Shown piece after piece: positions 1 to 64,000 of a DNA stretch of 64,000 nucleotides (position 1 is the first letter of the stretch; each line of letters opens with the position of its first letter). This DNA comes from Gemmatimonadota bacterium (GTDB taxonomy: Bacteria; JAAXHH01). Below the pieces are notes generated by a model. The model ran no database searches. It saw only the letters and a program-made list of their open reading frames with translations, and had not been told where the DNA came from. Location of the stretch: contig JAPPBT010000065.1 of assembly GCA_026702745.1 (NCBI GenBank), forward strand, positions 124,001 through 188,000, in the 5' to 3' direction. A program made the translations under genes and the position numbers.

Positions 1-2727
1 TTTTTGGGGAGACTTGAGAGTTGTCACTATTAGGTTGTGCCCTATTCCGTTTGGAAGTTGACATGCCAATTCTGCTGCAATGTAAAGCGTTCTACCCTGC
101 CCATTTTGAAATGTGCGTTTGCATACATTTAATTTATCAGTGTCCGGTAAACGCTCGTTAAGCAAATTCGCTGCAAGGATAGCCACCCACTGAGAGGGAT
201 GGCTTAGGAGTTCTTCAAGTGTTTTGTTGTTAAATTCTACTGTCTGAGCTCGATCCCAGTCGACTTCACAAGGATCGACTTTTGGCATAGCTACTATTAC
301 GCGTAAAGTTTCATCGAAGCCATCCACAGTGCGGTTGCTCCTGTTAAAGCCTCGTACCTCCTGCGCAAGGCGTTCTAACGAAAGACCGAAAACTTCCGCT
401 GCTTTACGAAGCAATTCTTGTACTTGAGAATACTCACTAACGGCCTCCCAGACAAACGCATCATCTGCTGGTATTTTCATTATGTATGCTAACTGTAACA
501 ATGCACCAAGGTGCTTCATACCAGTGGTTGGTGGTGTTGACAAGTCCTCATTTAAAAATGCACCAGCCAGTACTTCATGGAACAGGACTTGGTTTCCCGC
601 ATAGTAACTGTTAAATCGCAAGTTACTGACATCGTAATCTTTAAAATGTCCCGCCAATAGATCAGACATTAAATCTGATCGACCAATCTTTGACAATAAG
701 TCCTTAAGTCGAAATATGAAGTCGTGTGAAGCTAGATTTCTCAACCTTAAAACGGCGGATACTAGTTCATTTTGTTTCGCTTCAGGCAGGTTTTCGAGAG
801 TGATTTCTATCGCATTACTCAAAAAGTGTTCAAAAACTCTTTTGTCTGGTGATTCCTTTAAAATCCAGTCTACGAATTCAGTGACGGCTGGGTTAAAAAC
901 CGGATCCATGAAGATGTTACTGTCTTTTTCGCGAGTTATGTAATAGGAGATGGTTTTTTCCAGTTCAACCCGATCCAATTCGTCTCGAAAGTGACAAACA
1001 AGAATCGACCAACCTATTAACTTAGACCATTCTGGTGTTCCGGTAAGGAGCTTTCTTGCATGTTCAGAGACTTCGTTCAGCTTGCTCAAATCGTGTTCGA
1101 CTAAACACAATCCAACCGTGTAAGCCTTTCGGCGTTCTTCGGATTTTACAACTGCAAACACTTGGTCCCAAAAAAAGGTAAGTTTAACGGGGTCTATGCT
1201 GGTTGTGTTTAGGACTAAGGCCTGTAATACGGTGTTGATCAGATGGCGTTTCGGGTCACCGAATTTAAATTTCTCAATTGCTGTTTCGGCAACCAATGCT
1301 GCAACTGAAGTTTGAGTCGCAAAATAAAGGGTTTCTTCCAATTCTGCATTGTCAAGCTCGGACTCAATCAATTGTCGGGCATTGTCACTACCGATCGTTT
1401 CTAGAAACCGTGCGGCTGCAAATTCACCACATGATTTATGAGTGAATGCAATCAGTTCATGTTCACCATGGCGTAGCCTTTCGATGATCCCTGCTTTCTC
1501 CCAATAGAGAATTGATTCTTCTGTATCCGCCACAGATTCCAGATCTGATTTGCTGGTTACGAGTGCAATTTGCTCAGCACAAAGTGATTCAGTTTCCTGT
1601 GACGTCCTGAAAGGAGAAGTAGTAACCAACCAGCCCAAGTGGTTTAAAACTCTGTAGCGAATTGATCTTGGTACTTTGGCTGCATCGGATTTACGAGGAT
1701 CCAAGTTTTCGTCGATCAGTTTAATAACCCGTTTGTAAAGATCTATTTTTGATTTTCCGATTTCGTATCCTTTAAGAATCAGTGCTGCTGCAAAGGCACA
1801 AAGAAGTGGATTCGTAAATACCGTTTTGATCCCTTCAACCATTTCTAAGTTAGAATCGATAACGGTTTGTAAATCGTTACTGTCATTTGAAACTTCAGCA
1901 GAAATACCTAAACAGATTTTACTTAAGTGATCCTTTGTGTTTTCTGACTTGAGTGGCCTAATGTGGTAATGGCGCCAGTGTCTTAATTCATTTGAGTAGT
2001 AACCAATTTGTCTCGTAGTTACGATAATCCTGTAAGAAGGTCTTGATCTGGATATCCTACTTAATCCCTCAGCAATAGTAGATTGATAGTGGCCACATTC
2101 GTCGAGACCATCACAAAGCAACACTATATTTGAAAGACATATTGAATGAAAGTTAGCAGGTGAAATCCCCGATCCGTCTAATCCTAGTGACAACAGACCT
2201 TCTTCTACTGCACATCCGGTGTATCGTATTTTGTTGGCTAAATCACGTAACTTTATCTGCAGACTTATCAAACCATCCTTACAAAATTCACGCGCGAGCA
2301 CTTTAGTTAATAGCGATTTACCACTACCAGGTCCACCGGTTACAACACTCAAATTACGAAAGGTACCTATCGTATTAGCATCAATAACCTCGCTGCTTCC
2401 AAGACTAGATTCACTCTCTGGCCTATGATATACTTTCAATGCATCTTCAATTGGGGTATTTGGGTCGACAGAGTTATCCCCAACTGATGCTTGCAGCTTC
2501 AGCCATGCAGCGTCAGTAGACAGAGGGTCGGAAATACCTGGAACATTAAAATTGGCAGTTGATTGTTCTATCCATTCAAGCAGGGATTTACTCAGCGTGG
2601 CAGGCGTTAAATCCGGTTCCGCATTGTGCAGCAGGTTTAACGAGCTAAGCACAGATGCAAGTGAAGAACAGTTTCTTGAACTTTTATACTCGATGCCTTT
2701 AATGCTTCTTCGTAAAGAACATTCCAT
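1..2727 (-). CDS. NACHT-type STAND NTPase, C-terminal part missing at window edge
   Basis: One frame is open from about 2760 to base 1 with no stop, so the gene runs off the left edge; more than 900 codons are visible. On the minus strand it reads a P-loop GGPGSGKS (2337-2314), a Walker B LLCDGLDE (about 2118-2098), a sensor-like RIIVTTRQ (2031-2008) and FTHKSCGEFAAARFL (1446-1402), which resembles the winged-helix end of NACHT ATPases. The rest is helical, probably a repeat-type sensor. ATG 2727 is the first in-frame ATG, but it lies inside the preceding nuclease ORF, which ends in another frame at 2637. I therefore read this as the downstream part of one nuclease-NACHT protein broken by a one-base frame change. 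STAND NTPases of this plan (Avs group) sense phage proteins and trigger an effector. The NTPase call is firm; a defence role is inferred. Confidence 0.8.
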   Translation of the reverse strand, partial: MECSLRRSIKGIEYKSSRNCSSLASVLSSLNLLHNAEPDLTPATLSKSLLEWIEQSTANFNVPGISDPLSTDAAWLKLQASVGDNSVDPNTPIEDALKVYHRPESESSLGSSEVIDANTIGTFRNLSVVTGGPGSGKSLLTKVLAREFCKDGLISLQIKLRDLANKIRYTGCAVEEGLLSLGLDGSGISPANFHSICLSNIVLLCDGLDECGHYQSTIAEGLSRISRSRPSYRIIVTTRQIGYYSNELRHWRHYHIRPLKSENTKDHLSKICLGISAEVSNDSNDLQTVIDSNLEMVEGIKTVFTNPLLCAFAAALILKGYEIGKSKIDLYKRVIKLIDENLDPRKSDAAKVPRSIRYRVLNHLGWLVTTSPFRTSQETESLCAEQIALVTSKSDLESVADTEESILYWEKAGIIERLRHGEHELIAFTHKSCGEFAAARFLETIGSDNARQLIESELDNAELEETLYFATQTSVAALVAETAIEKFKFGDPKRHLINTVLQALVLNTTSIDPVKLTFFWDQVFAVVKSEERRKAYTVGLCLVEHDLSKLNEVSEHARKLLTGTPEWSKLIGWSILVCHFRDELDRVELEKTISYYITREKDSNIFMDPVFNPAVTEFVDWILKESPDKRVFEHFLSNAIEITLENLPEAKQNELVSAVLRLRNLASHDFIFRLKDLLSKIGRSDLMSDLLAGHFKDYDVSNLRFNSYYAGNQVLFHEVLAGAFLNEDLSTPPTTGMKHLGALLQLAYIMKIPADDAFVWEAVSEYSQVQELLRKAAEVFGLSLERLAQEVRGFNRSNRTVDGFDETLRVIVAMPKVDPCEVDWDRAQTVEFNNKTLEELLSHPSQWVAILAANLLNERLPDTDKLNVCKRTFQNGQGRTLYIAAELACQLPNGIGHNLIVTTLKSPQK

Positions 2728-3320
2728 ACCAAGGGTATATGAGAATCCTTGGTGCAGATATGACCAAGTTCGGCGTGAGCAGCAGCCACAGCATCACCGT
2801 GCTCGTCAGTAGCCGAAACGGTAAGAATCCGAAGACGTGAGCAAATGTCTGTTGGATCATATTTACTTTTGATCAGAAATCGAGTTATTTCCTCCTGTTG
2901 TTTTGATATCAGGTCAAGCCTACCATTGCCAATTCTCTTTATGGCTCTAGCGTAATCCCGACTTATCGTCCGACTCGAAAAGGGGCAGACAATTAACATC
3001 GCGAAATCACACCGATTAGAGTTAATTCCTTCACATAGAGAGTTTATGGCAGTCCAAAATGTCTTATCAGCCTTCAATCCCTTTTTGGCTTGTATCTCAA
3101 CTGTTATCCCGTCTGCTAACTCTAGCGAAATATCATCACCAGGCCCGTTTGTTTCTGAATCTACTCTAATGGGCACTGAACCAGAGTAACCTTTGGTCCA
3201 AATAACAGGTGTCCCACGTAGCATATGGGCATATGCAATTGCGCTGACCGCAGCTTGGAAGTTATATCCCCCAACCGGTCCGGCACCGCCTGACTTGTTT
3301 ATTGGTTTGTCCATACACAT
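2637..3320 (-). CDS. PD-(D/E)XK-like nuclease domain, probable N-terminus of the STAND protein
   Basis: This 227-residue ORF begins MCMDKPINKSGG; the second ATG (3314) is an equally good start. Residues 11-35 (GPVGGYNFQAAVSAIAYAHM) resemble the start of Cap4/DUF4297-like nuclease domains. An acidic pair at D62/D63 followed by VEIQAKKG (E75, Q77, K79) fits the D...(E/Q)xK core of PD-(D/E)XK folds. The last 15-30 residues look unlike a natural ending, and the NACHT frame continues immediately in the next register, overlapping by about 90 bases. Loss of one base around 2660-2730 would restore a single protein. No convincing slippery heptamer is visible, so a mutation or assembly error is more likely than programmed frameshifting. 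The nuclease identity rests on motif pattern only. Confidence 0.6.
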   Translation of the reverse strand: MCMDKPINKSGGAGPVGGYNFQAAVSAIAYAHMLRGTPVIWTKGYSGSVPIRVDSETNGPGDDISLELADGITVEIQAKKGLKADKTFWTAINSLCEGINSNRCDFAMLIVCPFSSRTISRDYARAIKRIGNGRLDLISKQQEEITRFLIKSKYDPTDICSRLRILTVSATDEHGDAVAAAHAELGHICTKDSHIPLVWNVLYEEALKASSIKVQETVLHLHLCLAR

Positions 3321-3394
3321 TTAAAATGTCCTGCTCATTTCTCCACTGATGAACTGTCAACCTGATGTTTACTCACTAAGTAAAAAGGCATCTC

Positions 3395-3811
3395 TTAACA
3401 TTGTTTTGAATCCCGAACGTAAATTTGTCGGCCAATTGCGCCCATGGCCGCATCCATCTGGTCCATACGGGAATTGTGCTGAATATCTAGCACCCTGTCC
3501 ACCTGTGGTAAATGCCAACCGAGACGCCGTGCCAACTCCGCTTTGCCGATATCCTGTTCCCGCATACCTCGATAAAGCAATATCTTAACTGTAGTGAGTG
3601 TAGGTAGAGTGGCATTCTCCGAGCCCTGCGACGGAAGCGGCACGTCCCGCCCGTCGTGTATTCGGGCTGCTATCGCCTCTTCCAACGCATCGACTGCACG
3701 GGTTAACGCCTCCTTCCTGTTCGTTCCGAACGTGTTGAGTTCCGGAAAATCAGGGGACATGACCTGGACGGTGTTATCGTCTCTTTCGAGAACCACAGGA
3801 TACTTTAGCAT
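3395..3811 (-). CDS. HicB-family antitoxin with C-terminal DNA-binding domain
   Basis: The protein has 138 residues. Residues 1-58 (KYPVVLERDDNTVQVMSPDF, then PELNTFGTNRKEAL) match the degraded RNase-H-like HicB fold, which normally neutralises the HicA mRNA interferase. Residues about 75-135 contain AELARRLGWHLPQVDRVLD, a helix-turn-helix of the kind HicB uses to repress its own operon. HicA is normally encoded just upstream, but no HicA-like reading frame is visible on the minus strand in 3812-4124. This copy therefore looks orphaned, or serves as a stand-alone regulator. It lies between the nuclease-STAND gene and a divergent methyltransferase, a usual place for such genes in defence islands. 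Confidence 0.8.
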   Translation of the reverse strand: MLKYPVVLERDDNTVQVMSPDFPELNTFGTNRKEALTRAVDALEEAIAARIHDGRDVPLPSQGSENATLPTLTTVKILLYRGMREQDIGKAELARRLGWHLPQVDRVLDIQHNSRMDQMDAAMGAIGRQIYVRDSKQC

Positions 3812-4229
3812 ATGTCCAATTCTAGGTTCACCCTGATATCAGAGACGAACTTATGATCCAATTCACTATTACTGCACAAACTACGGTCAACTGAGTCGAA
3901 AGTTCTCCAAATCAAGTTATGTGGCCACAGCTATTACTTATACATTTGAAGCGAACATCCTTGTTATCCAAGCCATTTCTCATTCAATTGCTTTCATAGC
4001 TAAACATACACAACAGAAGTGTTAATATCAACAGATATGTTGTGTGCGCAAATCCGATTTATTGATGTATCGATATGCGTTTCAAATTGAGATTTGTACT
4101 GAACTATTAGCGTTCAGAATATGATTGCGATATCATCCACAATCGGGTATTATTGCAATAACGAGCGCAAAATATAACTCGTTCGGACAGGGCGGTTCTG
4201 TCCGCCTCCATCTCGAAGGGAGTTCCCCG
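3812..4229. promoter_or_regulatory. AT-rich divergent spacer with inverted repeat
   Basis: This 418-base spacer separates the divergent hicB-like gene and the methyltransferase-HNH gene and holds no convincing gene. An 8-bp inverted repeat, ACACAACA at 4008-4015 and TGTTGTGT at 4038-4045, sits about 190 bases before the methyltransferase start. It could be an operator for the neighbouring DNA-binding HicB protein or simply a hairpin. GAAGGGAG (about 4214-4221) is a strong ribosome-binding site for GTG 4230. Confidence 0.25.
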
Positions 4230-5729
4230 GTGTCTGTACCGAACTGGGTCAATCGTACGATATGGACGGGCGACAATCTCGACATCCTACGTGGGATGAA
4301 TAGTGGGACTGTTGACCTAATTTACCTCGATCCCCCGTTCAATTCCAATAGGACTTATGCCGCACCGGTAGGTAGCGAAGCCGCAGGAGCTGCGTTTAAA
4401 GACACGTGGTACTTGTCCGACCTAGATATAGCTTGGATGGGGCTGATTGCCGAGAATGATCCAGCACTATATGCCGTAATTGAGACTGCGGGATTGGCCC
4501 ATAGTAAGGGTATGCAGTCGTATTTGTGTATGATGGCTGTGCGGCTGATTGAGATGAAACGGGTACTTAAACCGACTGGATCTATTTATCTTCACTGCGA
4601 CCCTACAGCGAACGCCTATCTCAGAGTGCTAATGGATACGATATTTGGTAAGGATCAGTTGCAAGCGGAGATAACTTGGAAAAGAACCCATGCCCACAAC
4701 GACCGAATGTTCGGTAACGTATCTGATTCCATATTGTACTATTCTGCGGTCCCCAATCAAATACCAAAGCGGAACAAGTCGGCTGTCGAAGTCCCGTTAG
4801 ATGAGGACTATGTAAACACATATTACAAACACGTAGATGACCGAGGGCGCTATCAACCGATCGTCCTCACCGGACCGAAAGTGTCGAGTGGTGAAAGCGG
4901 ACATCCTTGGAAAGGATTTGATCCTGGCGATGTAGGACGGTGTTGGAGTGTTCCTAAAACCGGTGAGTATGCTGATTACATCGATAGGTATATATGTCCG
5001 GGCTATTTAGATGCAAAGGGTGTGATAGAAAGACTTAACATACTCAACGATGCCGATATGATACACTGGCCACCAAACGGTGGAATGCCAAGGTTGAAGA
5101 GGTATTACAGACCAGAAAAGGGTCAAGATCCGACCAACGTGTGGAATGATATTCCAAACCTAAAGAGTCGATCTAAAGAACGCACTGGATACCCCACGCA
5201 AAAACCGCTGGCACTACTCGAGAGAATCATAAAGGCTTCGACCAATATAGACGATGTAGTGTTAGATCCATTTTGTGGGTGCGCTACAGCCTGCGTTGCA
5301 TCGGATAAGCTCAGCAGGCAATGGATAGGTATTGACCTTTCGTCAAAGGCGGTCGAACTAGTTAACCTACGTTTGCGCAAAGAAATAGGAACTCTATACC
5401 ATTCCCTATTGGTTACAGAACGGGTCGATATTCCGCGACGAACTGACATTGACGTACCCGTCCCTTATCGTAAAAACAAGCATGTTCTTTATGGTCAACA
5501 GGAAGGACGTTGTAACGGATGTAAGACAGCATTCCAATTTAGAATGCTTGAAGTCGATCATATAGTCCCAAGAAGCAAGGGTGGTAGTGATCATATAGAT
5601 AACCTGCAACTTCTGTGTCCATCTTGTAACCGAATCAAGGGCGACAGACCGCAGGAATATCTTGTGGCACGTCTCACCGAAAACGGCATACACGGTGGGG
5701 TGGTGTATTCCCAGGTTGCCGAGACGTAA
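4230..5729 (+). CDS. Site-specific DNA methyltransferase fused to C-terminal HNH endonuclease
   Basis: A beta-class amino-methyltransferase: catalytic motif [12 protein letters not shown] lies near the N-terminus and the AdoMet motif [10 protein letters not shown] far downstream (about 5255-5285), preceded by [14 protein letters not shown] motif can serve N6-adenine or N4-cytosine methylation, so the base is not certain. After the methyltransferase comes a complete HNH module: [30 protein letters not shown] (about 5510-5640), with two CxxC zinc pairs and the catalytic His. Methylation and cleavage in one chain would make a single-gene restriction-modification enzyme, though a nicking or mobility role is possible. 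The longer frame opens with TTG at 4125, but GTG 4230 has a strong Shine-Dalgarno at 8 bases and precedes the conserved region, so I chose it. Base composition matches the AT-rich island. Confidence 0.88.
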
Positions 5730-5965
5730 CAGAAGTTGACTTTGTCTCGGGATTGACAAGGCAAAGAACATCCAAACAGATGCGATAGGACTTTCCGAGC
5801 AGGTTGTCAGGATTATAACGCGCGAGATTGAAGTTACGCGGAACGTGCATCCACAAAGTGCAATATGTGGCAGGACTGGAGGATTAAGTCGTAATATGGA
5901 ATTGCGGAAAAGCAACGTACTAACATAGCTAGACAATCCGCTAAAGCAATTTAGGGAAAACCCAA

Positions 5966-6826
5966 ATGAATCTCGATAAATTTGATGATGATATCTCTAA
6001 TGAGTTGAAGAAAAGACTACAAGAACTTGAAGTTCACTTTAATGGAGATGTTGTTTTCTATTACGGTGAAATCACCGAAGTAATGTTACGGTTATTTAGA
6101 GATTTTATTGAAAACACGTCTTCATCAGACCCTAAATATGAATCATTGTATTTCTTTCTAAAAACCCCTGGCGGCAGTGTTGAGACTGCGGAAAAAATGG
6201 TGGATATAATCAGACATCATTACAAAAAGGTGTTTTTTGTCGTTCCTGACGGAGTTTATTCAGCAGGTACGATTTTGTGTATGTCTGGTGATGGAATTTA
6301 CATGGATTACTCTTCGTTCTTAGGTCCTATTGACCCCCAAGTTTGGAATGGAGAACAGTGGGTTCCGGCACTGGGGTATTTGGATAAAGTGGAAGAAATG
6401 CTATGGAAGGCTAAAAACAACGAGTTGACAGATGCTGAGTTCGTTATTCTTCAAAATCAAGACCTCGCTTTATTAAGTAGATACGAGCAAGCTAAAGATC
6501 TGACAGAGACTCTGTTAAAAAAATGGTTGGTGGAATTTAAGTTTAAAGATTGGAAAGTACATTCGTCGAATGGTAAGGATGTCACTCTTGAAGAGAAAGA
6601 AGAAAGAGCAAGTAACGTAGCTGAGTTGTTAGGCGATAACCAAATGTGGCATTCTCACGGTAGAATGATTTCAATCAGCACGTTACAAGATGTAATCAGA
6701 TTGAAAATCGATGATTACTCATGTGATGAGAAACTCAGACCTAAGATCCGAGACTATAACGACATGTTAACCGGATACATAGGCAGAATTGGTTTTCAGT
6801 ATTACCTTCACAGTAAAATAGTCTAA
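5966..6826 (+). CDS. SDH-type (ClpP/SppA-fold) serine protease
   Basis: This 286-residue protein resembles the serine dehydrogenase proteinase (SDH/SppA-like) family of the ClpP-crotonase fold. Visible family motifs are KTPGGSVETAEKMVDIIR (about 67-84), which forms the oxyanion loop; VYSAGTILCMSGD (about 98-110), which contains the likely nucleophile Ser; SSFLGPIDPQ; and the C-terminal WHSHGRMIS. No signal peptide is evident and the first helix is charged, so it is probably cytoplasmic or membrane-associated. A short AT-rich leader with AGGGA precedes the ATG. The gene is followed after 9 bases by a 70-residue ORF with its own ribosome site, so the two form a small operon. The family call is good; the substrate is unknown. 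A role in defence is suggested only by the neighbours. Confidence 0.8.
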   Translation: MNLDKFDDDISNELKKRLQELEVHFNGDVVFYYGEITEVMLRLFRDFIENTSSSDPKYESLYFFLKTPGGSVETAEKMVDIIRHHYKKVFFVVPDGVYSAGTILCMSGDGIYMDYSSFLGPIDPQVWNGEQWVPALGYLDKVEEMLWKAKNNELTDAEFVILQNQDLALLSRYEQAKDLTETLLKKWLVEFKFKDWKVHSSNGKDVTLEEKEERASNVAELLGDNQMWHSHGRMISISTLQDVIRLKIDDYSCDEKLRPKIRDYNDMLTGYIGRIGFQYYLHSKIV

Positions 6827-6835
6827 GAGGAAACT

Positions 6836-7048
6836 ATGAGTATAGCCGATGAAATCAAAGACACTACAGAAGGGCACGTACCTAAAAACACCAATTTGGA
6901 TGATGTGAAGAAGTTAGCGTCGGTCTACGACCGGTTGAAAGCGGCAGGTCTTGTGAAGCCTCAAACGTACAACTTACCCCATCCGGACTTAATAGGTATA
7001 TCATTGTCAAGTCTGACATTTCAAAAAGATAAAACGCCTAACAAATAA
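6836..7048 (+). CDS. Small hypothetical partner of the SDH protease
   Basis: A 70-residue protein starting MSIADEIKDTTEGHV, preceded by GAGGAAA at 5 bases. It is hydrophilic with a predicted helix around DDVKKLASVYDRLKAAG, and has no transmembrane segment or cysteine. I do not recognise the family. It shares the AT-rich composition of the protease gene and is separated from it by 9 bases, so the two are almost certainly co-transcribed. An adaptor, inhibitor or substrate of the protease are all possible roles. Confidence 0.6.
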   Translation: MSIADEIKDTTEGHVPKNTNLDDVKKLASVYDRLKAAGLVKPQTYNLPHPDLIGISLSSLTFQKDKTPNK

Positions 7049-7137
7049 CTCGTGGACAATTCGAAAGTAGACTATCGCCAGTTGATCTATGCCCGAGAAT
7101 CTTAGATTATCAGCCATACAGAAGGTCAGTTTCCCCC

Positions 7138-9549
7138 TCATTCCCCATGTACCGCGTCCGCCGGGTTGGCCGTGGCCGCCTTGAAGGCCTGGTATCCCAC
7201 CGTCAGCCAGGAGATAATCAGCGCGGCCAGACCGGCCAGTACGAAAACCCCGATACCCAGTTCGACCCGGTACGGGAAGTCCTCGAGCCACGCGCCCATG
7301 GCGAAATACCCTACGGGAGCGCCGATCACGAAGGCCAGCAGGACGAGTTTCGTGAAGTCCCCGGACAATAGCACGATCACGTTCGATATGGTGGCGCCGA
7401 GGACTTTGCGGATCCCGATCTCCCGGGTCCGCTGTTCGGCCATGTAGGACGAAAGGCCCAGGAGCCCCAGGCAGGCGATCAGCATGGAGAGCGCTGCGCC
7501 GGCGATGAAGACGCTGCCCAGCCGCTGTTCGGCGGAGTACAGTTGCTCGAGGTTCGCGTCGAGAAACGAGATCTCCATGGCCGGGTGGTTCGGATAGGTC
7601 TGCCGCCATTGGTCCTGCAGGATCTCCATCCCCCGCCGCGGATCCTCCCCCCGCATCCGGATGACCATGTACGGCCCGGGCGCGTTGAACAGGATCATCA
7701 GGGGTTCGATGGGTTGGCGCAGCGAGTGCTGGTGGAAGTCCCTCATGACGCCGATCACCCGGTGCGACGGGGCGGTTTCCGGCGAACCCGCGAAGCGGAA
7801 GGTCTTGTCGATCGCATTCTCCCAACCCAGGGCGCGCACGGCGGTCTCGTTGATCAGGCAGGCCGATGAATCGGTGGCGAAGGCGGTGTCGAACGTACGT
7901 CCGGCGGCCAGCTCGAATGCCATGGTTTCCGCGAAGTCGAAGTCCCCCCAGATCGTCTGAAAGACAGGGCTCTGGTCGGGCGGCAACCCCTCCGGCGTCA
8001 ACAGGTTCAGGCTGGTCTGCGCGCCGGGTACGCTGCTCGAAGTGCTCACCTTCAGGATCTCGGGATACTGCAGCACCGCGTTCTTGTAGGCCCCATATCC
8101 CCGGAGGGCCGCTTCATCCGGCATGCGGACGACCGCCAGGTGCTCGCTTTCGAATCCAAGCCGCTTGTTCTGCATGTACTCCAGCTGGCTTAAGACCACG
8201 GCCGTGCCCACCATCATGAGGATCGAGACGCTGAACTGGAAGGTGATCAGCACCTTCCTGAGTACCGAATGGGAGGCGCCGGACTTCAGCGCGCCGGTCA
8301 GCACGGCCACCGGCCTGAAGGAAGAGAGCAGGAAGGCGGGATATCCACCGGCGGCGAAACCGACGAAAAGCGTGATGGCCGCCAGGGCCGGCACCAGCCA
8401 GGCCGACCCGTAGTCCATGAACAGGTCCTTGCCGGACAGCAGGTTGAATTGCGGCAGCAGCACGTGCACCAGTGCGAGGGCGATGACCAGCGCGACCAGC
8501 GCGAGCAGTACCGATTCGCCGATGAACTGCCGGATCAACTGGATGCGCTGGGCGCCCAGGACCTTCCGGATTCCGACCTCCTGCGCCCTGCGGGCGGACC
8601 GGGCGGTGGACAGGTTCATGAAATTCACGCAGGCGATGACGAGTATGAAGACGGCCAGGGACGTGAAGATATAGACATAGCGGATGTCGCTGTTGGGCCG
8701 CAGCTCGGCTTCGATGTTGGAATGCAGGTAGATCTCCGTGAGCGGCTGCAGGTAGGGGTTGGCTTCAATGCCCGCGGATTGGAGCGTTTCGCCGAGGTAC
8801 TTGTCCAGGAACGGGCGGAACCTGGATTCCATCTCCTCGCGCGTGGCGCCTTCCCGAAGCAGCAGATAGGTGTACAGGTCGTGGTTGAACCCGCCATTCT
8901 GAATGTCGTCCGGATCGCTGTAGTAGAGTTGGTTCGGCGCCAGCGTGGCGAAGGAAGCCAGGAAATCGAAATGGAAGTGGGACGTCCGCGGCATGTCCCG
9001 CATGATGCCCGTTACGGTGAACTCGTAGAGGTCGTCCCCCGTGATTATCTTCCCGATGGGGTTCTCGTCTCCGAAGTACTTGTCGGCCATGGACTCGGAC
9101 AGCACCACGGTATGCGGTTCGACCAGGGCGGCCTGGGGGTTACCCTGCACAAGCGGGATGGTGAAGATGTCGAAGACCGACGAGTCCGCGAAAATAAAGT
9201 ACCGCTCGTAGAACCGGTTCTCCTCATACCGGATGAGCCAGCGGGAGCCCGGCGGCTTGATCCGGGTGTACAGCTCGATTTCCGGATAGTCCCGCGCAAG
9301 GACCGGCGCCCAGGACGGGGGCGTGACGGCCGCTTCGATCGGCCGGTCCGTTATCACAGCGGACTCCGCGATGCGGTAGATGCGGTCTTTTTTCTCGTGA
9401 TGCTGGTCGTAGGCGAGTTCGTCCTGCACGTAGAGCAGGATCAGCACGCAGCTCGCCATGCCGATGGCCAGTCCCAGGACGTTGATGGCCGAATAGCCCT
9501 TGTGCCTGCGCAGGTTTCGCAAGGCGACGGTCAGGTAGTTTCGGATCAT
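7138..9549 (-). CDS. MacB/FtsX-family ABC transporter permease (copy 2)
   Basis: An 803-residue permease of the FtsX/MacB superfamily in the double form: an N-terminal membrane helix (NVLGLAIGMASCVLILLYVQ), a large periplasmic MacB-PCD domain (about 50-270), several helices (about 280-450), a second periplasmic domain (about 460-670) and three final helices beginning near LGSVFIAGAALSMLIACLGL. RTREIGIRKVLGA, near the end, is the usual cytoplasmic loop contacting the ATPase. It lies 9 bases downstream of a paralogue, so the two form an operon. No ATP-binding subunit is encoded in the window; it must come from elsewhere. These transporters usually act in lipoprotein, peptide or antibiotic export; the cargo is unknown here. 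Confidence 0.92.
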   Translation of the reverse strand: MIRNYLTVALRNLRRHKGYSAINVLGLAIGMASCVLILLYVQDELAYDQHHEKKDRIYRIAESAVITDRPIEAAVTPPSWAPVLARDYPEIELYTRIKPPGSRWLIRYEENRFYERYFIFADSSVFDIFTIPLVQGNPQAALVEPHTVVLSESMADKYFGDENPIGKIITGDDLYEFTVTGIMRDMPRTSHFHFDFLASFATLAPNQLYYSDPDDIQNGGFNHDLYTYLLLREGATREEMESRFRPFLDKYLGETLQSAGIEANPYLQPLTEIYLHSNIEAELRPNSDIRYVYIFTSLAVFILVIACVNFMNLSTARSARRAQEVGIRKVLGAQRIQLIRQFIGESVLLALVALVIALALVHVLLPQFNLLSGKDLFMDYGSAWLVPALAAITLFVGFAAGGYPAFLLSSFRPVAVLTGALKSGASHSVLRKVLITFQFSVSILMMVGTAVVLSQLEYMQNKRLGFESEHLAVVRMPDEAALRGYGAYKNAVLQYPEILKVSTSSSVPGAQTSLNLLTPEGLPPDQSPVFQTIWGDFDFAETMAFELAAGRTFDTAFATDSSACLINETAVRALGWENAIDKTFRFAGSPETAPSHRVIGVMRDFHQHSLRQPIEPLMILFNAPGPYMVIRMRGEDPRRGMEILQDQWRQTYPNHPAMEISFLDANLEQLYSAEQRLGSVFIAGAALSMLIACLGLLGLSSYMAEQRTREIGIRKVLGATISNVIVLLSGDFTKLVLLAFVIGAPVGYFAMGAWLEDFPYRVELGIGVFVLAGLAALIISWLTVGYQAFKAATANPADAVHGE

Positions 9550-9558
9550 GGTATCATC

Positions 9559-11967
9559 TCACTCCGCATGCACCGCTTCCGCCGGGTTGGCGGCCGCGGC
9601 CTTATACGATTGGAATCCCACCGTCAGCCAGGCGACCGCCAGTGCCGCGACACCCGCGAAAAGGAACACCCCAAGGCCCGGTTCGATACGGTATGGGAAG
9701 TCTTCCAGCCACGATTGCATGGCGTAGTAACCCGCCGGCGCTCCGAGCACGAAGGCCAGCAGGATCAGCCTGGTGAAGTCCCTCGACAACAGCAGGATCA
9801 CGTTCGATATCGTTGCGCCGAGGACCTTCCGTACGCCGATTTCCCGGGTCCGTTGCTCCGCCATGAAGGACGACAGCCCCAGCAGTCCCAGGCAGGCGAT
9901 CAGGATCGAAAGCACCGCGCCGGCGATGAACACGGAACCCAGTCGCCGTTCGGCCTGGTATAGTTGCCTGAGGTCGTCATCGAGAAACGAGTAATCCAGG
10001 GCTGGATGATTCGGATAGGTCTTCCGCCACTGTTCCTGGAGTGTTTCAAGCCCACGTGATACGTTTGTACCCTGTATCCTGACGACCATAAATGAATCGG
10101 GATCCGTATCCAGACGCACCATGAGCGGCGTTATGGGTTGGTGCAGCGACTGGACGTGGAAATCCGCCATGACGCCGATGACGCTCAGGGGCGGGTCATC
10201 ATCCTCGCCGGTCAACCTGAAGGTCCTGCCGATCGGGTCGTCCCATCCCAGAGACCGGACGGCCGCCTCGTTGACCAGGCAGGCGGTGGAGTCCGAGCCG
10301 AATGCCCGGGAAAACGTGCGTCCCGACGCCATCTCGATGCCGAGTGTTTTTATGTAGCCGAAGTCCGCCTGGATCATCTGGTACACCGGGCTTTCATCCT
10401 CCTGCACCCCTTCCGGCGTAACCAGGTTGAGGCTCGTCTGACCTCCGGGTATGCTGTTCGCCGTACTCACGTTAAGGATTTCAGGATACTGCATCAAGGC
10501 GTCCCTGTAGGCCGGATAACCATTAAGGGCTTCCTCATCCGGCAGACGAACGACGACCAGGTTGTCTTCATCGAAACCCAGGGGCTTGTTCTGCATGTAT
10601 TCCAGCTGATCGAGGACTACGAGCGTACCAATGATCATGAGGATGGAAATACCGAACTGGAACGTGATCAGAACTTTCCTGAGCAGCGAAAGGGCCGCGC
10701 CTGCCTTGAGTGCGCCGGTCAGTACGGCCACCGGCCTGAAGGAGGACAGGATAAAAGCGGGATATCCACCTGCGGCGATGCCCGTCACCAGGGCGATGCC
10801 CGCCAGGGTCGGCACCAGCCAGGTGGACTGGTATTCCATCGCCAGCGACTTGCCGGAGAACAGGTTGAACTGCGGCAGGAGCAGGTGAACCAGGCCCAGT
10901 GCGATGACGAGGGCGACGACGGCGACCAGGATCGACTCGCCAGTAAACTGTTTAATCAGTTGATTCCGAAGGGCGCCGAGTACTTTCCGCATGCCGACTT
11001 CCTGCGCTCTGCGGGCGGAACGGGCGGTGGAAAGGTTCACGAAATTCACGCAGGCGATCAGCAGGACAAAGACGGCCAGGGAGGAAAAGATGTACACGTA
11101 CCGGATACTGCTGTTCGCCCTGATTTCGGCTTCCATGTTGGAATGGAGGTGGATATCCGTGATGGGCTGCAGGTAGGGTCGGGCCTCGATACCCACGGAC
11201 TCGAGCAGTTCGCCGAGGTAATTGTCCAGGAACCCGGGGAGTTCTCGCTCCAGGTCTTCGGGTGCATATCCTTCTCGAAGCAGTAGATAGGTAAACAGGT
11301 CGTGGCTGAAGCCGTGGTTCTGCATCGTGGACGGTTCACTGTAGAGTCCGTGCGGCGCCAGGGAGCCATAGGAGGCCAGGAAGTCGAAGTGAAAGTGCGA
11401 GTTCTCCGGCATGTCCCGCATAACGCCGGTTACCGTGAACTCATAGAGGTCATCGCCCGTAATGACTTTGCCGACCGGGTTCTCATCCCCGAAGTACTTG
11501 CCGGCCATAGATTCCGACAGCACCACGGTATGGGGGTCGGCCAGCACCGTCTTCGCATCGCCCTGAACCAGGGGGAAGGTGAAGATGTCGAAGAACGATG
11601 AATCTACGAAGGCGAAATACCGCTCGTAAAACCGCTTTTCCTGGTACCGAATCAGCCACCGGGAGGCCGGCGGCTTGATCCGGGTATACGCCTCGATGAC
11701 GGGATAGTCTTTTGCCAGCACGGGGGCCCAGGGCGGAGGCGTCACCGCGGCTTCGATGGACCGGCCCGCTACCGTCGCGGATTCCACCACGCGGTATATC
11801 CGGTCTTTCTTCTCGTGATACTGGTCGTAGCTGAGCTCGTCCTGCACGTAGAGCAGGATCAACACGCAGCAGGCAATACCGATGGCCAGTCCCAGGACGT
11901 TGATCGCCGAATAACCCTTGTGCCTGAGCAGGTTTCTTATCGCGATAGTCAGGTAGTTTTTGAACAC
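9559..11967 (-). CDS. MacB/FtsX-family ABC transporter permease (copy 1)
   Basis: An 802-residue paralogue of the gene just downstream, collinear over the whole length and nearly identical at the start (HKGYSAINVLGLAIG, then YVQDEL). It has the same layout: one N-terminal helix, a periplasmic domain, a helix cluster with RSARRAQEVGMRKVLGA, a second periplasmic domain, and C-terminal helices with RTREIGVRKVLGA. It starts with GTG at 11967. The close similarity and tandem placement indicate a local duplication, and the two may form a heterodimer. The leader contains two copies of a 15-bp repeat (11970-12000). Confidence 0.92.
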   Translation of the reverse strand: MFKNYLTIAIRNLLRHKGYSAINVLGLAIGIACCVLILLYVQDELSYDQYHEKKDRIYRVVESATVAGRSIEAAVTPPPWAPVLAKDYPVIEAYTRIKPPASRWLIRYQEKRFYERYFAFVDSSFFDIFTFPLVQGDAKTVLADPHTVVLSESMAGKYFGDENPVGKVITGDDLYEFTVTGVMRDMPENSHFHFDFLASYGSLAPHGLYSEPSTMQNHGFSHDLFTYLLLREGYAPEDLERELPGFLDNYLGELLESVGIEARPYLQPITDIHLHSNMEAEIRANSSIRYVYIFSSLAVFVLLIACVNFVNLSTARSARRAQEVGMRKVLGALRNQLIKQFTGESILVAVVALVIALGLVHLLLPQFNLFSGKSLAMEYQSTWLVPTLAGIALVTGIAAGGYPAFILSSFRPVAVLTGALKAGAALSLLRKVLITFQFGISILMIIGTLVVLDQLEYMQNKPLGFDEDNLVVVRLPDEEALNGYPAYRDALMQYPEILNVSTANSIPGGQTSLNLVTPEGVQEDESPVYQMIQADFGYIKTLGIEMASGRTFSRAFGSDSTACLVNEAAVRSLGWDDPIGRTFRLTGEDDDPPLSVIGVMADFHVQSLHQPITPLMVRLDTDPDSFMVVRIQGTNVSRGLETLQEQWRKTYPNHPALDYSFLDDDLRQLYQAERRLGSVFIAGAVLSILIACLGLLGLSSFMAEQRTREIGVRKVLGATISNVILLLSRDFTRLILLAFVLGAPAGYYAMQSWLEDFPYRIEPGLGVFLFAGVAALAVAWLTVGFQSYKAAAANPAEAVHAE

Positions 11968-11969
11968 GT

Positions 11970-12000
11970 GGCGGGTCCGTTACGGGGCGGGTCCGTTTCG
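11970..12000. repeat. 15-bp direct repeat upstream of permease gene
   Basis: GGCGGGTCCGTTACG (11970-11984) and GGCGGGTCCGTTTCG (11986-12000) differ at one position. They sit immediately before the GTG start of the permease gene. Confidence 0.6.
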
Positions 12001-12080
12001 AGGTAGTTCTGTCCCGGAAGCGTTAAAAAATGAACGCTGGATGAGCGCGGTCTAAACGGAATCCTCTTTAAACAGATTCC

Positions 12081-12212
12081 TCAAGGTCTGTTTCTATTCC
12101 GTATTCTGTGACTGATGATTTTATAGGTAAACCAAATGGGCAGTGCTACGGTTGCCAACAAAAACAACACAATGACCCCGAAGACTAACTCGAACATTCC
12201 AAAAGAGCTCAT
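12081..12212 (-). CDS. Small single-span membrane protein
   Basis: A 43-residue frame beginning MSSFGMFELVF, with one clear hydrophobic helix (VFGVIVLFLLATVALPIWF) and a basic tail ISHRIRNRNRP. GGAG lies six bases before ATG 12212; two further in-frame ATGs upstream (12215 and 12224) are alternatives. It fills the 374-base gap between the permease pair and the symporter gene, which otherwise holds only the direct repeats. The LPIW-basic pattern is loosely like PspB of the phage-shock response, but the protein is too short to assign. The hydrophobic-then-basic design supports a real gene; no homologue is known to me. Confidence 0.45.
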   Translation of the reverse strand: MSSFGMFELVFGVIVLFLLATVALPIWFTYKIISHRIRNRNRP

Positions 12213-12341
12213 CATGTACTCCATGTATAAACGGCGGGATTATCCCGGTATGGGATTTCCGCTAGTGGATTGATGTTAAGACCCGCCAACTTTGCCGGAT
12301 GTTTCAATAACGGGCAGGTTGATTACAGTATAGTCGGCCTC

Positions 12342-14048
12342 TTACCACAGCACCCCGAACAGCAAGCCCGACGCGATGGCCAGGTAACCCAGGGCCAGTA
12401 CGCCGGGTCGGCGGAACAGCGTCAGTCCCCCGGGCGGCAGCTTGAAGGGATAGGCGCCGCGGATCGGCGTCTCCACCAGGGTCTTCTGCAGCCAGGTGCC
12501 TTCGAGGGCTTTCAGCCGGTGGGCCATGCGATTGCGCACCGAGGGGATGTCGTTTTCCCGCGCGTAGACGAGTCCTTCCAGGTCCTCGTCGGACATGGGG
12601 CCGCTTCGAAGCGTGATCAGCGCCGACGCGACCAGCATGCCGGCCGCGGGCAGGACGATGTTCCACAGATAGGTCCACCAGGTGTTGGTGTACCAGACCG
12701 GCAGGCCCCATTCGAAGCTTTCCCCAAGGATCGCCGTCACGCCGTAGGCCAGCCCGACGAGCAGGCCCACGATGCCGGTCGAGCGGTGGACGCGGGTGAA
12801 GACGCCCATGAGGATAACCGTCATGAGGGGCACGGCGATGGCGCCGGCCAGCCGGAGGTAGAAGGCCAGCATGCCCTCCTGGATGAAGGGCACGTAGGCA
12901 AATCCCAGGGCCATGATGAAAGGAGCCGTGATGCGGCCCACGCGGGTATAGTGGGCGTCCGATGCGCGCTTCACGATGAACCGGGCGTAGATGTCGCGGA
13001 CGAAGAGGCTCGAAATGCCGATGCCGATGGAGTCGAAGGTGGAATAGCCGCCGGCGATGAGTCCCGCCACGACGATCCCGATCAGTCCGTGGGGCAGGTA
13101 GGCCTGGATCATCAGGGGATAGGCCTGGTCGATGGTTTCCAGGGCGGGGAAATCCGCCCGGGCCATGGGGCCCATGGTGATGTTGAACCAGAGACAAATG
13201 GCCGTGGCCGTGCTGGCCACCACGGCGGCCATCTTGAAATCCCACTCCGACCGTGCGCCCAGGAACCGGATCGCCTCGTACTGGTTGATGACGGCGTACA
13301 TGGTCAGCACGACGATGAAGCTGAGGATGACCACGGCCGCGGGGACGCCGGGCGGTGCATAACCGCCCACGTGGAGCATCACGTCGGGCAGTCCGGGGTC
13401 CACGGCGGCCAGGCGCTCGTTCAGCCCCGACCACCCGCCGCCCCGGACCCAGACCACGATCCAAAGCACGAAAGACCCAATGATCATGGCCACGCCCTGG
13501 ACGGCGTCGGTGAACACACCGGCCTGCAGACCCCCGCGGACCACGTAGAGGGTCGCGGACGCCGCCACCGCCACCACGACGAACCAGCTGGCGGTCGTGG
13601 AGAACCCGGCGAGGACGCTCAGCACCAGGTACATGGAGAAGAAGATGTTGGCGAGGACGTTGGTGCGGGACTGGATGTTGATGAGGACCGCCATGATGCG
13701 GACGGACGGACCGAAGCGGTACTCCAGCCACTCGGCGTTGGTGAAGACGCCCGACCGGTACATGGGCAGGATGACGAAAAAGGCAAGCACGAACCAACCG
13801 ATGGCGATCCCGAGCCACCACTGCGACAGCTGGGAGAGTCCGAACTGGTACGAGCCTCCGGCAATGGCCACGTAGTCGCCGCTGTCCACGGCGGTGCCGA
13901 AGGCCGACAGGCCGATGGCCCACCAGGGCATGGACTTGGCCGCCAGGTACCAGTCGAAGCTTTCGCCTTTCTCGCGAAAGGCCAGCAGGCCGTATACGAC
14001 GATACCGCCGTTGACGAGAAAGACGATGGTCCAGTCTAGAAAGGACAT
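12342..14048 (-). CDS. Sodium:solute symporter (SSS family)
   Basis: A 568-residue protein with about 13-14 membrane helices in the LeuT-like SSS arrangement. Helix 2 has SAFGTAVDSGDYVAIAGGSY, the region around the sodium and substrate sites, and the GGYSTFDSIGIGISSLFVRD segment in the middle matches the helix 8-9 region of the family. The start ATG 14048 begins MSFLDWTIVFLVNGG, directly entering the first helix. It would import a small solute with Na+; sugars, amino or organic acids cannot be distinguished. It lies 123 bases downstream of an SMP-30-like lactonase on the same strand, so transport plus lactone hydrolysis may be linked. Confidence 0.9.
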   Translation of the reverse strand: MSFLDWTIVFLVNGGIVVYGLLAFREKGESFDWYLAAKSMPWWAIGLSAFGTAVDSGDYVAIAGGSYQFGLSQLSQWWLGIAIGWFVLAFFVILPMYRSGVFTNAEWLEYRFGPSVRIMAVLINIQSRTNVLANIFFSMYLVLSVLAGFSTTASWFVVVAVAASATLYVVRGGLQAGVFTDAVQGVAMIIGSFVLWIVVWVRGGGWSGLNERLAAVDPGLPDVMLHVGGYAPPGVPAAVVILSFIVVLTMYAVINQYEAIRFLGARSEWDFKMAAVVASTATAICLWFNITMGPMARADFPALETIDQAYPLMIQAYLPHGLIGIVVAGLIAGGYSTFDSIGIGISSLFVRDIYARFIVKRASDAHYTRVGRITAPFIMALGFAYVPFIQEGMLAFYLRLAGAIAVPLMTVILMGVFTRVHRSTGIVGLLVGLAYGVTAILGESFEWGLPVWYTNTWWTYLWNIVLPAAGMLVASALITLRSGPMSDEDLEGLVYARENDIPSVRNRMAHRLKALEGTWLQKTLVETPIRGAYPFKLPPGGLTLFRRPGVLALGYLAIASGLLFGVLW

Positions 14049-14149
14049 GGGTCAGAGCAGCGTGTGGCGAGGCGCCGGACCGGCCAGGTGACGGTTCGCA
14101 TGGTCATCCAGCCGGTCCGACGAGGTCGTGGATCGTTGGGTAGCCGCTT

Positions 14150-14180
14150 CTATTCCCGATTACTCCCGAGTTTATCCCCG
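14150..14180. repeat. Stop-codon tail repeat after SMP-30 gene
   Basis: Read on the minus strand, three short units of CGGGRATA type follow one another (CGGGGATAA, CGGGAGTAA, CGGGAATAG). The first contains the real stop codon and each later copy carries another stop triplet. Confidence 0.4.
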
Positions 14181-15227
14181 TGGCAGGTGGTAGCCGTCCT
14201 TCATCACGGGGATCCGGTAGAGCCCGGTACCCGCAGTGATGTACAGGATCTTGCTGTTCTCGCCCCGTCCGAAGCCCACGTTGGTGGGCAGCACGCCGGT
14301 GGGGATGAAGGCCTTTTCGGTCCCGTCCGGCGCGCGGATGGCGATGCCCGGCCGGGTCACGTCGCGCTCGGACACGTACAGGTTGCCTTCGACGTCGACG
14401 ACCAGGCCGTCGGGCCCGTCCTCGGGCAGGTAGTCCACGAGTACGCTCCGGAAGGTGGCGGATCCGTCCTCGTGCAGGTCGTAGGCCAGCAGGGCCATGC
14501 GTCCCTTGTGCACGGGGATGTCCAGGGTGATCTTGCCGAGGTCGATGGAACCGTTGTCGTTGCTGACCACGTAGAGGGTCTGCTGGTCGGGAGAGACCAC
14601 CACGCCGTTCGGCTTGCCCGCGTCGGTGATGATCCGGTGGATCGAGCCGTCCGTGTCGATGCGGTACACGGCCATCACGGGCTGTTCCACCGATTCGTTG
14701 CCGATGTACTTGGGATCGCTGAAATAGACCCGTCCCTGTTCGTCGATGGCCACGTCGTTCGGGGCGTTGAAGGGCCGTCCTTCGTACTCGTGTGCGATGA
14801 TGTAGGCCTTGCCCGTCTCCATGTCCGTTCGCGTCACCCGCCGTCCGCCCTGGTCGGCGCCCTCCGCGGCGATGAGCCGGTCCTGGGCGTCGAACTTGAG
14901 CCCGTTGGACATCCCGCTCGGCGACCGGTAAATGGTGGTCTCGCCCGTTTTCGGGTCATAGCGCCAAATGTGCCCGGCCTGTATGCCATCCGCACCTGCC
15001 GACGTGGTGAAGGTGATGTCGCTGAAATAGATCATCCCGTCCGGGCCCTCGGCGGGACTCTCCGTCAGGGCCAGGCCCTCGTTGAACACCATCTCCAGGC
15101 GGGCGTCGGGCGAGATGTACTCCGGATCACCGAAAGGCGGATCGACTTCCTGGGCTTGGAGGGGTGCTGCGAGCAACGGTACGGCGAGCAACAGGCCAAT
15201 TATTGGAATAGCGTGGCGAAAGGACAT
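14172..15227 (-). CDS. Secreted SMP-30/gluconolactonase-like protein
   Basis: A 351-residue protein with a cleavable signal peptide (hydrophobic to about residue 25, AAPLQAQ). It has the six-bladed propeller motifs of the SMP-30/gluconolactonase family: AEGPDGMIYFSD (metal-ligand Glu), SNGLKFDAQDRLIAAE, NAPNDVAIDEQGRVYFSDP (metal-ligand Asn/Asp), KPNGVVVSPDQQTLYVV and DGLVVDVEGNLYVSE. Members hydrolyse sugar lactones with a divalent metal. Export suggests action in the periplasm, where the nearby symporter could take up the product. The lactone substrate cannot be read from the sequence. Confidence 0.87.
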   Translation of the reverse strand: MSFRHAIPIIGLLLAVPLLAAPLQAQEVDPPFGDPEYISPDARLEMVFNEGLALTESPAEGPDGMIYFSDITFTTSAGADGIQAGHIWRYDPKTGETTIYRSPSGMSNGLKFDAQDRLIAAEGADQGGRRVTRTDMETGKAYIIAHEYEGRPFNAPNDVAIDEQGRVYFSDPKYIGNESVEQPVMAVYRIDTDGSIHRIITDAGKPNGVVVSPDQQTLYVVSNDNGSIDLGKITLDIPVHKGRMALLAYDLHEDGSATFRSVLVDYLPEDGPDGLVVDVEGNLYVSERDVTRPGIAIRAPDGTEKAFIPTGVLPTNVGFGRGENSKILYITAGTGLYRIPVMKDGYHLPRG

Positions 15228-15503
15228 GCTTCGGTCTCCTATGACAGCATCCGTTTAAATCAGTCACCAGACAAGGGTTCCGACTTGAACCCTGTATGAT
15301 CAGAACCGGCATTATAGTAGGAAGAATCGAGGTAATTGGAAACCCTGCCAGACTATGCCTCAAGGCGCGTACCGTCAAGGGATTTCGACCGGCGCCGGCC
15401 AGTGAACTTTCCTTGACGCCGGGTACCGGATTCTGTACCGTCCTCGTACGCCATTCCCAGCACAAACCATCAATCAACATGGAAATACAACAAGGAGCAA
15501 CTC

Positions 15504-16766
15504 ATGTCCGTATCGAGACGGGAGTTCATGGGCGTCGTGTCCACGGCCGCCCTCGCCGGCGCCGCGGGACTCGCATGCAGCGACGAATCGAACCAGGCCC
15601 CGGCGGATGTCAGCGCCGCGCCGCCCTCCGGCGACGATCCGCTGGGCGTGCGCGCGGATTTTCCGGTCGCCGGCGATAATCTTTACCTGAATACGCCTTA
15701 CATCGGTCCCTCGCCACAGCCCGCGGTGGACAAGACCATCGAGTTCCTTGCGGCCAAGTCCCGCGATCCCGTCAGTTTGCGCGCCATGCTCGATGAAGAG
15801 GAAGCCGTGCGAGAGAAGTTCTCACGCCTTATCCGGGCACAGTTGGGCGAGATCGGACTGGTTTCGTCCACCAGCGAGGGGGAGAACATCGTGGTCAACT
15901 CCCTGGACCTGAAGGCTGGGGACAACGTAGTGATCGACGATCTCCACTACATGACTTCGCTCGTTATGTACAGTCAACTTGCCGAGACCCTGGGCATCGA
16001 AACGCGCATCGTCCGGAACGTGGACGGCGTGGCTTCGTCCGAAGCCTTCGCCGAGATGGTGGACGAGAACACGAAGCTGGTCTCCGTGGCCTGGATATCC
16101 AACCGGAATGGCTATCGCCACGATCTTAAGGCCCTGGCGGACGTGGCTCACGCCCAGGGCGCCTACCTGTACGCGGATGCCGTCCAGGGCGTGGGCATGG
16201 TCGATCTCGACGTCGGACCGACCGGGGTCGATTTCCTCACCACGGGATCCTACAAGTGGCTCCTCGGCGGTTTTGGCGTGGCGCCGTTCTACGTGCGGGA
16301 ATCGGTAATGGACGTGGTGAAACCCGACCGCCTGGGATGGAGAATGGTAGACGAACGGCTTCCCGACTACCAGTACACGCTTTACACCGATGCCAGGAAG
16401 TTCGGATACGCCACCCCCGCCTTCGCGGCGATCTACCAGCTTTCCGCGTCATTGGATTACCTGCTGAACGTGGGCACCGACCGGATCGAACAGCACACGG
16501 TCGCCCTGGCGCACCGCCTGCACGCCGGATTGACCGAGCAGGGGTTCGAGGTCTTCACGCCGCCTGGCAACCAGTCCGCCATCGTGTCCTTCAACCACGG
16601 CGCCGACCACGAAGTGATTGAAAAGCAGCTCAACGACGCAAGCGTCTGGTTGTCCTTCCGGGAGAACAACGCCCAGATCCGCGTGGGTCCCGCCATGTTC
16701 AACAACGAGCAGGACATCGACGCCTTCCTGAACATCACGAAGGGCTGGAGGGAGACGGCCAGCTAG
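15504..16766 (+). CDS. Exported class V aminotransferase-fold PLP enzyme
   Basis: A 420-residue fold-type I PLP enzyme of class V (IscS/CsdA/isopenicillin N epimerase-like). STSEGENIVVNSL is the cofactor phosphate region, YADAVQGVG carries the Asp that holds the pyridine nitrogen, and TTGSYKWLLGGFG holds the Schiff-base Lys (about residue 251). The N-terminus is unusual: SRREFMGVVSTAALAGAAGLACSD is a twin-arginine signal ending in a lipobox, so the enzyme appears to be exported folded and lipid-anchored. Tat export fits a cofactor enzyme. AAGGAGC precedes the ATG at 15504. Its stop overlaps the convergent ANKH-like gene by 4 bases. The reaction is unknown; lyase or epimerase activity is as likely as transamination. 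Confidence 0.85.
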   Translation: MSVSRREFMGVVSTAALAGAAGLACSDESNQAPADVSAAPPSGDDPLGVRADFPVAGDNLYLNTPYIGPSPQPAVDKTIEFLAAKSRDPVSLRAMLDEEEAVREKFSRLIRAQLGEIGLVSSTSEGENIVVNSLDLKAGDNVVIDDLHYMTSLVMYSQLAETLGIETRIVRNVDGVASSEAFAEMVDENTKLVSVAWISNRNGYRHDLKALADVAHAQGAYLYADAVQGVGMVDLDVGPTGVDFLTTGSYKWLLGGFGVAPFYVRESVMDVVKPDRLGWRMVDERLPDYQYTLYTDARKFGYATPAFAAIYQLSASLDYLLNVGTDRIEQHTVALAHRLHAGLTEQGFEVFTPPGNQSAIVSFNHGADHEVIEKQLNDASVWLSFRENNAQIRVGPAMFNNEQDIDAFLNITKGWRETAS

Positions 16767-18127
16767 CCGCGCCTTCTGCCCATGCGCCACCGGACCACGA
16801 TCGTTTCCGTGACAAACCCACTGTAGAGGGCGGCCACGCCGCGGATCGCCCCGTGCAGATCGAAGAGCGCGAGTACGTTCACGACGATGACGATCGCGCC
16901 GGCCCGTGCGGGGCCGCTCGGCGCGATGGCGCCCGTGCGGTGGTCCCGCAGCGCGATCCCGTGGAGGTAGGACCGGATCGTGACAGCGAGCGGAAAAAAG
17001 GAGAAGATGATCAGCGGCACGGTGCAGCGCACGGCGAAATCGTGATCCACGCCGATCAGGGTCTCCAGCAGGAAAAACCTCACCGGGGTCCAGAACATCA
17101 GGACCATCGTCCCAAAGGAAATCAGACCGCAGATGGCCGTGAACCGTCGGATGATCCGGCCTTCCGGGTCCTGCCGCTGAAAGGCGGGCGGCAGGTTCTT
17201 GAGTTCGTTCAGCCACCCGTAGGGCAGATGCGCGAGGGCGTACACGATGGTGAGCACGGCCAGGGATTCCGTGCCGTCCGCGCCCCGGGCGACGAACAGG
17301 TTGATGATGGGCCGGCTCAAAGCCTGGATGCCGATCGTTACGGCCAGGGGCCAATAGAACCTCAGTACGTAGCCCGCGGTCAGCGGGTGCTGTCTCCGGG
17401 AGACCGGTTCGACGGCCGCATCCTGACCCGCATCCTGCCCAGCTACCCGCTCCTTTTCGGTTTCCCCGCTTACGATTTCCCCACTCGACCGCTTCAGCGT
17501 CCGCCGGACGAATCGCCGGTAACCGTAGATGATCACGGCCAGTTCCGTCAGGACGCCGAAGTAGGTCGCGGCCACCGGCAGCAGGATGGGATCGGCTTGA
17601 ACAGTCGGCGTCGGAAGGAACAGGAACACGGACACCACGCTCATGCTGATGCCCGCCATCATGGCATAACTGATGATGTCGGTCCTTCGCACCCGCAACA
17701 GCAGACCCGACAGGAACCTCGTGATGCCCACGATCAGCGGTATGGGCAGCAGGAGTCCGAGCGCGCTGCGCACCGTGCCGCCGAGGATCGGGTCCACAGC
17801 GTGAAGCTCGTCGATCACCCATAGTCCCACCGGTGTAAATGCCAGACACGCAAGGATGAGAAAGTGCAGGCCGCCGAAACCGGCGACGCATCGAAACACG
17901 GTGTGGAAGGTCGCCCGGTCCCGGACGAGGACCATGGACATCTGCCGGGTCTGGGAGACGGTGCCGGTCAGGAAAGACGTCAGCCCCCATGCGATTCCGT
18001 ACGCGGCCAGGGTTTCGGTGGGCCGGGGCACACGGGCGATGCCGCCGTTGATGACCTGGATGCCCAGTTCGTAGATCAGTTCGGTGATGACGAGGGGGAG
18101 GAGGAACCAGAATAGGGTCCGGTACAT
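16763..18127 (-). CDS. ANKH-like (progressive ankylosis) membrane transporter
   Basis: A 454-residue protein with about 10-12 membrane helices, of the MATE/MOP-flippase type. Several segments resemble animal progressive ankylosis protein ANKH as I remember it: FLLPLVITELIYELG, INGGIARV, ETLAAYGIAWGLTSFLTG, ELHAVDPILGGTVRSALG, and DPILLPVAATYFGVLTELA followed by GYRR. In vertebrates ANKH exports ATP and citrate, the source of extracellular pyrophosphate. A bacterial member would be expected to extrude an organic anion or nucleotide. A polar insert (about 215-245) lies between the two helix bundles. A generic MATE exporter is the alternative. It follows the D-cysteine desulfhydrase-like gene by 72 bases on the same strand. 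Confidence 0.65.
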   Translation of the reverse strand: MYRTLFWFLLPLVITELIYELGIQVINGGIARVPRPTETLAAYGIAWGLTSFLTGTVSQTRQMSMVLVRDRATFHTVFRCVAGFGGLHFLILACLAFTPVGLWVIDELHAVDPILGGTVRSALGLLLPIPLIVGITRFLSGLLLRVRRTDIISYAMMAGISMSVVSVFLFLPTPTVQADPILLPVAATYFGVLTELAVIIYGYRRFVRRTLKRSSGEIVSGETEKERVAGQDAGQDAAVEPVSRRQHPLTAGYVLRFYWPLAVTIGIQALSRPIINLFVARGADGTESLAVLTIVYALAHLPYGWLNELKNLPPAFQRQDPEGRIIRRFTAICGLISFGTMVLMFWTPVRFFLLETLIGVDHDFAVRCTVPLIIFSFFPLAVTIRSYLHGIALRDHRTGAIAPSGPARAGAIVIVVNVLALFDLHGAIRGVAALYSGFVTETIVVRWRMGRRRG

Positions 18128-18199
18128 GGTAGGAGAGTATAGCCGGGCAGGTTACTAGGGTCAAGGATGGGGAGATCGGGGGAATTCGACACGACCCGC

Positions 18200-19285
18200 T
18201 CAAGGTTCGAATCGCTTGAACTCCACCGGAGGAAACTGTCCGGCATAGGCGTGGACCGCCGGGGTGCCGCCCAGGTGCATGAGTAGAATCCGGCTGTCCG
18301 GTTCGAAACGACCTTCGCCCGCGAGCTTGAGCAGGCCGCGGATCGCTTTCCCCTCGTAGACGGGATCGGCCATGATCCCCTCGCTGCGCGCGAGCAGCTG
18401 GATCCCCTGGAACACCTCATCGTTCGCGACGCCATAGGGGTCGGCCGTGGCGCTGACGATCTCGATGTCATCGGGATGGACGCGCTGCGGCAGGTCCAGG
18501 GTCTCCAGCGTGGCATTGGCCAATCGGAGTACCCGCGACTTCTTGATCGCGACCTCGTTGTCGTCCGACACGCCGATCACGCGCGTACCAGCTTCCATCG
18601 CCGCGAAACCGGCGACCAGTCCCGACTGCGTGCTGCTGCTGCCCGTGCAGTGCACCACGTAGTCGAAATGAAGGCCCTGGTCACGTGACTGCCGCGTGAT
18701 CTCGGCGGCGCAGGCGACATAGCCCATGCTGCCCAGCGTGTGATCGGAAGCGCCGCCCGGGATGAGATAGGGCCTGCGTCCCTGCCGGCGCAGGTGATCG
18801 ACCAGATCTTCAAGCGGACTTTTGTCCTCGATGGATCGTTCGCGGTCGTCCAGGTAGAGTTCGGCGCCCAGGATACTGCTGAGCAGGATGTTGCCCACGT
18901 GCCGATATCCGGGTCCCGCGTCCCTGGTCCATGCGCAGTGCATTAGCGCGCACCGCAAACCGCACCGGGCCGCCGCGGCCGCCGTCTGACGGGTATGGTT
19001 CGACTGAATGGCCCCGACTGTGACCAGGGTATCGGCGCCCGTTCGCAGGGCGTCGCCCACCAGGAACTCCAGCTTGCGCGACTTGTTGCCGCCCCCCGCC
19101 AGCCCAGTCAGGTCGTCGCGCTTGATCCAGAGCTCCGGACCGCCCAGGCTCGCGCCGAGTTTCGCGAGTGGATGAATTGGCGTGGGCAGTTGGACCAGCG
19201 GCGTTCGAGGAAGGTCCGGTAGCTGATACAGCCAGTCGGCGAGTTCCCGGGTATTCGTCAAATCGACTTCCCTCTGTGCGGGCAT
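18200..19285 (-). CDS. D-cysteine desulfhydrase / ACC deaminase family PLP enzyme
   Basis: A 361-residue fold-type II PLP enzyme. WIKRDDLTGLAGGGNKSRKL holds the Schiff-base Lys (K68). VGAIQSNHTRQTAAAAA is the substrate-carboxylate loop of the D-cysteine desulfhydrase/ACC deaminase branch, and VVHCTGSSSTQSGLVAGF is the phosphate-binding loop. Family members release ammonia from D-cysteine (with sulfide), D-serine or 1-aminocyclopropane carboxylate. Substrate cannot be fixed from these motifs; D-cysteine desulfhydrase is the commonest. No signal peptide, so cytoplasmic. The 249-base spacer upstream, before the divergent propeller gene, contains a CCCCAA/TTGGGG hairpin (about 19377-19402). Confidence 0.85.
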   Translation of the reverse strand: MPAQREVDLTNTRELADWLYQLPDLPRTPLVQLPTPIHPLAKLGASLGGPELWIKRDDLTGLAGGGNKSRKLEFLVGDALRTGADTLVTVGAIQSNHTRQTAAAAARCGLRCALMHCAWTRDAGPGYRHVGNILLSSILGAELYLDDRERSIEDKSPLEDLVDHLRRQGRRPYLIPGGASDHTLGSMGYVACAAEITRQSRDQGLHFDYVVHCTGSSSTQSGLVAGFAAMEAGTRVIGVSDDNEVAIKKSRVLRLANATLETLDLPQRVHPDDIEIVSATADPYGVANDEVFQGIQLLARSEGIMADPVYEGKAIRGLLKLAGEGRFEPDSRILLMHLGGTPAVHAYAGQFPPVEFKRFEP

Positions 19286-19534
19286 CGGGTTATTCGGGTA
19301 TTTCTGGAATCTGGAACCACTGCGCGTTGTCGCGCAACCCTAAACTTTCCGGCTACCGGGAATGGTGCTTGTTTACCCCAATTCCAGTGTTTATTTTGGG
19401 GCGGTGTTTCCGCGAGGTTAAAGTTAAAACCGTCCAGCTCACGCGGGACGACCCTCGTTGGGAAGTTGAATTGAAGATGTTGCACCGCAGCCGGTAATAA
19501 CAACAATTTCAATCAGTTAGATTTGGAGTGTTCA

Positions 19535-20431
19535 TTGGAAACAGTCCCCCGCGACCACTGGCTCATCGGTTCCAAGGGTGTATACCACGGCACCATCGGT
19601 GGATCCTGGACGCGCATCGGCGCCCAGGAGTACGGCATCTCGAGCCTGATCCGTGAACTGGGCCGCCTGGTGGCGGGCGCGAGCTGGGGCAGCGGACTCT
19701 GGGAGTGGCCGAACAACGCGGGCCCGGCGGGCGCTGCGGACCAGGCCGACCGCTGGAAGCAACTGCACGACGAGACGCTCACCGAGATCATGGCCATCGC
19801 GTCGATCGAAGGATCGCCGGGGGTGGTCGCCGGGTCCCCCTACGGCATCGCCACGGGTCGCTACGACGACCTCGGGGCAGTCCGCTGGACACACCACTCG
19901 GACGCGCTCCGCGTCAATGAGCGTTTCACCAACGCCATCCTCGTGCATCCCGACGAGCCCACGACGTGGTTGATCGGCACCGAAGGCGGCGTCCTGATCG
20001 CGGACGACGCGGGAGCGGCATGGCGGCGGACCAGTATCTCGGGCACCGCCGTACGCGTGCTGGCCTGCATGCACGGACAGTTCTGGGCGGGTACCGACGA
20101 CCGGGGGATCTGGCGCAGCGCGGACGGTGAGCGCTGGGATTCGGCGGGCCATACGGCGGACGGCGGCGCGGTCTTCGAACTGATGCGGGCCGGCGACGAT
20201 ATCGTTGCCGCCACGGAACACGGCGTGGCCATCGGCGATGGGTCGGGCCACTGGGTACGAAGGGGACCCCGCCACCTGTGCGCGGCCGTACAATGCCATC
20301 CCGATTCGACGTCGACCTGGCTGGCCGGCGCCACGCCGGGCGGGTTGTGGTACACGGAAGACGGCGGTCATGGGTGGCAACAGATACCGGGGTTCGTAAA
20401 CGTTCGCGCGATTATCGCGCCTGAAGCATAG
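19535..20431 (+). CDS. Predicted beta-propeller protein of unknown function
   Basis: About 298 residues with repeated short motifs typical of sialidase/BNR-like or YCF48-like propellers: TWLIGTEGGVLIADDAGAAW, FWAGTDDRGIWRSADGERW, TWLAGATPGGLWYTEDGGHGW. The frame extends to TTG 19523, but TTG 19535 has GGAG six bases upstream and is the likelier start. There is no signal peptide, unusual for such propellers. It ends 10 bases before the next gene, so the two are one operon and probably work together on a polysaccharide or on carbohydrate sensing. I do not recognise a specific family. Confidence 0.65.
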   Translation: METVPRDHWLIGSKGVYHGTIGGSWTRIGAQEYGISSLIRELGRLVAGASWGSGLWEWPNNAGPAGAADQADRWKQLHDETLTEIMAIASIEGSPGVVAGSPYGIATGRYDDLGAVRWTHHSDALRVNERFTNAILVHPDEPTTWLIGTEGGVLIADDAGAAWRRTSISGTAVRVLACMHGQFWAGTDDRGIWRSADGERWDSAGHTADGGAVFELMRAGDDIVAATEHGVAIGDGSGHWVRRGPRHLCAAVQCHPDSTSTWLAGATPGGLWYTEDGGHGWQQIPGFVNVRAIIAPEA

Positions 20432-20441
20432 AAAACAATAC

Positions 20442-22241
20442 ATGGACCAGGCAACTTACAACAAACAAGTCGACGAACGGGCTGATCGGGTAGTCCGGCA
20501 GTGGTCGAAGCGGGAAGGCGGCGGTCTCTGGGACTTGAACGCGCACCTGGCGACGGGCATGGACGACGCGAAGGTCGTCGACATCGTGCGGAACGCGCTT
20601 TCGGACCAGACGGACGGATGGGGAGGCCGCCCTGCCGGCGGTCCGTTCCACGTGTATCCCTGCGGCGCGCTCATCGCCCGGTGGCCCGACCGGCTGCCGA
20701 AGGAAGCCCTGGAGATCATCCGGGATTTCATGATGGACGGTGTCCTCGAGCGCGGCAACACGGAGAACCACTGGTTGATGTTCTACGTGGGCAACCTGCT
20801 GGCGGCGGAACGGTGGCCGGACGCGACATGCATGTGGAACGGCCTGTCCGCGGAGGCCAATCGGGCCGAGGCCATGCGCTGGATCCTGGGGATGATCGAG
20901 CGGACGGCCGTCAACGGACATCACGAATACGACTCCCCCCAGTACCACGTCGAGCACATGGTACCGATGATTACGCTCGCGGACCACGCGGCCGACCCCC
21001 ACCTGCGCCGCCAGGTGGAACAGGTGCTGTCCCTGTACGTGGCGGATATGGCGCTGGAGTATTACTATGGCTCCTGGGCGGGCGGTCACAGCCGCGAAGG
21101 CTACCGGGAGAACACCTGGCGGAAATCCGGTGCGATCTCCGCGCTGCAGTACCTGTACTTCGGCGACGAGGAGTTCGAACCGAAGCATCACGTCCATGGC
21201 TTCTGCATCCCGCCGGCCACGGCCGCCTACCGGCCCCCGGCCCTCTTCGCGGAGATGGCGGTGGACCGGTCCACCGCCCACGTCGTCAAGAAGACCAAGG
21301 CCCCCAGAACGATCTACCGCCGCGTGGAGCACGAGGCGCGTCCGGTCCGAAAATACACGTATATGAGCCCGTCCTTCGCCCTCGGGTCGTCTCAACTGGG
21401 CTTGCCGGGCCCCGGGGCCGGCCCCATCGACCTGATTTCATGGGACCTGACGTGGCGGGGAGAAAACCAGCAGGCCAAGATCTGCTGCAATCACCCCTAC
21501 CGGAGCCCGGAACGGTTCAGCGCCTTTCTCGTGGGCTACCCGCAGCAGATCAGACGGCAGATCGGGTCCGACAAGCCCTACCTCCAATGGCCCGACCGGC
21601 TCTTCGGCGCGTCGCCATACGAGCGAATGATGCAGCACGAAGGCACTGTCATCGTCCTGTACAAGATCCCGCCGGACGACGAGGCGCCCTTCATCAACAT
21701 GTTCCTGCCCCGGTCGATCGGCTGGGTGGAGCGAGACGGCTGGATCATGGGAGATACCGGCGCCGGCGCCTATATCGCCCTCTATCCGATCGGTCCCTAC
21801 GGGTGGTCGGAAATCCGGGAGGAAGGGTCCATGCGCCACCTGGCGGCGAATCCCGACCAGATCGACGGCTGGCTCCTCAGGATCCCGGATCTGCATGGCG
21901 GACTGGTGCTTGAAGCCCGGGAGGCGGATCACGAGGAGTCCTTCGAAGCGTTCTGCACGCGCCGTGCCGCCTTGCAACCCGACCTGTCCGGATGGCCGGG
22001 GAGCGACCTCGTCGCCGTCGAGACATTGGATGGTAACCAGATGGAGATGTACTTCGATGGCCAGCACAGGGTGGACGGCGAGGCCATCGACTACGACGCC
22101 TACCCGCTGTACGAAGCGCCCGGGGTGGACGCGCAAGCCGGAACGGGCAGGATGACGTTTCGCAAGGGGGACCAGGAAGTACGGCTGGACTTCGGGGTCG
22201 ACGCCTCCAAACCCCTCATGCCCATTCGGGTTATCGGCTAG
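20442..22241 (+). CDS. Large alpha-helical toroid protein, polysaccharide lyase-like
   Basis: A 599-residue protein. The N-terminal 300 residues are rich in His/Tyr/Trp/Asn motifs typical of (alpha/alpha)-toroid lyases and hydrolases: GNTENHWLMFYVGNLLAAE, GHHEYDSPQYHVEHM, YYYGSWAGGHSREGYRENTW. The C-terminal half (about 310-599) looks like beta-sandwich. This architecture fits heparinase II/III or alginate-lyase-like enzymes, with Asn/His/Tyr as candidate catalytic residues. No signal peptide is seen, so it may act on oligosaccharides in the cytoplasm. It forms an operon with the preceding propeller gene (10-base gap). The specific family is not certain. Confidence 0.6.
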   Translation: MDQATYNKQVDERADRVVRQWSKREGGGLWDLNAHLATGMDDAKVVDIVRNALSDQTDGWGGRPAGGPFHVYPCGALIARWPDRLPKEALEIIRDFMMDGVLERGNTENHWLMFYVGNLLAAERWPDATCMWNGLSAEANRAEAMRWILGMIERTAVNGHHEYDSPQYHVEHMVPMITLADHAADPHLRRQVEQVLSLYVADMALEYYYGSWAGGHSREGYRENTWRKSGAISALQYLYFGDEEFEPKHHVHGFCIPPATAAYRPPALFAEMAVDRSTAHVVKKTKAPRTIYRRVEHEARPVRKYTYMSPSFALGSSQLGLPGPGAGPIDLISWDLTWRGENQQAKICCNHPYRSPERFSAFLVGYPQQIRRQIGSDKPYLQWPDRLFGASPYERMMQHEGTVIVLYKIPPDDEAPFINMFLPRSIGWVERDGWIMGDTGAGAYIALYPIGPYGWSEIREEGSMRHLAANPDQIDGWLLRIPDLHGGLVLEAREADHEESFEAFCTRRAALQPDLSGWPGSDLVAVETLDGNQMEMYFDGQHRVDGEAIDYDAYPLYEAPGVDAQAGTGRMTFRKGDQEVRLDFGVDASKPLMPIRVIG

Positions 22242-22293
22242 CCGGGCTCGACGTCCAGGCGAGCCACTCACACCGACTCACACAGCTTTCCCT

Positions 22294-23595
22294 TCAATCC
22301 TCTTCCAACCCGTCCCACGACACTTCCGCGCCCAGGGCGCGCAGGTTCTCCACGAAATTCGGATGGGCCCGGTTGATGGACTCCGCGCCGTTGATGACGC
22401 TGGTGCCCGGAATACTTGCGGCGGTCATGTACAGGGCCACGGCCGCCCGGATGATGTAGGGCGCCTCCACGGTGGCCGGCTGAAGGGGACGGTTACCGAA
22501 GACGATGATGCGGTGGGGGTCGTTGATGACCGCGTGGGCGCCGAACTTGACCAGTTCCGAGATCCAGAAGAAGGCGCCTTCGTAGACCTTGTTCCAGAAC
22601 ATGATCGAACCCTCGGCCCGGATGGCCAGGGGGATCATCAGGGGCAGGAGGTCGGCGGGCAGGTAGGGCCAGGGCGCGGCCTCGATCTTGGCCAGGATAT
22701 TGGACGTGAAGGGGTTTTCGATCCGGTGTGGCTGGCCGTTCCGCACCAGCGCGGTATCGCCCTCGTATTCGACGGTTACGCCCAGTTTCCTGAAGCAGCG
22801 GTTGATCAGGTCGAAATGGTGGGGTATGGCCTGCTCGACCCGCACTTCGCCGCCCGTCATGGCGCCCACGGCCAGGAACGTCGTGATCTCGTGATGATCG
22901 GGCGTGATCTCCACCGTGCCGCCGCCGAGACGGTCCACGCCCTGGATGTGCAGGACGTTCGCCCCGATGCCCTCGATCCTTGCCCCGAGGGTGTTGAGGA
23001 AATGGCACAGGTCCTGCACGTTGGGTTCGCACGCCGCGTTGACCAGCGTCGATTTGCCCTCGCCCAGGACCGCGGCCATGATGAAATTCTCGGTCCCGGT
23101 CACCGAAACGTAATCCTGCCAGATCCGGTCGCCCCTGAACCGGCCGTTCAGCTCGAATTCTATGGGATCTTCCGATACGATGCGGCCTCCCAGCGCGCGT
23201 AGCAGTTCCACGTGCGGGTCGATCTCCCGCACGCCGAGGGCGCATCCCTTGACGTTCGCGAAACGGATGGACCGGGTCCGATGCAGCAGGCCGGGCAGGA
23301 GGAGCAGGGCCGAGCGCATGCCTTCCGGCAGGGCCACCTCGCCGGTGTCGTCATGGAATCCTGCGTTGTTGACCTGAAGCGAACCGGCTTCCCGGTCCCA
23401 GTCGATCCGGGAGCCCAGGGCCTCGAGGAACGTGACGATTTTCTGCACGTCGGTGATGTCCGGCACGTTCCGGATCGTCACCGTCTCGTCGGTCAGGAGG
23501 GTGGCGCAGAGAATGGGAAGCACGGCGTTCTTGTTGCCGGACGGAACGACCGTGCCGGAGAGCGGTTTACCGCCTTCGACGATCAGACTGGCCAT
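22294..23595 (-). CDS. murA: UDP-N-acetylglucosamine 1-carboxyvinyltransferase (MurA) homologue
   Basis: A 433-residue EPSP-synthase-fold enzyme; MurA transfers enolpyruvate from PEP to UDP-GlcNAc, the first committed peptidoglycan step. The key residues are present: SGNKNAVLPIL (K22, N23), a Cys in the flexible loop (KGCALG, C118), an Asp in LPADLLPLM and an Arg in IIRAAVA. The surrounding motifs differ from standard MurA: the loop reads GVREID instead of the usual ARPVD, and the C-terminal DLRAS-type motif is altered. It is therefore either a divergent MurA or a paralogue with a related substrate. The Cys at the loop position predicts fosfomycin sensitivity if it is a true MurA. Confidence 0.82.
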   Translation of the reverse strand: MASLIVEGGKPLSGTVVPSGNKNAVLPILCATLLTDETVTIRNVPDITDVQKIVTFLEALGSRIDWDREAGSLQVNNAGFHDDTGEVALPEGMRSALLLLPGLLHRTRSIRFANVKGCALGVREIDPHVELLRALGGRIVSEDPIEFELNGRFRGDRIWQDYVSVTGTENFIMAAVLGEGKSTLVNAACEPNVQDLCHFLNTLGARIEGIGANVLHIQGVDRLGGGTVEITPDHHEITTFLAVGAMTGGEVRVEQAIPHHFDLINRCFRKLGVTVEYEGDTALVRNGQPHRIENPFTSNILAKIEAAPWPYLPADLLPLMIPLAIRAEGSIMFWNKVYEGAFFWISELVKFGAHAVINDPHRIIVFGNRPLQPATVEAPYIIRAAVALYMTAASIPGTSVINGAESINRAHPNFVENLRALGAEVSWDGLEED

Positions 23596-23677
23596 GGGGA
23601 TCCTTACAGATTTGATGTGCTAACGGGGTTTCCGGCAACCATGTTTTCGACAACCATTCTTGCGGTCCATACTAATA

Positions 23678-24211
23678 CTAACCGAGTGCATAGGTAAACC
23701 GTTCCTTCACGGGACGAAATTCGACCAGACCGATCTCCTGGAACCGTCCGGAGATCGGTTGGAAGACCTCACGACAGTACGCTAAGGCCGCTGTTACTTC
23801 GTCCGCCGACAGGTCGATGGCGATCGTGCAGTGCGGCACCCAGTTGCCGCGCAGGTAGAAGCCCATGCCCGCGTCTTCGTGTTTCGAAAACACCTCGCGA
23901 AATTGCGCGTGGACTTCCAGCAACCGGCGAGTTACCACAGGCGCCAGGAATACCACCCCTTCCTGGCCGGCGAAAGTCCCCAGGCTGCTCAATGTAAAGT
24001 CGAATGGATCGATGGATCGCGCGAATTCGAGCAGCCGCTCCGGGAAATCGTTCGTGTCGAGATCGTCGCCGTAGACCGCGAGGGAAACGTGCGGCCGGGC
24101 GCCGAGTTCCGATAGTGAAGGTTGTCCCAGGGCCGTGCCCAGACCGTCCCAGATATCGCGAACGGCCCGTTCGCTCGCATCGTCATAAAACAGTTCGATC
24201 GCGTAACCCAT
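23678..24211 (-). CDS. 2H phosphoesterase (2'-5' RNA ligase-like)
   Basis: A 177-residue protein with the two His-x-Ser/Thr motifs that define the 2H superfamily: RPHVSLAVYG near residue 42 and VPHCTIAID near residue 127. The family hydrolyses or ligates 2',5' and cyclic phosphodiesters (ThpR/LigT, CPDase). The sequence between motifs is not close to classical ThpR, so the substrate is uncertain. The frame extends one codon to TTG 24214; ATG 24211 is preferred. It is a separate transcription unit upstream of murA on the same strand. Confidence 0.8.
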   Translation of the reverse strand: MGYAIELFYDDASERAVRDIWDGLGTALGQPSLSELGARPHVSLAVYGDDLDTNDFPERLLEFARSIDPFDFTLSSLGTFAGQEGVVFLAPVVTRRLLEVHAQFREVFSKHEDAGMGFYLRGNWVPHCTIAIDLSADEVTAALAYCREVFQPISGRFQEIGLVEFRPVKERFTYALG

Positions 24212-24446
24212 CAAATCAAGATATGCATTGGGCAGGGCAAGTCAACCACACCGAAAAACAGCGTCTGCTGGTGCCCTGACTCACCTTCTACCGCTCGCTT
24301 CCGGCTCGTCTGCCCTTCCTTGACAGCCCGAATCCACCCGTCTATCTTGCTCAAGACTCACCTGGTCTTTTTCGACACTTGAATTTCATTAGAAGCATAG
24401 CGCGAATGCGAACGTCCGGCATCGCGGCCGTCCGGAGTACTTCACG

Positions 24447-25586
24447 ATGAAAATCACCGCCATCAAAACATTTGCCGGTTACTTCAAAAACCGTTCGCGC
24501 GGACTGGTCAAGGTGGAGACGGACGAGGGGCTGTACGGCTGGGGGGAAGCCTACTCGATCGGTCCCGACAAGTCCGTGGAACCCATTGCCGACTATATCT
24601 TCGAAATGATCAAGGGGGAAGATCCCAGGCGCGTCGAATACATCATGCTGAAGCTGTTCCAGCAGTTTCGCTTTCCACCGGGCGGTACGGGTCTGGCGGT
24701 CATGTCCGCCGTCGATCACGCTCTTTGGGATATCAGTGGAAAAGCCGCCGGGCTTCCGGTCTACATGCTTCTTGGCGGCACCGTCAGGGACCGCGTTCGG
24801 GTGTATCACAGCGTCGGCGGAAACGCAGGCGAAGCATCTGACCAGGCGCACGAACTGCATGACCGATGGGGATTTACGGCCTTTAAGACGAGTCCCTACC
24901 AGGTAGACATCGAGGCCGTACGGTGGGGCCGGGTCTGCAGCGCTGCCGCGCGGTTTTTTGAGGATGTAAGGGACCGCACGCCTGACGAATGGGAATTCGC
25001 CTTCGATCCCCACGCCCGGATTTTCGAGCCGGTCAGGGCGCTGCAACTCGCCAACGCCCTGGCGCCATACGATCCGTATTTCTACGAAGAGCCCCTGCGT
25101 CCCGAACACATTCCCGCGTGGGCACGGTTGCGGTCGCAGATGCAGGTACCGCTTGCTACCGGTGAATCGCTCTACACACGGTTCGAGTTCCTGGACCTCA
25201 TGGCAGCCCACGGCGCCGATATCATACAGCCGGACATCTGCGTATGCGGAGGATTGCTGGAGATGCGCAAGATCGCTGCTATCGCCGAAGCGCACTACGT
25301 ATCCATCGCCCCACACAATCCCATGGGTCCCCTGGCCACGGCCGTCAACGTGCACTTCGCGGCGGCCACACCCAATTTCAAGATACTCGAATACGGCCTT
25401 CCCGTGGGTACGGAATGGGAACAGTGTATCGCCGATCCATATCTTCCCGAGGATGGCTACCTGTTGTTGCGCGATCGTCCCGGGCTGGGTATCGAAATCG
25501 ACGAGGAGGCGCTGAAAGACAATAAGATCGTGCACTGGCAGCGGACATGTACCATTCGTCCTGACGGGTCGACGTCCTACATCTGA
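24447..25586 (+). CDS. Enolase-superfamily sugar-acid dehydratase (MR/MLE group)
   Basis: A 379-residue mandelate racemase/muconate lactonizing enzyme. The N-terminal capping domain is followed by a TIM barrel. The metal ligands are D187 (FDPHAR), a Glu in FYEEPLRPE and a Glu in ATGESLYTRF, with a catalytic His in the D-x-H position (H189) and a second His in APHNPMGPLATAVN (about residue 290). The D-x-H motif plus this second His is the pattern of D-galactonate and related acid-sugar dehydratases, which make 2-keto-3-deoxy sugar acids. The exact sugar acid cannot be read. The start is ATG 24447. It is followed by a spacer with a perfect palindrome before a PQQ dehydrogenase gene on the same strand; oxidation then dehydration of a sugar is a plausible link. 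Confidence 0.88.
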   Translation: MKITAIKTFAGYFKNRSRGLVKVETDEGLYGWGEAYSIGPDKSVEPIADYIFEMIKGEDPRRVEYIMLKLFQQFRFPPGGTGLAVMSAVDHALWDISGKAAGLPVYMLLGGTVRDRVRVYHSVGGNAGEASDQAHELHDRWGFTAFKTSPYQVDIEAVRWGRVCSAAARFFEDVRDRTPDEWEFAFDPHARIFEPVRALQLANALAPYDPYFYEEPLRPEHIPAWARLRSQMQVPLATGESLYTRFEFLDLMAAHGADIIQPDICVCGGLLEMRKIAAIAEAHYVSIAPHNPMGPLATAVNVHFAAATPNFKILEYGLPVGTEWEQCIADPYLPEDGYLLLRDRPGLGIEIDEEALKDNKIVHWQRTCTIRPDGSTSYI

Positions 25587-25626
25587 TGGAACGTGGGCGC
25601 GATGTTACACATAGAGGTTATATGAG

Positions 25627-25642
25627 TTGTACAATTGTACAA
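25627..25642. promoter_or_regulatory. Perfect 16-bp palindrome, likely operator
   Basis: TTGTACAATTGTACAA reads the same on both strands and lies 101 bases upstream of the PQQ dehydrogenase start, in the spacer after the sugar-acid dehydratase gene. A dyad of this length with TTGTAC half-sites is typical of a GntR/FadR- or TetR-type repressor site. No regulator gene is adjacent. Confidence 0.5.
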
Positions 25643-25742
25643 TACTGAACCACGCAAGGTATACGTGACGGTGATGAAACACTTGAAACATAATAGACAT
25701 CGCAGGTATTCGACTTAATCCTGTTTTCCAGGAGATTTCAAC

Positions 25743-27746
25743 ATGCAAAGCTTGCGTTCATTGACCGCGTTGACGCTCTCGGTCCTGTGCCTCGCCGTAA
25801 TGTCGTCCTGTACCGGTGACGCCGGTCAGACGGGTGACGCCGGTCAGACGGGTGACGCCTCCCAGAAGGAATGGCGCGCGTATGCCGGAGACCACGCGAG
25901 CACCAAGTACGCGCCCCTGGCCATGATCGACCGGCATAACGTGACGGACCTCGAGGTCGCGTGGCGCTGGGATTCCATCGACAACGCCATCCTGGAGGCG
26001 GATTCGACCTTACGGGTATTCGTGAACGAGGCGACGCCGCTCAAGGTCGGCGGCGTGCTGTACACGAGTACAGCCCTGAGCCAGGTGGCGGCCATCGACG
26101 CGGCTACGGGGGAGACGATCTGGTCATACGATCCCGGTACGTGGAAGGATGGGACGCCCGCAAACGTGGGTTTCGTCCATCGCGGCGTGGCCTACTGGGA
26201 GGAGGGCGAGGACCGGCGCATCCTCTATGCCACGGGTGACGCCTGGCTCATCGCGCTGGACGCGGGAACGGGCGAACCGATCCCGGGTTTCGGTGACAAC
26301 GGCCGCGTGGACCTGACGAAGGGCCTGCGCCGCCCCGTCGACCGGAGCCTCTACGCTGTCTCCAGCCCGCCGGTGATCGTCCGCGGGGTGGTCGTGGTGG
26401 GGGCGACCGTGCTGGATTCCTTCGCCGTGTTCCGGATGCCCGACGCGGCCATGCCGCCGGGCGACGTGCGTGGGTTCGACGTGCGGACGGGCGAACAGAA
26501 GTGGGTGTTCCAGACCATACCACAGGAAGGCGAGTTCGGTAACGAGACCTGGCTGGAAGAGTCCTGGAAGACCACGGGCAGCACGAACGTGTGGACGTGG
26601 ATGAGCGCGGATGAGGAATTGGGGTACGTCTACCTGCCGGTCAGCACGCCCACCAACGACTTCTACGGCGGCCACCGGCTCGGTGACAACCTCTTCGCCG
26701 AGAGCCTGGTCTGCGTCAATGCCGAAACCGGCGAAAGGGTCTGGCACTTCCAGACAGTGCATCACGGGATATGGGACTACGACCTGCCCGCCGCGCCGAA
26801 CCTGGTGGATATCACGGTGGAGGGCCGCGAGATCAAGGCGCTGGCCCAAGTCACCAAGCAGGGTTTCACCTTCGTCTTCGACCGGGCAACCGGAGAGCCG
26901 GTCTGGCCGATCGAGGAACGGGAGACGCCGCCGTCCACGGTACCCGGAGAAACCGCCTCGCCCACGCAGCCCTTCCCCACGAAACCGGCGGCCTTCGAGC
27001 GCCAGGGGCTGACGGAAGACGATCTCATCGATTTCACGCCCGAACTGCGCCAGGCGGCCCTGGACGCGATCGCGGAATACGACCATGGGCCGCTTTTCAC
27101 GCCGCCGACCACAAGAGGCTTAATCGCAGTGCCCGGACTGGTGGGCGGCGCGAGCTGGTCGGGGGCGGCCGTGAATCCGGAAACGGGCATGTTGTACGTG
27201 CCGTCCTACAGCCTGCCGACCATTATGACCGTAAACGCGTCGGAGGAGGAGGACGCGCCTTATTCGTACACCGGCCGGTTCGCCTACGGGCCCACGATCA
27301 TGGACGGCCTGCCGGTGATCAAGCCGCCTTATGGCCGCATCACCGCCATCGATCTGAACACGGGCGAGCATGTGTGGATGAGTGCTGTGGGCAACGGACC
27401 CCGAAACCACCCGGCCCTGGAAGGCCTGGACCTGCCGCCCCTGGGGTGGGACCGACGCACCTTTCCGCTGCTGACACCGTCTTTGCTGTTCGCCGCCCAG
27501 ATGGGGATCGTGCTGGACAGGAATGTGTCGGACCGCGGCAACGCCATGACCTACGATTCCGAGAGCAACGAGGCGTTCCTGCGGGCCTTTGATCCTGATA
27601 ACGGCGATCTGATCGCGGAAATCCCCCTTCCCGGCAATGCGACGGGCAATCCCATGACCTATATGGTGGGTGAAAAACAGTATATCGCCGTACCGATAGG
27701 CGGGGCGTCCGAAAGGGCGGAACTGGTGGTGTTGGGCCTACCCTGA
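25743..27746 (+). CDS. PQQ-dependent dehydrogenase, periplasmic lipoprotein
   Basis: A 667-residue quinoprotein of the eight-bladed propeller type (alcohol/glucose dehydrogenase family). The signal peptide ends in a lipobox (VMSSC). Blade motifs include AIDAATGETIWSYDPG, ALDAGTGEPIPGFGDNG, GFDVRTGEQKW, CVNAETGERVWHFQ and DRATGEPVWPIEE, the W-docking repeats. HHGIWDYDLPAAPNLVD is the conserved stretch found in membrane-type glucose-dehydrogenase relatives. There is no CxxCH, so it lacks the extra heme of type II enzymes and must pass electrons to a separate acceptor. It oxidises a sugar or alcohol in the periplasm. Residues about 23-38 are a repeated GDAGQT linker encoded by an exact 18-bp repeat (25815-25859). 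A ribosome site AGGAGA precedes the ATG. Confidence 0.88.
   Translation: MQSLRSLTALTLSVLCLAVMSSCTGDAGQTGDAGQTGDASQKEWRAYAGDHASTKYAPLAMIDRHNVTDLEVAWRWDSIDNAILEADSTLRVFVNEATPLKVGGVLYTSTALSQVAAIDAATGETIWSYDPGTWKDGTPANVGFVHRGVAYWEEGEDRRILYATGDAWLIALDAGTGEPIPGFGDNGRVDLTKGLRRPVDRSLYAVSSPPVIVRGVVVVGATVLDSFAVFRMPDAAMPPGDVRGFDVRTGEQKWVFQTIPQEGEFGNETWLEESWKTTGSTNVWTWMSADEELGYVYLPVSTPTNDFYGGHRLGDNLFAESLVCVNAETGERVWHFQTVHHGIWDYDLPAAPNLVDITVEGREIKALAQVTKQGFTFVFDRATGEPVWPIEERETPPSTVPGETASPTQPFPTKPAAFERQGLTEDDLIDFTPELRQAALDAIAEYDHGPLFTPPTTRGLIAVPGLVGGASWSGAAVNPETGMLYVPSYSLPTIMTVNASEEEDAPYSYTGRFAYGPTIMDGLPVIKPPYGRITAIDLNTGEHVWMSAVGNGPRNHPALEGLDLPPLGWDRRTFPLLTPSLLFAAQMGIVLDRNVSDRGNAMTYDSESNEAFLRAFDPDNGDLIAEIPLPGNATGNPMTYMVGEKQYIAVPIGGASERAELVVLGLP
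25815..25859 (+). repeat. 18-bp in-frame tandem repeat in lipoprotein linker
   Basis: The unit GGTGACGCCGGTCAGACG occurs twice exactly, followed by half a unit. It encodes GDAGQT repeats just after the lipidated Cys of the PQQ dehydrogenase and probably lengthens the tether. Confidence 0.8.
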
Positions 27747-27759
27747 CTGGAGCTGCCCG

Positions 27760-27777
27760 GCGCGTCCCGGGACGCGC
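27760..27777. terminator. 18-bp palindrome between convergent genes
   Basis: GCGCGTCCCGGGACGCGC is a perfect palindrome just after the PQQ dehydrogenase stop, in the convergent spacer with the carbamoyltransferase gene. The place fits a bidirectional terminator, but there is no T-run and the dyad leaves no loop. Confidence 0.3.
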
Positions 27778-27790
27778 GTAGGTTCCGGCA

Positions 27791-27825
27791 GCCGGCATGG
27801 AAAGCGCCGGCATGGAAGGCGCCGG
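27791..27825. repeat. 15-bp tandem repeat in convergent spacer
   Basis: GCCGGCATGGAAAGC and GCCGGCATGGAAGGC follow each other directly and are trailed by the start of a third copy. They lie just beyond the stop of the carbamoyltransferase gene. Confidence 0.6.
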
Positions 27826-27840
27826 TGGACATGACGCCCG

Positions 27841-28773
27841 TTACAACCGGTTCAGCAGTCGCAGCATGATGGCCTTCTGCGCGTCCAGGCGGTTCTCGGC
27901 CTGGTCGTAGATGATCGACTGCTCGTGCTCGATCATGTCCTCGGCGATTTCGTAGCCGGGATGGATGGGCATGTCGTGCATGATCTTCGCACGGCGGCCG
28001 GCGAGCAGGGACGCGTTGATCTGGTAGGGCATCATGATCCCGCTCCGCTTCTCCTTCTCGGCCGCGTAGGCGGGATCGTTGAAGAGTTCCATGTCGAGCC
28101 AGGTATCCGTGTAGACGTAGTCGGCCTCCGCGACCGCCTCCCCGGCGTCCAGCGTCTCGGTGAGCAATCCCCTGTCCAATAGCTTCTTCCGGCTTTCCTC
28201 GTCCACACTGGCCGGCTCCCGGATCGGACAGACCAGCGTCAGGTGCACGCCCAGCGGCGCGGCGATGGAAACCAGCGAATTGACCACGTTGTTGTACACG
28301 CCGATGTAGGTCAGCCGCGCGCCTTCCACGCCCTCCGGACGGTCTTCCGCGATGGTCAGCACGTCCGCCAGGGCCTGGCAGGGGTGGTAGAGGTTGCAGC
28401 ACCCGTTGATGACGGGCACCGTGGAGGCCTTTTCCATCTCCAGCAGGTCCCGGTTGTCCTTCAGCCGCGCCATGATGATCGCCGCGTTGCGTCCCAGGTA
28501 CCGCGTCTCGAAGCGGACCTTGCTCAGGGTGAAGTTCGTCGTCATCCAGTCCAGGTTGATGGCGTGACCGCCCATTTCGGTCATGCCTGCCTCAAAGGAC
28601 ACCCGCGTGCGCGTGGAAGTCTTCTGGAAGATCATGACCAGCGTATTGCCCTGCATGCGGCCCTGGTATTCCCAGCGGTAGTGCTTGACGCGCCGGGCCA
28701 GGTCGAGGATCTCCACGATCTCGCCGTCGTCCCAGTACTTCCAGTCGATCAGGTGCTTGATGTCTGCGGACAT
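27841..28773 (-). CDS. Carbamoyltransferase, ornithine-type fold with altered substrate pocket
   Basis: A 310-residue member of the aspartate/ornithine carbamoyltransferase family. The carbamoyl-phosphate site is intact: QKTSTRTRVSFE and LYHPCQALADVL. The second-substrate site differs from ornithine carbamoyltransferase. The usual DxxxSMG reads DTWLDME, and the HCLP motif, whose Cys contacts ornithine, reads HDMPIHPG. The reaction is therefore carbamoyl transfer, but the acceptor is probably not plain L-ornithine. The start ATG 28773 follows AAGGAAG. The ribosome site abuts a duplicated copy of the tail of the upstream M16 gene. Other arginine or pyrimidine genes are not nearby. Confidence 0.82.
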   Translation of the reverse strand: MSADIKHLIDWKYWDDGEIVEILDLARRVKHYRWEYQGRMQGNTLVMIFQKTSTRTRVSFEAGMTEMGGHAINLDWMTTNFTLSKVRFETRYLGRNAAIIMARLKDNRDLLEMEKASTVPVINGCCNLYHPCQALADVLTIAEDRPEGVEGARLTYIGVYNNVVNSLVSIAAPLGVHLTLVCPIREPASVDEESRKKLLDRGLLTETLDAGEAVAEADYVYTDTWLDMELFNDPAYAAEKEKRSGIMMPYQINASLLAGRRAKIMHDMPIHPGYEIAEDMIEHEQSIIYDQAENRLDAQKAIMLRLLNRL

Positions 28774-28785
28774 ACTCGCTTCCTT

Positions 28786-28860
28786 TTATTCAGGCGCTGC
28801 AAAGGCGTCGGCCGGAAATTCTGCTTATTCAGGCGTCGCAAACGCGTCCGCCGGTAATTC
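28786..28860 (-). repeat. Duplicated 3' end of the M16-like gene
   Basis: A 36-base segment at 28825-28860, the end of the M16-like gene with its stop codon, is repeated at 28786-28821 with five differences. Both copies end in an in-frame TAA and encode ELPADAFATPE and EFPADAFAAPE respectively. The second copy occupies the spacer before the carbamoyltransferase gene. Confidence 0.85.
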
Positions 28861-30963
28861 CACGTTGATCTCGACCGTCTGCGTCACGGTCTTGTCGCCC
28901 GGGTTTCCGTTTTCCGTACTCGTTCTCATGAAAGGCACCATGATCCCGCTTACCTCGCGGTAATCGCTCATCATCCTTTCCGCTTCCACGGGCCCCTGCT
29001 GCGATACGGTCTGGCCGGACCACTTCACCGGGAACATGGTCTCCGCGTCGAGGTAGAGCCGGTAGGGATTCATACCCGGAGGCGTGATAAGCAGCGCTTC
29101 CACGGCCGTGCCTTCGACCTCCTCCTGCCCGATGTGCTGGACCGCGAGCCCCTCTGCGTCCAGCCGCTGGTACAGGAGAAGCGGGTTCCGCCACTGATCC
29201 TCGAGAATCGAATCCCGCTGTTGCGTCGGCAGAGGTTGCGTATTCCCCATGGGGTCGACAATCCAGCCCTGATCCCCGCTGAGTATGAAATCGATATTTC
29301 CCATGGGCGTCTGCATGACCGTCTTCCACTGGTCCGGCAGGGCAACCAGGGATTCTATGGTGATGTTCATTTCGCCCATCGGCCTGACCACGGTAACCTC
29401 CGCGGTCTCGCGGAAGGTCTTTACCGCGGCGATCGCATCGAGCCCGCCCAGGGCCTCGGCCGAGCGTACCAGCAGTTCCCTGCCCATGGCCACGTCGTCC
29501 TCGGTGGCTACCGGGGCTTCCACGGCGGGAAGCGCGATGGTCACGTCGATCTCGTTGACCTCGCCGAACGCCGACATCGCCTCGTCGAAATCCTGGTCGT
29601 TCCCGACCACGATGAGGCGCATATTGTCCGGCTGCAGGTATTCACGGGCTACGCGCTTGACGTCTTCCACGGTTACCTTTTCGATCCCGGTCTTGGTCTT
29701 CTCGAGAAAATCCTGGGGGTAGCCATAGTACTCGTAGGTCATCTGCCGGTCGATGATCTCCCGGCGGGAATCGAAATTGAAGACGAAAGAATTCAGGAAA
29801 CTTTCCTTGGCCAGGTTCAGTTCCTCTTCCGTGATTTCATCGGTCGTCATCCGACCCACCTCGTGCCGGAGAGATCGGATCGCCTGCGCCGTGGTTTCCG
29901 AACTGGTCATGCAGGCCACGTAGAAAATCCCGGGGAAATTGTAGTTGGCGCTGTAGATGCCGAAGACGGCGTAGGCCAGGCCCTGCTCCGAACGAACGAT
30001 GCGAAAGAGCCGGCCGGAAAACCCGCCGCTGAGGATATCGTTCATGACCCGCAGGGCGAAGTAGTCGGGGTTATCCCTGACGCCGCCGATGTGGCCGAGG
30101 ACGACCGTGCTCTGGTTGATATCGTCCTTCCGGACCAGGTTCACCGAACTGTCGTAAGTATAGTCGACATCGGGCAGATCGGGCCGCACGAACCCGGCCT
30201 TCTCCCATCCCCCGAATACATCGGAGATCTTCTTTACCATCTCGTCCGTGTCGAAATCCCCCCACACGCCGAACATGGTGTTGTCCGGATGCATCCAGTC
30301 CCGGTGAAAGGCCACGAGGTCGTCCCGGGTAATGGCGTCGATCGTGGCGTATTCGGCGTGGCGCGCGTACACGCTCTCCGCCCCGTAGATCAGCTTGCGG
30401 TATTCCCGGAAGGCCATGTCGGTCGGGTCGTCGTTCCGACGGGCGATCGTGGACCGCGCGGTGACTTTTTCCAGTTCAATCTTGTCGTCGGGGAAGGCGG
30501 GATGCATGAGAATGTCCGCGAGAATGGGCAGCACGGTATCCACGTTGTCCTTGAGGGCGGACATGTAAGCGGAACCGGAAACCAGGCCGATCTGCGTCTC
30601 TACGGTGGCGCCCAGTCCCTCCAGGGTCTCGTCGATCTCGTCGCCCGACATGCTCGTGGACCCACCCGTGCGCATGACCGCGCCGGTGATCCCGGCCAGG
30701 CCGATCCTGTCCGCCGGTTCGTTGACGGAGCCCACGCCGAAGCGGGCGCTCAGGTTGATCATCGGCAGCCGGCGGTCTTCCACCAGATACAGGATGATCC
30801 CGTTATCCAGGACCACCCTGGTGGGCGTCGGGGTGACGATATCGTTGAGCGGCGGGTATTCCAGTTCTCTGTAGTCCTTCTGTGCCGCGGCCGGCATGGC
30901 CGAAAAGACCAGCCCTGCCAGCATCAGGCCAAGTGTGGCGGTTTTAAGACGGGTACTGCGCAT
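28825..30963 (-). CDS. Inactive M16-type peptidase subunit with C-terminal LolA-like domain
   Basis: The N-terminal signal peptide (MRSTRLKTATLGLMLAGLVF, ending AAAQ) is followed by two M16 (insulinase-fold) domains to about residue 490. The zinc motif HxxEH is missing: the position where it should lie reads GLAGITGAVMRTGG, so this half is non-catalytic. The C-terminal 190 residues (from about AMGRELLVRSAEALGGLDAI) resemble LolA/LppX lipoprotein-carrier-type domains. It is encoded directly downstream of an M16 gene that keeps HxxEH, as in mitochondrial MPP-type heterodimers. Start ATG 30963 has AGGAG at 9 bases and begins the signal peptide; the frame extends to 31032 but that part is repeat sequence. 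Periplasmic. Confidence 0.85.
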   Translation of the reverse strand: MRSTRLKTATLGLMLAGLVFSAMPAAAQKDYRELEYPPLNDIVTPTPTRVVLDNGIILYLVEDRRLPMINLSARFGVGSVNEPADRIGLAGITGAVMRTGGSTSMSGDEIDETLEGLGATVETQIGLVSGSAYMSALKDNVDTVLPILADILMHPAFPDDKIELEKVTARSTIARRNDDPTDMAFREYRKLIYGAESVYARHAEYATIDAITRDDLVAFHRDWMHPDNTMFGVWGDFDTDEMVKKISDVFGGWEKAGFVRPDLPDVDYTYDSSVNLVRKDDINQSTVVLGHIGGVRDNPDYFALRVMNDILSGGFSGRLFRIVRSEQGLAYAVFGIYSANYNFPGIFYVACMTSSETTAQAIRSLRHEVGRMTTDEITEEELNLAKESFLNSFVFNFDSRREIIDRQMTYEYYGYPQDFLEKTKTGIEKVTVEDVKRVAREYLQPDNMRLIVVGNDQDFDEAMSAFGEVNEIDVTIALPAVEAPVATEDDVAMGRELLVRSAEALGGLDAIAAVKTFRETAEVTVVRPMGEMNITIESLVALPDQWKTVMQTPMGNIDFILSGDQGWIVDPMGNTQPLPTQQRDSILEDQWRNPLLLYQRLDAEGLAVQHIGQEEVEGTAVEALLITPPGMNPYRLYLDAETMFPVKWSGQTVSQQGPVEAERMMSDYREVSGIMVPFMRTSTENGNPGDKTVTQTVEINVELPADAFATPE

Positions 30964-30988
30964 GGGTTTCGACTCCTGTGTTCTGGGC

Positions 30989-31075
30989 AACGGATGTTCG
31001 CGTCGGTCCGTCATCATACGGTCCGTGTTCATTCGGTCTGTGTTCGCGTCGGTCCGTGATCATTCGGTTCCGTCA
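30989..31075 (-). repeat. Degenerate repeats at 3' end of active M16 gene
   Basis: Read on the minus strand, units of the form ATGATSACGGACCGA recur about four times from the last codons of the active M16 gene into the spacer. The gene's TGA stop falls inside the first unit, and later units carry ATGA again. Confidence 0.5.
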
Positions 31076-32580
31076 TCATCCATGGTAACGATCGAAGCCA
31101 CCGTCCGGTTCTTGGAAACCAGGTACTCGTTGGCTACGCGCTTGATATCTTCGGCGGTCACCTCATTGATCGCGTCGATACTGTGGAAGAGGTTGCGCCA
31201 GTCTCCGGTAAGTACATGGAAATAAGCCAGTTGAGTCGCGAGTCCCATGTTGGATTCGAGTCCTCGTATCAGGTTGACCCGGGCCCGCACTTTCGCCCTG
31301 GACAGTTCCTCTTCGGAGACTTCCTCGTTACGGATCCGTTCGATTTCCTCCTCAATGGCCTGCTCCGTATCCGCCGCGGTGTAGTCCTTACTCGGAAAGG
31401 CGAAAAACACGATCATGTTGGGGTACTTGCTGCCCGGGAAGTCCGTGAAGGAGGAAGCGTTCACCGCGATTTTCTGATCCTTGACGAGTTTTGTATACAA
31501 CCGGCTGGTGCGGCCGCTTCCCAGGATATCGGACAGTACGTTGAACACCACGTCGTCTTCGTGGTTGATGTCGACCTTATGGTAACCCATCAGGATTACC
31601 GGCTGGGACCGGTCTTCCATGGTCACGCGACGCTCCGCTATTTGCGGGGGTTCGGTCGTCTCAACCGGTTCGACCGGAGGTCCGGCCGGAAGGCGGTCGA
31701 AATACTCGTGGGCCAGTTCCTTGACGTGCGCGGGGTCCGCGTCGCCCGAGATGATGATCGTCAGGTTGCCGGCGCCATAGTATCGCCTGAAGAAATCCAT
31801 CGCCTCCGCACGGGTCATGGAATCAATGTCCGCCATGTGACCCACGGTCGGTTCGCCGTAGGGATGGGCCTTGTAGGCGGCGCTCAGCATTTCCTCCACC
31901 AGGCGTCCTACCGGACTGCTTTCGCCCATCCGGCGTTCTTCCTTGACCACGTCCCGTTCGATGAAGAACTCCCGGAGCACCGGTTCGAGGAAGCGGTTGG
32001 ACTCCAGCGCGAAGAACAGTTCGAGCTTGTTCGAGGGAAGACTGTAGAAATACCGCGTGGCGTCCCGGCCGGTCGTGGCGTTCAACCCCGTGCCGCCGGC
32101 GCGATCAATGGCCTCGTCCATGGCATTGGACCGGCCGAGTTCCCGGGCGGCCGTCTTGGCGTCATCGAAGGCCTGCTCCAGGCTGGCCAGGCGCTCGGCG
32201 TCGGCCAGGTGGCCCTTGTGCCGCTCGCTGCGGAGATCGTCGAAAATCTCGTCCACCTTTTTCATGGCCGCGTACTCGGCTTCCAGGTCCATGGCGCCGA
32301 TGGTCGTGGTACCCTTGAATGCCATGTGCTCGAAGAGGTGGGCCATGCCCGTGATGCCCTTGACCTCGTCCACGGAGCCGACGTCCGCGTAGGTAAGGAC
32401 GCTCAGGACCGGGGCGTCATGGTTCTCCACCACGATGAAGGTGAGTCCGTTATCGAGCGTGAATTCCGTAACGTTCTGCTCGAAGGCGGCCAGGTCCTGG
32501 GCTATCGCCGGGCCGGACGGGCCGGACAAGACCAGGACCATGACGGCCAATGGGATAAGTTGCGTTAATCGGGTCTTCAT
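31060..32580 (-). CDS. M16B zinc metallopeptidase, catalytic subunit
   Basis: A 506-residue secreted insulinase-type peptidase. The signal peptide covers about residues 1-27. The zinc-binding inverted motif is seen in MAHLFEHMAFKG, with the third ligand Glu likely in ERDVVKEERRMGE. A roughly 75-residue helical insert (from MDLEAEYAAMKK to LGRSNAMDEA) separates the two, longer than in typical M16B. Later HPYGEPTVGHMADIDSMTRA is a conserved M16 stretch. GGAGG stands seven bases before the ATG. With the inactive partner downstream it should form a periplasmic clam-shell heterodimer that degrades peptides. Confidence 0.92.
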   Translation of the reverse strand: MKTRLTQLIPLAVMVLVLSGPSGPAIAQDLAAFEQNVTEFTLDNGLTFIVVENHDAPVLSVLTYADVGSVDEVKGITGMAHLFEHMAFKGTTTIGAMDLEAEYAAMKKVDEIFDDLRSERHKGHLADAERLASLEQAFDDAKTAARELGRSNAMDEAIDRAGGTGLNATTGRDATRYFYSLPSNKLELFFALESNRFLEPVLREFFIERDVVKEERRMGESSPVGRLVEEMLSAAYKAHPYGEPTVGHMADIDSMTRAEAMDFFRRYYGAGNLTIIISGDADPAHVKELAHEYFDRLPAGPPVEPVETTEPPQIAERRVTMEDRSQPVILMGYHKVDINHEDDVVFNVLSDILGSGRTSRLYTKLVKDQKIAVNASSFTDFPGSKYPNMIVFFAFPSKDYTAADTEQAIEEEIERIRNEEVSEEELSRAKVRARVNLIRGLESNMGLATQLAYFHVLTGDWRNLFHSIDAINEVTAEDIKRVANEYLVSKNRTVASIVTMDDDGTE

Positions 32581-32649
32581 GTAATCAACCTCCAGGGGGA
32601 ATTTGTTGTATTGCGCAAAACCAATACGTTAAGGATAGATCCCATTTGA

Positions 32650-33411
32650 TCAAGCACTGGTTGAAATCGTCTTTGCCTTTTCGAGTTCGCCCAGGTACGC
32701 GCCCACGGCGAGCTTCAGCCCCATCTCCAGCGCGTCGGCCACCAGCGCGTGGCCGATCGAGACCTCGAGCACGTTCGGTACGGTGCCGCAGAACACCGCC
32801 AGGTTGTCCAGGTTGAGATCGTGACCGGCATTGACGCCCAGGCCGAGCTCATGGGCGCGTTCCGCCGCACTGGCGAAGGCCGAAAGTACGGGTTGCATCT
32901 CTTCGGGACCCGCCGCAAAGGCCACCGCATAGGGTTCGGTGTACAACTCGATCCGGTCGGCCCCGATATCGGGCACCCGGTCGATCTGGTCGAGGTCCGC
33001 GTCCATGAACAGGCTGACCCGGCAGCCCAGGTCCTTCAGTTCCGCGATGACCGGTTTGAGTTTCTCGGCATTGACCTTCACGTCCCATCCGTGGTCCGAG
33101 GTGAAGGCGTCCGGGTCGTCGGGAACCAGCGTGGCCTGCGTGGGCCGGGTCTTGCGGACGATCTCCATGAACTGGTGGAAGGGATTGCCCTCGATGCTGT
33201 ATTCGATATCGGGGTAGTCCTGCAGCATTTCGGCCAGGTCGTCCACGTCGCCGGGCGTGATATGCCGCTGGTCGGGCCGCGGGTGTACCGTGATGCCGTA
33301 GGCGCCGGCCTCGATCGCGATCCGGGACATGCCCGTCACGCTGGGTATGCCGTGCAGGCGCGTGTTCCGCAGCAGGGCCACCTTGTTTACGTTGACACTT
33401 AGTTTAGCCAT
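32650..33411 (-). CDS. pdxJ: Pyridoxine 5'-phosphate synthase
   Basis: A 253-residue TIM-barrel enzyme that condenses 1-deoxyxylulose 5-phosphate with 3-amino-2-oxopropyl phosphate in DXP-dependent vitamin B6 synthesis. Family signatures are LSVNVNKVALLRN, GITVHPRPDQRHI, the YSIEGNPF catalytic Glu region, GADRIELYTEPYA and LGVNAGHDLNLDNL, then EVSIGHALVADAL. GGAGG is four bases before the ATG. The length is normal. It lies downstream of serA on the same strand, a natural pairing because PLP is needed by the serine pathway. Confidence 0.95.
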   Translation of the reverse strand: MAKLSVNVNKVALLRNTRLHGIPSVTGMSRIAIEAGAYGITVHPRPDQRHITPGDVDDLAEMLQDYPDIEYSIEGNPFHQFMEIVRKTRPTQATLVPDDPDAFTSDHGWDVKVNAEKLKPVIAELKDLGCRVSLFMDADLDQIDRVPDIGADRIELYTEPYAVAFAAGPEEMQPVLSAFASAAERAHELGLGVNAGHDLNLDNLAVFCGTVPNVLEVSIGHALVADALEMGLKLAVGAYLGELEKAKTISTSA

Positions 33412-33507
33412 GGATCCTCCGATTTCAGGCCACAGGTCGAATAGACTTTGTATTCCCCTAAACTACAGTTTTCCTTCAATCGTTCCGCGGGTTGCGGGGT
33501 CGGCCAG

Positions 33508-33579
33508 ACCGCGCCGTCGGCCTTGTTGTGCCGTCGGTCGGGCACGCGTCATCGACCTTGCCGTACCGTCGGTCGGTCC
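33508..33579. repeat. 35-bp imperfect tandem repeat after serA
   Basis: Two copies of about 35 bases, sharing the block CCGTCGGTCGG at their ends, lie in the spacer just downstream of the serA stop and upstream of pdxJ. Confidence 0.5.
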
Positions 33580-33608
33580 GCGCCAGGGCCTCCGGCCGCG
33601 CGGCCGCA

Positions 33609-35237
33609 TTACCCGGGCATCCAGGGAGGCAGGGCTCCGTGGGCGGGCAGCCGGATAAACCGTGCGCTGTTGATGGCCGGGTGACCCATGATCTCGTCGA
33701 TGGACTCCTGGGGCGGGACGTCGTCCAGGTTCAGCACGCCCACGGCCTTGCCGCCGGGCTCGTTCCCCAGCCTGCCCACGGCCATCTGGGCGATGTTCAC
33801 CTTGTACCTTCCGAAGGTGTCGCCGATGGCGCCGACGATGCCGGGCACGTCGCTGTGGTGGAAGACCAGGAGGTTGCCGTCCAGGTAGGCCTCCATGCGG
33901 TGTTCGCCCAGGCGGATCAACCTCGGCATGTTGTTCCCGAAAACCGTTCCGTCGGCCCGGTACGTCTCGTCGGCGCAGTCGATCTCCACGCTGATGGCCG
34001 AGGAGAAGAACCCGGCCGCGCTGCGGGTCTGTTCCGTCAGGTGGATGCCCCGTTCCCGGAGCAGCATCTCGCCGTTGACGATATTGACTTCCTCGTCGAG
34101 GGCGTCCTCGAGCAGGCCCGCGCAGAAGGCGGAGGTGAGCAGGCGCGTGTTCTCGTCGACCACCTTGCCGCGGTAGGTCAGCCGGCACGCGCGCGGCCCC
34201 CCGCTGTGCCACTGGGACAGCAGGATGCCCAGCCGGTAGGCCACGTCGAGATAGCCGCCCAGCGTCTGGTACGTATTCGAATCGATGGTTACGGCGTTCA
34301 CGGCATGGCGGACTTCTCCGGTTACCAGGAAGTTGACCAGGAGGTCCACGGCTTCCACCGCCACGTCGGCCTGCGCCTCTTCCGTGCTCGCCCCGAGATG
34401 AGGAGTGCACAGCACGCCGGGCATGTGAAACAACGGACTGTCTACACAGGGTTCCTCTTCGTAGACGTCCAGCGCCACGCCGGCCAGCTTCCCGGATTCG
34501 AGGCCCCGGACCAGCGCTTCCTCGTCGTAGATGCCACCGCGGGCGCAGTTGACCAGCCGAGCGCCCGGTTTGAGCAGGTCGATCTCATCGTGGCTCACCA
34601 GGTGGCGGGTCTCCGGCGTCAGCGGCGTGTGCACAGTCAGGTAATCCACCTCGGGCAGCAGGTCGCGCACTTCGTCGACGTACTCCACGCCCAGCTTGGC
34701 GGCCTGTTCGGGCGAAAGGAAGGGGTCGAAGCCGATGACGCGCATGGCGAAAGCCTTCGCCCGTGCGGCGACCTCCCGGCCGATGCGTCCCATGCCGATG
34801 ACGCCCAGGGTCTTGCCGGCCAGCTGGACCCCCGTGAACGCGCCGCGGTCCCACCGTCCTTCCATGAGACTCCGGTTTGCCGGCGCGATGTTGCGCGAAA
34901 GGGCTGCGATGAGGGTGAAGGTGTGCTCCGCCGTGCTCAGGGTATTGCCGGTCGGCGTGTTCATGACCACGATACCCTGCCGGGTCGCCGCGACGCGGTC
35001 TATGTTGTCCGTACCCACGCCCGCGCGCACGATACCGCGCAGGCGCGCGTTTCCTTTCAGCACGTCCGCCGTGATCTTCGTGTCGCTACGGCAGATGGCG
35101 CCGTCGTACTCCGTGAGGGCGCCGCACAGCGCCTCACCGTCGAGGCCGGTACGCACGTCGTGGGATACTTCGTCTGCCCCGGAGAGCCGTTCGAGCCCTT
35201 CCCGGGCCAGTTTATCGAGGACGATAACGCGATGCAT
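33609..35237 (-). CDS. serA: D-3-phosphoglycerate dehydrogenase, long form
   Basis: A 542-residue enzyme of the long SerA type: catalytic and NAD domains (about 1-310), an ASB domain (about 320-450) and a C-terminal ACT domain (about 465-540, LLVFHHSDVPGIVGAIGDTF). The nucleotide-binding loop reads GVIGMGRIGREVAARAKA; VNCARGGIYDEEAL and HTPLTPETRHLV are family motifs. It oxidises 3-phosphoglycerate to 3-phosphohydroxypyruvate, the first step of serine synthesis, and the ACT domain implies feedback by serine. It is divergent from dnaE, with a 265-base spacer that shows no other feature. Confidence 0.96.
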   Translation of the reverse strand: MHRVIVLDKLAREGLERLSGADEVSHDVRTGLDGEALCGALTEYDGAICRSDTKITADVLKGNARLRGIVRAGVGTDNIDRVAATRQGIVVMNTPTGNTLSTAEHTFTLIAALSRNIAPANRSLMEGRWDRGAFTGVQLAGKTLGVIGMGRIGREVAARAKAFAMRVIGFDPFLSPEQAAKLGVEYVDEVRDLLPEVDYLTVHTPLTPETRHLVSHDEIDLLKPGARLVNCARGGIYDEEALVRGLESGKLAGVALDVYEEEPCVDSPLFHMPGVLCTPHLGASTEEAQADVAVEAVDLLVNFLVTGEVRHAVNAVTIDSNTYQTLGGYLDVAYRLGILLSQWHSGGPRACRLTYRGKVVDENTRLLTSAFCAGLLEDALDEEVNIVNGEMLLRERGIHLTEQTRSAAGFFSSAISVEIDCADETYRADGTVFGNNMPRLIRLGEHRMEAYLDGNLLVFHHSDVPGIVGAIGDTFGRYKVNIAQMAVGRLGNEPGGKAVGVLNLDDVPPQESIDEIMGHPAINSARFIRLPAHGALPPWMPG

Positions 35238-35502
35238 AGCGATCTTTCGACTCCCGTATACCGGCTCGTTCCAAGGTAGAATTCACGTTCGAATCGAGGC
35301 ACTTCCCGTCGTGGTACGAATCGTCTTCATACCCAACCGAAAAAAACGTAAAATACCTTGCGTCAACGGTTCTCATCAACCTATTTTTGCAATGTTGTTC
35401 CTGTAATTCACACCTGCTTCATATCGCGTCTGTTTCCACCGTGGCAGTTTCCTCCCCGGCCGCCGTTGGTAAACAGTGTCAACTGCCTTAAGGACGTACT
35501 CC

Positions 35503-38500
35503 GTGTCCTCGTTCGTACACCTGCACAACCATACCCATTACAGCCTCCTCGACGGCGCCAGCCGCATCGAAGATCTCGCCGAGACCGCCAAAGCCTTCGA
35601 CATGCCCGCCATCGCCATGACCGACCATGGCAACATGTTCGGCGCCGTGGAGTTCTACAAGACGGTCACGGCCGCGGGCCTGAGGCCGATCATCGGTTGC
35701 GAGCTGTACCTGGCCCCGGGCAGCCGGAAGGAAAAGCGCCCGGTCCGGAGCGGTGACCGGCTCGATCGGTCGGCCCAGACGACGCACTTCGTCGTGCTCG
35801 CCAAGAACGCGACCGGCTACCGGAACCTGATGAAGCTCACCTCCGCCGGGTACCTCGAGGGGTTCTACTACAAGCCCCGGGTGGACATGGAGCTTCTGGA
35901 GAAGCACAGCGAAGGGCTGATCGCCACGTCCGCCTGCGCCAAGGGGCCGCTGGCCAACCTGGTGGTGGATGGCCAGATCGACCGGGCGCGGTCGAAATGC
36001 GGTCAGCTCAAGGAAATCTTCGGATCCGATTTCTACCTGGAGATCCAGGACCACGGACTGGAGTTCGACAAGACCATCAACAACGCGATGATCGATTTCT
36101 CCCGGGAGTTCGACCTCCCCATCGTCGCGACCAACGACGCCCACTATCTGAAGCGGGGCGATGCACCCGCCCAGGACGTTTTGGTCTGCATTCAGACCGG
36201 GAAGGAACTGAACGACCCCAAACGGCTCAGGTTCGCCACGGATTCGCTCTACTTCAAGAACACCGAGGAGATGAGCCAGCTGTTCGGCCATGTCTCCGGC
36301 GCCCTGGCAAACACGGTCTCCATCGCCGAGTCCATCGAATTCGAGCTGGAAATGGGCCAGTTCAAGTTTCCCCACTTCCCTTTGCCTGAAGGATATGACA
36401 GCGCGGACGCCTACCTGCACAAGTTGTCTTACGACGGGATGGAGAAGCGGTACGACACCGTCACCCCCGAATTGAAGGCCCGCCTCGAATACGAACTGGG
36501 CGTCATCAGCCAGATGGGCTATCCGAGCTACTTCCTCATCGTCGAGGATATCGCCCGGTTCGCCGCGGAGCAGGGCATCCCGCTCATGACGCGAGGGTCC
36601 GGCCTGGGATGCATGGTTGCCTACGTACTGGGCATTACGAACATCGACCCCATCGAGTACGGACTGCTTTTCGAACGCTTCCTGAATCCCGAGCGCGTCA
36701 GCATGCCCGACATCGACATCGACCTCGCGGACCGCGAACGCGACAAGGTCATCAACTACGTAGTGGAGAAATACGGCAAGAACAGCGTAGCCCAGATCAT
36801 CACCTTCGGCACCATGGGGGCCAAGGCGGCGATCCGCGACGTGGGCCGCGTCCTCGGCATGTCCTACGGCGACGTGGACCGCGTGGCCAAGCTGGTGCCC
36901 GGCGAACTGAAGATCACCCTCGACCGGGCTATCGACCAGGTCCCGGAACTTAAGCAGATGGCCGACGGCGGCGGAACGGAAGGCCAGCTGATCCAATACG
37001 CCAGGACCCTGGAAGGCCTGGCCCGCCACGCGTCCGTCCACGCGGCGGGGGTGGTGATCACGCCGGGCGAACTGACCGACTACGTGCCGCTGTACAAGCC
37101 GAGTAACAAGGATACGATCGTCACCCAGTATCCCGGCGAGCTCATGGAGGACATCGGCCTGCCCAAGATGGACTTCCTGGGCCTGCAGAACCTGTCCGTC
37201 ATCCAGGACGCCCTCGCGATCATCAAGGACACGACGGGCGACGAGATCGAGCTGGACGACATCCCCCTGGACGACGCGAAGACCCTGGACCTGTTCCGCA
37301 GGGGCGAGACCACGGGGATCTTCCAGTTTCACAGCGGGTGGCTCCACGAATTCCTGCGGCGGCTCCGGCCGGACGGCGTCGACGACCTGATCGCCATGAA
37401 CGCGCTCTGCCGGCCCGGCCCCCTGAACGGCGGGGTCGTGGACGACTACATCGACCGCAAGCACGGGCGCAAGGAAGTCACCTATCACCACGCCGTGATG
37501 GAAACGGCCCTGAAGGAGACGTACGGCCTCATCGTCTATCAGGAGCAGGCGATGCAGATCGCCCGCGACATGGCGGGTTATACCCTGGGCCGCGCCGATT
37601 TCCTCCGGAAGGCCATGGCCAAGAAGCAACCCGAAGTCATGGCCGAAGAACGGCGGAATTTCGTCGACGGCGCGGTGGAGAACGGCATAGAGAGGGGCAT
37701 CGCGGAAGAGGTCTTCGGCCTTATCGAGTACTTCGGCGGCTACGCCTTCAACAAGAGCCACTCGGCGGGTTATGCCGTACTCGCCTTCCAGGAGGCCTAT
37801 CTGAAGGTGCACTACCCGGTGCCCTTCATGGCGGCGCTGCTGTCGAACACGATGTCCAATACCGAGGAAATCGTCGTACTGATCAACGAATGCCGGAAGA
37901 TGGGCATCGAGGTGTTGCCGCCCGACGTCAACAGAAGCGACAAGACCTTCGTCGTGGAAGGCCGCTCGATCCGGTTCGGGCTGTGCGCCATAAAGAACGT
38001 GGGGCAGTCCGCGGTGGAATCCATTGTCGAGGCGAGGAAGGAACATGGCACCTTCGAGGATGTGTTCGGGCTCTGCGAGCACATCGACCTGCGGCTGGTC
38101 AACAAGCGGGTGCTCGAGTCGCTGATCCAGGCCGGCGCCTGCGACAGCCTGGAGGGGCACCGGGCGCAGCTCATGGACGTGCTCGATTCGGTCATCGAAG
38201 GGGCGCAGACCCGCCAGCAAGCCCGGGATAAGGGACAGACCTCCCTGTTCGACCTCGACGGCATGGGAGGCAGCGCCGGGCTGGAAGTTCACAAGCCCGT
38301 GCTGCCGATGATCCCCCGGTGGGCGGCAAGCGAGGAACTGGGCCTCGAGAAGGAACTGCTCGGATTCTACGTGACGGGACACCCGCTGAAGGAATACGAG
38401 GAAGACCTCCGGGCGTTCACGACGGCGGAGATGCGGCGCCTCGAACTCGCCAACGGCCGGCAGGACAGCGTCGTGGTCGGTGGTATCGTGACCGAGATCA

Positions 38501-39069
38501 AGCCCATCGTGGACCGAAACGGCAAGACCATGGCCTTCGTCACGCTCGAGGATTTCTCCGGGGCCGGCGAAGTGCTTGTCTTTTCTGAACCATACGCCCT
38601 GTACCGCGATCTTGTTTCGATCGACGCGCTGATCCTCGTGAACGGTCACCTTTCGAAAAAAGAAGAGGACAACAAGGTCATCGCTTCCGAGATCATCGCG
38701 TTGACGGATGCCCGGGACCGGCTGGCAAGGTCCGTCGTGGTGTCCATGGAGTACGAACAGGTCGGGGATGAAAACCTCGCGTCGCTCAAGGACGTGCTGG
38801 AGACCTATCCGGGCAAATGCGACGTGGTGCTCGAAGTGTCGACGGCCGATCACGGAGAGATCGGCGTAAGGGCGGGGAATCACATACAGGTCAGACCCAC
38901 GGACGAGTTGCTCAAGACGCTGCGGGAATCGACCGGCGCGAAACGAGTCCGGCTGGCCGGCGCGCCCGCGCACAGCGGTGAAAGCGGATGGAAACCGGTG
39001 GAGATGAACGGCAGGAAACGGAACGGCCGCGGCCGCTGGAACGGGGACGGACGCGGTACCGGGAAATAG
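35503..39069 (+). CDS. dnaE: DNA polymerase III alpha subunit
   Basis: The replicative polymerase, 1,188 residues from GTG 35503, which has AAGGA at 8 bases; the frame opens earlier at GTG 35476 but without a ribosome site. The N-terminal PHP domain begins SSFVHLHNHTHYSLLDGAS. The palm carries catalytic PDIDIDLADRERD (about 403-415). MDFLGLQNLSVI and HASVHAAGVVI are standard polymerase III motifs. The sequence GGYAFNKSHSAGYAV follows in the fingers/tHhH region, and an OB domain lies at about 985-1045. The C-terminus ends in a basic low-complexity tail (NGRKRNGRGRWNGDGRGTGK). The length and order are those of DnaE1. Confidence 0.97.
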   Translation: MSSFVHLHNHTHYSLLDGASRIEDLAETAKAFDMPAIAMTDHGNMFGAVEFYKTVTAAGLRPIIGCELYLAPGSRKEKRPVRSGDRLDRSAQTTHFVVLAKNATGYRNLMKLTSAGYLEGFYYKPRVDMELLEKHSEGLIATSACAKGPLANLVVDGQIDRARSKCGQLKEIFGSDFYLEIQDHGLEFDKTINNAMIDFSREFDLPIVATNDAHYLKRGDAPAQDVLVCIQTGKELNDPKRLRFATDSLYFKNTEEMSQLFGHVSGALANTVSIAESIEFELEMGQFKFPHFPLPEGYDSADAYLHKLSYDGMEKRYDTVTPELKARLEYELGVISQMGYPSYFLIVEDIARFAAEQGIPLMTRGSGLGCMVAYVLGITNIDPIEYGLLFERFLNPERVSMPDIDIDLADRERDKVINYVVEKYGKNSVAQIITFGTMGAKAAIRDVGRVLGMSYGDVDRVAKLVPGELKITLDRAIDQVPELKQMADGGGTEGQLIQYARTLEGLARHASVHAAGVVITPGELTDYVPLYKPSNKDTIVTQYPGELMEDIGLPKMDFLGLQNLSVIQDALAIIKDTTGDEIELDDIPLDDAKTLDLFRRGETTGIFQFHSGWLHEFLRRLRPDGVDDLIAMNALCRPGPLNGGVVDDYIDRKHGRKEVTYHHAVMETALKETYGLIVYQEQAMQIARDMAGYTLGRADFLRKAMAKKQPEVMAEERRNFVDGAVENGIERGIAEEVFGLIEYFGGYAFNKSHSAGYAVLAFQEAYLKVHYPVPFMAALLSNTMSNTEEIVVLINECRKMGIEVLPPDVNRSDKTFVVEGRSIRFGLCAIKNVGQSAVESIVEARKEHGTFEDVFGLCEHIDLRLVNKRVLESLIQAGACDSLEGHRAQLMDVLDSVIEGAQTRQQARDKGQTSLFDLDGMGGSAGLEVHKPVLPMIPRWAASEELGLEKELLGFYVTGHPLKEYEEDLRAFTTAEMRRLELANGRQDSVVVGGIVTEIKPIVDRNGKTMAFVTLEDFSGAGEVLVFSEPYALYRDLVSIDALILVNGHLSKKEEDNKVIASEIIALTDARDRLARSVVVSMEYEQVGDENLASLKDVLETYPGKCDVVLEVSTADHGEIGVRAGNHIQVRPTDELLKTLRESTGAKRVRLAGAPAHSGESGWKPVEMNGRKRNGRGRWNGDGRGTGK

Positions 39070-39104
39070 GGCTACGCGGAATGGAAACAGGTCTACGCGT
39101 AGCC
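39061..39104. repeat. Tail duplication and inverted repeat at dnaE stop
   Basis: GGGAAATAGGGCTACGCG (39061-39078, containing the dnaE stop) is repeated at 39082-39099 with three changes. GGCTACGCG (39070-39078) also forms an inverted repeat with CGCGTAGCC (39096-39104), which could act as a terminator hairpin although no T-run follows. Confidence 0.55.
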
Positions 39105-39129
39105 GGCTACAACTACTGGCAATAAAGCC

Positions 39130-39175
39130 TTACGACTTGACGAGAGCTTACGATTCGACGAAAGCTTACGATACG
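39130..39175. repeat. 18-bp tandem repeat before Big2/DM13 gene
   Basis: TTACGACTTGACGAGAGC and TTACGATTCGACGAAAGC are adjacent and followed by a partial third copy, ending directly at the GGTAGGAGG ribosome site of the next gene. Confidence 0.7.
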
Positions 39176-39187
39176 GTAGGAGGTTGT

Positions 39188-41044
39188 ATGTCATTCAGCA
39201 TGATAACGACTCGTTTTGCCATACTGGTGATCGCAGGCGGCCTCTGGGCCGCGGGTTGCGGCGGCGGCGATTCACCGACAAGTCCGACACCTACCTCACC
39301 ATCCCCTCCACCTCCACCGCCACCTCCGCCACCTGCACCGACGGTCTCCGTAGTCGAAGTCAGCCCGAACATGGCGACGCTGGAGGTGGGCAGGACCCAA
39401 CGGTTTGTCGCGACCGCCAAAGCTTCCGACGGCACCGTGATCAGCGGGGTCGATTTTGCCTGGTCGAGCAGCAATACCGCCATAGCTACCATCAATAACA
39501 ACGGGGTTGCCACGGCCGTGGCCGCAGGAACGGCCACCATCCGGGCGACGGGCAACGGCGTCTCGAGCGCGGCGGTAACGATTACGGTCACTGTGGCTGC
39601 CGTATCCCGTATCACGATCGCTCCTTCATCGACCCAGGTGTTGATGATAGGGGAAATGGTCACCTTCACGGCAACAGCCCGGACGGCGGGAGGCGTTGTG
39701 CGCGATGACGTAAGTGTCTCATGGGAGAGCAGCGACCTCACCGTAGTGACCATAACTTCCGCCGGTGTGGCCACGGCCATCGGCGCCGGTATGGCGACGG
39801 TCCGCGCTACGGCGGACGGAATCTGGAGTGCCCCGGTAACGATCAACGTGGCCGAACCGCCGCCGCCAGAACCGGTAGTGGCGACGGTGACGGTGAGTCC
39901 GGCTGAAGCGATGGTCGAGGTAGATGCGACACAGCAGTTCGAGGCGAAGGCACTGACGTCAGACGGTATGGAAGTCCCGGACGTGGAGTTCACCTGGTCG
40001 AGCTCGGATGATATGGTGGCGACGGTCGATTCGGACGGTCTGGCGACGGGTGTCGGATCTGGCGAAGCGATGATCACGGCCACCGCGGACAGTATATCGG
40101 GCATGGCAACGTTGACGGTGACTGAACCGCCGCCGCCCGAGCCCGTAGTAGCCAGCGTCGAGATTGTTGATGCCATGCCGGTGATGCTCGAGATCGGTGA
40201 TACGCATCAGCTTATGGCCGTAGCCCGAACTTCAGACGGGACCATGGTCAGTGAGGTGGTTTTTGCGTGGTCGAGCGACGACAACGAGGTAGCGACCGTT
40301 GATTCGACCGGGCTGGTTACCGCGGTCGGAGCAGGCATGGCAACAATTACCGCCATGACAGAAGAAATCACTTCCGAACCGGTGACTGTCACGGTTGCCG
40401 AACCTCCTCCTGTAGTAGACAGGGTAGTCGTGGAACCATCAACTGCGTCAATTGAGGAAGGTGAGACGCGGCGATTTACAGCCAAAGCCTATACTTCGGA
40501 CAATGATGCCATATCCGGCAAGACCTTTACATGGACGAGTAGCCGGCCTTCAGTGGCGACCATAAGTTCATCCGGTTTGGCGAGGGGTGTGAATGCCGGC
40601 ACCACAACTATTGAAGCATCCGTTGACGGCAAGTCCGACACGGCAACGCTGAGGGTGACGGCGCCGCCTCCACCGCCACCTCCACCTCCACCGCCGCCAC
40701 CGCCGATGTTGAGAAGCCGTACCGCGACGATTTCGGGCGCTTATTCGGCTGCTGGAAGAGTAACACTAAGTGAAGTTGCCGGCGGGCAACTCAAGCTGAC
40801 AATAAACGGTCTAAATAGCACCGCGCCTGATACGTGGTTGGCACTTTCAGAGAATGCAAGCATTAGCTGGAGTAGGAGTCAAAATCTACCCAGTACAGCG
40901 CGTAGTTTCGGTGCGGTTTCAAATGGGAATTTTACGAGAACGTTTACACCTCCATCGGGCAAGGATATCGACTCATACGACTATGTCATTCTCTATTGTA
41001 GGGCGTTCAACCTGCTAATCTCCTCGAATTCCTTTAGTAACTAG
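39188..41044 (+). CDS. Lipoprotein with five Big2 Ig-like domains and C-terminal DM13 domain
   Basis: A 618-residue protein from ATG 39188 (GGTAGGAGG just upstream; the longer frame from 39137 covers repeat DNA). The signal ends in a lipobox AAGC. A proline-rich linker (about 33-47) leads to five Big2-type immunoglobulin repeats (about 51-134, 137-221, 231-310, 319-404, 411-491), each with a WSSSD..VATV..G.ATAVGAG pattern. A second polyproline stretch (about 493-506) joins a C-terminal domain with ISGAYSAAGRVTLSE, TAPDTWLALSENA and DYVILYCRAFNLL. The last carries the near-invariant Cys of DM13 domains, thought to act in redox or electron transfer. It is probably surface-exposed, and starts a cluster with barrel proteins and cytochromes. 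Confidence 0.82.
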   Translation: MSFSMITTRFAILVIAGGLWAAGCGGGDSPTSPTPTSPSPPPPPPPPPPAPTVSVVEVSPNMATLEVGRTQRFVATAKASDGTVISGVDFAWSSSNTAIATINNNGVATAVAAGTATIRATGNGVSSAAVTITVTVAAVSRITIAPSSTQVLMIGEMVTFTATARTAGGVVRDDVSVSWESSDLTVVTITSAGVATAIGAGMATVRATADGIWSAPVTINVAEPPPPEPVVATVTVSPAEAMVEVDATQQFEAKALTSDGMEVPDVEFTWSSSDDMVATVDSDGLATGVGSGEAMITATADSISGMATLTVTEPPPPEPVVASVEIVDAMPVMLEIGDTHQLMAVARTSDGTMVSEVVFAWSSDDNEVATVDSTGLVTAVGAGMATITAMTEEITSEPVTVTVAEPPPVVDRVVVEPSTASIEEGETRRFTAKAYTSDNDAISGKTFTWTSSRPSVATISSSGLARGVNAGTTTIEASVDGKSDTATLRVTAPPPPPPPPPPPPPPMLRSRTATISGAYSAAGRVTLSEVAGGQLKLTINGLNSTAPDTWLALSENASISWSRSQNLPSTARSFGAVSNGNFTRTFTPPSGKDIDSYDYVILYCRAFNLLISSNSFSN

Positions 41045-41063
41045 TCAGTAAAGGATCAACAAT

Positions 41064-41891
41064 ATGAAAAGGTTTGTATTCTTCGTTTTATTTGTTGCCG
41101 TGATTATAGGCCATACCTCCACTACCCACGCTGGTGGATGGACTCAACCAAAGGGTAAGGGATATTTTAAATTGAGCCAGCAGGTCGTACGGGCGGACGC
41201 AATTACACGGCCGAACGGCGAACGCCATGAAATCCCCACTACTGTCAGTGGATATACGACGAGCTTGTACGGCGAATTCGGTTTGCTCGACCGCTTGACG
41301 CTGGTAGGATATTTGCCCGCTTATACGAATTTCAGCACAGATTTGGATGGGATACCGTCATCGTCAGGAATTGGTGATTGGGACATAGGATTGAGGGTCG
41401 GAATCCTTACCGAAGGACAAACAGTGGTCAGTCTGCAGGCCATGGCCGGGTTGCCGCTTGGTGAGTCAGGGGACGACATCCTCCTGTGGACCGGTGACGG
41501 CGAATTCAATCAACACGTCTCCTTACAAATAGGCCATTCGCTCTATCCCGTACCAGCCTATTTAAAAGGTGAGATCGGATACAACAACCGTCAAAGCAGC
41601 GATAACCGCGACGAAAATTACGCCGACGAGTTCCGGTATACCCTGCAGGCCGGATATACAATCGCTGACAGAGTGGGTATCTCGGTCTCGGTTCGCGGTG
41701 TCGAAGCCCTCGACCGAGCGGACGACGAATTTCACGAGCGTAACGATGTCGAGTACCTGTCCTATGGGCCTCAGGTCGATTTCTACGTTACGCCCAACGC
41801 GGGTATTACCGCCAGCATGTCGAGATTCACCAGAAGTCATAACATGCTGGACGCCCCAACGTGGGAATTCGGCGTTTTTCTGAAACTGTAG
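41064..41891 (+). CDS. Outer-membrane beta-barrel protein (copy 1)
   Basis: A 275-residue protein with a signal peptide ending THA and a mature N-terminus GGWTQPKGKGYFKLSQQ. Alternating aromatic strands run to a C-terminal Leu (FGVFLKL), typical of outer-membrane barrels recognised by BamA. The SLYGEFGLLDRLTLVGYLPAY and GIGDWDIGLRVGI motifs resemble the MetA-pathway/phenol-degradation barrel family (PF13557-like). It starts 19 bases after the Big2/DM13 gene and is followed after 10 bases by a paralogue. Function is unknown; transport or anchoring are both possible. Confidence 0.75.
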   Translation: MKRFVFFVLFVAVIIGHTSTTHAGGWTQPKGKGYFKLSQQVVRADAITRPNGERHEIPTTVSGYTTSLYGEFGLLDRLTLVGYLPAYTNFSTDLDGIPSSSGIGDWDIGLRVGILTEGQTVVSLQAMAGLPLGESGDDILLWTGDGEFNQHVSLQIGHSLYPVPAYLKGEIGYNNRQSSDNRDENYADEFRYTLQAGYTIADRVGISVSVRGVEALDRADDEFHERNDVEYLSYGPQVDFYVTPNAGITASMSRFTRSHNMLDAPTWEFGVFLKL

Positions 41892-41901
41892 GTAATAGCC
41901 G

Positions 41902-42711
41902 ATGTCGAGAATCGTCATACTCGCCGCGTTGCTCGCTGGATTCATCATTCAGGCAAGCACGGTCTTCGCCGGGGGATGGACGCACGCTCCGGGGAAAGGC
42001 TACTTCAAGCTCAATGAGCAGTTGGTTAAGAGCGATTCGTACTTTCAACCGTCCGGACGAAAGACCGATATAACGGAGTTAAGCCGTTATACTACCAGCC
42101 TGTACGGCGAATACGGCCTGGCAGACCGGTTGACGCTTGTAGGATATATCCCCTTTTACCAGCATATAAGCGAAGACCGGCCCGGGTCCGAAGCCAAGAC
42201 GGGTACGGGCGACTGGGAGCTTGGTGCTCGGATCGGATTGCTCACCAACCGGCCCACGGTCGTGAGCATTCAGATCATGGCCGGCCTGCCGCTGGGAGAT
42301 TCTTTCTCCGATCAACAGGAAGTTGGCCTGTTCACAGGGGACGGAGAATTCAACCAGTTGTTTATGCTCCAGGTCGGTCATTCCCTGTGGCCGACACCGG
42401 GCTATCTCAAAGCGGAAATAGGATACAATAACCGCGAGAGCGATTTTTCGGACGAGATACGATACGCCGTGGAAGCGGGATTCATGGTCGGTGAGCGTTT
42501 TGGCGTCTCCGGCTGGGTCCGCGGCGCGAAAGCGGTCGGTACAGATGGAGAATGGACCGTGTACGACCAGCAGTACGTGTCTTTCGGTCCGGAGGTGAGT
42601 GTTAATTTTACGCCCAACGCGGGAATCACCGCCGGCGTGACGAAGTACACGGGCGCTCACAATGTGCTGGACGCGCCCGCCTGGGACATCGGACTTTTCA
42701 TGAAGTTGTAG
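41902..42711 (+). CDS. Outer-membrane beta-barrel protein (copy 2)
   Basis: A 269-residue paralogue of the preceding gene, collinear throughout. It has the same mature start (GGWTHAPGKGYFKLNEQ), the same SLYGEYGLADRLTLVGYIPFY and GTGDWELGARIGL blocks, and the same C-terminal end (WDIGLFMKL). The duplication is old enough for the middle regions to differ. It lies 10 bases after copy 1 and 50 bases before the DUF3830-like gene, so all appear to form one operon with the Big2/DM13 lipoprotein. Confidence 0.75.
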   Translation: MSRIVILAALLAGFIIQASTVFAGGWTHAPGKGYFKLNEQLVKSDSYFQPSGRKTDITELSRYTTSLYGEYGLADRLTLVGYIPFYQHISEDRPGSEAKTGTGDWELGARIGLLTNRPTVVSIQIMAGLPLGDSFSDQQEVGLFTGDGEFNQLFMLQVGHSLWPTPGYLKAEIGYNNRESDFSDEIRYAVEAGFMVGERFGVSGWVRGAKAVGTDGEWTVYDQQYVSFGPEVSVNFTPNAGITAGVTKYTGAHNVLDAPAWDIGLFMKL

Positions 42712-42761
42712 TTCCGACCCTTTAGCTAATCTCAGTCATATTAAGGATTTCTGGACAACTC

Positions 42762-43211
42762 ATGCCGCGCAGGATTCGATTGTCCTTTGTCAACGAAGAC
42801 GTTTCCGTCGAAGCCGAAATGCTCGAGGACGAGGCCCCGAGGACCTGCCAGGCCGTATGGGACGCCCTGCCCCTGGTGGAGGAGGGCATTCACGCCGTGT
42901 ACTCCGGCAGCGAAATCGCCTACTTCCTGTCCGAGGACATGGTCATCCCACCCGAGAACCTGACGAGCTGCACATTGCCCGGCGATATCTGCTACTACCG
43001 CCTGGAATCGGGCCTGATGCACGGATTGCTGGACGGCATCACTGAACTGTGCTGGTTCGACGGAAGGGACGGCCGCCCCAACATGCCGGACGGCCCGGTC
43101 TCGGTGAACCTTTTCGCCCGGATGGTCGGAGACGCCAGTGAATTCTTCGAGGTGTGCTACCGCATTCGGCGGGAAGGGATGAAACGCGTTCGGATCGAAC
43201 AGGTCGTTTGA
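42762..43211 (+). CDS. DUF3830-family protein, cyclophilin-like fold
   Basis: A 149-residue protein resembling DUF3830: RRIRLSFVNEDVSVEAEMLE, TCQAVWDALPLVEEGIHAVYSGSE and the PGDICYYR block. These proteins have a small cyclophilin-like barrel; no activity is established. No signal peptide, so cytoplasmic. It follows the beta-barrel pair at 50 bases. The 217-base spacer after it contains three copies of a 9-bp repeat. Confidence 0.65.
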   Translation: MPRRIRLSFVNEDVSVEAEMLEDEAPRTCQAVWDALPLVEEGIHAVYSGSEIAYFLSEDMVIPPENLTSCTLPGDICYYRLESGLMHGLLDGITELCWFDGRDGRPNMPDGPVSVNLFARMVGDASEFFEVCYRIRREGMKRVRIEQVV

Positions 43212-43332
43212 ATTCGGATCGCAGGAATACGCTCTCAAATCGGTCTAATCTAACACACAGTCTCACATCATATCGTCAACGAAACGGCAGATGACCTCGG
43301 TGTCCGATCGGTTCGTTGTGTACTAGGCTGGA

Positions 43333-43359
43333 CCGGACAGTCCGGACAGTCCGGACCGT
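43333..43359. repeat. 9-bp tandem repeat before cytochrome gene
   Basis: CCGGACAGT occurs twice and a third copy reads CCGGACCGT. The block is nearly self-complementary and could fold into small hairpins in the 217-base spacer between the DUF3830-like and cytochrome genes. Confidence 0.6.
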
Positions 43360-43428
43360 GCAGCCAGCCTGGCCAATTCTTCCAGTCTAGCTAATTCGAC
43401 AGCCACCTTCGCAGAAACTTGTACGGAT

Positions 43429-44565
43429 ATGCATCTACATTACAGGAATTTTGCGGTGCCGCTCTGTTTTCTAGTTCTCTTTCTGGCGCGTCCTGCCTTC
43501 GCCGACCAGGTAGACGGGGCCAACCCCGTTGCCGGGACCAGACCATTAGACGGAGCCAAGCTCTATGAACAAGCCTGCTCGGCCTGTCACGGTTCGGACG
43601 GCAGGGGCCGGACAATCGAAGAACTTGGTTTCGAGCTTGAGCTTCCGGACTTTACGGACTGCGAATTTGCGTCCCGCGAACCCGATCCCGACTGGCACGC
43701 CGTGATCCATGAAGGCGGGCCGGTGCGGGCCTTCGACCGCATGATGCCTGCCTTCGGGGATGCCCTGACGGACGAGGAAATCTACGCCATCCTCGGGCAC
43801 GTCCGCACTTTCTGCACCAACGATAACTGGCCCCGCGGCGAATTCAACGTTCCGAAGCCCCTGTTTACCGAAAAGGCCTTTCCCGAAGACGAGACTGTTT
43901 TCAACCTGACGCTGGACACGGACGACAGCAAGGCCGTGATGATAGAGCCGTTATACGAAAAGCGATTCGGCCCTCGCGGCATGATCGAGGTGAAAGTTCC
44001 CTTCGGCCGACGCAATGCCGAGCGGGACGACGGTACCAACCTGGGCTTCGGAGACGTTTCCCTTGGATATAAGTATGCCCTGTACCACGCGCTGGAGCGC
44101 GGCAATGCGTTGAGTGCAGGCGGTGAAGTCATCCTGCCTACCGGCAACGAAGATGAAGGTTTCGGTTCGGGCTCCACCAAACTGGAGCCCTATCTGGCCT
44201 TCGTCCAGCTGATGCCCTGCGATGCCTTTTTCCAGGCCCAGGCGCTGGGGGAGTTTGCCGTGAGCGGTACCGCCGAGGATGAGGTAGCCGTCCGGGCGCT
44301 GATCGGCAGGACCTTCACGGAGGGTGAGTTCGGCCGGGCCTGGAGTCCCATGGTCGAGGTGCTGGCCTGGCGCGCACTGGATGCCGGTTCCGATGTCACG
44401 CTGGACCTTGTGCCACAACTGCAGGTGGCGCTCAATACGCGCCAGCACATACTTTTCAACGTAGGGGTGCGGTTACCGGTCGCCAACAGGCAGGACCGCA
44501 AGGCACAGATCGTCATGTACCTGCTCTGGGACTGGTTCGACGGAGGATTTCGCGATGGCTGGTAA
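43429..44565 (+). CDS. Cytochrome c domain fused to an outer-membrane beta-barrel
   Basis: A 378-residue protein with a signal peptide (to about residue 26, PAFAD). Residues about 35-125 are a class I cytochrome c: CSACHGSDGRG binds the heme, and a Met in FDRMMPAFGD is the likely sixth ligand. After a linker, residues about 150-378 are alternating strands (GMIEVKVPFGRR, GFGDVSLGYKYALYHALE, GNALSAGGEVILPTG, HILFNVGVRLPV) ending in a short aromatic strand, matching the PF13557-like barrels encoded just upstream. A single-heme domain fused to a barrel suggests electron transfer at the outer membrane. Its last codons overlap the next gene by 11 bases. Confidence 0.78.
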   Translation: MHLHYRNFAVPLCFLVLFLARPAFADQVDGANPVAGTRPLDGAKLYEQACSACHGSDGRGRTIEELGFELELPDFTDCEFASREPDPDWHAVIHEGGPVRAFDRMMPAFGDALTDEEIYAILGHVRTFCTNDNWPRGEFNVPKPLFTEKAFPEDETVFNLTLDTDDSKAVMIEPLYEKRFGPRGMIEVKVPFGRRNAERDDGTNLGFGDVSLGYKYALYHALERGNALSAGGEVILPTGNEDEGFGSGSTKLEPYLAFVQLMPCDAFFQAQALGEFAVSGTAEDEVAVRALIGRTFTEGEFGRAWSPMVEVLAWRALDAGSDVTLDLVPQLQVALNTRQHILFNVGVRLPVANRQDRKAQIVMYLLWDWFDGGFRDGW

Positions 44566-44637
44566 CCGGACTACGAACCGATGGTCGTCATGTACCTGTC
44601 GTGGGACGGGTTTGACGGGAGGTACTGCTTTGGCTGG
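44512..44637 (+). repeat. Duplicated 3' end of the cytochrome-barrel gene
   Basis: The last 51 bases before the stop (44512-44562) are repeated at 44587-44637 with 13 differences, in the same frame, encoding VMYLLWDWFDGGFRDGW and VMYLSWDGFDGRYCFGW. The second copy lies inside the nominal N-terminus of the next gene, but out of that gene's frame. Confidence 0.8.
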
Positions 44638-46351
44638 CAGCTCCGCGAGCAGGCTTCAGAACAGGCCGTGGGCGTACAGCACGCAGGCGCGGCTCGGTCT
44701 CGTCTGGCTAACGTTCGCATGGCTGGCATTCGCCTGGATGGCGTTCGTCGGGTTCGCGTGTGCGTCCGTTGACGCGCAATCAGTCGACGAGCAATCAGTC
44801 GACGCGCAAACGGTGGACCACAGCACCTTCGCCACTTCGGATCAATGCATCGCCTGCCACAGCAATATCGTCGACGCGGACGGGCAGATCGTGTCCATCA
44901 GCCATGTCTGGCGCGGATCCATGATGGCGCATTCCGCCCGGGACCCCTACTGGCAGGCATCCGTGCGGCGTGAGGTCACCGACCATCCGGGCGCGCGGGC
45001 CGAGATCGAGGATACCTGCTCGACCTGCCATATGCCCATGGCCCGTGTGGTAGCTCGGGAGAACGGTGGACTCGGGGAGGTGTTTGCGCACCTCGAAGCG
45101 GCCCGGCGGGGCGAGGAAAGTGCGCTGCTCGCCATGGACGGAGTGTCCTGCACCACCTGCCACCAGATACAGCCCGATAATTTCGGCGATGAATCAAGCT
45201 TCGACGGAAACTTCGTGGTTCGGACGGAATCCGGCGTCGACCCGCGGATTTTCGGACCGTTTGAGGTGGACGACGGGTTGACCCGGGTCATGCAGTCGGC
45301 CACGGGTTTCCTCCCGGACAGTTCCGTCCACGTCCAGCAGTCCGAGCTCTGCGCCACGTGCCACACCCTGTTCACGACGAGTCTGGACGCCGAGGGCCGG
45401 GAAGTGGCCCGTTTCCCGGAACAGACGCCCTACCTGGAGTGGAGGCACAGCGCCTTCGCGGAATCGGAAAGCTGCCAGTCCTGCCATATGCCGGAGATCG
45501 CATCGGCGCCCATCTCCTCGGTGCTCGGAGAATACCGGGAGGGTGTCTCGCAGCATGTGTTCCGCGGCGGCAACGAGTTCATGCTGCGTATTCTGGACAA
45601 ATACCGCGATGAACTGCTCGTGACTGCACCGTCCAGCGATCTTCAGCGCGCCGCCGAAGCGACCCTGGAAAACCTGGAGACCGCCACCGCCCGGCTGGAG
45701 GTGCTGGCCGTGTCCCGCGATGAGGACCACGTTTCTATCGATATCGAGGTGACGAACCTGGCGGGTCACAAGCTGCCGACGGCCTACCCGTCTAGAAGGG
45801 CCTGGATCCACCTCGAGGTGCACGATGACGGCGGGAACCAGGTGTTTGAATCCGGCGCCATGCATCCCGACGGAAGCATCGAGGGCAACGACAACGACGC
45901 GGACGGGTCCCGTTACGAGCCGCACTACCTGGTGATCGAAGATCCGGGCCAGGTACAGATCTATGAACCGATTATAGCGGACGGGACGGGAAACGTAACC
46001 ACCGGCCTGCTAACGGCCGTCACCTACGCCAAGGACAACCGGCTGCTTCCCGATGGTTTTGACCGGGAGACGGCCGAGGCCGCCATCATGGTGCACGGCC
46101 AGGCGGGGGAAGACGCGGATTTCCAGGCCGGAAGCGACAGGATCACGTACCGGGTCGAGGTCCCGGCCGGCGTGCAGCGCGTCGATGTCCGGGTGCGGCT
46201 CATGTTCCAGACGATCGGCTTCCGGTGGGCGCAGAACCTCGCCCCCTACGATGCCCATGAAACGCAGCGCTTCGTCTCCTACTACAACGAAAACGCCTCG
46301 ACCTCGGCCGTCGTGCTCGCCGAGGCCAACCACCGCCAGGACCTGCCGTAG
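44555..46351 (+). CDS. Five-heme cytochrome c
   Basis: Five heme-binding motifs are visible in order: CIACH, CSTCH, CTTCH, CATCH and CQSCH, all in the first 320 residues, resembling the cytochrome c554/multiheme fold. The C-terminal 270 residues have LEVLAVSRDEDHVSIDIEVT, GHKLPTAYPSRRAWIHLEV and a later beta-rich part, probably an Ig-like sandwich. The nominal ATG overlaps the upstream stop, but its first 28 codons re-read duplicated tail DNA, so the real start may be TTG 44627 or nearby, just before the signal segment LVWLTFAWLAFAWMAFVGF. A short repeat (SVDAQSVDEQSVDAQTVD, about 44764-44817) follows the signal. Probably periplasmic or outer-membrane electron carrier, coupled to the preceding cytochrome. 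Confidence 0.88.
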   Translation: MAGNRTTNRWSSCTCRGTGLTGGTALAGSSASRLQNRPWAYSTQARLGLVWLTFAWLAFAWMAFVGFACASVDAQSVDEQSVDAQTVDHSTFATSDQCIACHSNIVDADGQIVSISHVWRGSMMAHSARDPYWQASVRREVTDHPGARAEIEDTCSTCHMPMARVVARENGGLGEVFAHLEAARRGEESALLAMDGVSCTTCHQIQPDNFGDESSFDGNFVVRTESGVDPRIFGPFEVDDGLTRVMQSATGFLPDSSVHVQQSELCATCHTLFTTSLDAEGREVARFPEQTPYLEWRHSAFAESESCQSCHMPEIASAPISSVLGEYREGVSQHVFRGGNEFMLRILDKYRDELLVTAPSSDLQRAAEATLENLETATARLEVLAVSRDEDHVSIDIEVTNLAGHKLPTAYPSRRAWIHLEVHDDGGNQVFESGAMHPDGSIEGNDNDADGSRYEPHYLVIEDPGQVQIYEPIIADGTGNVTTGLLTAVTYAKDNRLLPDGFDRETAEAAIMVHGQAGEDADFQAGSDRITYRVEVPAGVQRVDVRVRLMFQTIGFRWAQNLAPYDAHETQRFVSYYNENASTSAVVLAEANHRQDLP

Positions 46352-46389
46352 GTTCCGTCGAGGCCATCCACCGCCTGGCCCCGCCCTGG
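46322..46389 (+). repeat. Duplicated 3' end of the five-heme cytochrome gene
   Basis: The final 30 bases including the stop (46322-46351) recur at 46360-46389 at about 80 percent identity; GAGGCCA and CCACCGCC blocks are shared. The copy lies in the spacer before the convergent PHP gene. Confidence 0.6.
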
Positions 46390-46392
46390 CTT

Positions 46393-47346
46393 CTACCGCC
46401 CGACGCTCTCCAGGTCCATCGGGTTCGACCACGCCTTCGTGCCGTCCGGCGCGATGATCTCGAATCGGACCCAGCGCGCGTTAGGCCGTAGGGTAAACGT
46501 GGCCTCTTCGAAGGTACTGCCGTCCTTTGGCCGGTGCTCCGTTCCGTAGGAATCGAACACGGCAATGATGCGCTGTGCCTCGGAGCACCGTATACTCGCC
46601 TCCACGATAGGGTTCCCGTCTCCCCGATCATCGATCCGGTGAAGCTGGATATCCCGGATCTCTGGTCCCGAGCTCACGTAGGCGCAGCCCCGTTCCAGCG
46701 CGTCGATGATCGCTTCTGCCGAGCGTTCCCTGACCTTCACCATGTTCCAGCCCCCGTAGGTGTCCTTATTGTCCGTTTCGAGGGCGTGGGAATCGTCGTT
46801 GGACAGGGCCGGTATCGTGCGGCCCAGGAGGTCCATCCAGTCGTCCCAGTGCACGGAAGACTCCCCCCGTCCGGCGCAGCGGCAGGTGGTATTGAAAACC
46901 TCGATACCGGCCAGGCCGTCCAGGGGAAGAGTATCCCGGAGGATGTTGACCGAACTCCAGTGGGGATGGGCAAGCCAGATCGAGCCGCCCTGCCGCCTGA
47001 CTTCATCGATCACGTGCTGCGGCGGCATGCGCTTCGAGTCCATGTCCTCGTCGATGTTGTACGCAAGGAAATGGTGGGTCTGGCCTCCGAAGGGGTTTTC
47101 CGGATGGATCTCCGCGCCCTGTACCAGCACGAAATCGTCCGGCGCGCTTACCGTATCGATCCGGGTGATCGTGTAGTGATCGGAGATACAGAGGAAGTCG
47201 TATCCCTGGTTGACGTAACCGTCCAGCCGCTCCTGGGGGGACGGCTTTCCGTCGGAATTGGTGGTATGGGAATGGAGGTTGCCCTTGAGCCAGAAGTACC
47301 CGTCGTCATCGATGTCGAAGGGGCTGATCAGCCCGTCGCTCGCCAT
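46393..47346 (-). CDS. PHP-domain metal phosphoesterase
   Basis: A 317-residue protein with PHP motifs: GNLHSHTTNSDG (motif I, paired His), CISDHYTI (motif II), GAEIHPEN, WLAHPHW and NDDSHALE, the residues that bind a trinuclear metal site. The C-terminal 80 residues (from about residue 235) are a small beta domain. No signal peptide. PHP proteins hydrolyse phosphoesters, for example in nucleotide or sugar phosphates; the substrate is not evident. The gene is downstream of the Tat-exported phosphoesterase on the same strand. GGAG precedes the ATG. Confidence 0.87.
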   Translation of the reverse strand: MASDGLISPFDIDDDGYFWLKGNLHSHTTNSDGKPSPQERLDGYVNQGYDFLCISDHYTITRIDTVSAPDDFVLVQGAEIHPENPFGGQTHHFLAYNIDEDMDSKRMPPQHVIDEVRRQGGSIWLAHPHWSSVNILRDTLPLDGLAGIEVFNTTCRCAGRGESSVHWDDWMDLLGRTIPALSNDDSHALETDNKDTYGGWNMVKVRERSAEAIIDALERGCAYVSSGPEIRDIQLHRIDDRGDGNPIVEASIRCSEAQRIIAVFDSYGTEHRPKDGSTFEEATFTLRPNARWVRFEIIAPDGTKAWSNPMDLESVGR

Positions 47347-47438
47347 GGTGCTCTCCCCGTGGTCTGGCGGTGAAATGGTGTTGTACCGTCGTGAATGGAT
47401 ACGCTGCTTATAGCCTGGCCACGCGCGTCAGCCCGGCT

Positions 47439-49037
47439 TTAGCCCAGTTCTTCAGTGTACGTCCTGCCGAAGCGGTCCGTGGCCTCGACCACCACCTTCC
47501 CGGCGTCCGGTGACACGGGCGCGTAGAACAGGTGATTCGTGGGGACCGGATCCACCCAGGGACGGCGTTCGGGCAGGTCGGCCCCCCGGTGGATGGACTC
47601 CGAAAGCGGATCGGTGCCCGGCCGGCGAGCCATGGCGCCTCTCCGCATGCCGTCTTCGTACCAGACAACTTGCCAATCGGGCTCCCAGTCCCAGACGTTC
47701 GCCACGATCTCGTTCGGCGCCCCCGGATCGGCGCCGCGGAGATAGACCCGCATCTGGTGGTCTTCACCCAGCCCCGTGGACTTGTAGCGCCATCGGATAT
47801 CCGAACCGTCGACCTCGTAGACGCCGTACCCGCTGGGCGTCCCGTCCCAGCAGATGGGGCCGCTCCACCAGGCGCCGCAGACCGTGCCCTGGACGATCTC
47901 GTGCAACCCGCCTTCGAAGATGTGCTCGTGTTCGTGCACGTGGCCGGAAAAAACGTGGGCCCGGTAGGGCTCGAGCAGTTGGTACATGCGCTCGCGGTTC
48001 ACGGTCGTGGACGAAATGGACGGACTGCCGTCACCGGTTCGGATGTGTCGCGTGGTGTACTGGGGGATGTGGTTGAACACCGCCACGGTCCTTCCGGCTT
48101 CCACCAGCGCAAGGTCCTGGGCGAGCCAGTTGAGCTGATCGTCGGTCACGTAACCGATGTAGCCCTGACCGTGCCAGAACACGTTGTCCAGCACGATGTA
48201 GTGGACTTCTCCCCGGTCGAAGGAATAGTAGTTGGGGCCGAAATGGCGGCAGAACGTGCGAATGGATCCGTCGTCGGTCGGACCGAAGTCCAGGTCGTGG
48301 TTGCCTACGACCTGGAAGAAAGGCATGCCCATTTGACCCACGCCCCGTTCGTATTCGGGGTACAGGGTCAGGTCGTCGAACATGATATCCCCGCAGCCCA
48401 CGCCGAACAGCCGGCGGCCGGACAGCGCGGTGGCGGTCTCCTGCACGTCGGGGACCGTCTCCGCGTGGAAGAGGCCCATTTCGTAGGCATCCTGGGTCTG
48501 GGGGTCGGACAGGACCAGGAATCCGTGATGTTCATCCGATCCGTCCAGGGCCGCGAGTTCGAAGCGCGCGGCCATCTCCCCCGACTCGTCCGCCGTGATT
48601 GGCCGGTAGAAGGAGGCCGTGCCGCTTGGGTTCTGCGCTATGGCGTATCCATCGGGCGTGGAGATCGAAACGAAAGATTGAAGCGTATTTGAAACGAGTT
48701 CGAACCGTCCGTCCGCGTCTGTTGCCGTGACCGTCAACCCGTCCGTGACCGCGACTCCGGCCAGACTCGCGCGGCCGGCGGTGACACGTCCGGAGACACG
48801 GACCGGGCGGACCGGGCGGACCGGCTGCGCGCCGGCCGGCGCGTTACTCCCGGTCTGCGGCGCGTACGGGTCCGCAAGTATGGGAAAGGGCGCCGCCATC
48901 GCCGCGGCCGCGAAGGCCGCCTGCTTGAGAAAGGCGCGTCGGGTCAGGGCTTCCCGGTCTTTGGAACGGCTCGATGATTGGTCTGCTTCATCTAGAATCG
49001 CTTTAAGGCCGGGGTTCATCTTAAGGCTCGGGTCCAT
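47439..49037 (-). CDS. Tat-exported calcineurin-like phosphoesterase
   Basis: A 532-residue protein with a twin-arginine signal (LTRRAFLKQAAFAAAAMAAP). A short carboxypeptidase-regulatory-like beta domain (about 85-165) comes first, then the metallophosphoesterase core: LVLSDPQTQD, GVGCGDIMFDD, VVGNHDLDFG, VAVFNHIPQY and FSGHVHEHEHIF. These supply metal ligands D, H, D, N, H, and GHxH. The first motif has DPQ in place of the usual DxH, an acceptable variation in this family. The last 130 residues are beta-rich. The domain order matches the calcineurin-like phosphoesterases with N- and C-terminal add-ons found in many FCB bacteria. Start ATG 49037 follows AGAAAGGAAG. Confidence 0.87.
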   Translation of the reverse strand: MDPSLKMNPGLKAILDEADQSSSRSKDREALTRRAFLKQAAFAAAAMAAPFPILADPYAPQTGSNAPAGAQPVRPVRPVRVSGRVTAGRASLAGVAVTDGLTVTATDADGRFELVSNTLQSFVSISTPDGYAIAQNPSGTASFYRPITADESGEMAARFELAALDGSDEHHGFLVLSDPQTQDAYEMGLFHAETVPDVQETATALSGRRLFGVGCGDIMFDDLTLYPEYERGVGQMGMPFFQVVGNHDLDFGPTDDGSIRTFCRHFGPNYYSFDRGEVHYIVLDNVFWHGQGYIGYVTDDQLNWLAQDLALVEAGRTVAVFNHIPQYTTRHIRTGDGSPSISSTTVNRERMYQLLEPYRAHVFSGHVHEHEHIFEGGLHEIVQGTVCGAWWSGPICWDGTPSGYGVYEVDGSDIRWRYKSTGLGEDHQMRVYLRGADPGAPNEIVANVWDWEPDWQVVWYEDGMRRGAMARRPGTDPLSESIHRGADLPERRPWVDPVPTNHLFYAPVSPDAGKVVVEATDRFGRTYTEELG

Positions 49038-49149
49038 CGGATGGCTTCCTTTCTGGCCGCCGGATCAGGATCCGGATAAGATGCGAATGGCCGGTGGACC
49101 ATCCACATCGAGACATGGGGAAGGTATGGGATAATTATACAAAGTCGAC

Positions 49150-49169
49150 ACCTGTTGAAACAGGTTTTT
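49150..49169 (+). terminator. Short hairpin with T-run in divergent spacer
   Basis: ACCTGT and ACAGGT pair around the loop TGAA and are followed by four to five T. The element lies in the 266-base divergent spacer, so it may be a leader hairpin for the Nramp-fold gene. A TATAAT-like box is present on the minus strand nearby. Confidence 0.3.
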
Positions 49170-49303
49170 GTGAACGAAATACTATAGGTTACGCCGGCTC
49201 CACGCTCCGGTCTTCAATGCCGTTGCGCAAAACGGTCCGCCCATGGCTCATCCCGGCATTAATGCTTGATGTGACGGCTTCGTGATCATATCATTTCTTT
49301 TCC

Positions 49304-50788
49304 ATGAACGAAGCCCCGAAAGGTCCCGATTCCTCCGAATTCCTGTCCATTCCCGAACCTGCCGGCGTCTACGCGGAACCGTGGTCCTGGAGGAAGTTCA
49401 GGCGCATGCTCGGGTTCTTCGGACCCGCCGCGCTGGTGGCGTCCATGGCCGTGGGCGCGGGAGAGACCATTCTGGTTACGGGCGTAGGCGCCTGGGCGGA
49501 ATACGGCCTGCTCTGGCTCATCCTGCTGAGCGTGCTGGTCAAGGGCGTCGCCGTAACGTACCTGCTGGGCCGATTCACGGCGGTGAGCGGCCAGCCCTTT
49601 GGCCGGATGCTGGCGAAGCTGCCGGGTCCCCGCGGCTGGTTTATCCTGACGCTTTTAACCATTGAGCTGCTCGCCCTGAGCATCGCCCTGACGGCGGTCG
49701 CCAAACCCTGCGGCAATCTCGTCGTACACATTTTCTCGGATTCGCTGCCGGCCGGACCGACCGATACGTTCTGGGCGAACCTGGTCACGACCGGATTCCT
49801 GGGCCTGGCCATCGGGTTGAGCCTGCTGACGTCCTACGAGTTCCTGGAAAAACAGCAGATCATCATCTGCGGCGTCCTGGTCTCCGGCACCATCCTGGCC
49901 ACCGTGATCGTCTGGCCGAGTCTGGGCGGCGTCCTCATCGGAACGCTGTCCATCGGAAACCTGCCCACCGCCCCGGACTGGGCGCCTTCCGCGGCAAGAA
50001 ACGACTACTTCCTGAACCTGGTCACCGTCTTCGGCTATGTTGGGGGCACACTGAGCACCTACCTGGCCTATTCCGGGTGGGTGGCGCAGCGGGGCTGGGG
50101 CCTGACGAATCATGCCGGGATGGAGCGGCTCGGCAGCCGGATCGACCACACACTGAAAATCATCTATCTGAAGGATGATCCGTCGGAGGCGCGGCGCATG
50201 CGCGTACTGCTCTCGCCGCTCAAGTGGGACGTGTCCATGGGCGCGCTCGTGCTCTTCATCGTCACGGCCGCCTTCATGATCGCCGGTGCAGTCGTGCTCT
50301 ACCCGCGGCAGACCGTCCTCCCCGGCAACGCGTGGGACCTGCTCACGAGACAGTCCTCCATCTGGGCCCAGATCCACGCCGCCCTCATCCCCGTGTACTA
50401 CGTGGCCATCCTCGCGGCCCTCTGGGGAACCCTGGCCACCATCCCGGAGGCCCTGACCCGGTTCGCCCACGAGTTCCTGACGGCCGTCTGGCCGCGGTTC
50501 AAGTCCTATTCCTATCGCAGGTTGCAGACCTGGATCGTGATCTGGTTCTTCATCTCTTCCGCCGCGGCGATCTGGAGCGACATCACCTTCGACCTGATCA
50601 CGCAGATCGTGGCGCTCCTGGCGACCAACCTGGGTGTGGGCATCGTCTGCTGCGCGGCCGTCTACCTGAATTTCAAACTGCCCCCCGCATACCGCACCCG
50701 CCCCGCCATGCTCGTTCTGGGCGTGCTCTCCACCGTGGTGCTCCTTTCGGCCTTCGTCGTCAGCGCCGCGGGCATGCTGCAGAAGTGA
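49304..50788 (+). CDS. Nramp-fold transporter lacking the usual metal motifs
   Basis: A 494-residue protein with about 11-12 membrane helices, starting RMLGFFGPAALVASMAVGAGET, the Nramp-type first helix. In classical Nramp (MntH) helix 1 has DPGN and helix 6 has MPH; both positions are different here (VGAGET and GGTLSTYLAYSG). The overall family (LeuT-like APC fold) is well supported by the helix pattern and by VTGVGAWAEYGLLWLILLSV. Transport of a divalent metal is therefore not secure. The start ATG 49304 has only a weak ribosome site. Confidence 0.8.
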   Translation: MNEAPKGPDSSEFLSIPEPAGVYAEPWSWRKFRRMLGFFGPAALVASMAVGAGETILVTGVGAWAEYGLLWLILLSVLVKGVAVTYLLGRFTAVSGQPFGRMLAKLPGPRGWFILTLLTIELLALSIALTAVAKPCGNLVVHIFSDSLPAGPTDTFWANLVTTGFLGLAIGLSLLTSYEFLEKQQIIICGVLVSGTILATVIVWPSLGGVLIGTLSIGNLPTAPDWAPSAARNDYFLNLVTVFGYVGGTLSTYLAYSGWVAQRGWGLTNHAGMERLGSRIDHTLKIIYLKDDPSEARRMRVLLSPLKWDVSMGALVLFIVTAAFMIAGAVVLYPRQTVLPGNAWDLLTRQSSIWAQIHAALIPVYYVAILAALWGTLATIPEALTRFAHEFLTAVWPRFKSYSYRRLQTWIVIWFFISSAAAIWSDITFDLITQIVALLATNLGVGIVCCAAVYLNFKLPPAYRTRPAMLVLGVLSTVVLLSAFVVSAAGMLQK

Positions 50789-50819
50789 CGGCCCGCAAGA
50801 CGACCGGTCTTCCAGACCA

Positions 50820-51038
50820 TCAGGGCTTGAGGTAGTTCAGCAGATTGATGATCAGTCCCGTCAGCACGACGATGGTCGTCAGTCCCGTACCGACCACCCA
50901 CATTTTCGTTGCGACGTGTTTCTGGGCATCTTCGAGGGCGGACAGGCGATTGTCGATCTTGTTCAGGCGTTCGACAAGGAAATCCCAACGGGATGCCGGT
51001 ACATCAAATTGATCGTCAAATTGATCTTCTCCTGACAT
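50820..51038 (-). CDS. Small coiled-coil membrane protein
   Basis: A 72-residue protein beginning MSGEDQFDDQFDVPASRW; AAGGAG sits before ATG 51038, so the longer frame to 51104 was not used. A predicted amphipathic helix (FLVERLNKIDNRLSALED) leads to one membrane span (TTIVVLTGLIINLLNYL). The layout resembles phage XhlA-type haemolysin-associated proteins, but similarity is only structural. It lies alone between an Nramp-fold gene and glyA. Confidence 0.55.
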   Translation of the reverse strand: MSGEDQFDDQFDVPASRWDFLVERLNKIDNRLSALEDAQKHVATKMWVVGTGLTTIVVLTGLIINLLNYLKP

Positions 51039-51391
51039 TTCAGCTCCTTCGCGGCTGTCGACCGCGGTCGTCGAATGAATCCGAATCCATGCCCAGCGCG
51101 GCAACGCTCTGTGTATCGTATGGCTTCAGTCGCCTAACGTCCGCGGACTGCGTTTAGTGATCGCCGTAAGACATGATGTAAAGGTTATAGTGCGGAACTA
51201 CCTGAGACTCCTCGCAAAAAACGTCTAAAAATCGACCGATATCCATGCCTCGACGTACCGCGGCATCGCCTCCCGACAGCCGTGCCGCACTGGGTTGGAC
51301 GCATCCCTTTTCGCTTGCGACTCGCGGCCGGTTTGCTTAGTATGAACCCGTAAGTCTTGGGTTTTTTTCAGGTCAGGGACGGGGGGCGAAC
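51039..51391. other. Spacer before glyA with terminator-like hairpin
   Basis: A 353-base spacer between the divergent small membrane protein and glyA. Nothing is coded that I can support. AACCC (51345-51349) and GGGTT (51359-51363) with a T-run to 51368 form a terminator-like hairpin 23 bases before the glyA start, which could attenuate glyA. I saw no glycine-riboswitch core. Confidence 0.3.
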
Positions 51392-52681
51392 ATGCAGGAC
51401 TTTTCCGCCGTACGGCAACGAGACGAGGAGTTGTACGGCCTGCTGGTGGCCGAGCGTGAACGCCAGCGGGACGGGATCGAACTCATCCCTTCGGAGAACT
51501 ACGTCTCGCCGGCCATCCTGGAAGCCATGGGGTCCGTGCTGACCAACAAGTACTCCGAAGGGTACCCGGGCAAGCGCTACTACGGCGGGCAGCAGTACAT
51601 CGACAAGATCGAGAACCTGGCCCGCAGGCGGGCGAAGGAACTCTTCGGCGCCGAGCACGTCAACGCGCAGTGCTACTCGGGCAGCCCGGCCAATACCGCG
51701 GTCATGTTCGGCCTGCTGGACTACGGCGACACGATCATGGGCATGAAGCTCGACCAGGGCGGCCACCTGACCCACGGGCTGCACGTCAACTACTCCGGCA
51801 AGTCCTATAACGTGGTCTCCTACGGGGTGCAAAGGGAAACGGGCCGCATCGACATGGACGAGGTCCGCGACCTGGCCCTCGAGCACCGGCCGAAGCTGAT
51901 TATCTCCGGGGCCACGGCCTACCCGCGGCAGTTCGACTTCCAGGCGTTCAAGGCCATCTCCGACGAGGTCGGGGCCGTACCCATGGCCGACATCTCCCAT
52001 ATCTCGGGTCTTATCGTGGGGGGCGTCCACCCGAGTCCGCTGCCCTTCACGGACGTCGTCACCACGACCACCCACAAGACGCTGCGGGGTCCGCGCAGCG
52101 CGATCATCATGTGTCACAAGAAATACGCGAAGGACATCGACCGGGCCGTGTTCCCCGGGCTGCAGGGCGGTCCCCACGATCATATCACGGCGGCCAAGGC
52201 GCTGACCTTCAAGGAGGCCATGAGGCCGGAGTTCAAGGATTATGCGCGTCAGATAGTGGACAACGCGAAGGCCCTGGCCGAAGCACTGCTCGGACACGGA
52301 TTCGATCTCGTTTCCGGCGGGACCGACAACCACCTCGTATTGGTGGACCTGACCAACAAGGGCATCATCGGCAAAGACGCCGAAACCGCTCTCGACAAGG
52401 CCGGGCTGACCGTGAACAAGAACACGGTGCCCTTCGACACACGGTCACCCTTCAGCCCGAGCGGGATCCGCATCGGCACGCCCGCGGCCACGACGCGCGG
52501 GATGAAGGAACTCGAGATGAAGCAGATCGCCGGCTGGATCGACACGGCGATCGAGCACCACGGAGACGACGAAAGACTCTCGTCGATCCATGATGAGGTC
52601 AGGGAACTCTGTGCCGGTTTCCCCGTCCCCGGGATTTCCACCTCCGGGGCGGCGCTCATGCAGGAGATCGGCAAGGGCTAG
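51392..52681 (+). CDS. glyA: Serine hydroxymethyltransferase
   Basis: A 429-residue PLP enzyme of fold type I that interconverts serine and glycine with tetrahydrofolate. Family motifs are [53 protein letters not shown], and [15 protein letters not shown], which holds the Schiff-base Lys. Normal length. The serine supply enzyme serA is 16 kb away. ATG 51392 follows a G-rich ribosome site. A three-unit 21-bp repeat begins at its stop codon. Confidence 0.97.
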
Positions 52682-52737
52682 CGCCCGGTTGGCATCGGTT
52701 AGCGCCTGGTTGGCACCGGTTAGAGCCCGGTTGGCCG
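52676..52737 (+). repeat. 21-bp tandem repeat spanning the glyA stop
   Basis: Three units of the form GGTTAGCGCCYGGTTGGCAYC run from 52676. The glyA stop TAG lies inside the first unit, and each later unit carries another TAG. Confidence 0.8.
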
Positions 52738-52776
52738 AAGCCAACTGCAATCAATTCGTGACGGGGAGGTGGCGTC

Positions 52777-53355
52777 ATGTACCGAATGATCGTAGCCGTA
52801 GCCGCTTTTGCCTTCATAGCCGCATGCGATTCGGGCATGTCGAGACAGGACGAGGCGGTGGCCCAGGACAAGTCCGGCGATGTTGAGAAGGTGACCATTG
52901 TCGAGGTCGCTTCCGACGGAACGACGAAAGGAGCCGTTACGGTGGATAAAGTGGTCAGGACCGAGGAAGAATGGAAAGAGCGACTCACCGACGAGCAGTA
53001 CTACGTCACCCGGGAGAAGGGCACGGAACGGGCCTTTACGGGCAAATACAACAAGCACTATGAAGACGGTGTCTACACGTGCATCGGTTGCGGCACGCCG
53101 CTCTTCGCGTCCAGGACCAAGTACGAATCCGGCACGGGCTGGCCCAGTTTCTACGAGCCGGTCGCCGAAGAGAACATCGACGAGAAGATGGACCTCAGCT
53201 ACGGCATGATCCGCACCGAGGTGTTGTGCAGGCGATGCGACGCTCACCTGGGCCACGTGTTTACCGACGGTCCGCAGCCAACAGGCCTGCGGTACTGCAT
53301 GAACTCCGCTTCCCTGGACTTCGAGCCCGAGAAGAAGGCCCAGCCCGAGAAGTAG
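52777..53355 (+). CDS. msrB: Peptide-methionine (R)-S-oxide reductase, lipoprotein form
   Basis: A 192-residue MsrB with a lipoprotein signal (AFAFIAAC). The SelR domain has both zinc CxxC pairs (CIGC, CRRC), [10 protein letters not shown] and the catalytic Cys in RYCMNSASL. It repairs oxidised methionine; the lipid anchor places it in the periplasm. The C-terminus carries a small repeat (PEKKAQPEK), from an 18-bp tandem repeat at 53326-53355 that runs into the stop. GGGGAGG precedes the ATG. Confidence 0.94.
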
Positions 53356-53459
53356 ATCGCGGCCAAGAAACGAATAAGGATCCCGGCAAGGAACGAGCAG
53401 CAGGCTACCGGTCTCCCGGCCTCCGCTCTCACGGCAAGGAGCAGGAGCCTGCGTTACCC

Positions 53460-54593
53460 ATGCGCATTTCCGACGTCAAAGTCTTCCCGGTCTGGTGTGG
53501 AAACCGGAACTATCTCTTCGTCAAGGTAGAGACGGACGAGGGTATCTACGGAATCGGCGAAAGCGGCCTGACCTGGTGCGAACAGGCCGTCAAGGAGATC
53601 GTCCACGCCCTCCGCGACCGGCTTGTCGGCCAGGACCCGGTGCGCAGGGAGCACCTCTGGCAGGTGATGTTCCGCGTCGGTTTCTTTCCCGGCGCCCACG
53701 CCCTTTCAGCCGCGGTCAGCGCCATCGACATCGCCCTCTGGGATATACACGGCAAAGCACTCGGCGTGCCCGTCTACGAGTTGCTCGGCGGCCTGTGCCG
53801 GGACAAGGCGGTTTGCTATTGCCATTGCGGCGGCGACGGTCCGTCCGGCGCGCTGGTCGACCAGGCGCGAAGCAGGATGGAAGAGGGCTGGAAGTTCATC
53901 CGATGGGGGTTGCCCCACGAAGGCAGCGTACTCGAGCCTACCCGGGCGGTACGGACGGGCATCGCGCAGTTCCAGGCGCTCAGGGAAGCCCTGGGAGACG
54001 ACGTCGAACTGATCTGCGACGTGCATACCCGGCTCGATCCACCCGATGCGATCGCCTTCTGCCGCGCCGCCGAACCCTACCGTCCCTTTTTCATCGAAGA
54101 TCCCCTGCGCTCCGAAAACAAGTCGTCCTACCGCATGCTCCGGCAGCACGTCGCCGTGCCCCTTGGCGTCGGCGAGCACTTCACGAGCAAATGGGAATTC
54201 CGGGAACTGATCGAAGAAGACCTGATCAACTACGCCCGCACAGACCTCTGCCTCGTGGGCGGGCTGACCGAGGCGCGCAAAGTCGCGGGCTGGTGCGAGA
54301 CCCACTACATCGACCTTGCGCCGCACAATCCCCTCGGTCCCGTGTCCACGGCCGCCTGCCTGCACCTGAGCCTGGCGTCGTCGAACTTCGCCGTGCAGGA
54401 ACTGCCCCGCCTGCCGGGCATGCTCCCGGAGGTCTTCCCCGTCCAGGTTGAATGGAAAGAGGGCTACCTGCTGCCGCCTGGCCGACCCGGCCTTGGGGTG
54501 GAATTCGACGAGGAAGCGGCCAAACGGTTTCCATACCAGCCGGCCCGGGGTCACATGCTGCAGCGCGAAGACGGCTCTTTCACGAACTGGTAA
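53460..54593 (+). CDS. Enolase-superfamily dehydratase/racemase (MR/MLE group, second copy)
   Basis: A 377-residue mandelate racemase/muconate lactonizing enzyme from ATG 53460; the longer frame to 53079 overlaps msrB and is not real. The metal ligands lie in ICDVHTRLDP, FFIEDPLRSE and GVGEHF, and the His in LAPHNPLGPVSTAACL is the second acid/base. DVHTR gives the D-x-H arrangement of acid-sugar dehydratases, as in the other copy in this window. The two are only distantly alike, so they probably use different sugar acids. It follows msrB after 104 bases. Confidence 0.88.
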   Translation: MRISDVKVFPVWCGNRNYLFVKVETDEGIYGIGESGLTWCEQAVKEIVHALRDRLVGQDPVRREHLWQVMFRVGFFPGAHALSAAVSAIDIALWDIHGKALGVPVYELLGGLCRDKAVCYCHCGGDGPSGALVDQARSRMEEGWKFIRWGLPHEGSVLEPTRAVRTGIAQFQALREALGDDVELICDVHTRLDPPDAIAFCRAAEPYRPFFIEDPLRSENKSSYRMLRQHVAVPLGVGEHFTSKWEFRELIEEDLINYARTDLCLVGGLTEARKVAGWCETHYIDLAPHNPLGPVSTAACLHLSLASSNFAVQELPRLPGMLPEVFPVQVEWKEGYLLPPGRPGLGVEFDEEAAKRFPYQPARGHMLQREDGSFTNW

Positions 54594-54644
54594 CGGGTTT
54601 TCTGACCGGTTGGCAGGGCGCCCGCGAAATCGCGTGGCAAGACC

Positions 54645-54738
54645 ACGCGCGGCCATGGCGTACCCGCGCGGCCATGGCGTAACCGCGCTCGGCCCATGAC
54701 GTACCCGCGCTCGGCCCATGACGTACCCGCGCTCGGCC
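54645..54738. repeat. 19- to 22-bp tandem repeat array
   Basis: About five degenerate units of 19-22 bases built on the blocks ACCCGCGC and GGCCCATGACGT occupy the spacer between the enolase-superfamily gene and the amidase gene. There are no unique spacers, so it is not CRISPR. Confidence 0.7.
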
Positions 54739-54841
54739 CGCGAATGGTTGATCGGTTTATGCGCAGTCCGTGAGCGGCAAGCAGGAAAACAATAAAAAAG
54801 CTGTACTAAACAAAACATATGTTTGTTATCTTGCTCTCACG

Positions 54842-56152
54842 ATGGCCCTGATCCCAACGAAATACAGATCCCTCGTACAGGTCCGCGCGCCGGTCTGGCT
54901 CATCTGCCTGGCCCTGCTCTGGTCCGTTTCCCTCGAGCCGAAAGTCCTCGAGGCGGCCCCGACGTTTCCGGCAGCCCCGGCGGCGCTTGCGTCCCCGCCT
55001 GCCCCGGCGACCCCGAAAATCGTCGACATTCAAAATCGCCTGCCCCGGTCCTTCAAGAAACGCCTCCGCAAATCCAGTCGTTTCATTGTAATACACAGCA
55101 CGGAATCGGGGTTGAGAAGTGCATTGAACACCGTTTCGCGCAGGGGGTACTCCAACTACCTCGTCGCCCGAAACGGGACCATTTATCGGATCCTGGACAA
55201 GAAGTACCTTTCTCACCACGCGGGTCTGAGCATGTGGAATGGCCTCACGAACATCAGCAACCATTCCGTCGGCATCGAACTGGTGGGATACCACAACGAC
55301 CCCTTTAGCGCGTCCCAGTACGATGCCCTTAAATGGTTGATCGAAGTACTGCAGCGGGTGTACAAGATTCCCGATTACCACGTGCTGGAACACTACCGCG
55401 TCGCCTACGGCAGGCCGAACAGGTGGGTAAAACGGCTCCACCGCGGACGCAAGAAGGATCCCGGCGTGTTCAATTTCAGCCGGGCCCGGGCCGGCCTGAC
55501 CTCGGAGGACCCGCGCAACAGCATACTTTACGATCCGGACGTCAAGGCGGGACGGCTCATACGGGATCCCGATATCGATATCGCCAGGGTCCGCCTCGTG
55601 GACCGAGGAAGATATGACGAGGAAGTCGCCCAGCTGTCTGAAAACGTCATTACCCGTCGTAACACGGCGTGGCGCATCGCCCGTGGGCACTATGACGAGG
55701 CCTCGACGGTGTACCACTTCCCCAACGGGACGGTCATGCGGGGGAATCAGATCAGGAACTGGGACCGGATCCCGGTCGGGACGAAGGTCTATCTCAACCG
55801 CAATCGCACCGAAGATGTCCAGGCGGTCACCGCCGCCGTACCCGTCATCATCCAGGGGACCACGGCCTTCGACATCGCTGGTACGGCCTACCGGCGCTCC
55901 GACACCTACTACATCTTTCCGATGGGCACGATAAAACACGGCAGGCAGGTCCGCCGATGGGACCGCATTCCGCCGGGGACGCGGGTGCTCGTCCGTTACA
56001 ACGCGCCGGTCGCATTGGCCAGCGCCGGCCGCCAGGCCGTACGACGGAACGATACCGTGTTCCTGGTGCCCCAAAACGAAGTGGTAGTTGCCGCCAACGT
56101 GCCGGACACTTCACGGCTCGACAGCGGCACCCTGGTCTTCACCAGGAAATAG
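54842..56152 (+). CDS. N-acetylmuramoyl-L-alanine amidase with LysM-like repeats
   Basis: A 436-residue secreted protein. The frame opens at GTG 54770, but ATG 54842 starts a signal-like segment (APVWLICLALLWSVSL). The Amidase_2 (AmpD-type zinc) domain covers about residues 75-215: FIVIHSTESG, YLSHHAGLSM, NHSVGIELVGYH, LEHYRVA and KKDPG, giving two His, a Glu and an Asp at the metal/catalytic positions. The C-terminal half has two copies of a roughly 60-residue module (NTAWRIARGHYDEAS, then YHFPNGTVMRGNQIRNWDRI and its second copy with RWDRIPPGTRVLVRYN), probably LysM-like cell-wall binding. It cleaves the amide between muramic acid and the stem peptide. A separate 18-bp repeat follows its stop. 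Confidence 0.82.
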   Translation: MALIPTKYRSLVQVRAPVWLICLALLWSVSLEPKVLEAAPTFPAAPAALASPPAPATPKIVDIQNRLPRSFKKRLRKSSRFIVIHSTESGLRSALNTVSRRGYSNYLVARNGTIYRILDKKYLSHHAGLSMWNGLTNISNHSVGIELVGYHNDPFSASQYDALKWLIEVLQRVYKIPDYHVLEHYRVAYGRPNRWVKRLHRGRKKDPGVFNFSRARAGLTSEDPRNSILYDPDVKAGRLIRDPDIDIARVRLVDRGRYDEEVAQLSENVITRRNTAWRIARGHYDEASTVYHFPNGTVMRGNQIRNWDRIPVGTKVYLNRNRTEDVQAVTAAVPVIIQGTTAFDIAGTAYRRSDTYYIFPMGTIKHGRQVRRWDRIPPGTRVLVRYNAPVALASAGRQAVRRNDTVFLVPQNEVVVAANVPDTSRLDSGTLVFTRK

Positions 56153-56202
56153 ATTCGACAGACCGCCGCGATTCATCAGACCGCCGCGATTCGACAAATT
56201 GC
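56153..56202 (+). repeat. 18-bp tandem repeat after amidase stop
   Basis: ATTCGACAGACCGCCGCG (56153-56170) is followed by ATTCATCAGACCGCCGCG (56171-56188) and a partial third copy, beginning at the base after the amidase stop. Confidence 0.75.
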
Positions 56203-56239
56203 TGCAGGCAATTGCGACGCGCCACACAGGAGGAGATTC

Positions 56240-57601
56240 ATGGAAATGGTGGAACGTGGTATCGTCTTCTTCGCCGATACCGCCTGGTCGTACCTGCTGT
56301 ACCTGCTGATCGGCGGCGGCCTGTTTCTTCTGCTGTATTCCCGTTTCCTGCCGCTCAGGCATTTCAGGCACTCCATTGAGATCATCCGCGGGAAATACGA
56401 CGACCCGAACGAACCCGGTGACATCACGCATTTCCAGGCACTTGTCAGCGCCCTCGCGGCCACCATCGGCATGGGTAACATTTCCGGGGTGGCTGTCGCC
56501 ATCGCGGTCGGCGGCCCGGGCGCCATGTTCTGGATGTGGGTCAGCGCCCTCGTGGGCATCGCGACCAAGTTTTTCACCTGTTCCCTGGCCATCATGTACC
56601 GGGGCGAGGACAGTGCCGGCAAGACGCAGGGCGGGCCCATGTACGTCGTCCGGGAAGGGCTCGGTCGCAAGTGGAAACCCCTGGCCATGTTCTTCGCCGT
56701 CGTCGCGGTGATCGGATGCCTGCCCCTGTTCCAGGTCAACCAGCTGGTGCAGATCATGCGTGACGTGATCTTCGCGCCCATGGGCGTGGTAGGAGAAGAT
56801 CATTTCTGGTTCGACCTCACGGCCGGCGTCGTGCTGGTGCTGCTCGTCGGAACCGTCATATTCGGCGGCATCACCCGGATCGCCGACGTCGCCTCCCGCG
56901 TCGTCCCGGCCATGGTGATCCTGTACATGTTCTGCGCCCTGTGGATCATCGTGGCGAACTTCGCGGATGTTCCACGGTATCTCATGCTGATCGTCACCGA
57001 CGCCTTCACGGGAGAAGCCGCGGCGGGCGGTGCCGTGGGCGCGGTTATCATGACCGGCGTGCGCCGCGCCGCCTTCTCGAACGAAGCGGGCATCGGCACT
57101 GAATCCCTCGTCCACGGCGCGACGAAGACCCGGGAACCGACGCGCGAGGGCCTGGTGGCCATGTTGGAGCCGGTCATCGACACCATGATCGTGTGTACCT
57201 GCACGGCGCTGGTGATCATGATGACCGGGGTATGGCAGACGACTTCCGACAACGGCGTGACGCTGACGGCCAACGCCTTCGAATCCGCCATGCCGGGTTT
57301 CGGTTCCTACATGTTGATCGTGTGCGTCCTCTTCTTCAGCACCAGCACGATATTCACCTATTCCTACTATGGAACGAAGTGCCTCGGTTTCCTGATCGGG
57401 GCCCGGTGGCAGTTTCTGTACAACTACTTCTACGTCGGCTGCATCATCGCCGCCTCGGTCGCATCACTGGATACCGCCATCAGCATGATCGACGGCACGT
57501 TCGCCCTGATGGCCATCCCCACCATGCTCTCGGCCCTGCTCCTGTCGCCCAAAGTGATGGCGGCGATGCGGGACTACCGGCGACGCTTTCAACCGGGATA
57601 A
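56240..57601 (+). CDS. Sodium:alanine symporter family transporter (AGCS)
   Basis: A 453-residue transporter with about 10 membrane helices. The family motifs are visible: LAATIGMGNISGVAVAIAVGGPGAMFWMW (helices 1-2, sodium and amino-acid site), TGVRRAAFSNEAGIGTESLV and FSTSTIFTYSYYG. The N-terminal region (residues 1-60) is typical AGCS with the RFLPLRHF motif. It imports alanine or glycine with Na+. AGGAGGAG precedes the ATG. It is 16 bases upstream of the GH116 gene and probably co-transcribed with it. Confidence 0.93.
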   Translation: MEMVERGIVFFADTAWSYLLYLLIGGGLFLLLYSRFLPLRHFRHSIEIIRGKYDDPNEPGDITHFQALVSALAATIGMGNISGVAVAIAVGGPGAMFWMWVSALVGIATKFFTCSLAIMYRGEDSAGKTQGGPMYVVREGLGRKWKPLAMFFAVVAVIGCLPLFQVNQLVQIMRDVIFAPMGVVGEDHFWFDLTAGVVLVLLVGTVIFGGITRIADVASRVVPAMVILYMFCALWIIVANFADVPRYLMLIVTDAFTGEAAAGGAVGAVIMTGVRRAAFSNEAGIGTESLVHGATKTREPTREGLVAMLEPVIDTMIVCTCTALVIMMTGVWQTTSDNGVTLTANAFESAMPGFGSYMLIVCVLFFSTSTIFTYSYYGTKCLGFLIGARWQFLYNYFYVGCIIAASVASLDTAISMIDGTFALMAIPTMLSALLLSPKVMAAMRDYRRRFQPG

Positions 57602-57617
57602 GAAGGGACGAACACCT

Positions 57618-60260
57618 ATGACGTGGCCTGTGCTGCACCACTACGACCAGAATCATCTCGCGCGCATCGCCCTGCCCCTGGGCGGCATCGGCACCGGTAC
57701 GGTTTCCCTGGGCGGGCGGGGCGACCTCCGGGACTGGGAACTGATGAATCGCCCGGCCAAGGGGTTCATTCCCGGACGGGACACCCGTTGTCCTCCTTCC
57801 TTCGTACTGTACGCGCGACCTGACGGCGGGGCCGAAGTGACCCGCCTGCTCGAAGGCCCCCTGGAATACTTCGAATACGAAGGCGCCAGCGGGAGTCCCA
57901 CGGCCAATCACGGACTGCCCCGCTTCGCCCGGTGCACCTTCGACGCGGCCTACCCCTTCGCCCGGGTCCACCTGTCCGACGACGACGTGCCGGTCGAAGT
58001 GCGGCTGGAGGCATTCAATCCCCTCATCCCCTGCGACGCCGACCGCAGCGGCCTTCCCGTGGCGGTCCTCCGGTACGTGCTGGCCAACCGGACCGACGTG
58101 CCCGTTTCGGCGGCCGTCTGCGGCTCGATCCCCAATTTCATCGGCATGGACGGCACGGACGGGGCCTGCAGCGATAACCGGAACCGTTACCGCGCCGGCG
58201 ACGGGTACCGCGGGTTGTTCATGGCCTCGAAGGGCGTGGACCGGGAGGCCGCGCAGTGGGGCACGATGGCGCTGGCCACCACGGCGGAGACGGTCAGCTA
58301 CCGCACCGCCTGGCGGGAGGCCGGCTGGGGTACTCCGCTCCTCGACTTCTGGGACGAATTCAGCACCGGCGGCGTGCTTACGGACCGGGAAGCCGGCAAC
58401 AACGACCGGCCCATGGCCTCCCTGTCGGCCCGCATCGACCTGGCGCCGGGCGAAACGTCCAGCGTGACCTTCGTGCTGGCCTGGCACTTTCCCAACCGCT
58501 ATACCTGGACGCCCGCGACGAAGGAGGACCTGACAGTAGGCGGCGATACGGAGACCGACGAAGAAGTAGACGCCTGCTGCGAGGAAGGTGAGGGCTGCTG
58601 CGGGGATGGCGGCAACAGCAGTGGTGACAGCCGCGACAACGGCGACTGCTGCGATGACGGCGATGTCTGCTGCGACACGGGCGACCGGATCGGAAACTAC
58701 TATACGACTCGGTTCGAGGATGCCTGGGACGTGGTGGAGCAGGTTGTACCCGATCTGCAGAACCTGGAAGCGGACACGCTCCGGTTCGTCGAGGCGTTCT
58801 GCGGCTCGGACCTGCCGGAGGTGGTCAAGGAAGCGGCCCTGTTCAACCTGAGCACGTTGCGCAGCCAGACCTGCTTCCGCACGCCCGATGGCCGTTTCTA
58901 CGGTTGGGAGGGCTGCCACGACGCGGCGGGGTGCTGCCTGGGCTCCTGCACCCACGTCTGGAACTACGAGCAGTCCACGGCCTTTCTCTTCGGCGACCTG
59001 GCGCAGACCATGCGCGAAGTGGAATTCGCCCACGCCACCGACGAAAACGGGCTGATGAGCTTCCGCGTCTGGCTGCCCCTCGCGCGGGCCCGCCATTTCA
59101 ATCGTGCGGCGGCGGACGGCCAGATGGGCTGCGTCATGAAGATGTACCGCGAGTGGCAGCTCTCGGGCGACGACGAGCGGCTCAGGGCGCTGTGGCCCGA
59201 TGTGAAGAATTCGCTGGCCTTCTGCTGGATACCGGGCGGATGGGACGCCGACCGCGACGGCGTCATGGAAGGCTGCCAGCACAATACCATGGACGTGGAA
59301 TACTTCGGACCCAATCCCCAGATGGAGTTCTGGTACCTAGGCGCGTTGCGCGCCGCGGATGAGATGGCCCGCTACCTGGGGGACGACGACTTCGCCGGTG
59401 AATGCCGGGACCTGTACGAGCGCGGCAGCAAGTGGACCGACGCGCATCTCTTCAACGGGGACTACTACGAACACGAGATCCGGACGCCGAGGAGCGCGGA
59501 TGACGTTGCAGAAGGATTGACCGTCGGCATGGGGCCGAAGGACCTGTCGAACCCGGACTACCAGCTCGGTCCGGGCTGCCTGGTGGACCAGCTCGTCGGC
59601 CAGTACATGGCCCATGTCTGCGGCCTGGGATACCTGGCAGACGCCGGCAAGGTCCGCAGGTCGCACGAGAGTATCCTGGCGTACAACAGGCTGAAAGGTT
59701 TCCAGCGCCACACCAACGTCATGCGGTCCTACGTCCTCGGCGACGAGTCGGCGCTGCTCATGGCGTCCTACCCGAAGGACCGCCCCGACAATCCCTTCTC
59801 TTACTTCACCGAGGTCATGACCGGATTCGAGTACACCGCGGCCATCGGCATGATCTACGAGGGCATGGTCGATGAAGGCCTGGCCTGCATCCAGGATATC
59901 CGCAACCGTTACGACGGCCGGCGGCGCAATCCCTTCGACGAGGCCGAGTGCGGACATCACTACGCCCGGGCCATGGCCGCCTGGGCCGCCCACCTCGCCC
60001 TGACCGGCTTCCACTACTCGGCGGTCACGAAAACAATGGCCTTGACCGACCAGCCGGGCCGGTATTTCTGGTCGACCGGGTACGCGTGGGGGATGTGCGT
60101 GGTGTCGCGTAACGGTGAAGGACTAACGGCCGAACTGAGCGTCCTGCACGGAACACTCAAGCTGTCGCGGCTGCGACTGGGGGATTCGGGCGAGGCGGCA
60201 CTTGATCCGATGCTTGAATTGGCGGCGGGGGAAGAGCAGACCGTCCAGGTCCTGGGTTAG
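57618..60260 (+). CDS. GH116 (glucosylceramidase-type) glycoside hydrolase with Cys-rich insert
   Basis: An 880-residue enzyme of the GBA2/GH116 plan: an N-terminal beta-sandwich (LPLGGIGTGTVSLGGRGDL and WELMNRP) and a C-terminal (alpha/alpha)6 domain with GSCTHVWNYEQSTAFLFGD, where the Glu is the likely nucleophile, and CQHNTMDVEYFGPNP, with the acid/base region. No signal peptide. These enzymes remove beta-glucose, xylose or N-acetylglucosamine. Residues about 310-357 are an insert of acidic, Gly-rich sequence with four CC pairs (DACCEEGEGCCGDG, then GDCCDDGDVCCDTG), absent from the usual family plan as I know it. It is encoded by TGCTGCGA-like repeats. Confidence 0.86.
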   Translation: MTWPVLHHYDQNHLARIALPLGGIGTGTVSLGGRGDLRDWELMNRPAKGFIPGRDTRCPPSFVLYARPDGGAEVTRLLEGPLEYFEYEGASGSPTANHGLPRFARCTFDAAYPFARVHLSDDDVPVEVRLEAFNPLIPCDADRSGLPVAVLRYVLANRTDVPVSAAVCGSIPNFIGMDGTDGACSDNRNRYRAGDGYRGLFMASKGVDREAAQWGTMALATTAETVSYRTAWREAGWGTPLLDFWDEFSTGGVLTDREAGNNDRPMASLSARIDLAPGETSSVTFVLAWHFPNRYTWTPATKEDLTVGGDTETDEEVDACCEEGEGCCGDGGNSSGDSRDNGDCCDDGDVCCDTGDRIGNYYTTRFEDAWDVVEQVVPDLQNLEADTLRFVEAFCGSDLPEVVKEAALFNLSTLRSQTCFRTPDGRFYGWEGCHDAAGCCLGSCTHVWNYEQSTAFLFGDLAQTMREVEFAHATDENGLMSFRVWLPLARARHFNRAAADGQMGCVMKMYREWQLSGDDERLRALWPDVKNSLAFCWIPGGWDADRDGVMEGCQHNTMDVEYFGPNPQMEFWYLGALRAADEMARYLGDDDFAGECRDLYERGSKWTDAHLFNGDYYEHEIRTPRSADDVAEGLTVGMGPKDLSNPDYQLGPGCLVDQLVGQYMAHVCGLGYLADAGKVRRSHESILAYNRLKGFQRHTNVMRSYVLGDESALLMASYPKDRPDNPFSYFTEVMTGFEYTAAIGMIYEGMVDEGLACIQDIRNRYDGRRRNPFDEAECGHHYARAMAAWAAHLALTGFHYSAVTKTMALTDQPGRYFWSTGYAWGMCVVSRNGEGLTAELSVLHGTLKLSRLRLGDSGEAALDPMLELAAGEEQTVQVLG

Positions 60261-60339
60261 CGGCCGGACCACCACGCTACCGAACTGGCGCCCGGGCAGC
60301 CAACCTTTTCGGGCGCCTCCCCTTCCGCGAAGCCGCCCG

Positions 60340-62721
60340 CTACGGCTCCACCACCATGAAATTGACGGATTTGGAGACGGCAGCATCTCCGTGGCGGTCC
60401 GTCAGCGTCACAGTGAGCACGTACTCCCCGGCTTCGAGGTCCGTGGTGTCCAGAGCCGTGAATTCCGCTTCCTCTTCCGCCTGCCCTGCTCCTTCGAAGA
60501 ACGACATGACGGTCTGCATGTCTCCGGGACTTCTCGCCCTCCTGTTTCGTAGGGCGGGCATGCCCTTCGGCGTGATCTCGTATAGCGTCTCGTAGGAAGT
60601 CCGTCCGCCTTCGTCCATCTTCAGGTTGTACACCTCGTAGTACACGTACACAAGGTGTCCTCGCGGGTACAGCCGCCCCGGATTGGGCACGACGTCCAGT
60701 CCTCTGCGCACGAAGGGACCGGGATTCGCCGCGGGCGTGATGGCCGTTGAAAGCTTGAGATCGCTGATGAGCAGGCCGCCTCCGCTGTAGTCCGAGAAAG
60801 ACACGGACTTCTTGTAAACCCCGATCCGCTTCGTGGCTTCGTCCCGCATTTCCACGGCGGCTGTGAACACGCCCGACGGCGTCGTCAGATCCGCGGCCAG
60901 CGTAAAGGCCGCTCCCTGAAGCTCCTGGTTACCCGCTTGCCGATCGGGCCGGTCTATAGGGCCGAACCGGTACGCACGGGATAGGGCTGGCGTCTGTAAC
61001 GAATCGCGCAGGGTGACCAGGTTGTTCAGCCAGGTCCGGTCCCCTTTATCGTCGGTAAGGTCGCCGAACTGCCAGACCGGAATGCTGTAGGTGAGATCCA
61101 CTTCGGTTGATCCGCCTTCGCCACGAAAGGACACCGCGTCGAAGGCAAACTCGAGGCGTTCACCACCGAAGTCATGAGTGTAGACCTCGGGACTGCGGGC
61201 GATCAGTTCGGTGGCGCGTTGACTGGGGTGGAACCGGTCCTGGCGGACCATATTCCGGGTGAAGTTGCTGACGGCCTTGAGCGGATAGTCGAATTTCCCA
61301 TCCTTCAACGTGTCCACGAAGAACAGTTCCAGGTCGTGCAGGACATATACCCAGCTTTCCACCACGTATCCGGGCTGGGTCTCCATTTCCCTCCGCGCGT
61401 TGATCCAGGCGCCTTCCACAGCGGTTACCACCGGGGCGGCTTCCATCAAAGGGAATGGTGACTCGCTGTCATGAAGCTGCAGCCTGTAGCCGGTCAGGAG
61501 GTTCTTTTCGCGGATCGCGTCCACGGCCGGGTTTCCGGTAAGCATGTGGGGGATTTCCGGGTCTTCATAGTGGCGGAACACGAACCGCCGCCGGTCGTCC
61601 GGCGCGCCATAGCGGATATAGATTTCACCGCGGCGGTCATAGGGTTGCTGCCCCCCGGAGAAATGAACCCGAGCGTACATGACACGGCGGTAGTGCTCGA
61701 CCAGGCGTTCGTTTGCTATCGTAGCCGGGTTCGAATCCCGCTCGTTCCAGAAGGCGCGCCACAGGGAATCGCGTTCCGGCCCGGTCGCTGCTTTCCAGGT
61801 ATGCAGTTCCTCTCGCGGTGCGACATGGCGCAGATCCCGGTATACCGCCCGTTCATCGGCGTCCAGCAGGGCGACATAGTCTTCCAGGGCCTCGTGCAAT
61901 TGCCCGAACTGTTCCTCTGAGCCAAGGGACAGCACTTCGAATTGCGCCAGCATGGTACGGACCCTGACCGGCACGTCCTCACCCAGTTGCCATACCAGTC
62001 CTCTGAGCTGTTTGACCCCAAGGTCGTAACGTTCGGAACGATGATTCACGTCGGCGAAACGCAGCAGCGATTCGTCGTGATCCGGATTGACGCGATATTG
62101 ATACATAAACGCGGCGATCGCCTTTTCGTGTTCCGGCTCTGGCGGACTGTCGTAACAACGACCGAGCTGGAAGTAGGCGTCGGGGTGCGAGGGGTTCAGT
62201 TCGATAGTTTTCTGGAAATGCCTCCTCCCGTCCTTTTCGCTGCCGATCAACCTGCTCGTCCGGACCTGGTCCATGTAGGTCATGCCCAGGTAGTAGTGGA
62301 TATCCGCGTCATCGGGATCCGCCTCGATGGCGTTCCGCAGTGCCTTTCGGGCGTCGAGTCGCCGGTTGGGGAAGCGCATGTACACCATGGCCATGCCGAC
62401 ATGGCCGGGCGCCCAGTGCTTGTCCAGCTGTGTGGTCCGTCTGAATGCCTTCAACGCTTCATCCTCGTTTCCGAGGGCCAACCAGGCCATACCGAGCCAG
62501 TAACGGGCCGGCGCCGATCTTCCTTCGTCGCGCACCGCCTGTTGGAGGAGTGGCAGGGCTTCGTCGAATCGACCCTGTTGGTAAAGGGATTTGCCGGCTT
62601 CGAGGGGGGTTTCCAGGGAGGAAGGACTTTCAACAGATTCCGGTTGGCCGGCAGCGGGCTGTGATGCCACTTCCAGCGTCATCGTGCACGCGGCAATCAT
62701 CAGCAGGATACGAACGCACAT
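60340..62721 (-). CDS. GWxTD-domain protein with N-terminal TPR repeats
   Basis: A 793-residue protein from ATG 62721, where a signal peptide begins (MCVRILLMIAACTM); the longer frame runs to GTG 62823. TPR-like helical repeats occupy about residues 45-270 (GKSLYQQGRFDEALPLLQQA, ARYWLGMAWLALGNEDEALK). A GWxTD-type domain follows at about 345-420 (FWNERDSNPATIANERLVEHY, GEIYIRYGAPDDRR). The rest, to about 793, is beta-rich (two or three Ig-like domains). GWxTD proteins are common in FCB and Acidobacteria-type genomes but lack a known function. It is probably secreted or at the outer membrane. Confidence 0.85.
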   Translation of the reverse strand: MCVRILLMIAACTMTLEVASQPAAGQPESVESPSSLETPLEAGKSLYQQGRFDEALPLLQQAVRDEGRSAPARYWLGMAWLALGNEDEALKAFRRTTQLDKHWAPGHVGMAMVYMRFPNRRLDARKALRNAIEADPDDADIHYYLGMTYMDQVRTSRLIGSEKDGRRHFQKTIELNPSHPDAYFQLGRCYDSPPEPEHEKAIAAFMYQYRVNPDHDESLLRFADVNHRSERYDLGVKQLRGLVWQLGEDVPVRVRTMLAQFEVLSLGSEEQFGQLHEALEDYVALLDADERAVYRDLRHVAPREELHTWKAATGPERDSLWRAFWNERDSNPATIANERLVEHYRRVMYARVHFSGGQQPYDRRGEIYIRYGAPDDRRRFVFRHYEDPEIPHMLTGNPAVDAIREKNLLTGYRLQLHDSESPFPLMEAAPVVTAVEGAWINARREMETQPGYVVESWVYVLHDLELFFVDTLKDGKFDYPLKAVSNFTRNMVRQDRFHPSQRATELIARSPEVYTHDFGGERLEFAFDAVSFRGEGGSTEVDLTYSIPVWQFGDLTDDKGDRTWLNNLVTLRDSLQTPALSRAYRFGPIDRPDRQAGNQELQGAAFTLAADLTTPSGVFTAAVEMRDEATKRIGVYKKSVSFSDYSGGGLLISDLKLSTAITPAANPGPFVRRGLDVVPNPGRLYPRGHLVYVYYEVYNLKMDEGGRTSYETLYEITPKGMPALRNRRARSPGDMQTVMSFFEGAGQAEEEAEFTALDTTDLEAGEYVLTVTLTDRHGDAAVSKSVNFMVVEP

Positions 62722-62831
62722 GCCGGTACCGCCCTGAGTAGGAATGCTGTTCCGGGATGAAGGTGACGAACCAGTCTCCGGTGGCTGTATACTCAAATTA
62801 ACCATATAGAACCGGCTCACCAAGCCATGTT

Positions 62832-64000
62832 TTACCGAACCTCGGCCTTTCGCCGAACCTCGGCCAGCAGGCCCGGCACCCCGAAGAACAGCAGGCTGAG
62901 GGTCGAGGGGTTCATGTCGATGGATCCGCGCTTGCGGGGATCTTTGCTCCAGTCCTGCGCGTCGATGAGCATTTCCAGGATCTTCAGTCCGGTCTCCAGG
63001 TAGCGGTGGTCGCCCGTCAAACGATGGGCGTAGCCCAGGTGCCGGCAGAGGATCCCGCCGTAATGCTCCTTGAGTGGCCGGTCGGACGCGAAAGTGTCCG
63101 GAAAGCCGCAGAACCAGTCCACACCCCGTCGGTAGGTCTCGGCCACGTCCTCCCTGCCGGTCATCCGGTGCATCAACTCCAGGCCGATCATCAGGTAATG
63201 GGTCTGGTAACCCTTCTGTTCCTTGTAGGGCAGGTCGCGGATCATGCGGGAGAACGGGCCGCCGAGGCCCCTGAACTCGTCATCGGTGAAGGGTGCGGTC
63301 GTACCCGTTTCAACGGCCAGCGTCGTGCCTTCCGTGGCCATGCCGTAGGGTAGTTGTTTCGGCAGTCTGTCCGGTGTCGAGACCTGGAAGCGCTTGTACC
63401 AGCTCCCGTCTTCATTCTGTCCCCGGGCGACTACGGTATATACTTCCTCGGCTCGGCGCAGGTAGCGGTCCTCGCTCGTGGCCTCGTATACGTGAAGCAG
63501 TCCGCGCAACACATTGGCCATGGACCGCAGGCTGAAGCTGTAGGCCGGGTCTTCGGTCCACCGGTAACGCAGGAAGAACGCGCCGGCTTCACGCAGGACT
63601 TCGAGGGTCCTGCCGTCGCCGGTCAGATAGTAATGGTCGATCCAGTTGTCGATGAAGGTGTGGGAGGCGCAGGGCTCGTCGCTGAAGTGATCGACGCCGT
63701 GGCGGTAGCAGCCGCCGACCATGTACGGCCGGAAGGGGTGCCAGTGGCACGTGTCCACGTCCATTGAATGGCGGGTCATGGCCTCGGCCAGCGCGAAGTA
63801 ACGCGGATCAGCCGTGCGCTGGTACTGGATCCAGACCGCGTGGCGGGGGTCCCACTCGCTGTTGCACCAGCCCCAGCGGCCCTGGGACTTCCAGTCGTCC
63901 TCGGCCTCGTCCCACGTCGCCCGGACGTCGCCGTAGTCCAGGTAGCCGTACCAGCGTCCGAGCCGGATGTTGCGCGCCAGCCAGTCCGCGAAACCTGTCA
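62832..64000 (-). CDS. Helical-toroid protein, exo-rhamnogalacturonan lyase-like (partial)
   Basis: The stop lies at 62832 and the frame stays open to the window edge, so the 5' end is missing; about 390 codons are visible. Motifs WYGYLDYGD, WCNSEWDPRHAVW, RHSMDVDTCHWHPFRP and SHTFIDNWIDHYYLTGD fit the (alpha/alpha)-toroid catalytic domain of exo-rhamnogalacturonan lyase-type (PcRGLX/YetA-like) proteins. The C-terminus ends AEVRRKAEVR, from an 18-bp tandem repeat (62835-62870). It is probably part of a polysaccharide-use set together with GH116. The specific lyase call is from general motif resemblance. Confidence 0.65.
   Translation of the reverse strand, partial: TGFADWLARNIRLGRWYGYLDYGDVRATWDEAEDDWKSQGRWGWCNSEWDPRHAVWIQYQRTADPRYFALAEAMTRHSMDVDTCHWHPFRPYMVGGCYRHGVDHFSDEPCASHTFIDNWIDHYYLTGDGRTLEVLREAGAFFLRYRWTEDPAYSFSLRSMANVLRGLLHVYEATSEDRYLRRAEEVYTVVARGQNEDGSWYKRFQVSTPDRLPKQLPYGMATEGTTLAVETGTTAPFTDDEFRGLGGPFSRMIRDLPYKEQKGYQTHYLMIGLELMHRMTGREDVAETYRRGVDWFCGFPDTFASDRPLKEHYGGILCRHLGYAHRLTGDHRYLETGLKILEMLIDAQDWSKDPRKRGSIDMNPSTLSLLFFGVPGLLAEVRRKAEVR
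62835..62870 (-). repeat. 18-bp tandem repeat at 3' end of lyase-like gene
   Basis: CCGAACCTCGGCCTTTCG and CCGAACCTCGGCCAGCAG are adjacent (+ strand) and share the first 13 bases. They encode the repeated AEVR ending of the protein directly before its stop. Confidence 0.7.

Follow-up and report, generated by a model that had tools for sequence, protein, structure and literature searches.

The question raised by the 64,000-nt stretch of DNA analyzed here (the window) is whether five neighboring genes for exported or outer-membrane proteins form one route for electrons across the outer membrane. The original prediction took them as a single cluster: a Big_2/DM13 protein, two paralogous barrels, a barrel with its own cytochrome c domain and a five-heme cytochrome. 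All five open reading frames are indeed present, at the coordinates given below, but a sixth one had been missed. It encodes a DUF3830 protein (42,762–43,211, forward strand; Pfam DUF3830, E = 1.2e-26) without a signal peptide and, together with a 217-nt gap, stands between the first three genes and the last two, which we call cytbar and penta.

The five genes are found together in 10 of the 11 other species of the genus, as would be expected of a common trans-outer-membrane conduit. However, since dnaE and the CehA, metallophosphatase and Nramp genes on both sides keep their order within the genus equally well, gene order at this level says little. Across phyla the conservation of gene order no longer extends to the whole run: only cytbar and penta remain together, the DUF3830 gene is missing from their loci, and in the loci seen outside the genus the first three genes never adjoin them. 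Moreover, the cytbar barrel, tried as a paralogue of the other two barrels, has no detectable sequence relation to them (hhalign probability 0.3%). The run consists of two unrelated modules side by side, DM13/barA/barB (module 1) and cytbar with penta (module 2), and the DUF3830 gene between them is a member of neither. The original prediction itself had named barrels unrelated to the cytochromes as evidence against it, and by that standard some of the genes it grouped have no link to the cytochromes. We rejected the single five-gene conduit, which also has a non-exported gene in its middle, since beyond the genus the two modules part; given this distribution it is largely refuted, and we regard it as very improbable. 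A scan of the locus for promoters and terminators gave no more sites than shuffled sequences did, and a PLSDB search for plasmid carriage gave no match.

The first gene of module 1 (39,188–41,044, forward strand) encodes, as had been proposed, a lipoprotein with Big_2 repeats (five stretches, E = 1.3e-51) and, at its C-terminus, a DM13 domain; its lipobox, WAAGC, was read from the sequence. The DM13 domain (PF10517, gathering cut-off of 25 bits) scored 26.3 bits in a six-frame search, whereas it scored 23.1 bits in a whole-protein scan; we assigned it to the family on the former score and on its conserved cysteine (codon 40,997–40,999), which is aligned to a cysteine in all relatives read. That this cysteine is redox-active is a prediction, as is the Pfam name itself, and a literature search on a redox function of bacterial DM13 returned no paper by title. 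The outer-membrane barrels barA (41,064–41,891, forward strand; a weak OMP_b-brl match) and barB (41,902–42,711, forward strand) are paralogous, with 53% identity. The DM13 gene lies directly 5′ of barA in all genus loci read, and in G006 barB has a DM13 gene of its own upstream. The DM13–barrel pair was found again in a second genus of this family and in one genome from outside the order, in neither case next to a cytochrome. Electron movement across the outer membrane is thus not sustained for these three genes; module 1 is an envelope pair of DM13 lipoprotein and barrels unrelated to module 2.

In module 2, cytbar (43,429–44,565, forward strand; 378 aa) encodes a Sec-exported protein in which both parts of the predicted fusion were detected by Pfam, a class I cytochrome c (Cytochrome_CBB3, E = 3e-9) and a barrel (Phenol_MetA_deg, E = 8e-8). 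Its full-length orthologues occur in three phyla, and a literature search for exactly this cytochrome–MetA_deg architecture found nothing relevant. The cytochrome c domain (43,543–43,818, forward strand) contains the heme motif CSACH (C50, C53, H54), and its solved-structure relatives are c552, c6 and CcoP. The CXXCH motif and Met106 (in MMPAFG) are invariant in the alignments (A1 and A3), and on this sequence evidence Met106 is likely the axial heme ligand, while C78 and C129 may form a disulfide. The AF2 model of this domain is of low confidence. In the barrel domain (43,891–44,529, forward strand) AF2 placed strands over residues 155–367, mostly with pLDDT 70–94; the 14 DSSP strand segments of this model, which is of moderate confidence, were read as about 12 strands over about 213 aa. 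The closest Foldseek matches were FapF (5o68, E = 1e-8) and a COG4313 channel (4rl8, E = 2e-6), and the barrel is predicted to share their fold. Neither FapF nor COG4313 channels are known to have a cytochrome domain.

The best structural match, FapF, is a channel through which amyloid is secreted and has an N-terminal plug. On this basis, the cytbar barrel could export or anchor a partner, perhaps penta, with the cytochrome domain acting as a plug or redox gate instead of a wire, and the apparent surface delivery of penta relatives by another route, the type IX secretion system (T9SS), would go along with this. However, maturation leaves a pentaheme protein folded in the periplasm, and in that state it would be too large for a pore of 12 strands. 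The COG4313 uptake channels moreover match the barrel nearly as well, so that we find a secretion role quite improbable.

The penta gene (44,555–46,351, forward strand) encodes a Sec-exported cytochrome with a C-terminal beta (Ig-like) domain and a match to MtrC/MtrF domains II–IV (E = 1.2e-9). It has exactly the five CXXCH motifs predicted, at residues 98, 155, 199, 266 and 307, and M124, M246, H334, H405 and H457 are invariant in 21 sequences as candidate sixth ligands; one such candidate per heme would fit six-coordinate electron-transfer hemes. The AF2 model was of low confidence throughout (mean pLDDT 47.6) and was left out of the fold search; the heme motifs span residues 98–311 and are followed by beta strands within 379–596, as modelled with low confidence in places. 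The only export signal of penta is that for Sec, with neither a lipobox nor a T9SS tail. Its barrel-less relatives carry T9SS sorting tails scoring over the curated cut-off, and one has an apparent lipobox. These tails suggest a surface position, and the relatives that carry them are probably surface proteins. A literature search on T9SS multiheme cytochromes found nothing relevant.

The cytbar and penta genes adjoin in 25/25 loci compared, in metagenome-assembled genomes of Latescibacterota, Gammaproteobacteria and Acidobacteriota, although penta is missing from a distant clade of cytbar (G085, G226, G355). The coupling claimed for the two genes holds to the nucleotide: the penta ATG lies within the last codons and stop of cytbar, in an 11-nt overlap (44,555–44,565, forward strand; ATGGCTGGTAR), and exactly this overlap, in the same register, recurs over the three phyla (19/21 resolved junctions). 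The same junction holds a partial duplication with a 75-nt period (44,510–44,637, forward strand; 44,510–44,562 and 44,585–44,637, 75% identical), which extends the penta N-terminus in frame and has a similar piece in G010. In the tree, the Latescibacterota copies of the pair, those of this genus included, are nested within a gammaproteobacterial grade, which indicates that the two genes were transferred together from one phylum to another. Among the comparisons listed, the L098 pair is 78–82% identical to those of genus members, and identity within the genus is 80–89%; dnaE identity within the genus is 90–97%. ZIP metal transporter genes adjoin the pair in L098, L099 and L107.

Electron transfer by cytbar or penta is predicted from sequence and models, and the two could be ordinary neighbors, a periplasmic electron-storage cytochrome beside a general porin with a cytochrome, with no dedicated function at the outer membrane. 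Contrary to that, the strict pairing, the fixed 11-nt overlap and the joint transfer between phyla argue for a joint function, and we consider mere neighborhood improbable. The pairing over three phyla, the overlap and the surface-sorting tails of penta relatives make an electron-transfer role at the outer membrane, originally proposed for all five genes, plausible for these two.

The reading we favor, with confidence about evenly balanced, is that cytbar and penta form a compact outer-membrane redox pair, separate from module 1. The cytbar barrel would sit in the outer membrane with its His/Met monoheme domain in the periplasm, as a barrel of about 12 strands would be too narrow to hold it. 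This monoheme would trade electrons with the co-translated penta, and the pair would connect the periplasmic electron pool with an electron acceptor or donor located at the outer membrane or outside it. We infer here physical contact of the two proteins, heme ligation, the position of penta relative to the membrane, and electron flow and its direction. Against this stand the single monoheme at the periplasmic mouth, which cannot alone carry electrons across the membrane, the penta-less cytbar clade, the low-confidence models of the cytochrome domain and of penta, and the Sec-only signal of penta, whose relative ExtKL was described as periplasmic (PMC6148476).

That signal would also suit a barrel that admits a soluble metal ion or oxyanion, to be oxidized or reduced on the periplasmic side by the cytbar monoheme or by penta, with no electrons leaving the cell. 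Cyc2 has been read in this way, its cytochrome plugging the periplasmic mouth and Fe2+ entering the pore (PMC8406198), and selenite and tellurite reduction has been tied to ExtI/ExtKL (PMC5877670); the three loci with adjoining ZIP genes would fit as well. However, the probable surface position of the T9SS-tailed relatives and a candidate sixth ligand for all five penta hemes speak against such substrate entry, as does the residue at the MccSep selenocysteine position. This is a tyrosine in penta, and we dropped the idea of a catalytic tyrosine because wider relatives have Y, I or V there. On balance, substrate entry seems rather unlikely to us. As for the redox pair, we tentatively, and with considerable doubt, extend it to an undescribed minimal conduit, a small monoheme-bearing barrel and a surface-facing pentaheme in one overlapping unit, passed between Acidobacteriota, Gammaproteobacteria and Latescibacterota for electron exchange with the surroundings or a host; the bacteria carrying it are uncultured and probably sponge-associated.

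In known outer-membrane electron conduits, multiheme proteins fill a large barrel or, in Cyc2, a single heme is fused to the barrel. If the redox pair is real, its two genes, for a monoheme–barrel fusion and its pentaheme partner, would add a third design of very small size, shared through gene transfer among uncultured bacteria in which extracellular electron transfer is not known. The unit is small enough for expression in E. coli and a direct test. Additionally, the T9SS-tailed relatives hint at surface-exposed pentaheme cytochromes in more lineages.

The suggestion that no described porin–cytochrome system is present was borne out for this pair. Like cytbar, Cyc2 joins a monoheme cytochrome c at its N-terminus to a barrel in the outer membrane, but its traits are AXPXFAR[Q/K][T/Y] five residues before CXXCH, a PXL motif and a 16-strand OprO/OprP-like porin (PMC8406198). 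In cytbar, AKLYEQACSACH and related sequences stand upstream, CHGSDGRGR(T/P) is found where PXL would follow four residues after CXXCH, and the barrel of about 12 strands has no OprO/OprP among its 50 matches listed. On motif and fold we rejected membership in Cyc2; unlike Cyc2, cytbar has a full class I domain (about 90 aa) and a dedicated multiheme partner. A barrel and multiheme cytochromes likewise occur together at the outer membrane in MtrCAB/PCC systems, and penta shares a Pfam domain with MtrC/MtrF, but module 2 has neither a large barrel (20–28 strands; 26 in the sheath) around a multiheme cytochrome, nor a decaheme plug, nor an outer-surface multiheme lipoprotein, the sole lipoprotein nearby being the heme-free DM13 protein.

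In contrast, penta is of the pentaheme (ExtKL/c552) kind. As in the PHC family (ExtKL, Gsu2801, T. tepidum c552 5ze8, cable-bacteria PHCs; PMC11976967), a compact N-terminal domain with five CXXCH is followed by an Ig-like domain. The profile match to 5ze8 (E = 1.3e-6) includes the hairpin region, and the GH..P...P.R hairpin of MccSep-type proteins is present too. The ExtKL model (NF040886) gave penta 29.9 bits, under its curated cut-off of 250, and Tyr411 aligns with the MccSep X (read as U325 from the mutant name of the entry) in place of the ExtKL/MccSep selenocysteine. Unlike other PHCs, penta has a longer C-terminal domain and is co-translated with a cytochrome–barrel fusion. A barrel gene beside a PHC-type gene is also found in extHIJKL of Geobacter (rhodanese lipoprotein, porin ExtI, pentaheme ExtKL), but ExtI is a porin of about 21 strands without heme (PMC6148476), whereas the barrel here has about 12 strands and bears a cytochrome, with neither ExtH nor ExtJ beside it.

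At 39188-46351, the original prediction had read one envelope redox cluster of five genes that could move electrons across the outer membrane. All five ORFs are present: a Big2/DM13 lipoprotein (39188-41044), the barrels barA (41064-41891) and barB (41902-42711), the cytochrome-barrel fusion cytbar (43429-44565), and penta, a five-heme cytochrome (44555-46351). However, a non-exported DUF3830 protein without a signal peptide (42762-43211), followed by a gap of 217 nt before cytbar, had been overlooked. This protein is 84-89% identical within the genus of the window's source where coverage is nearly full length. The window belongs to a genome bin of 3.9 Mb, and the nearest named records are Candidatus Latescibacterota and MAGs labelled 'Gemmatimonadetes/Gemmatimonadota'.

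The conservation of gene order in relatives held within the genus but not outside it. The six-gene order was kept in 10 of the 11 other species (spread over two contigs in G006), and no cytbar, penta, barrels or DM13 were found in G004 (90% complete, 520 contigs). This order counts for little as a sign of function, since the flanking genes (dnaE on the upstream side; CehA, a metallophosphatase and Nramp on the downstream side) are just as syntenic in the genus where contigs reach. Beyond the genus, cytbar and penta are neighbours in 10 loci (L098-L107) from Gammaproteobacteria, Acidobacteriota and one Gemmatimonadetes-labelled MAG, at about 50-78% identity, and likewise in the genomes G347, G385 and G388. 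Misbinning is unlikely for two of the 10 records, whose contigs measure 3.1 and 3.9 Mb. The L098-L107 stretches and the surroundings of the G347 pair yielded no DM13, barA, barB or DUF3830. Conversely, two genomes have a Big2-DM13 gene directly 5' of a barA/barB-family barrel and no cytochrome alongside: G012, from the same family but another genus, and G205, which lies outside the order. Since both sets recur apart, the first three genes form a DM13-barrel unit and the last two a separate pair; the region is two modules, and the single cluster does not survive this comparison.

The coupling of the pair is tight: among the 21 loci with a resolvable reading frame, from three phyla, 19 have the penta ATG overlapping the end of cytbar by exactly 11 nt, stop codon included, in the sequence ATGGCTGGTAR or a near variant (the exceptions being L099, with GTG one codon earlier, and L107, which is shifted). 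The junction in the window carries a duplication of 75-nt period. In a tree of the concatenated proteins, the Latescibacterota copies nest in gammaproteobacterial ones, and these within the Acidobacteriota copies, with support of 90-100 at the deciding nodes. Gammaproteobacterial L098 is 78-82% identical to the genus, nearly as much as the species of the genus are to each other (80-89% among the comparisons listed), while their dnaE is 90-97% identical. Judging from these sequences, the two genes were passed between phyla together, as one unit; the simplest reading would be transfer from Acidobacteriota to Gammaproteobacteria to Latescibacterota, a direction that rests on midpoint rooting. In the Acidobacteriota loci (L105:12710-14708; L104, L106), downstream of the pair come a conserved exported protein of ~376 aa and a lipoprotein whose long tail is rich in Asp, Glu and Gly; in L105, both lack a Pfam match.

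Cytbar begins with a Sec signal, which is followed by a class I cytochrome c domain and then a barrel. The CXXCH of its cytochrome domain and Met106, in an MMPAFG segment, are invariant in the alignment, and two further Cys are common to all sequences but the most distant one. AlphaFold2 modelled the barrel with good confidence (most 10-residue blocks at 70-94 pLDDT) and the cytochrome domain with low confidence. With Foldseek, the barrel matched FapF (5o68, E 1e-8) and COG4313 (4rl8, E 2e-6), both 12-strand channels; the cytochrome would be too big for such an interior and would have to sit at the periplasmic mouth. Lone cytochrome-barrel fusions of a distant clade, without penta, occur in one family (L069:8941-10017, L141:7712-8824, L142:6268-7581), and the distant cytbar clade of G085, G226 and G355 has no penta match whatever.

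Penta has five CXXCH motifs and hits the MtrC/MtrF II-IV domain of Pfam at E 1.2e-9. For its C-terminal beta domain, the match was to 5ze8, the pentaheme cytochrome c552 (E 1.3e-6), with a weak one to the selenoprotein MccSep. Outside CXXCH, M124, M246, H334, H405 and H457 are invariant in 21 sequences, and we infer that these could fill its five sixth-ligand sites. A published analysis places ExtKL, Gsu2801 and the pentaheme cytochromes of cable bacteria in one family of pentaheme plus Ig-like proteins, structurally homologous to c552 (PMC11976967). Penta relatives are common in genomes without full-length cytbar. Of the seven relatives scanned, four (L210, L213, L214, L215) scored above the curated cut-off for a type A sorting domain of type IX secretion, L216 and L217 have a like tail by eye, and L212 looks like a lipoprotein. 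Such relatives are probably surface or membrane-anchored, the six tailed ones probably being surface-exported multiheme cytochromes of other lineages; our literature search found no paper on pentaheme cytochromes with these tails. Penta itself has a Sec signal only and may lie on either side of the membrane; ExtKL is described as periplasmic (PMC6148476). In L208:8681-14025 and L211:5451-15730, pentaheme relatives lie near a 13-heme cytochrome, a TAT-type Fe-S protein, an ArsR-type regulator and an additional cytochrome (11-heme in L208, 8-heme in L211), possibly another uncharacterised multiheme complex.

Our leading reading, to which we give about even chances, is that the pair is an outer-membrane redox module, in which the tethered monoheme of cytbar and the pentaheme penta would trade electrons between the periplasm and some donor or acceptor located at the outer membrane or beyond it. 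The main rival, which we hold to be rather unlikely, is a Cyc2/ExtI-like gate through which a soluble metal or oxyanion would enter to be oxidised or reduced; ZIP metal transporters adjoin the pair in three loci, as would suit such a gate.

The DM13-barrel unit is in tandem duplicate in G006, as DM13-barA and then DM13-barB (L062:1-5503, L061:1-1151), and only one DM13 is found in the window and in the other genus members read; the window's unit therefore has one DM13 copy missing. The DM13 domain (40706-41041 in the window; L057-L067) falls into about three sequence types, starting for example SGSYSAAG, SGRNNYNSGG or SGTSSYPNTAG, that do not obviously track species. Across L057-L067, identity to the window is about 46-78% for this domain and 77-90% for barB, which points to swapping of domains between tandem DM13-barrel units or to rapid evolution at the surface.

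Going by their names, many of these MAG series are presumably sponge-derived. Sponge Latescibacterota appear in a published metabolic reconstruction as heterotrophs whose aerobic processes are complete; that paper nowhere uses the word "cytochrome" (PMC12993501). That the genes are not a described porin-cytochrome system was borne out: cytbar has neither the defining motif nor the strand number of Cyc2 (PMC8406198), and the pair lacks the large sheath barrel and outer lipoprotein cytochrome of MtrCAB/PCC systems. Closest in parts is Geobacter extHIJKL, with a porin plus the pentaheme ExtKL (PMC5877670, PMC6148476). In contrast to it, the barrel here is small and bears its own heme, and penta scores far under the ExtKL cut-off; we class the pair as a pentaheme protein whose outer-membrane partner is of a new type.
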